DNA of 22,664 nt, from IMG/VR virus record IMGVR_UViG_3300003322_000119, positions 1 through 22,664 of that record, one strand, 5' to 3'. The notes beneath the pieces were generated by a model. That model saw only the letters and a list, made by a program, of their open reading frames with translations, had not been told where the DNA came from and did no database searches. Below are positions 1 through 22,664 of this stretch, piece after piece. Origin of the DNA: a virus. A program made the position numbers and the translations under genes. The number at the start of each line of letters is the position of its first letter. Position 1 is the stretch's first letter.

Positions 1-18
1 AAGCCGGGAGGGTAAGAA

Positions 19-37
19 CCGGCATTTAAAATGCCGG
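19..37. other. perfect inverted repeat (hairpin) in the leader
   Basis: CCGGCATTT and its exact complement AAATGCCGG are separated by one base, giving a stem of about 7 bp with a TTAAA loop. No T-run follows, so it does not read as a terminator. It may be the end of a feature that starts left of the window. Its function is unknown. Confidence 0.45.
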
Positions 38-41
38 GCTG

Positions 42-73
42 TAATGAGCATGTGGATTGCCTCATTAGCTTTT
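42..73 (+). other. 7-bp inverted repeat followed by a short T-run
   Basis: TAATGAG (42-48) pairs exactly with CTCATTA (61-67) across a 12-base loop, then GCTTTT follows. It could be a weak intrinsic terminator or part of a structured leader RNA. The AT-rich stem and large loop make it weak evidence on its own. Confidence 0.3.
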
Positions 74-135
74 CACAGGGGAGTCATGACCTCGCTCGGT
101 ACAAACCACGTTCATAGCGTAGGTAGTAAGGGGTG

Positions 136-164
136 CCGGGTCGTCGTATGGCGGCCCGGTTTTT
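136..164 (+). terminator. intrinsic terminator upstream of the terminase genes
   Basis: A 10-bp stem (CCGGGTCGTC with GGCGGCCCGG, including two G-U pairs) closes a GTAT loop and is followed at once by five T residues. This is the standard form of a Rho-independent terminator. It would stop transcripts entering from the left before the terminase operon, so a promoter is expected between 165 and 318. Confidence 0.75.
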
Positions 165-222
165 GAACTGTAATTATGGAAGAGAAGTTCGACACGGAAT
201 TACCTGAAAAGCCCAACCTACG

Positions 223-318
223 AACTTGAGATTTTGAAGCTGACTAATTAGTTTTTGTGCCCGCAAACATGTAACTTGAATTTTCATTTTTAATCAAGTT
301 TTTTCAAGTTTTTCAAGT
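223..318. repeat. cluster of AACTTGA / TCAAGTT repeats before terS
   Basis: AACTTGA occurs at 223-229 and 273-279. Its complement TCAAGTT occurs at 294-300 and 304-310, and TCAAGT at 313-318 touches the terS start codon. The last three form a tandem array with a 9-10 bp period. The copies at 273-279 and 294-300 can also pair as a stem followed by TTTT. The array may be an operator or an AT-rich translation leader; no SD sequence is present here. The rest of 165-318 holds no gene I can support. Confidence 0.5.
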
Positions 319-606
319 ATGGCTAACGGACACGGCGGAAGAAGAGAAGGAGCAGGCCGAGCATCACGAGCGGAGGTCATGGGTCTTCCCATGCTGATCG
401 AAGATGTGATCGGCGAAGTTGGCAAAAGAGATCTGATAAAAAAAATATTCGAACAAGCGAAAGGCGGAAGCTTCAACCACCAGCAGCTTCTAATGGCCTA
501 TATCTACGGTAAGCCCCAGGACAGCGTTGACGTAACAAGCGCCGGCGAAAAGATTGAATCCGTCAAGGAAATCGTATTCAGAGATTATGCTGAGCCTGGA
601 GTTTAG
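319..606 (+). CDS. phage terminase small subunit
   Basis: This 95-residue protein is the likely DNA-recognition subunit of the packaging motor. It opens with a glycine- and arginine-rich segment (GGRREGAGR, about residues 6-14) followed by helical sequence and ends in the pattern YGKPQDSVDVTS (about 64-75). That pattern is typical of small terminase proteins encoded just before terL in Bacteroidota phages. The ATG lies directly after the TCAAGT array with no SD. The 3' end overlaps the large subunit start at 587 by 20 bases. The assignment rests on the N- and C-terminal patterns plus position; no structure-based check was possible. Confidence 0.8.
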   Translation: MANGHGGRREGAGRASRAEVMGLPMLIEDVIGEVGKRDLIKKIFEQAKGGSFNHQQLLMAYIYGKPQDSVDVTSAGEKIESVKEIVFRDYAEPGV

Positions 607-1846
607 CAAGATCTACCGACCGCTCTTCACGACCAAGGCCAGGTACATACACCTATGGGGCGGCCGGGGCCGTGGCGGATCTTTCACCGCTACTCAATAC
701 TATCTCCACCTGATCACCCAACCGCAGTACTTCCGTGGCTATATCATGCGCGAGATCCTGGGAGACATCCGGGAAAGCCTTTGGCGTGACTTCAAAGACC
801 GGATCGAGGAGGCTGGCATCGATGACCAGTTTGAGCTTAACGAGACGAAGATGTCCGCGGTTCATGTGCCGACTGGCAATGTTCTCCTGGCGAAGGGCTT
901 CAAAAAGTCCAGCGGTAAGCAGACGGCCAAGCTCAAGTCAATCGCCGGGGCCACGCACGTCCTTATCGAAGAGGCCGAGGAGATCAGCGAGGACGACTTC
1001 AAGCAGCTCGACGACTCTCTGCGGACCGTCAAAGGCCAGATCCAGATTATCCAGATTTTCAACCCGCCATCAAAACGGCATTGGATCTGGAAGCGCTGGT
1101 ATAATCTAGTAGACACAGATATCGTCGATGAAGAAGGCAGCAGCTATTATCGTGCAGAGCCTAAGGCGGACCCATCCCTGTTATCAATATTCTCCACGTT
1201 CAGAGACAATATCAAGAACCTAAACGCATCGTTCATCGCCAACCTCCTGGCATATACCGGCGAGTATCTATACACTGTCGTTATGGGCCTGATCAGCGAG
1301 GGCGTCCGCGGACGGATCTATAAGGGATGGACGCCAGTTACTGAGATGCCCGGGTTGTATTCCAAGTTCTATGGGCTGGATTGGGGCTTTAACGATCCGG
1401 TCGCCCTGATAGAGGTGGAGGCGCATAACGACGAAAGTTGGTTGGACGAGAAGGTATACGAGTGTGGATGGAGTAATCAGCAGCTATCTGACCGCATGGA
1501 TGAGCTTGGCATAAGCCGGTCCGCTCCGATCTACGCCGACTGCGCAAGCCCTAAAGACATCTCCGACATGCAAGCCAAAGGCTGGAACATCATCCCCTGC
1601 ATCAAGGGGCCTGGGTCGGTCCAGGCCGGAATACGTTACCTGAAGGGGCGGAAGATCTACGCCACCGAGCGCAGCAAGAACCTTTGGACCGAGAACCAGG
1701 AGTATAAATGGAAAGAGGACCAGAACAAACAGCCGACCGATGAGCCGGTTGACAAGAACAATCACCTCATGGACGCGGCCAACTATGCACACGACGACAT
1801 CCGCGAGGCTGCCCATGGCGGCCCCGTAATGAGCTTTCACAAGTAA
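587..1846 (+). CDS. terL: phage terminase large subunit (packaging ATPase/nuclease)
   Basis: The 419-residue motor protein hydrolyses ATP to pump DNA into the prohead and cuts the concatemer. The P-loop is WGGRGRGGS (about residues 24-32), which has Gly where the usual Walker A lysine stands. Walker B is VLIEEAEE (125-132). The C-terminal RNase H-like nuclease shows acidic residues in GLDWGF (D265), ADCASP (D318) and HLMDAANY (D396), the three expected positions. ATG 587 (MLSLEFSK) is chosen over the in-frame TTG at 554, which lies deep inside terS. A 20-base overlap with terS suggests coupled translation. Length and motif order fit a Terminase_3/6-like protein. The P-loop substitution appears to be a natural variant, because all other motifs are intact. 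Confidence 0.93.
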   Translation: MLSLEFSKIYRPLFTTKARYIHLWGGRGRGGSFTATQYYLHLITQPQYFRGYIMREILGDIRESLWRDFKDRIEEAGIDDQFELNETKMSAVHVPTGNVLLAKGFKKSSGKQTAKLKSIAGATHVLIEEAEEISEDDFKQLDDSLRTVKGQIQIIQIFNPPSKRHWIWKRWYNLVDTDIVDEEGSSYYRAEPKADPSLLSIFSTFRDNIKNLNASFIANLLAYTGEYLYTVVMGLISEGVRGRIYKGWTPVTEMPGLYSKFYGLDWGFNDPVALIEVEAHNDESWLDEKVYECGWSNQQLSDRMDELGISRSAPIYADCASPKDISDMQAKGWNIIPCIKGPGSVQAGIRYLKGRKIYATERSKNLWTENQEYKWKEDQNKQPTDEPVDKNNHLMDAANYAHDDIREAAHGGPVMSFHK

Positions 1847-1851
1847 AACCC

Positions 1852-2112
1852 ATGAATATGGAAACAATCAAATGGATTTGCGTGGCTTACACTATGATTC
1901 AGATTAGGAAGGTTCCTTTCCTGTATCTTGAATTATTAAACTGGTTACGGCGACATATGAAGGGATGCCGGTATAATATATCGCGCTCTTGCGATGGCGG
2001 TTGGGCGTTATGGGATGAGCGTAAAAAAGATGCGCTTGGATTTTCGACAAGGATTTGTTCTTTATGCCCATTATGGTTAGCTGAAACACTGAGTAACATT
2101 AGGTACTTATGA
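1852..2112 (+). CDS. hypothetical protein, 86 aa
   Basis: I do not recognise this protein. It begins MNMETIKW, is basic with many aromatic residues, and carries four cysteines, one pair as CSLC near residues 71-74. The DNA is visibly more AT-rich than terL before it and the chaperone after it. The start is 5 bases after the terL stop and the stop overlaps the next start as ATGA (2109-2112), so it sits properly in the operon. That positioning is the main argument that it is expressed. It could be a late-acquired accessory gene placed between conserved packaging and tail genes. Confidence 0.5.
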   Translation: MNMETIKWICVAYTMIQIRKVPFLYLELLNWLRRHMKGCRYNISRSCDGGWALWDERKKDALGFSTRICSLCPLWLAETLSNIRYL

Positions 2113-2762
2113 AAATAACCATCGAACTAAACGGCGTAAAGCTATCGCGCAACATGCCCACATCATGGCACGAGGTCACCTTCGGCCAGTTTTTAAAGCT
2201 CCAGAGCATCGAAAAGGACACCGCGAAGATCTTCGCCCTCTTCCTGGACATTGAGGAATCCATCGTTGTTAAAGCAAAGATTCACGATCTCGACGGCATA
2301 CTGCTTAAACTAAGGTTCTTAAACGATCAGGTACCACTCAGTGTGCCGCTCGAGATCATGGGCTACCCCATCCCCAAAGATCTGGGCCTTGATTGCCTGG
2401 GGCCTTTCTTGGACATGCAGCGCGACGTAAAGGATGGCGCCGGGCGCACCGACCTCGAGAAGCTCGAACGCTACACAACATACGTTGCCATGTATGCCTG
2501 CCGGCCTTATGACTGGCAGAAAGCCGAAGAAATGGCGCCCATGTTCCTCAATGCGCCGGCTCCGGAGGTGCTGGCTATCGGCCATTTTACATTGCTGAGG
2601 CTGATCGGATCAGCCTCCAGCACCAAAGCAGGCTCCCAAAGTCTGACTACACGGCTAAGGAGATTCAAGCAGGCTTTAAAGATCTGGGCGAGAAATATGG
2701 GGACTATGGTACGCTACTATATCTGGAGGCTGAGACCGGCCAAAGTCGGGAAGCAATCCTAA
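2109..2762 (+). CDS. tail assembly chaperone, short (zero-frame) product
   Basis: The 217-residue zero-frame product is the counterpart of lambda gpG: a soluble chaperone that coats the tape measure while the tail tube assembles. The first ~190 residues look like an ordinary globular protein (for example PTSWHEVTFGQFLKL near the N-terminus and APEVLAIGHFTLL near 155-167). The last 26 residues after the slippery site are Arg/Lys-rich and of low quality. That is expected where the physiological message is partly carried in the -1 frame. The start is ATGA-coupled to the preceding gene. The call rests mainly on the overlapping -1 frame and on size; remote sequence similarity was not tested. Confidence 0.72.
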   Translation: MKITIELNGVKLSRNMPTSWHEVTFGQFLKLQSIEKDTAKIFALFLDIEESIVVKAKIHDLDGILLKLRFLNDQVPLSVPLEIMGYPIPKDLGLDCLGPFLDMQRDVKDGAGRTDLEKLERYTTYVAMYACRPYDWQKAEEMAPMFLNAPAPEVLAIGHFTLLRLIGSASSTKAGSQSLTTRLRRFKQALKIWARNMGTMVRYYIWRLRPAKVGKQS

Positions 2763-2857
2763 AATGGTCTGTGTACGAATATCACCATAATATTGCCTAT
2801 CTTGCTGACAAAGTACGTGCCACCAAACTGTATATGGATCTGATGAAAGCCAAATGA
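2109..2857 (+). CDS. tail assembly chaperone, -1 frameshift product (gpGT-like)
   Basis: Slipping back one base on T TTA AAG (2675-2681) after codon 191 enters an open frame that continues DLGEKYGDYGTLLYLEAE and ends at TGA 2855-2857. The fusion has about 249 residues with a 58-residue C-terminal domain. That domain is acidic/amphipathic and protein-like (it ends YMDLMKAK), whereas the zero-frame tail is not. Its stop overlaps the next gene's start (ATG 2854) as ATGA, exactly like the other junctions here, which is strong evidence that the -1 frame is translated. In lambda the T domain of the analogous fusion recruits tail tube subunits. Confidence 0.72.
2657..2681 (+). promoter_or_regulatory. 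programmed -1 ribosomal frameshift site with upstream SD-like stimulator
   Basis: TTTAAAG (2675-2681) matches X XXY YYZ in the correct phase: zero-frame codons are TTA (2676-2678) and AAG (2679-2681). An SD-like AAGGAG (2657-2662) lies 12 bases upstream, the arrangement known to stimulate -1 frameshifting in E. coli dnaX. I saw no convincing downstream stem-loop by eye. Confidence 0.72.
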
Positions 2858-3297
2858 AACGATCCGAGGTAAGAACATTCATTCAGTCCGGCGTCGATGC
2901 GCTCAGCGCGGCCATTGCTTTCAACAGCGGGCGCATCTCCGAGTTCAATTCAGAGCGGTCGAACGAGTACCCGTTCGTGTGGCTTGAAAGCCTGTCGGTA
3001 ACGCGCACGAACAGCGGTGTCGGCGCGCCCACGGATGAATGGGCCGTCGCCCTGCACATCGCCAAGAAGGATGCGGCGGGCTCCAGCCCTGCAGAATACG
3101 AGGCCATCGTCGACGACTGCGACGAGATCGCCCGGGCGCTCAGCGAGCAATACCGCGCCACGCTGGCAGACTCGCTCACCGTCGTGATCACACAGGAGAC
3201 ACGCACGCCATTCATTCACAAGCACGCCGACGACACCACGGGCGTGATACTCGCGTTCACGCTGCAGACATGGGACAACTCAACTTTTTGCGCGTGA
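2854..3297 (+). CDS. putative tail terminator / tail completion protein
   Basis: This 147-residue protein has alternating helix and strand patterns. It includes a segment reading WLESLSVTRTN (about 43-53) and a C-terminal strand VILAFTLQTWDNS (about 130-142). Small proteins of this size and ending, next to the gp10-like gene and the tail chaperone, usually cap the tail tube or join it to the head. The function is inferred from position and general fold pattern, and a head-closure role is equally possible. Translation is coupled at both ends: ATGA with the frameshifted chaperone at 2854 and GTGA with the next small ORF at 3294. Confidence 0.5.
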   Translation: MKRSEVRTFIQSGVDALSAAIAFNSGRISEFNSERSNEYPFVWLESLSVTRTNSGVGAPTDEWAVALHIAKKDAAGSSPAEYEAIVDDCDEIARALSEQYRATLADSLTVVITQETRTPFIHKHADDTTGVILAFTLQTWDNSTFCA

Positions 3298-3443
3298 AAG
3301 AGAATGAATTTATTCTTACGAAAAGACAGGCAAAACTTGCCTACAAAGCATATATAGAGGGGTTGCCTGGATGGCGTAGGATAGGTCACCACCTGTATTA
3401 TATAGGTCGAAGGGTAAGAATATTTTCATGGTATGATTACTGA
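3294..3443 (+). CDS. hypothetical protein, 49 aa, GTG start
   Basis: A GTG at 3294 overlaps the previous stop as GTGA, and the ORF runs to 3443, overlapping the next ATG (3433) by 11 bases. The product is very basic and aromatic (VKENEFILTKRQ at the start, then RRIGHHLYYIGRRV), with no recognised motif. The DNA is AT-richer than its neighbours. The coupled start, exact fit between two structural genes and unbroken frame support a real gene, but there is no functional evidence. Confidence 0.45.
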   Translation: MKENEFILTKRQAKLAYKAYIEGLPGWRRIGHHLYYIGRRVRIFSWYDY

Positions 3444-3933
3444 CGTTTTAAACCGATACGGAAAGCTGGGCGTAGAAGGCCTGCAGGATGCCGTGCACCC
3501 GCTATCGGCTACAGGCAAGACGGAGCGATCTATTCATTACGATCTGAGCCATAAAGGCACGGTTTACACCCTGCGGTTCCTAGCACGTCAGTTCTTCAGC
3601 GCGATGGAGACAGGCAGGGGGCCGCGCAAGGTTTCCAGCTACGGAGGATTCGATAAGGGCCTCGAGGAATACCTGGACGCCCGAGGACTGCCCAGCAAGG
3701 TATCAAAGTCCGGCGTCAAGTACTGGAAGATCAAAGACAGCTGGGTGTCCGCAAAGAGCCTGGCCCACAAGATCAACAAAGAAGGCGACGCCACCTATCG
3801 CGCCGGCGGCCGCACGATCTACTCACCATTCCTCGATAAGCTCGTACAAGAACTGAAGCGGGAGGTAGCCCGCGACTATATCCACTCGTCTTTAACCCGC
3901 ATGAAAAATGCTTTCCGTAATCAGCAGGCCTAA
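3433..3933 (+). CDS. putative HK97 gp10-like head-tail joining / tail completion protein
   Basis: The 166-residue protein has the sequence style of gp10-like neck proteins: a short N-terminal helix, then LSATGKTERSI (about 24-34), a strand VYTLRFLARQF, and METGRGPRK (about 58-66). This motif recurs in structural proteins of Bacteroidota phages. The middle carries GLPSKVSKSGVKYWK and the C-terminus is helical. Its place between the putative tail terminator and the first large tail protein fits a role at the head-tail or tube-baseplate junction. It overlaps the next gene by 26 bases. The family call is moderate; the exact ring it occupies cannot be read from sequence. Confidence 0.5.
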   Translation: MITDVLNRYGKLGVEGLQDAVHPLSATGKTERSIHYDLSHKGTVYTLRFLARQFFSAMETGRGPRKVSSYGGFDKGLEEYLDARGLPSKVSKSGVKYWKIKDSWVSAKSLAHKINKEGDATYRAGGRTIYSPFLDKLVQELKREVARDYIHSSLTRMKNAFRNQQA

Positions 3934-6514
3934 TGGCTACGTACTTGATCCAACACCAATCACTGCCCGCATCGAGGAGGATTATTCAAATTATGCTACC
4001 GTTGACACTGGGCCGACAGAACATACGTTAGGAACTGGAGATGTAGTCTACATAAAGTCAAGGGCACGCGAGTATAACGGATTCTGGACAATCCACGTGC
4101 AAAATGCTATCAACTTCTTTCTTGTGCAGGACGATGGAACATATCTACCATACACAGTAGATGCGGACATAACGTATTACGTATCGATTCATGAGCACAA
4201 ATGGAGTTCTGCTTTTCTACCGATCGTGTACAAACTTAAAAGCGATCTTTGGCCCGGCAACTTTGTGGACGCAGCAAGAGGTTTTTCATCGTATACAAAC
4301 AGCGGTGGATACGTTGACCTTCAAGTTAGCGGAGGGTCGCTTGGCACATTCAATGCTTTAGACTATATACAGATCAGTAACGCAAGCTCTGAAGAGGTGA
4401 ACGGTGTTTGGCAGATCATAACTAAGACATCCACCACAAGGGTTACTATAAATCTCGCGTACGGCACATACACGTTCACAGGCGCCAGCATTCAACTTTA
4501 CAAGTCAAATTATCATGCCATAATAAAGGTACATGGTGGCCTGTTCGATCATACGCTAAGGGAATATAATGGATCAAGGCTTCTTGCTACACTGAATCTA
4601 ACGCCAGATGAGGATAACGTTGTTAAATTCTCTGTCTCTGAAATAATAAGAGCCACACTTTCACTGGAGAACGACCTGCTGTTATCAGCACTACCAAACA
4701 ACACGGATGCATTCACGCAGTTCTTCATTCAGTATGGTGATTCATACGACTTGTCTGATGGAACTGACATCACTACATTTGAATCTTCGGTAATATCAGA
4801 CGATAGTGAGTTTGTTGGCTTTGCCGCGCTGAATAAACTTGAATTTAAAAACTTGTACTCTGGATATTTAAGTGAATACATTATGATCAACTCTCTCTCA
4901 AAATTTCTAACCGTATTTGCAGTTCCTGTGATGTTTGCCTCTTCGTGTAGTGATGAATGCTATACCAATGATGGAGTTTCGCTGCAATCACTTAGTAATA
5001 TGTCACAAGAAGGATCAGCGCCAAATGTACAATGGTCGATAAGTAGCGCGCCTTCAGTTTCTCTCCCGTCTTCCGGTGCGCTTCCTGAAAATCAAAGAAC
5101 ATCTTATAAACTTGTTTCAAATATATCTAATCCGTATTTAGGCGAGTATACATTTTTAATAAGCGCGTCAGCCGGCGGCTCTGCATATCTTTCACTATAT
5201 ATGCTTCAATCTGATGATACGCCAATAACGAGTGATGCATTTATAGACATTCCGCCAGAAGGATTAACCAATTACCAAGTTACGTTGTATTCTGGTGAAT
5301 TTCTTCCAGGGAAAATAAAAATAAGTGCGACGGCAACTGCTAACGCCGGTAATATAGTTATCACACTTTCGAAACTATCTATTCAAAGCAAAAACTATCT
5401 AAATGAAGACGGACCATGTTACCAAGACATAAGCTTTATTCTCGACTACGACATACCCAGCATTCCAAGTATAGATTCGTTCAATGACATAGGCCCAAGC
5501 GGTGGGTTTCCTAATAAACCGTGGGTTGTTGGATCAGGTGAGCAAAGTGTGTCGCTGGGCGCACTGCAACGATCAAATTTTTTGTCCGCAACGATTAAAA
5601 ACCCTGCATTGCCAACGCCAACAAATTCAGTATATCACTTTAGGGTAAGCGCACATGGATCTACTTCAGGTGCGACAAGGACAGGAACGGTAATAATAAG
5701 TGTTTATAATACGTCAGATCCTCCAGGCTCCATACCAAGAGGTGAGCAAATAATAGATATCCCCAATGGGTTAGGACTGATTAGCTATCCAGTTACCATA
5801 ACAGCTTTTGGCGTAGCTGATCAAGTTAGAGTTCAAGTAGAAGATAAGGCTAACGCATCCAATACGATAACCGTTACACTCATAAGAAACGATAACGCTG
5901 AATACGACACAGAAATTTTTCTTCAAAAAGAATATTCAACCAGGACTGATCTCCAGAGTATAGAGTACAAAGGCCCTGGATTGTATCGCGTCCCTATTGA
6001 TCTCGACAATCAATTCAGCAGCGCGAATATATCACTGCTTTTGAATGACAGTACGATTTCTGAGACAAAGACCGTCCAGATCGACACAAAGTGTTCTGAC
6101 GTATGCCTAAAGCTTTCTTGGCTGAATAACATGGGAGGTTTCGAATACTGGAAATTCACGGCGTTCAAGGATAACAATGTAGAGATAGGTGACACTGGAG
6201 AGACGTCAGTCAATCTTATCACCTCATGGCCGCAGTCTTACGGTGAGTTCGCTGACACAGAGAAGCGCCGGGAGACTTTCAGGAACTCCACAAAGCAACT
6301 GCTCGTAAGAAGCCAGAACATAACAAAGTCACAGGCAGACGCGCTGGCAACTATTAAGTCGTCGCCGCTTGTTCAGATATTCAATACCGTGTACGATAAA
6401 CGAACGGTAATCGTGGATAAGAACTCGTTCACCATCTACAACGACAACGACAAGCTTTTTAGCTGTCAGTTCACCATAACATACACAGACGATATTCCTT
6501 CACAGACGGTATGA
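3908..6514 (+). CDS. large tail/baseplate structural protein with tandem carbohydrate-binding-like domains
   Basis: This 868-residue protein is probably part of the tail tip and may contact the receptor. Residues 1-14 (ending RPNGYVLD) resemble the start of tail proteins in related phages. Two GDxVxI...NGxW modules follow (about 28-75 and 135-195), like the FCCH-type repeats of phage tail proteins. Two homologous beta-rich domains lie at about 372-492 and 528-662: each starts PNxxW, has SVSL, and later an IDIP segment and an AN..N.IT.TL-like end. The C-terminal block (about 725-868, with LKLSWLNNMGGFEYW) appears to be the conserved tail core. DNA around 4900-5900 is AT-richer than the flanks, suggesting an acquired receptor-binding insert. 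It overlaps both neighbours, the downstream one as ATGA. The location on the virion is inferred. Confidence 0.6.
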   Translation: MLSVISRPNGYVLDPTPITARIEEDYSNYATVDTGPTEHTLGTGDVVYIKSRAREYNGFWTIHVQNAINFFLVQDDGTYLPYTVDADITYYVSIHEHKWSSAFLPIVYKLKSDLWPGNFVDAARGFSSYTNSGGYVDLQVSGGSLGTFNALDYIQISNASSEEVNGVWQIITKTSTTRVTINLAYGTYTFTGASIQLYKSNYHAIIKVHGGLFDHTLREYNGSRLLATLNLTPDEDNVVKFSVSEIIRATLSLENDLLLSALPNNTDAFTQFFIQYGDSYDLSDGTDITTFESSVISDDSEFVGFAALNKLEFKNLYSGYLSEYIMINSLSKFLTVFAVPVMFASSCSDECYTNDGVSLQSLSNMSQEGSAPNVQWSISSAPSVSLPSSGALPENQRTSYKLVSNISNPYLGEYTFLISASAGGSAYLSLYMLQSDDTPITSDAFIDIPPEGLTNYQVTLYSGEFLPGKIKISATATANAGNIVITLSKLSIQSKNYLNEDGPCYQDISFILDYDIPSIPSIDSFNDIGPSGGFPNKPWVVGSGEQSVSLGALQRSNFLSATIKNPALPTPTNSVYHFRVSAHGSTSGATRTGTVIISVYNTSDPPGSIPRGEQIIDIPNGLGLISYPVTITAFGVADQVRVQVEDKANASNTITVTLIRNDNAEYDTEIFLQKEYSTRTDLQSIEYKGPGLYRVPIDLDNQFSSANISLLLNDSTISETKTVQIDTKCSDVCLKLSWLNNMGGFEYWKFTAFKDNNVEIGDTGETSVNLITSWPQSYGEFADTEKRRETFRNSTKQLLVRSQNITKSQADALATIKSSPLVQIFNTVYDKRTVIVDKNSFTIYNDNDKLFSCQFTITYTDDIPSQTV

Positions 6515-8727
6515 TACTCAGGTCCAACGGCAGATACTTTGACTTTAACGCTGACATAGAAGTTGAGCGCCGATGGAAGCTTTTCGAAAACCTGAATCAA
6601 ACAGACGGTGATTTCTCGTATCGGTTTGAGATGGACAGGACGGCCAACAACATGGAGATACTCGGATTTCCGTATCCAGACTCAGTCAAGTCGATATACC
6701 GGTCTGTGCCATGCGACGTCCTGGACGATGATAACATCCCATTCCATATCGGTCATATTCGTGTGGAGGGACTTCCGACGGGTAAGATAGCATGTAGCTT
6801 TTTCTCAGGTAACTACAACTGGATATCACAACTCGGGGGCAGCATGCAGGATCTAGACTTCACCCAGTACGATGGGCCAATAACACTTTCAAATGTTGAG
6901 AATTCGTGGAGCAACGAAGAGGGCCGCATATTCCCATTGATCGATACTGGACTTCTTAATACTCGGAGCTATCGTAATATCAAGATTGAAGATTTTGTAC
7001 CTGGTGTATTTGTGAAGACCATCTTCCAGCGTATCACAAGGTCCACAGGTATAAAGTTTACAGGCGATTTGTTCAAGGACCCAATATTCAACTCGATGAT
7101 ATTGGTTAAGCAGAACGTAAGTCAAAAGGATTTAGAAGACAGATCATCGTTTGCAAACAAAACATCAGATCAGGCATTTACGGCCACAGGACCAGGAGCC
7201 AGTATCACAGTTCAGTTTCAGGACGATTTCAATTTCCCATATTATGACGGATCTAAAGGTAATTACGACTCATCAACGGGTATATACACCGCCGACGCGC
7301 CTATGTTTGTGGTTGCTGAAATTGATTTAGGAACAATCACTTACGTTTCACCAAACACACCAAACATTTCAGTAAGATTTTTCATCAATGGCTCTAACTA
7401 TGCGACTGTATACGACTCGGCATTCCCTGGCCCTACTCCAGCAAGCCCAATAGCAATAAATAAAATATCGAGACAAATATTCTTACAGTCTGGCGATCAA
7501 CTGACGGTTAATGTTTTTGCAATAGGAAATAACACTGTTACAATAAAAGCGAACTCTACATTTAAAGTAACCCCATTAAATATACTTTATGTAACAGGTC
7601 AAAATCTTGTACCTGACTGGACACAGGCGAAGTTTGTAAACAACATTATGTCTATGTTTTGTTGCGTTTCTGACTTCGATAAGGGAAGCAACACCGTCAC
7701 TATAGATTTCATGAACAATCTTTCTAGCAAAGAACCGATAGACCTATCAGACTATGTAACTCAGCAGGATGTTGACTTCCAGGAAATAGTATCTCCGTAC
7801 GCAAAATCAAACTCTTTGTCTTATCAGCCTAGCAGTGACGAAGATCTGCCAGACATTGTTATAACGTATGGGGTTGATGATGCTACAATAAATGGTAACG
7901 GCATCATCAGAATAGATAATGATTTTATAGAAGACACTGGAGAGATATTTAAAAGTGATTTCTCTGCGCCTAAAACATACGTGCATCCAGAGCTTCGATG
8001 TAGTATTGAGCGAGTAAATCTATTCAGCGCAAACGAGATAAAATCAACAGAGTTCACCCAAGTAACCAACCTTTTAACTGCTGCTAATTTCGATCTCGTA
8101 AACTCGGTAGATTTTTTTGATGGAGATCTGGTAAGAATAACAGAATCAACAAACGATCTATACAACGGCGATTGGATAGTCGAAGAGAACTCTGGCGGAA
8201 ATTTTACGCTTGTTGGCCTCCTTTTTTCAGCCGATGCAACCGGCAAGATCACAAAGATCACGCACAAGATAACCAACAATAAAGATGTACATTTGTTTGT
8301 TCAGACCAAATACGACTCGAATCAAGTACCCCAATATTCATCTCGATCGTCTTTTATATTTTCATCTGGCAGCACTAATGACACTGTTACCGACGTAGCA
8401 TATCCATACTTCAATCTGCTTAGCGTCGGTAATACGGTAAATAGCCTGTACAAACAATCGTTGTCTTTTGGAGACGTGACAGACCAACGGTCATACCAAA
8501 GGACGATCACGGATTCATACTGGCGCAACATTGAAAGAATTCTTAATGATCCTACGAAGGTTTACGAATCTGCTCTTTTGCCTAAAAGTGTATTCCTGTC
8601 TTTGACAGCGCTCAGACCTATCCGCATAAGAACACTGGAGACGGACAATTTATATTATCTTAACCGGGTAAGCGGTTACAAAAACAGCTACTTACCGTGC
8701 GATATTGAACTGGTCAAACTCTCTTAA
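6511..8727 (+). CDS. tail tip / baseplate protein with a C1q-like insert
   Basis: The 738-residue protein begins with a strand-rich domain (VERRWKLFENLNQ at 19-31). A probable insertion at about 230-355 reads like a C1q/TNF jelly roll: YYDGSKGNYDSSTGIYTA (244-261), then a strand with FFING, then FLQSGDQLTVNVF. A third copy of the NGxW module found in the preceding protein lies at about 528-582 (FFDGDLVRITE, then YNGDWIVEEN). It immediately precedes the tape measure, the usual place for distal tail or hub components in this gene order. The start overlaps the preceding stop as ATGA. A receptor or glycan-binding role for the jelly roll is inference. Confidence 0.58.
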   Translation: MILRSNGRYFDFNADIEVERRWKLFENLNQTDGDFSYRFEMDRTANNMEILGFPYPDSVKSIYRSVPCDVLDDDNIPFHIGHIRVEGLPTGKIACSFFSGNYNWISQLGGSMQDLDFTQYDGPITLSNVENSWSNEEGRIFPLIDTGLLNTRSYRNIKIEDFVPGVFVKTIFQRITRSTGIKFTGDLFKDPIFNSMILVKQNVSQKDLEDRSSFANKTSDQAFTATGPGASITVQFQDDFNFPYYDGSKGNYDSSTGIYTADAPMFVVAEIDLGTITYVSPNTPNISVRFFINGSNYATVYDSAFPGPTPASPIAINKISRQIFLQSGDQLTVNVFAIGNNTVTIKANSTFKVTPLNILYVTGQNLVPDWTQAKFVNNIMSMFCCVSDFDKGSNTVTIDFMNNLSSKEPIDLSDYVTQQDVDFQEIVSPYAKSNSLSYQPSSDEDLPDIVITYGVDDATINGNGIIRIDNDFIEDTGEIFKSDFSAPKTYVHPELRCSIERVNLFSANEIKSTEFTQVTNLLTAANFDLVNSVDFFDGDLVRITESTNDLYNGDWIVEENSGGNFTLVGLLFSADATGKITKITHKITNNKDVHLFVQTKYDSNQVPQYSSRSSFIFSSGSTNDTVTDVAYPYFNLLSVGNTVNSLYKQSLSFGDVTDQRSYQRTITDSYWRNIERILNDPTKVYESALLPKSVFLSLTALRPIRIRTLETDNLYYLNRVSGYKNSYLPCDIELVKLS

Positions 8728-8731
8728 AACA

Positions 8732-10699
8732 ATGGCAAACGAGAAAGACGAAGTAGTTTTAGAGGTTAAGATTGACACTGGAGCTGCAGAAAAAGAACTG
8801 CTTGGTGTTGAGAAGTCTATTCTTGGGACCAAAGCAGCTATTCAGGATCTGAACAAGGCGTACAAGGCCGGCACCATTACCCAGGACGAGTTCATCGAGG
8901 AAAGCGTGCGGCTTCAGGCTGTGCAGAAGAAAGAGCAGGAACAGAAGCGAACGTTGATCAGAACTATAGAGACTGAAAGCAACTCTCGTAACGCGTTAAA
9001 GCTCCGCGTTAATCAGCTTGCCAAGGAATACGACAACATAAACAGAAAGACGGTAGAAGGTGCCAGACGCGCGGCAGAGCTTGAAAAAGAACTCGCAGAT
9101 TTAAATGCCCAGATAAACAAGACATCAAAGAGCGCTGGACTATTCAAAGACCAGATAGGCAACTATCCTGATAAGCTCAGCGATGCTATTAGTAGTATAA
9201 ATGTCGCCGGCGTTTCAGTAGGAGATCTGGCAACGAAGTTCGGATCATTCGCAGGAATCGCCACAGCTGTAACGGGAACTGTAGGTGCGTTGGCTGGCGC
9301 TTATGTGGCAAGCGCATCGGGCGCTCGTGACCTTGAAAATGCTCAGATATTACTATCTAAGACTTATGCCGTTGCCGGTGAGGGTCTGGCTAATCTGATT
9401 AATGATGAGGATGATCAGGTGGGCATATTGGAGAAACTAACAACTTTTATTCTTCTTAGATATGTACCTGCATTATATGCGGAATCGGCATCTTATGCAG
9501 ATGCCGCCAAGAAACTAAAAGACCTGGAAATATCAAGAGCCTTTGCCGCTGGTGACGCAAAGAACGATGAGCGTAGGGCCGAGATTCTGAGGCGTATTAG
9601 GGATGATGAAGGAGTTGCTATTGAGGATCGAATTGCGGCATCTTCTAAGATTGACGATATCATTGAGACGGCCAAGCAACGAAGTATAATAGTTCTTAAG
9701 GCGGAGGCGCAAGCCATCAAGGAATCCACTGTAGGCTACGACAAGAACAGAGAGGCGCAGCTTGCCGTTGCTCAGATCACCGCAGAGATCGCTGACAAGG
9801 AGGAAGAGATTACTGGCAAGCTAACGGAGAACGTGACAGCTCGCCGTGCGCTCATTAAGCTTCAACAAGAACAGCTCGATCTTTATGCGCAGGAAATACG
9901 CGAGGCCAATAAGCCTAACGTAGATCTTACGCCTGGCAACAGCACAGGGATAAACGTAGTCCAAGGAACATCATTAACTGATCCTGCTATACAGGCCAGT
10001 GAGGCACGTATCGCACAATATACGAAGGAGCTTGAAGCTGTAGATTTCACTGAAAAACAAAAGGCTGATTATTACAGGCGCGGCGCTGAGCTGAGAAAAG
10101 AGATAGACGATATAAGCAATGAGGTATACTACAACTCGTTGGCGGCAACGTTCGGAAGCGTTGCGGGGTTATTCGAACAACAGTCTGCAGAGTACAAGTT
10201 ATTTGCATCAGCTGAGGCTATTGTTGCTACATATTCAGGGGCAACAAAGGCCTACGACGCACTTGCACAAATACCGTATGTTGGGCCTGCCTTGGGCACC
10301 GCCGCCGCCGCCGCCGCTATCGTAGCGGGCCTGGCAAACGTGGCTCAAATCAACGGCGTGCAGTTCGCTGCAGGTGGTTACACCGGCCCAGGATTCGGGA
10401 CGCCGGATAGTTCTGGATTCAAGCCAGCCGGCATCGTACACGAGCACGAGTACGTTACCCCAAAGCGCGTGGTCATGATGCCTCAGGCGCAGTATCACAT
10501 CAATGCGCTGGAGAACATGAGAACCCGTGGGTATGCCGATGACGGCCTTGTCACAGGACAAGCCACGTATTACGCAGAGCAGGCTTATATAACAGCAGAC
10601 GCGATCGAGAACATGCCGCCGCCCGAGGTATCTGTATATGAGATCACCAAATTGCAAAGACGTATTGCGGCGCGTGAAAAGACTTCAAGACTATCATGA
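8732..10699 (+). CDS. phage tail tape measure protein
   Basis: This protein sets tail length and is packed inside the tube. At 655 residues, the ~0.15 nm per residue rule gives a tail near 100 nm. Residues 1-140 are a charged coiled coil (repeating E/K/Q heptads). A hydrophobic segment lies at about 165-205 (FAGIATAVTGTVGALAGAYV). Long amphipathic helices follow, then an Ala/Gly stretch (about 500-540), and a C-terminal patch with FAAGGYTGPGFG, PAGIVHEHEYV and TPKRVV, a well-known ending of tape measures in Bacteroidota phages. ATG 8732 (MANEKDE), 4 bases past the previous stop, is preferred over a TTG at 8705 inside the preceding gene. The poly-Ala run is coded by a GCC repeat near 10298-10317. 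Confidence 0.88.
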   Translation: MANEKDEVVLEVKIDTGAAEKELLGVEKSILGTKAAIQDLNKAYKAGTITQDEFIEESVRLQAVQKKEQEQKRTLIRTIETESNSRNALKLRVNQLAKEYDNINRKTVEGARRAAELEKELADLNAQINKTSKSAGLFKDQIGNYPDKLSDAISSINVAGVSVGDLATKFGSFAGIATAVTGTVGALAGAYVASASGARDLENAQILLSKTYAVAGEGLANLINDEDDQVGILEKLTTFILLRYVPALYAESASYADAAKKLKDLEISRAFAAGDAKNDERRAEILRRIRDDEGVAIEDRIAASSKIDDIIETAKQRSIIVLKAEAQAIKESTVGYDKNREAQLAVAQITAEIADKEEEITGKLTENVTARRALIKLQQEQLDLYAQEIREANKPNVDLTPGNSTGINVVQGTSLTDPAIQASEARIAQYTKELEAVDFTEKQKADYYRRGAELRKEIDDISNEVYYNSLAATFGSVAGLFEQQSAEYKLFASAEAIVATYSGATKAYDALAQIPYVGPALGTAAAAAAIVAGLANVAQINGVQFAAGGYTGPGFGTPDSSGFKPAGIVHEHEYVTPKRVVMMPQAQYHINALENMRTRGYADDGLVTGQATYYAEQAYITADAIENMPPPEVSVYEITKLQRRIAAREKTSRLS

Positions 10700-10887
10700 A
10701 AGACATAACTAGCATACCCAAAGAGATTATCGCGCAAGGTGTCGCGGCGGGGCTGATAGAGCCTGTGAAGATGAAGCACCACGCTATCATGTGTGACCTA
10801 AACAAAGGCATGAATGTGCAGCAGGCCGCCGATAAATACTCGATATCGAGGCGCGAGATTTTCCGCCTGAAGAAAAAATACAAGTGA
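10696..10887 (+). CDS. small helix-turn-helix protein
   Basis: The 63-residue protein ends in a clear HTH-like segment (about 35-62): GMNVQQAADKYSISRREIF, then a basic RLKKKYK tail. The pattern of two Ala in helix 2, a turn, IS, and a recognition helix matches resolvase/Mor-type HTH domains. The N-terminal half is helical without a known motif. It is ATGA-coupled to the tape measure, so it is made late with structural proteins. Possible roles are regulation of the head gene downstream, which starts behind a palindrome and hairpin, or a DNA-binding role in packaging. Neither is demonstrated. Confidence 0.65.
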   Translation: MKDITSIPKEIIAQGVAAGLIEPVKMKHHAIMCDLNKGMNVQQAADKYSISRREIFRLKKKYK

Positions 10888-10943
10888 CGCGTCATATTCA
10901 CTTTTGACGACTGACCGCCAGTTTGTCCATAAATTGGCGGCAG
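10885..10943 (+). promoter_or_regulatory. palindrome and hairpin before the capsid gene
   Basis: TGACGCGTCA (10885-10894) is a perfect 10-bp palindrome that includes the HTH gene stop. TGACG recurs at 10905-10909. A 10-bp hairpin follows: CCGCCAGTTT (10915-10924) with AAATTGGCGG (10931-10940), one G-U pair, loop GTCCAT, ending 3 bases before ATG 10944. With no T-run after it, it is not a classic terminator. It could control translation of the capsid ORF, act as an RNA processing site, or mark an operator. No promoter was confidently seen. Confidence 0.5.
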
Positions 10944-13232
10944 ATGTCTGTTTGTCATATCTATATCGACGACATAATCACCGGCGACACCTTGAAAGAG
11001 GTGAAGGCGGTGCTGGCACAAAACGCGGCTGCTGAGCGCATAAAGCTTCACGTCGCGTCGCCTGGCGGTTCTGTATACGCTGGGTACAACATCTATCACG
11101 CACTCAAGCTCACGGGTAAACCAATATCAACCACCATCGAGGGCGAAGCCCAATCGATGGCAACCTTCATCGCCATGGCAGGCGATGAAATCGAGATCTG
11201 CGATCCTTCCATGTTCATGATCCACATGCCCAGTTCTGAAGTTCAGGGCACATCGGAGGACATGAGGCAAGGCGCAGTAGAACTCGAGACGATCGAAAGA
11301 GACATGATCGAGGCTTACGCCCGTAAGACGGGCCTCTCTACCGATGCGATAGCAGAGATGATGCGCAAGACTACACGTCTTAATGCGCAACAGGCGGTTG
11401 ATATGAAGTTCGTGGACAAGAAGCTGAGCCACTACATGCGAGCCGTCGCGCTCGGAAAATCAAAAATTATGAAAGACAATCCTAAAACTTTCGCTGAAAA
11501 AATTATCGCCCTCGCGGCTCCATTTCTGGGTGCACCTCATGCGAACGGCCCACATGCCATAGACCTCAAGATAAAAGGTGGCGAACAGGATGGCAAGGTC
11601 TTGAACGTCATGTCAGAAGATGGCGAACTCGAAGGCAAGCCGGCTACTATCGATGGACAGCCAGCACAAGGCACATACCCGCTCCAGGACGGTCGGTCGA
11701 TCACCTGCGAAGGCGGTATCGTGACTTCCGTACAGGAAGCACAAGCCGCCGCTCCAGCCCCGGCCGCTCCCCCGGCTCAGCCTAACCAGGCAGCCCCTGC
11801 GCCCGCACCCGCCCCGGCTCCAGCTCCTACTCAGAGTGCCGCAGAACAACAGCTCGCTGCCCAAGTGGCTGTAATGAAGGCAGAGAAAGAGGCCGCCGAG
11901 GCTAAAGCCGCCGCCGCCATCGCCGAAAAAGCGACCGCCGTGCAGGCTCTCGCTCAAATCAACACAGAGATGCAACAACAACTCGCAGGCGATCCTGCCC
12001 CGCCGTCACGCGGAACCGGACCCACTATGAAAGCAAAGATCAACAGCAAGCAGCGCGAGGAAGTTATGGTGTTCATGGCAACACACATGCCCTGGATTCT
12101 CGACCGGTATCCGGCCAAGGATGTAGAGAAATATGCCCTAAACCCGGGCCCGATGATGATCTCCATACTGGAGACCAACTTCAACTACACCTATCCTGGC
12201 ATCCTCACCACAGACGTCTACTACAAGCCTACCCTGGGTAGCCCTGCCCTGTCCGACATCTTCACGATCGACCAGGGCATCAAGGACAAAAAGCGCTACA
12301 ACCTGGTAAGCCCGATATCAAAGATCCTGAAGCCATACACCGGATGCGACCGTGTATTCAACGGCAACCGCTCGCTCATCACCAACACCACCGTACAGGT
12401 GAAGGAATTCCAGATCAACGAGAGCTGGTGTAAGGACGACTTTACCCAGCAGCTGACCGGCAGCTATAACCACTTGGCGCAAGAATGGCTGCGCACCGGA
12501 ATCGATTCGTTCGACCCCAGCGGCACGCCTATTGCGACTATTATTGACAATGTGCTATCCAACGCGCTGCGTCTCGACGTATTCCGTCGTGCATCGTTCG
12601 CGGCCGGCAACAGCTCGGATGATGACTATAACCAGTTCGACGGGTTCTGGGACCGTCTGATTGATTCGTCCGGCGGCTCAAACTACTGCGTCGTACGCGC
12701 CTCAGCAACGAATGGTGCAGGTGCTGTAGGCTTCGGAACTGGGACGCTGGCTCAAAACGCAGCCCTGACGGCATTGGAGTCTGCTTACGCTAACTCAAAC
12801 ATCCTGCTCAAGGACTGGGACAACATCTACGCCCAATTCGGCGGACAAGTTCAGAAGCCAGTTTTCTGGGTTACGCGATCTGTGTGGGACAACTACTACA
12901 ACTCGCTGATCGGTACCGGCGCGGTGACCGAGCAGGCTTTCGAGAACCTGCAGAAGGGTCTCCAGACGTTGACATACAAGGGCTACGCTGTCCGCCCCGT
13001 GTCACTGTGGGATCAGTTCTTAGCTGAATCTGACAACCCGCTGACCGGCACCACCCGCCACTTGATCGCATTCACTACCCGCGATAATCACATCCTGGGC
13101 GTGGAGAACGGTGCAGATCTGAACAAGATCGATGGCTGGTATGAGCGGAAAGATCGCAAGTACTACTTTGAGGGAAACATGAAGATGGGTTACAACTATC
13201 TGCACTGCGACCTTCAGACCATCGTTTACTAA
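10944..13232 (+). CDS. head maturation protease - scaffold - major capsid protein fusion
   Basis: A single uninterrupted 762-residue ORF covers three head functions. Residues 1-170 are a ClpP-like (S14) prohead protease: SPGGSVYAGYNIY (39-51), nucleophile Ser71 in EGEAQSMA, His94 in MIHMP. At the usual Asp position (about 143) Thr is seen. Residues ~176-360 are scaffold-like: a beta segment with DG repeats, a long Pro/Ala linker, then a Glu/Ala/Lys coiled coil. From about 362 (MKAKINSK) the sequence is a ~400-residue major capsid protein of HK97 type. ATG 10944 is preferred over an in-frame TTG at 10923, which is buried in a hairpin. Internal ATGs at 11469 and 12027 fall at domain borders and could yield separate scaffold and capsid products. 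Confidence 0.82.
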   Translation: MSVCHIYIDDIITGDTLKEVKAVLAQNAAAERIKLHVASPGGSVYAGYNIYHALKLTGKPISTTIEGEAQSMATFIAMAGDEIEICDPSMFMIHMPSSEVQGTSEDMRQGAVELETIERDMIEAYARKTGLSTDAIAEMMRKTTRLNAQQAVDMKFVDKKLSHYMRAVALGKSKIMKDNPKTFAEKIIALAAPFLGAPHANGPHAIDLKIKGGEQDGKVLNVMSEDGELEGKPATIDGQPAQGTYPLQDGRSITCEGGIVTSVQEAQAAAPAPAAPPAQPNQAAPAPAPAPAPAPTQSAAEQQLAAQVAVMKAEKEAAEAKAAAAIAEKATAVQALAQINTEMQQQLAGDPAPPSRGTGPTMKAKINSKQREEVMVFMATHMPWILDRYPAKDVEKYALNPGPMMISILETNFNYTYPGILTTDVYYKPTLGSPALSDIFTIDQGIKDKKRYNLVSPISKILKPYTGCDRVFNGNRSLITNTTVQVKEFQINESWCKDDFTQQLTGSYNHLAQEWLRTGIDSFDPSGTPIATIIDNVLSNALRLDVFRRASFAAGNSSDDDYNQFDGFWDRLIDSSGGSNYCVVRASATNGAGAVGFGTGTLAQNAALTALESAYANSNILLKDWDNIYAQFGGQVQKPVFWVTRSVWDNYYNSLIGTGAVTEQAFENLQKGLQTLTYKGYAVRPVSLWDQFLAESDNPLTGTTRHLIAFTTRDNHILGVENGADLNKIDGWYERKDRKYYFEGNMKMGYNYLHCDLQTIVY

Positions 13233-13233
13233 A

Positions 13234-13240
13234 AAGGAGG
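13234..13240 (+). promoter_or_regulatory. strong Shine-Dalgarno for the tail tube gene
   Basis: AAGGAGG lies 4 bases before ATG 13245. It is the best ribosome binding site in the window, where most starts have none, and fits a protein needed in many copies. Confidence 0.85.
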
Positions 13241-13244
13241 TAAC

Positions 13245-13799
13245 ATGGCATGTAAGATAACAACCGGCCTCGCTTTCTCGTGCTCAGATCAGGTGCGAGT
13301 AGGCGGCCTGGCCCCAGATTTCTGGGTGGGATACCTGTCTGAGCTGGACACGCTGTTCAGCCTCGGGCAGGCATCCGACATCAATGCGATCGACTTCGGC
13401 AGCTACGGTGGCCTGCGCAAGTTCTCAGGCAACAAGTTCTGGCATCAGGCAAGCCAAGAGCTCCAGGTTGCGCAAGGATCAGGAAACCGTTCGTGGAAAC
13501 AGACGTTCGTAGCCAAGCTGCTTGCAGACTCAACCGCTGACGACGTGAGCCTCCAGACGTTGTGCCTCGGTAATGACATATTCATTATCTTCCAGGACAG
13601 CAACCAGCAGTTCTACATCGCCGGCGCGGGTGCAGGTCTAACAGCCGAAAGCGACACGCAAAGCAGCGGCCAGACTGGCGACTCGGACACTACCGACACG
13701 GTGACGCTTTCCGGCTCTGAACTTACCAGATTCCTTCGGTTCCGGGTGGGTAATTCAGCGTCCGCCACACTGGCGTATCTGCGTAGCTTCGAGCTTTAA
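13245..13799 (+). CDS. putative major tail tube protein
   Basis: The 184-residue protein begins MACKITTGLAFSCSDQVRVGG, an N-terminus of the style found in tail tube subunits of Bacteroidota siphoviruses. The body is beta-rich with alternating hydrophobic residues. Gly-rich AGAGAGLTAES (about 127-137), an acidic Ser/Thr loop and a final strand sequence ending YLRSFEL follow. Size (about 150-200 residues), copy-number hint (a strong SD) and position directly after the capsid gene and before a terminator all fit a tube subunit. A head decoration protein is the alternative. The start is fixed by the SD. Confidence 0.65.
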   Translation: MACKITTGLAFSCSDQVRVGGLAPDFWVGYLSELDTLFSLGQASDINAIDFGSYGGLRKFSGNKFWHQASQELQVAQGSGNRSWKQTFVAKLLADSTADDVSLQTLCLGNDIFIIFQDSNQQFYIAGAGAGLTAESDTQSSGQTGDSDTTDTVTLSGSELTRFLRFRVGNSASATLAYLRSFEL

Positions 13800-13823
13800 A
13801 AATTCAGGCGTTCATATTCATTA

Positions 13824-13858
13824 AAGAAAGGCGGTCGAAAGGCTGCCTTTTTTATTTG
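13824..13858 (+). terminator. strong intrinsic terminator after the tail tube gene
   Basis: The stem AAAGGCGGTC (13827-13836) pairs over 10 bp, with two G-U pairs, with GGCTGCCTTT (13841-13850) around a GAAA tetraloop. It is followed by TTTATTT, and the pairing can extend into the flanking A and T residues. It marks the end of the morphogenesis transcript and separates it from the accessory cassette. Confidence 0.88.
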
Positions 13859-13860
13859 TA

Positions 13861-13886
13861 TTTGTCATACATTTGTCATACATTTA
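13861..13886 (+). repeat. 11-bp tandem repeat with promoter-like TAnnTTTG motif
   Basis: TTTGTCATACA occurs twice back to back (13861-13871 and 13872-13882) with a partial third copy (TTTA). Each unit junction creates TACATTT. The first gives TACATTTG (13868-13875), an exact match to the Bacteroidota -7 element TAnnTTTG. No well-spaced -33 TTTG precedes that copy; TTTG 13855-13858 lies 20 bases before the weaker TACATTTA. It probably holds the promoter and possibly the operator of the cassette, because it follows a terminator and ends 10 bases before ATG 13892. Confidence 0.5.
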
Positions 13887-13891
13887 GCGTC

Positions 13892-14110
13892 ATGAATATA
13901 ACGCTTACCATCAACGAATTGAACGACCGGCGCAAGGATCTTGAGTCGTCAATCGCAAAGAACAAAGAGGAGATCAAGGCCATTAACCTGAAGCTCCGGA
14001 AGCTGGACACGCTCGTTAAAAAAGCCGAGGAGCTATTCAATGAAAACGGAACGACTGAATCTACGGACGACGCCAAGGGCGAAGGAATGCGCGGAGAGCC
14101 AAGCGAATAA
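13892..14110 (+). CDS. small coiled-coil protein, 72 aa
   Basis: The protein begins MNITLTINELNDRRKDLESS. Residues 8-52 are an almost unbroken Lys/Glu/Leu coiled coil; the last 20 residues are an acidic, Gly/Glu-rich tail. No family was recognised. ATG 13892 is chosen because the longer frame back to a TTG at 13856 would run through the tandem repeats. It is the first gene after the terminator. Its 3' end overlaps the ribbon-helix-helix gene in another frame by 71 bases. It may act with that protein as a dimerising partner, but this is a guess from adjacency. Confidence 0.6.
   Translation: MNITLTINELNDRRKDLESSIAKNKEEIKAINLKLRKLDTLVKKAEELFNENGTTESTDDAKGEGMRGEPSE
14027..14032 (+). promoter_or_regulatory. 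Shine-Dalgarno for the ribbon-helix-helix gene
   Basis: GAGGAG lies 7 bases before ATG 14040, inside the upstream coiled-coil gene. It supports independent initiation of the overlapping gene. Confidence 0.6.
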
Positions 14111-14207
14111 GCTCGGTATATCCGTAAGTTCTTATGTCGAACGCTTAATACTCGAAAACTGTGGACGAGAAAAAGGAAATTCTGAACGCTCTAAAAGCAA
14201 GCCGTGA
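14040..14207 (+). CDS. small ribbon-helix-helix (Arc/MetJ-like) protein, 55 aa
   Basis: The frame reads an RHH fold in order: strand ERLNLRTT (residues 4-11), helix 1 PRAKECAESQANKLG (12-26), turn ISV, and helix 2 SSYVERLILEN (30-40), then a basic Ser/Lys tail. The Thr/Pro turn, G-x-S between the helices and hydrophobic spacing match RHH DNA-binding proteins, which bind tandem operator repeats as dimers. It overlaps the coiled-coil gene by 71 bases and the next small gene by 47, each in a different frame, and has its own SD. A repressor of this cassette acting on the 13861-13882 tandem repeats is plausible but untested. Confidence 0.65.
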   Translation: MKTERLNLRTTPRAKECAESQANKLGISVSSYVERLILENCGREKGNSERSKSKP

Positions 14208-14340
14208 GTGGAACAATCCCAGCAACACGCCGCTGTGGCGCCGGGCATTCGCTGCATACAACGCGGCGACGGGCAATAAGCTCACAGATTATCAGTGTTC
14301 AAGGTGCGTCCAAAAGGTGGTTGAATGGCTGACAAACTAA
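14161..14340 (+). CDS. small CxxC protein, 59 aa, GTG start
   Basis: The product begins MDEKKEILNALKASREWNN and ends with a CSRC pair (residues 46-49) followed by VQKVVEWLTN. The middle has TPLWRRAFAAYNAATGNKL. Short phage proteins with a paired-cysteine C-terminus and a YN...G segment of this style occur next to structural genes, but I cannot name a function. The only upstream in-frame start is this GTG, 12 bases past an in-frame TAA. It overlaps the RHH gene by 47 bases and the next gene by 16. A lone CxxC could hold metal only as part of a dimer or with other ligands. Confidence 0.62.
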   Translation: MDEKKEILNALKASREWNNPSNTPLWRRAFAAYNAATGNKLTDYQCSRCVQKVVEWLTN

Positions 14341-14978
14341 ACTTTACCCAGATCGTCTATGCTGAAGATCAGCGGCAGCATTGCTACCCATTCGCTACAG
14401 TTTACAAAAACGAAAAGTGTACGCCGTTTTTTGAGAATTCTGTCATCGCCGATATTGTCCCACAATCAGACGCTGAATATACTGCTATCTGCTCCTGGAG
14501 GCTTAGTCGAAAGCGAGGAGACATTTTTATCGTTTCAGGAAGAGAACTTAAAGTCGATACAGAAGGATATGATGTTGCTATCCTCACGCCTCGTAAGCAC
14601 ACCGATATCAGGACCAAGTTTCTGCACTGGCACAAGACGGAAGCGGCAGAGATCGCTCTAAGGGAGTTCGAGAAGTTAATGCACTTCCCGGATGAGGTCG
14701 AGCGCTCTATATACGAGAACCATTTCATTGCGAGAACTGAGATCTACAAGGATTACGTCGAGACATGCCTTAAGCCTGCGATCAAGTTCATGCAGGAAAG
14801 GCCCATATTCATGTCGCCGGCAGGGTATATCAACCGTAAGCGCGGCGCTGACCATGAACATGCGATGAAGCTGCTCGCTACATGGGGAATGACCGACTAT
14901 CCAATCGCGCCATTTATTCTCGAGCGGCTTTTCTCTATATATTGCAACGGGAAAGGATTCAAAATTATCAATCTATGA
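14325..14978 (+). CDS. unassigned protein, possibly a glycosyltransferase
   Basis: I do not recognise the 217-residue family with certainty. An early segment, CTPFFENSVIADIV (about 32-45), resembles putative sugar-transfer proteins of phages and capsule loci. The second half has a run ENHFIARTEIYKDYVE (about 130-145) followed near the end by APFILERLFSIYC (about 195-207). That combination recalls the DUF4422-like polysaccharide biosynthesis style, but a DxD motif is not evident. The start has an SD-like AAGGTGG 4 bases upstream. It is the first large gene of the glycan cassette and is ATGA-coupled to the GT11 gene, which supports a related role. Treat the enzymatic assignment as tentative. 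Confidence 0.45.
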   Translation: MADKLNFTQIVYAEDQRQHCYPFATVYKNEKCTPFFENSVIADIVPQSDAEYTAICSWRLSRKRGDIFIVSGRELKVDTEGYDVAILTPRKHTDIRTKFLHWHKTEAAEIALREFEKLMHFPDEVERSIYENHFIARTEIYKDYVETCLKPAIKFMQERPIFMSPAGYINRKRGADHEHAMKLLATWGMTDYPIAPFILERLFSIYCNGKGFKIINL

Positions 14979-15781
14979 TTAAAGTTTACCCCCAGCTAAT
15001 AGGCCGGTTGGGCAATAATATGTTTCAGATCGCTGCCGCTATTTCGTACGCTAAAAAACATGGCGTTGAATGGGGGGTAAAAAAAGGATATGTGGAGAGA
15101 GGATTCAACGCTTTTCAGGTGGACAGGTTCTTTCCTAACTTACCGGCGTGCGATCACGACTTCAGACGCTACCAGGAGCACAAAGATAACCGGCACTGCG
15201 AGCTGCACGGGTGCGGCCTGGACGAGTGCTGGTTCAACTATCATCCAATTCCTTTCCACCCGGAAGGTGTACAGCTCGCGGGATTCTGGCAGTCGTGGAA
15301 GTATTTCGATGGAGCTGAGAAAGAAGTACGAGATGCGTTCCCGCTGCCGGTTTTCGAGAAATATAAAGGCTACGTGAGCATCCATGTGCGCCGGGGTGAT
15401 TACCTGCAACACTCGCAGAGCTTTCCGCCGGTGGACATTAATTACATCGCTGCCGCTATGCTTGAATTTGATTGGGGTACCAATTTCGTTGTATGTTCCG
15501 ATGACATGGCGTGGTGTCGTGAGAACATCAAAGGAAAGTATGTGGAGTATTCAGACGGCAAAAACGAATTTGAAGACATGGCTATCATGGCATCGTGTAG
15601 CTGGAATATTATATCAAACTCCACGCTTTCTTACTGGGCCGCGTGGCTGAATCCTAATCCTGATAAAAAGGTCGTTGCCCCGTCGTGCAAACGAGGGTCG
15701 TGGTTCGGTATGTCATCAGGCGTTAGGCAGGACGTTGTAGATCTTTTACCGCCCTCATGGCACCAAATCGAATTCAGATGA
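14975..15781 (+). CDS. GT11 alpha-1,2-fucosyltransferase-type glycosyltransferase
   Basis: The 268-residue enzyme belongs to glycosyltransferase family 11 and is a cytoplasmic GT-B enzyme that normally transfers L-fucose from GDP-fucose. Diagnostic motifs are in order: GRLGNNMFQIAAA (residues 10-22), HVRRGDY (137-143), FVVCSDDMAWC (171-181) and the C-terminal DMAIMASC plus NSTLSYWAAWL (215-225). The binding motifs are complete. ATG 14975 overlaps the previous stop as ATGA; the upstream ATG at 14882 lies inside the preceding gene. Because the cassette also encodes a GDP-mannose 3,5-epimerase but no visible GDP-fucose pathway, the natural donor may be GDP-L-galactose, which is GDP-fucose with an extra 6-hydroxyl. 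That is an inference. Confidence 0.88.
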   Translation: MIKVYPQLIGRLGNNMFQIAAAISYAKKHGVEWGVKKGYVERGFNAFQVDRFFPNLPACDHDFRRYQEHKDNRHCELHGCGLDECWFNYHPIPFHPEGVQLAGFWQSWKYFDGAEKEVRDAFPLPVFEKYKGYVSIHVRRGDYLQHSQSFPPVDINYIAAAMLEFDWGTNFVVCSDDMAWCRENIKGKYVEYSDGKNEFEDMAIMASCSWNIISNSTLSYWAAWLNPNPDKKVVAPSCKRGSWFGMSSGVRQDVVDLLPPSWHQIEFR

Positions 15782-16506
15782 TATCACTCTGCATCACCAC
15801 CTATAACCGAACCGACCTTCTGTTCGATTCATTCGCTCAGGTACTCGACGACCCGCGCATAAGCGAGATTGTGATAGTCGACGACTGTTCAGACGAAGTG
15901 GTCTGGAAGTCGATAAACAATAGACTTGATGAGTCAAAGGAGTTTCTGATTAGCAGGCCAAAGATCAAGCTGTACAGGAACGACAAGAACCTCGACTGCT
16001 ACCGAAATAAACGCGAGGCCATCAGCAAGGCTACCAATGAGTGGTGCATCCTGCTCGACAGCGACAACGTGATCACGCCGGATTACTTGCATGCCATAGA
16101 TTATATGGATAAATTCCTCGGCGGACTGCACGCTTCGTTTGCGTACCAGCCGTCATTCGCTAAACCGCATTTTGATTTCAGAGCATTCGAATACAATGGA
16201 TATGACCGGAGTAACGTGGCGCAATACATGGACATCCCGAATTTCGAAACGATGTTGAACGCGATGAACTACTTTGTAAGCCGCGACGAGTATCTGCGCG
16301 TGTGGGACGGTTCTATAGACCCGGTAACGTCGGACAGCCTTTATCAGAACTATCGTTGGCTGGAGGCTGGTAACTCGATCTACGTCGTGCCAGGGATGCA
16401 TTACGAGCATCGAGTCCATGACGGCAGCCACTACAAGAACAACGTGAAGCGCACGCCTCGTGGCTTTCATGACGACATCATCAACAGATTAAAAGCAATG
16501 AGATGA
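15778..16506 (+). CDS. GT2 family glycosyltransferase
   Basis: The 242-residue GT-A enzyme starts ISLCITTYNRTDLL, the nucleotide-binding entry strand. It shows VIVDDCSDE (about 32-40) and the metal-binding LLDSDN (92-97, DxD = D94-D96). The acceptor side includes PNFETMLNAMNYFVSR and ends in a basic tail. Such enzymes transfer a single sugar from a nucleotide donor to a surface glycan; donor and acceptor cannot be read. The start overlaps the GT11 stop as ATGA. It ends before a short 45-base AT-rich spacer, the only gap between the first glycosyltransferases and the membrane microprotein. Confidence 0.85.
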   Translation: MISLCITTYNRTDLLFDSFAQVLDDPRISEIVIVDDCSDEVVWKSINNRLDESKEFLISRPKIKLYRNDKNLDCYRNKREAISKATNEWCILLDSDNVITPDYLHAIDYMDKFLGGLHASFAYQPSFAKPHFDFRAFEYNGYDRSNVAQYMDIPNFETMLNAMNYFVSRDEYLRVWDGSIDPVTSDSLYQNYRWLEAGNSIYVVPGMHYEHRVHDGSHYKNNVKRTPRGFHDDIINRLKAMR

Positions 16507-16551
16507 GAATCCGTATTTAATTTGCTCATTCAACTTTACATGCTCTTTTAG

Positions 16552-16635
16552 ATGAAAAAGTATGATATCATTTGGGCTGTACTGATGTGCCTTGCGTATA
16601 TTGTAGCAGGAATATTAATCTATTTTTTTGAATGA
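16552..16635 (+). CDS. single-pass membrane microprotein, 27 aa
   Basis: The ORF encodes two lysines, a short polar start and a hydrophobic stretch from about residue 6 to 25 (IIWAVLMCLAYIVAGILIYF), then a final Glu. It follows the positive-inside pattern with a cytoplasmic N-terminus. Its TGA overlaps the epimerase ATG as ATGA (16632-16635), the same coupling used by the real genes around it. The GT2 gene ends only 45 bases upstream. It may anchor the sugar enzymes at the inner membrane or simply support translation of the epimerase. No homology is claimed. Confidence 0.55.
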   Translation: MKKYDIIWAVLMCLAYIVAGILIYFFE

Positions 16636-17684
16636 AAACAGCTCTTGTACTTGGCGCCGGAGGATTTATAGGGTCGCACATGGTGAAACGCCTAAAGTCT
16701 GAAGGATATTGGGTGCGCGGTGTTGATATTAAATACCCAGAGTTCAGCAAGACGGTCGCCGACGAGTTTGTAATATACGATCTCAGGATCTCCAAAAACA
16801 TGGAAGCTGTTGTTCGACTCCAGTCAACCGGCGGTTACGGTAATGATAAGTTCTCGTATTACAAGCAGCCGTTTGCGACGGATAAGCCGTTCGATGAGGT
16901 GTATCAGTTCGCTGCTGATATGGGCGGTGCTGGGTACGTCTTCTCAGGCGACAATGACGCGGACATCATGTCTAACTCTGCTATGATCAATCTGCTGTGT
17001 GCTGAGTACTGTAGATTTTACGATGTCGGCAAGGTGTTCTATTCATCTTCGGCCTGCATGTATCCGCAGGAAATTCAGAATAGAAATAAACACGGGGTGG
17101 TTGTAGACTGCTCACTCAGGGAATCAGACGCATACCCGGCTAACCCAGACAGCGAGTATGGGTGGGAAAAGCTATTCAGCGAACGGCTTTACATGGCTTA
17201 CGTTCGTAACTTCAATATGAACGTGCGTATAGCACGTTTCCATAATATCTACGGGCCGGAGGGCACGTATAAAGGAGGCAAGGAAAAGGCGCCGGCCGCT
17301 ATGTGCAGGAAGGTTGTAGAGTCTGACGGAGAAATAGAAATCTGGGGCGACGGTGATCAGACCCGATCTTTCCTATATATAGACGACTGCATCGACGCGG
17401 TACGCCTGCTGATGCAATCAGACTTCAGAGAGCCAATAAACATCGGCAGTGAGGAGATGGTCACGATCAATCATCTCGCTAATCTGGCTATAAGCAATTC
17501 GGGAAAGACAATACACAAAAAGCATATAGATGGCCCTACCGGCGTTCGAGGCCGTAATTCAAACAACGACCTAATACGCAAGGTGCTAGGATGGGAGCCG
17601 AAGGTAAGCCTCTCTGAAGGCATGGAGAAAACATTTAACTGGATACTTTCACAGTATGCGTCACAGTATGCGAGAAACATATAA
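16632..17684 (+). CDS. GDP-D-mannose 3,5-epimerase homologue
   Basis: The 350-residue short-chain dehydrogenase/reductase-type enzyme converts GDP-D-mannose into GDP-L-galactose (and GDP-L-gulose). Motifs: Rossmann GAGGFIGSH (8-16), AADMGGAGYVF (94-104), SSSACMYP (138-145), ESDAYPA and YGWEK (164-180), then RFHNIYGPEG with KGGKEKAPAA (202-223). Compared with Arabidopsis GME, the NAD-dependent redox pair Tyr-Lys is Y176/K180, and both acid/base residues of GME are kept: Cys142 (Cys145) and Lys219 (Lys217). A 6-deoxy sugar epimerase is less likely because of this pairing. The C-terminus ends SQYASQYARNI, coded by a 12-bp tandem repeat. Confidence 0.9.
   Translation: MKTALVLGAGGFIGSHMVKRLKSEGYWVRGVDIKYPEFSKTVADEFVIYDLRISKNMEAVVRLQSTGGYGNDKFSYYKQPFATDKPFDEVYQFAADMGGAGYVFSGDNDADIMSNSAMINLLCAEYCRFYDVGKVFYSSSACMYPQEIQNRNKHGVVVDCSLRESDAYPANPDSEYGWEKLFSERLYMAYVRNFNMNVRIARFHNIYGPEGTYKGGKEKAPAAMCRKVVESDGEIEIWGDGDQTRSFLYIDDCIDAVRLLMQSDFREPINIGSEEMVTINHLANLAISNSGKTIHKKHIDGPTGVRGRNSNNDLIRKVLGWEPKVSLSEGMEKTFNWILSQYASQYARNI
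17649..17672 (+). repeat. 12-bp tandem duplication at the epimerase/methyltransferase junction
   Basis: TCACAGTATGCG occurs twice in succession. In the epimerase frame it repeats SQYA near the C-terminus. In the next frame it supplies two ATG starts (17656 and 17668). Confidence 0.85.
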
Positions 17685-18231
17685 AAATATTGCTGGCACT
17701 ATGTGCGACTTCCACAAGTTCTATAGCGCCATGGCTGACAGCCTGCCAAATGACTGCCGCATTGTAGAGGTAGGTGTAGCTGATGGTCACAGCGCCATTT
17801 ACTTGGCTGAGCAGCTAGCCAACAGGGACAAGCGATTTGAGATGCACCTGGTTGAGAACATGGCCTACGGCGGCTTTATACAAGCAAACACAATCGTGAG
17901 AAACATTGTACGCAGTGGCCTCAGCGAGTTCATTACACTGCATCAGATGTCTTCTCTCGACGCATCCTGTCAATGGCCAGACAACTGGGCGCACTTTGTC
18001 TTCCTGGACTCCAGCCACCGGTACGAGCAGACGAAGGCTGAGATTCGCCTATGGTACCGAAAGGTGATGTTTGGATATTACCTGGCCGGTCATGACTACA
18101 ACGAGGAGGAAGGATCGGAGGTAAAGCAGGCTGTTGACGAGACGCTAGCCGGGTACTCATTTACCAGCCACGAAACAGAAAAAAATCTCGGCGTGTGGTC
18201 CATCAAAAAGACAAATGAATCAATATGTTAA
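17656..18231 (+). CDS. class I SAM-dependent methyltransferase (Methyltransf_24-like)
   Basis: The product (191 residues from ATG 17656) shows the SAM-binding loop VEVGVADGHSAIYLAEQ (motif I, about 36-52), a downstream acidic strand end with FVFLDSSHRYEQTKAEI, then GYYLAGHDYNEEEG as the post-motif loop. Enzymes of this type methylate hydroxyls on sugars and other small substrates. The tandem 12-bp repeat gives two possible starts, 17656 and 17668, both overlapping the epimerase end. The next gene starts at 18225, overlapping by 7 bases (ATGTTAA). The substrate is inferred to be the same glycan because of the neighbours. Confidence 0.82.
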   Translation: MRHSMRETYKNIAGTMCDFHKFYSAMADSLPNDCRIVEVGVADGHSAIYLAEQLANRDKRFEMHLVENMAYGGFIQANTIVRNIVRSGLSEFITLHQMSSLDASCQWPDNWAHFVFLDSSHRYEQTKAEIRLWYRKVMFGYYLAGHDYNEEEGSEVKQAVDETLAGYSFTSHETEKNLGVWSIKKTNESIC

Positions 18232-18887
18232 TAGATTTCAGACAACTATTCCCACGTTGGAATATCAAACCTACCGGAGTGCTTCACATAGGCGCGAATG
18301 TAGGCGAAGAGGCGCCGGTGTATGATCAACTTGGCATAAAAAAGGTTGTATGGTTTGAGCCTAACCCAAAGCTTATGCCAGCGTTGAAACGGAATGTTCA
18401 AGATACATTTCGACATGGAGTATTTAATCTGGCTGCCGGTGAAGAGACAATGAAAATAAATCTTCATATTTCAAATAATGGCGGACAAAGCAGCTCAATT
18501 TTAGAATTAGGCACACATAAGACTGCGCACCCAGAAGTACACTATGTTGAAGACATCGAGGTTCAAATGGTTAGACTTGACGAATTCTTCCATGATTGGT
18601 GCAGTCCAGGTAACGATTTTATTCCACACCTTTCAGAAGGACTTGATTTCCTGAATATGGACATACAAGGCGCCGAGCTGAAGGCCCTGCGCGGTATGGG
18701 AGACATCCTAAAACAGTTCAAGTGGGCCTATCTGGAGGTCAACAAGGCGGAGCTTTATAAGGGATGCGCGCTGGTCGAGGACATCGACTTATACATGCTC
18801 AGCTATGGGTTCCGCCGTGTAGAAACTTCTTGGACAGGCGCAATGTGGGGCGACGCCCTGTATTGCCACAAATCAACTGAGCTATGA
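18225..18887 (+). CDS. FkbM family methyltransferase
   Basis: The 220-residue enzyme has the FkbM signature: GVLHIGANVGEEAPVYDQLG (18-37), VVWFEPNP (41-48), then NMDIQGAELKALRGM (about 143-157) and a late LEVNKAELYKG. FkbM-type enzymes perform O-methylation of sugars and polyketides. A middle block (about 18400-18640) is AT-richer than the ends but shows no frame break. The start overlaps the preceding stop by 7 bases; the stop overlaps the next small ORF as ATGA (18884-18887). It is the second methyltransferase in a row within the glycan cassette. Confidence 0.88.
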   Translation: MLIDFRQLFPRWNIKPTGVLHIGANVGEEAPVYDQLGIKKVVWFEPNPKLMPALKRNVQDTFRHGVFNLAAGEETMKINLHISNNGGQSSSILELGTHKTAHPEVHYVEDIEVQMVRLDEFFHDWCSPGNDFIPHLSEGLDFLNMDIQGAELKALRGMGDILKQFKWAYLEVNKAELYKGCALVEDIDLYMLSYGFRRVETSWTGAMWGDALYCHKSTEL

Positions 18888-19006
18888 AAATAAAAGGCTT
18901 TCAATATACTATTGATAGGACTGGAGTTGTTTCTTCAATAAGATCCTCAAAGCCGAGGAAGCCATATATGGCTAATGGGTATTTAAATGTTGATTTTGTA
19001 CGATAA
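18884..19006 (+). CDS. 40-aa protein resembling the N-terminus of HNH/NUMOD homing endonucleases
   Basis: The ORF reads MKIKGFQYTIDRTGVVSSIR, then PRKPYMANGYLNVDF and a stop. The order Y.I...G.V.S..R and a following P....NGYL.V is the typical entry of NUMOD4/HNH phage endonucleases, here without any catalytic domain. It is ATGA-coupled to the FkbM gene, so it is probably translated. It may be a worn remnant of a homing gene, or a small protein that has kept that fold. The next 31 bases hold a hairpin and no other coding signal. Confidence 0.4.
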   Translation: MKIKGFQYTIDRTGVVSSIRSSKPRKPYMANGYLNVDFVR

Positions 19007-19009
19007 CTG

Positions 19010-19035
19010 GCCGTAACAAAACTTCTTACGGCTTT
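19010..19035 (+). other. 7-bp hairpin before the GT25 gene
   Basis: GCCGTAA (19010-19016) pairs exactly with TTACGGC (19026-19032) around a 9-base loop, followed by TTT and the GT25 start at 19038. It could be a weak terminator or an RNA structure near the start codon. The short T-run makes full termination unlikely. Confidence 0.45.
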
Positions 19036-19037
19036 AA

Positions 19038-19835
19038 ATGGCAATACGCATGAACTGGCGCGATGACACATACGCTGGATACTTGAACCTTGATTCAAGG
19101 TCAGACCGAAAGATCTCCATGGAGAACGAATTGTCTCGCGTTGGAATCTCAGCGCATCGACATAGAGGTAAAACGCCGTCGCAGTTCGACCTGTCCGACG
19201 TGAAGCACACCATGATGAGCGTCAGGACGCCGGGGGCGATCGGATGCTATCACGGCCAGATTGATATCATGATGACTGCCGCAGAAGCTGGCAAGTCAGC
19301 TATCGTGTTTGAGGATGACCTGGTATTCTGCTCTGACTTCGCCGACCGTATGGACTATATATCAGCGTGGACACAGGCGCATGAATGGGACGTTATATGG
19401 CTTGGCGGATCATTCCACAGCCCGGCGTTCTGGCATCCACACGGCCCGTCAGGCATGCGCCCTGATTGCTCCAGACACCTAGGCAGAGACTGCGAGCCTA
19501 CCGACGATCCACGTATGATCAGGACATACGCGGCGTTCTCAACGCATGCATACATTGTGAATAAAAATTCAATTCTCGATATAGTTGCAACTCTTTATGA
19601 CCAAATGTCCACATCAATTGGGGTAGATTATAGTTTTATCCGTATGCAACCTGACATCAAGGCGTTTGCTTTCGTGCCAGGGTGCGTTAAGCAGTACGAC
19701 AATCAATCCAACATAGGAACAGGCATTACCAGATGGAGTGGATTCCTGAAGCTCAACGGAACAGAAGAAAACAGTCGCTACGTGTGGCAGGACAGGATGG
19801 ATCAGTTTAACCCTAATACATTCACATGGAGATAA
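19038..19835 (+). CDS. GT25 family (LOS/LPS) glycosyltransferase
   Basis: The 265-residue protein shows GT25 marks: YLNLDSRSDRKISMENEL (15-32), the GAIGCYHGQIDIMM segment (66-79) and SAIVFEDDLVF (87-97, with the EDD acidic triad), then DVIWLGGSFHS. This family adds galactose or related sugars to lipo-oligosaccharide or collagen-like acceptors. The strong alternative start is ATG 19050 (MNWRDD), which would remove four residues and match the usual family N-terminus. There is no SD; a hairpin precedes. Its end overlaps the next methyltransferase by 10 bases. Confidence 0.85.
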   Translation: MAIRMNWRDDTYAGYLNLDSRSDRKISMENELSRVGISAHRHRGKTPSQFDLSDVKHTMMSVRTPGAIGCYHGQIDIMMTAAEAGKSAIVFEDDLVFCSDFADRMDYISAWTQAHEWDVIWLGGSFHSPAFWHPHGPSGMRPDCSRHLGRDCEPTDDPRMIRTYAAFSTHAYIVNKNSILDIVATLYDQMSTSIGVDYSFIRMQPDIKAFAFVPGCVKQYDNQSNIGTGITRWSGFLKLNGTEENSRYVWQDRMDQFNPNTFTWR

Positions 19836-20353
19836 AGAACAGAAAGGATCTATACAAACTGCTGCCATCGCGTCCCGCTGTCGCAGAGGTCGGCTGCGCA
19901 GAGTGCTTGTTCTCGCTCGATATAGCCGAGTGGGGCGTTTCGAAACTATACCTTGTGGATCTTTGGGAAAGCCACCCGGAGTTCCCTGGAGACGCCGGCA
20001 ATGATCAGGAGTGGCACAACAAAAACTACAACGATGGTAAAGCAAGGCTCGCCGGATTTGATAACGTTGAATTCCTGCGCGGCCCGTCTACGGCCATGGC
20101 GCAATATGTTAAGGATGCATCGCTTGACCTGGTGTACATCGATGCCTGTCATTCTTACGATTGCGTGAGGGCGGACATAGAGGCGTGGAGGCCGAAGGTA
20201 AAGCCCGGCGGCGTGATGGCATTCCACGACGTTCTTTCGATGGAGTATGGGGTGAGCCATGCCGTGTACGAGTTCGCTGCGCAGATAGGCTGCGCGGTCA
20301 ACATCATTCCAGAGAATCAACCTTGCGACGCGTCAGCCTGGATACGCCTATGA
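19826..20353 (+). CDS. class I SAM-dependent methyltransferase (Methyltransf_24-like)
   Basis: The 175-residue enzyme has the motif I region VAEVGCAECLFSLDIAE (about 19-35), an acidic LYLVDLWE (47-54), DLVYIDACHSYDCVRADIE (about 101-119) and PGGVMAFHDVL (about 126-136). The HSYD plus FHD pattern matches small-molecule or sugar methyltransferases of this type. It is the third methyltransferase of the cassette and resembles the one at 17656, which may mean two different positions on the glycan are modified. It overlaps the GT25 gene by 10 bases and is ATGA-coupled to the GT that follows. Confidence 0.8.
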   Translation: MEIKNRKDLYKLLPSRPAVAEVGCAECLFSLDIAEWGVSKLYLVDLWESHPEFPGDAGNDQEWHNKNYNDGKARLAGFDNVEFLRGPSTAMAQYVKDASLDLVYIDACHSYDCVRADIEAWRPKVKPGGVMAFHDVLSMEYGVSHAVYEFAAQIGCAVNIIPENQPCDASAWIRL

Positions 20354-21120
20354 AGATCGAAGCCTACATAATCGCTTTTAACGAGGCGGAAGTGATCACC
20401 TTCACACTGCGTCATTACCTTAATTTCTGCGACACGGTATACGTTTACGACAACCATAGCACTGACCGAACGACTGAGATCGCTAAACAGATGGGTGCCA
20501 TTGTTATTCCTTTCGGCATTCCAGGCGTTCTGTCCGACGACGAATACTTAAAGGTGAAGAACTACGCGTGGAAGAATTCAGACGCCGACTGGGTGATCGT
20601 GGTGGATACCGACGAGATCATCTATCATCCATGGATCCGGCATGTGATGGAGCAATCCATTACGAATGGCGATACGATCATGACCACATATGGCTGGCAG
20701 ATCATGAGCCACGCAATGCCGCAATATCAATGGTCGGAAATAAACAACGGGTTTCACTACGAGAACTATTCAAAGTCTGCCGTCTTCAGCCCGCGCCTGA
20801 AAGAGATCGGATACGTCTACGGATGCCACGAGGCGCGACCTGTCGGCCACGTGCAATACTCCAAAGAAAAACTATTGCTCGCTCATTACGCGAACGTGGG
20901 CGGCCCTGAGCGCCTATGCCGGAAGCATGCCATGTACCGAACCAGACTGAGTGAAAGGAACCGCCGATGGGGCCTCGGCGTTCATTACATGACCCCTGAT
21001 ATCCATCAGGAAGGCAAGACAGACGAACAACGCATAAAAGAATGGAACGAGCGATACGAACAGTCGGTAAATTTCTCACCGGAACTTATCTGGCCATCAG
21101 GTCACGGAACAATGAATTAG
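20350..21120 (+). CDS. GT-A glycosyltransferase (family 2-like)
   Basis: The 256-residue protein begins IEAYIIAFNEAEVITFTL, carries VYVYDNHSTDRTTEI (30-44) and the metal-site WVIVVDTDEIIYHP (81-94, DxD = D86-D88). The C-terminal half is rich in aromatic residues and ends WPSGHGTMN. This type (glycosyl transferase family 2_4 style) often acts in O-antigen or capsule synthesis. It is the last glycan gene in the run. It is ATGA-coupled to the preceding methyltransferase; 11 bases follow before the next small gene. Confidence 0.85.
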   Translation: MKIEAYIIAFNEAEVITFTLRHYLNFCDTVYVYDNHSTDRTTEIAKQMGAIVIPFGIPGVLSDDEYLKVKNYAWKNSDADWVIVVDTDEIIYHPWIRHVMEQSITNGDTIMTTYGWQIMSHAMPQYQWSEINNGFHYENYSKSAVFSPRLKEIGYVYGCHEARPVGHVQYSKEKLLLAHYANVGGPERLCRKHAMYRTRLSERNRRWGLGVHYMTPDIHQEGKTDEQRIKEWNERYEQSVNFSPELIWPSGHGTMN

Positions 21121-21131
21121 CGAGAGGAAGA

Positions 21132-21248
21132 ATGTCGATATGCGCCAGATGCGAGATACGCAAGGGCCTGCGCTGTGGGGCTTGCGGGTGTATGTTATTT
21201 TCAAAAACACGCCTTCCGGAGGAGTCATGCCCGGTCAATTACTGGTGA
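21132..21248 (+). CDS. cysteine-rich mini-protein, 38 aa (DUF6171-like)
   Basis: Within its 38 residues are six cysteines in the order CARC, CGAC-GC and a final CPVNYW. Small proteins ending CP...W with this spacing occur near phage structural genes and probably bind one zinc ion. An AGAGGAAG SD-like run lies just before ATG 21132. The longer frame back to 21042 is in the GT gene and is not preferred. Function unknown; no catalytic feature is present. Confidence 0.62.
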   Translation: MSICARCEIRKGLRCGACGCMLFSKTRLPEESCPVNYW

Positions 21249-21262
21249 CGCCTTAACGTCAC
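21245..21262. other. inverted repeat after the cysteine-rich gene
   Basis: GTGACG and CGTCAC flank CCTTAA and pair perfectly over 6 bp. There is no T-run, so it is not a normal terminator. It shares the TGACG/CGTCA half-site with the palindrome at 10885-10894, but a 5-mer match is weak evidence of a shared operator. The interval 21249-21302 otherwise holds nothing I can support. Confidence 0.4.
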
Positions 21263-21302
21263 TACTCCGGACCCCTGGTCGCTTTCTTAGTACCTTGTGA
21301 TT

Positions 21303-22664
21303 GTGAAAAAGCGTCACGATCACATACCAAGCATCGCCGTCTTCGATCGCGGCCCGCAGAACCTACGCCGAGAGGTCTCAACAAACCGGCAAAAGAATTA
21401 CCAGGACGATACCATAATATACGGCGAAGATGACGCGTTGCCGCTTAGAATCGCTCAGGCAGTAGAGGATAGCCCTGCGGCAAGCTCTTGTCTTGAGACG
21501 TACGCACAGTTCATCAAGGGTGCCGGGTTCTCAAATCCTGCCTTGATGGACATCGTTATCGACGATGCCGGTACAACATTGTGGCAACTTCATTGCTCCC
21601 TCGCTGATTCTCTATCCATCTTCTGGGGATTCTCAGCAAACCTGAAGTACAACAAGGCCGGCAAGATTATGCAGGTCTACCAGATGTCCTTTGAATCTTG
21701 CCGGTTCAAAAAGCCTGAAGAGGATACGCCATATATCGACAGATTAGTCTACAACCCGTTTTTTGGCACCAACGAGTATCAAAAAAAATACTCTAAGGAA
21801 TACCCAATATGGAACGGTAAGCCAGACGATCTGGCTGTCCAGATGGCGGAGATGAAGAAGGGGTTCCCAGGCCAGGTGTACTACTACGGGCGCACAAGCC
21901 CGCTATCTCGATTCTACCCAAAGCCTAAACATTGGTCGGCTCGTAAGTGGATGTACATCGATAGCAAGATCCAGGAGTCACACGCGGAGAATCTGGACAA
22001 CGGTTGGTTCCAGTCCGTTTTGATGAATGTGATTGGAGATCCGAATGAGTGGTCAAAAAACCCTATATACCAAGAGGAGTACAACGATGCATCCGGTCAG
22101 AAGAGAACCAGGTCTACGAAAAAGGTAGGCGAAGAGTTTAATGAGATGATGTCTGCAGCGTTCTCTGGGTCTAAAAAAATGGGCACCGTTATGGTGCAAT
22201 GGGCAAAAAACAAGGATTTATCCACGGATATTCAGGCATTCCCGGCTACCACAAACGCAGACCTGTTTCTTGCTCTGCAAGACCTGACCACGCAGAACAT
22301 CACCATAGCAACTCGTGTGCCTTCAATCCTGGCGAACATATCCGAGGGTGTTTCATTGGGCTCTACTGGCTCGGAGATTCAAAAGGCAATCGAGCTGATG
22401 CAGTCAAACACGGCCATGTGGCGAAAAGAGCTGGAGAACTTCTATAACGTGGTTCTCCGCCCTAACATGCAGACGCCATTCCCTGATAAGGTTCGAATCG
22501 TTAACTATAACCCGGTGTCTGAGCCGGCGGACCTCCCCGACAAGATCTGGGACGCGCTCGACGCGGCTACGCGTAAGCAATTTATCAAGGACAATTACCC
22601 TGGCGTGAAGTTCGTGGAGCCAGTCGCCGCCGCGCCTGATGTTCAGGTCAATCCTGACGGAACC
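21303..22664 (+). CDS. phage portal protein (3' end beyond the window)
   Basis: A 454-residue reading frame is open to the right edge, so the gene is truncated by the window. The start region (KKRHDHIPSIAVF) and the following acidic, Trp-rich segments fit a portal subunit: one ring of 12 copies forms the DNA channel at the packaging vertex and binds terminase. Supporting blocks are SLADSLSIFWGFSANLKYN (about 100-118) and, near the edge, NYNPVSEPADLPDKIWDALD, which is shared with portals of Bacteroidota phages. A GTG at 21303 is used; an in-frame GTG at 21297 is an alternative. No ATG is available nearby. Confidence 0.72.
   Translation, partial: MKKRHDHIPSIAVFDRGPQNLRREVSTNRQKNYQDDTIIYGEDDALPLRIAQAVEDSPAASSCLETYAQFIKGAGFSNPALMDIVIDDAGTTLWQLHCSLADSLSIFWGFSANLKYNKAGKIMQVYQMSFESCRFKKPEEDTPYIDRLVYNPFFGTNEYQKKYSKEYPIWNGKPDDLAVQMAEMKKGFPGQVYYYGRTSPLSRFYPKPKHWSARKWMYIDSKIQESHAENLDNGWFQSVLMNVIGDPNEWSKNPIYQEEYNDASGQKRTRSTKKVGEEFNEMMSAAFSGSKKMGTVMVQWAKNKDLSTDIQAFPATTNADLFLALQDLTTQNITIATRVPSILANISEGVSLGSTGSEIQKAIELMQSNTAMWRKELENFYNVVLRPNMQTPFPDKVRIVNYNPVSEPADLPDKIWDALDAATRKQFIKDNYPGVKFVEPVAAAPDVQVNPDGT

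Follow-up and report, generated by a model that had tools for sequence, protein, structure and literature searches.

A frameshift architecture is known for the tail chaperone of phage lambda, G/GT (PMC5009743). Among −1 shifts stimulated by a Shine-Dalgarno (SD) sequence, the known stimulators have a spacing of 9–14 nt (PMC5009743). PRFect (PMC10885494) lists "twoonefour" among extra motifs for tail chaperone shifts. In Bacteroidia, ribosomes occlude the anti-SD, yet a perfect SD is often kept in prfB, and availability of the anti-SD during elongation has been suspected for this gene (PMC8710568).

We analysed a virus contig of 22,664 nt (~22.7 kb), hereafter called the window, in which a programmed −1 ribosomal slip very probably gives a gene downstream of the terminase large subunit (TerL) a second reading frame (Table 1). 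We are confident, short of certainty, that two proteins, with a presumed tail-chaperone role, arise by a frameshift at 2582–2588. A preliminary description of this locus had proposed a programmed −1 frameshift with an SD-like stimulator, and comparative evidence argues for this general idea: the −1 frame is conserved in 17 lineages, and an SD-like GGAGGT is invariant in them. The same description had located the slip at T_TTA_AAG, a placement contradicted by the conservation of the −1 protein from 2585 onward, ~90 nt earlier.

Table 1. Positions in the window of the frameshift gene, its candidate signals and its neighbours
Feature	Positions	Strand	Evidence
Terminase large subunit (TerL); start may be 587	554..1846	+	Pfam Terminase_3 7.6e-27, Terminase_3C 6.3e-12
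Zero-frame ORF, predicted short product, 217 aa	2109..2762	+	
Common N-terminal domain, 160 aa, zero frame	2109..2588	+	alignments, pN/pS, AlphaFold2
GGAGGT, putative SD-like stimulator	2564..2569	+	identical in 17/17 lineages
Probable shift site C_CAT_TTT (A_AAT_TTT in the 16 other lineages)	2582..2588	+	same in-phase position in every lineage
Extension domain in the −1 frame (89 aa following Phe160; stop TGA 2855–2857)	2585..2857	+	−1 frame open in every lineage, sequence conserved
Overlapping zero-frame tail, with selection slight or absent past ~2609	2589..2762	+	pN/pS
Candidate stimulatory 3′ hairpin of 13 bp, beginning 4 nt past the shift site	2593..2622	+	folding energy versus shuffles
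AAGGAG, previously proposed stimulator; encodes Lys-Glu in the −1 frame	2657..2662	+	
T_TTA_AAG, previously proposed site; most likely a by-product of −1 Phe-Lys codons	2675..2681	+	
147-aa gene, conserved neighbour, function unassigned	2854..3297	+	gene order
166-aa gene, conserved neighbour	3433..3933	+	gene order
Tape measure protein	8705..10699	+	PHROG tape measure, E 2.6e-17

Searches of viral contigs by protein sequence and by DNA pattern yielded 16 further lineages, with near-duplicates, and one distant relative, L011. In every homologue, the zero frame encodes the N-terminal domain and is overlapped by a −1 frame of ~88–98 codons. From FYI/FYL at window position 2585, the −1 proteins can be aligned with no gap other than one insertion in L057, and from this position the motif FYI.E..RI…AGF…LLKWSV is conserved in the 17 lineages. 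TTT was fixed in the DNA pattern but free in the protein searches, and both gave the same result. The DNA pattern matched 61 contigs, of which about 44 were discarded as members of an unrelated family, which stops two codons later. Neither frame matches Pfam, PHROG or NCBIfam. The phage collection, searched at the DNA and protein levels with the gene of the window or of its relatives, gave no match, and no relatives turned up in two scans of contigs from bacterial genomes. The gene defines a family missed by current libraries. Two other candidates were rejected: in the phage record with the closest TerL (MT835674), the terminase is followed by a portal-like ORF and no homologue is present, and Flavobacterium phage 6H, a weak fold match, contains no convincing homologue.

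The alignment shows which frame is selected along the gene. In 15 gapless sequences, substitutions fall mainly at the zero-frame third position up to ~2609, and the −1 third position dominates in 2633–2674 (0.46) and in 2675–2789 (0.44), with no change at 2675. Ratios of pN/pS were pooled over eight close pairs, which are not mutually independent, such that the values are descriptive. For the zero and −1 frames, respectively, they are 0.26 and 2.04 in 2505–2579, 0.20 and 0.59 in 2580–2609, 0.85 and 0.44 in 2610–2674, and 0.83 and 0.18 in 2675–2756. Within the window lineage itself, between the window and its 95% relative L054, the three substitutions in 2610–2674 all change the zero-frame protein, and two of them are silent in the −1 frame. 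Together, the ratios and the phase pattern imply that zero-frame constraint persists across 2580–2609 and that the switch is complete before 2633. Because zero-frame selection extends to ~2609, the phase analysis by itself can place the switch no more closely than 2589–2632; for the exact slip site, the invariant motif is the guide. The overlapping −1 ORF is thus under protein-level selection across lineages, as is expected of a programmed −1 frameshift.

Several earlier observations on the two reading frames agree with these results. The −1 frame is open for 58 codons from TTTAAAG to its stop codon, where it overlaps the ORF at 2854 through an ATGA; it is in fact open from 2513, far upstream of 2675. 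The zero-frame tail had been called basic and of low quality. Its pI is 11.6 after residue 191, and its pN/pS of 0.83–0.85 past 2610 marks it as meaningless in terms of selection. The alignment of both frames with homologues, which had been suggested as a check, shows a conserved −1 tail and a zero-frame tail that is hardly selected.

Separate translation of the −1 ORF, from its own start or by re-initiation and without any frameshift, is highly improbable. Although some relatives have a −1-frame ATG nine codons before FYI, no start-codon position is common to all lineages, the upstream ATG of L068 is followed by a stop, and the first −1 ATG, GTG or TTG of the window lies 62 codons after FYI.

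The signals upstream of the switch are exceptionally constant. The arrangement GGAGGT, 12 nt, A_AAT_TTT (window 2564–2588) is exact in 16 of the 17 lineages, and the codons GGA AAT TTT are invariant in the 16 lineages other than the window's. The base before GAG is always G, even though the residue encoded by its codon may be P, G, T, E, S, M or V. Based on the codon usage of each contig, the joint probability of this invariant G is ~10^-9.7, and those of GAG, GGA, AAT and TTT are 10^-6.8, 10^-7.6, 10^-4.4 and 10^-4.1, all under the assumption of independent lineages, which does not fully hold. The 12 nt between GGAGGT and the shift site lie within the 9–14 nt of known stimulators (PMC5009743), and predicted anti-SD pairing is stronger for GGAGGT (−13.1 kcal/mol) than for AAGGAG (−7.1 kcal/mol). 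Another sequence considered as a common slip site, C_CCA_AAA, which precedes TTTAAA by 39 nt in L004 and L005, was dropped since it is absent elsewhere.

The lineage of the window departs from this pattern. The window and a relative with 95% identity have C_CAT_TTT, which does not conform to X_XXY_YYZ and permits only the Phe tRNA to re-pair, from TTT to TTT. A slip on this sequence would need either a mismatched His tRNA in the P site or single-tRNA slippage, which counts against a shift here. The pattern of C_CAT_TTT (two, one, four) recalls the "twoonefour" motif of PRFect, a likeness of name for which we claim no identity. The window lineage also has a candidate stimulatory hairpin shortly after the shift site. 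Its predicted folding energy is −19.1 kcal/mol (z −4.26, with 2 of 200 shuffles as stable), which places it in the top 0.1% of the contig's 36-nt windows. Stems are weaker or moderate in L031, L062 and L051, and there is little structure in the remaining relatives, so that a strong hairpin occurs only in the window lineage.

The downstream site that had been proposed, T_TTA_AAG stimulated by AAGGAG, has real attractions. As the preliminary description correctly noted, TTTAAAG is in phase, with TTA AAG as zero-frame codons, and AAGGAG lies 12 nt upstream of it, a suitable distance for an SD-like hexamer. Moreover, the heptamer is canonical, and the upstream A_AAT_TTT, likewise canonical, is no longer present in the window lineage. 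Nevertheless, we regard slippage at this site as very unlikely. The −1 frame is already the selected one in 2633–2674, and no compact structure occurs downstream of 2681. AAGGAG is confined to the window and the one 95%-identical relative. TTTAAAR is present in only 5 of the 17 lineages, all of which have the −1 motif AGFK; the other 12 lack it and have AGFQ, AGFD, AGFP, AGYE, AGYD, AGYQ or AGYK. Since −1 Phe-Lys codons written as TTT AAA automatically generate an in-phase T_TTA_AAN, the heptamer is expected from the protein sequence and is not independent evidence. This trap is general: an in-frame TTT AAA in any −1 ORF mimics a correctly phased slippery heptamer.

The lineage of the window might instead use both sites, a weakened one at 2582–2588 and an added one at 2675–2681, and make two long products. 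This possibility would explain why a degenerate upstream heptamer occurs together with a good downstream heptamer and an SD-like hexamer in this lineage only. We consider it unlikely, if less so than exclusive use of the downstream site. The upstream site is still marked by GGAGGT and a strong hairpin, the −1 codons in 2610–2674 are still selected, and the features of the late site are accounted for by the codons. Shifts at the two sites would give products of equal length, 249 aa, that differ only at residues 161–190, so length cannot separate the sites, but peptides can. Predicted markers of the early site are the junction peptide AEEMAPMFLNAPAPEVLAIGHFYIAEADR, EIQAGFK, SDYTAK and ISLQHQSR; a late-site product is predicted to contain the zero-frame peptides LIGSASSTK and AGSQSLTTR joined to DLGEK.

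We therefore return to a shift at 2582–2588, for which we propose the following course. Most ribosomes would stay in the zero frame to 2762 and make the 217-aa protein. In a presumed minority, the 16S rRNA tail would pair with GGAGGT during elongation, and the ribosome would then meet the hairpin at 2593–2622. A one-base backward slip would move the Phe tRNA from TTT at 2586–2588 to TTT at 2585–2587. In most relatives both tRNAs can slip on A_AAT_TTT, while in the window lineage, where the P-site half is degenerate, the slip would occur on the Phe tRNA alone with help from the hairpin. Slipped ribosomes would read the −1 frame to 2857 and make a protein of ~249 aa, in which VLAIGHF is followed at the junction by YIAEADRISLQHQSRLPKSDYTAKEIQAGFKDLGEK. 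The lengths of 217 and ~249 residues given previously are those predicted from the frames.

The frame change could also be due to slippage by RNA polymerase rather than the ribosome, given that two distant relatives, L011 and Nonlabens phage P12024S (L100, JQ823122), have T9 at the equivalent site. In these two relatives, slippage during transcription is just as possible. In the family itself, we view it as having only a slight chance. The window has four T and most relatives have A3T4, runs that are too short for ordinary transcriptional slippage, and the constant spacing of an SD-like element favours the ribosome.

P12024S is probably a cultured relative with an incompletely annotated −1 extension. 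Its gene _38 (23136–23827) lies directly after TerL and contains the T9 run at 23578–23586, with an 83-codon −1 extension. GenBank annotates only the last 55 codons of this extension, as gene _39, and the two genes as separate hypothetical proteins. In L011, T9 is at 3055–3063 and the −1 extension has ~97 codons. The −1 extensions that both relatives have at this place count in favour of a −1 frame change in the gene. The N-terminal part of the P12024S protein is a fold match (BFVD I6R9M9, prob 1.00; this entry was assigned to _38 by its length and position), and hhalign relates it to the family with an E-value of 1.7e-4 in one comparison. The extensions of P12024S and L011 have no significant match to the −1 profile. 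Compared with our family, _38/_39 share the position after TerL, the N-part fold match, the overlapping −1 extension and a similar order of the genes that follow, but differ in having the T9 slip site and in their weak sequence similarity.

The surroundings of the gene are those of a tail module. The order TerL, frameshift gene, 147-aa gene, 166-aa gene, 868-aa gene, 738-aa gene, tape measure and ClpP-type protease is kept throughout the family wherever contigs are long enough and matches detectable; TerL is upstream of the chaperone-like gene in most relatives whose contigs extend that far. The P12024S gene at the position of the 166-aa gene weakly resembles "tail completion or Neck1". The 868- and 738-aa genes (3908–8727) are conserved here but have no match in any known family; the 166-aa and 868-aa genes, adjacent in the window, are ~3–4 kb apart in L030 and L068. 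The ClpP-type domain is the N-terminal part of a 769-aa gene (10923–13232), and its location after the tape measure implies that tail genes precede head genes in the contig. Between TerL and the frameshift gene, the window has ~260 bp (1847–2108) with an 86-aa ORF (1852–2112). The 95% relative (L003) lacks this region, and its ATG almost directly follows the TerL stop.

Given this architecture, weak fold matches and a gene order conserved up to the tape measure, we infer that the products are tail assembly chaperones. Lambda G/GT serves as the analogy: the two forms, short and long, would act in this role to connect the tape measure to the tail-tube protein. AlphaFold2 models of the two parts, folded separately, have a pLDDT of 93 for the N part and 81 for the all-helical extension. 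A fold search of the PDB gave no match, and most BFVD hits were unnamed phage proteins, with a single weak match to a "Tape measure chaperone" (prob 0.69, E 0.58). The earlier designation of the gene as a chaperone is thus upheld with respect to architecture and to its position ~6 kb from the tape measure, but the name itself finds no match to a chaperone family in Pfam, PHROG, NCBIfam or phage records.

The putative use of an SD in this gene contrasts with initiation. At 116 gene starts in the window and nine related loci, anti-SD pairing was −1.36 kcal/mol, versus −2.30 kcal/mol at random positions. Gene starts in the window lack an SD, except that of the gene at 13245, with AAGGAGGT just upstream. 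We propose, tentatively and with less than even confidence, a combination of SD-free starts, as in Bacteroidota, a near-invariant SD that drives a −1 shift in elongation and, in one lineage, a single-tRNA slip on C_CAT_TTT that has taken the place of the two-tRNA heptamer and is supported by a strong hairpin. If this is true, ribosomes that ignore SDs at initiation use one during elongation. The Bacteroidota host of P12024S and mixed TerL matches only suggest a host in this phylum. More broadly, the locus illustrates how homology can correct a shift site, and it adds a family that libraries miss and an incompletely annotated frameshift in a probable cultured relative.

In comparison to known systems, the gene resembles lambda G/GT in having a short product and a −1 fusion with a common N-terminal part in a tail gene module, although it belongs to no detectable sequence family. 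The lambda genes are adjacent to the tape measure gene, whereas the gene studied here directly follows TerL, with the tape measure ORF ~5.9 kb downstream, and has a long zero-frame overlap of 57 codons past the shift site. In the window lineage, the layout is the three-part one of E. coli dnaX (A_AAA_AAG with an upstream SD and a downstream stem-loop), here an SD-like hexamer 12 nt upstream, a slip site and a hairpin 4 nt downstream. It differs from dnaX in its slip site, A_AAT_TTT or C_CAT_TTT, in a hairpin that is not conserved across the family, and in that the shift gives a longer rather than a truncated product. With the prfB frameshift of Bacteroidia (Flavobacterium johnsoniae, AGGAGGU; PMC8710568), the gene shares a near-perfect SD at the shift site in a setting where gene starts have no SD. 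The prfB shift is +1 rather than −1, depends on a stop codon and is autoregulatory. If the hosts are Bacteroidota, a conserved SD at a −1 shift site would provide a direct test of whether the sequestered anti-SD is freed during elongation.
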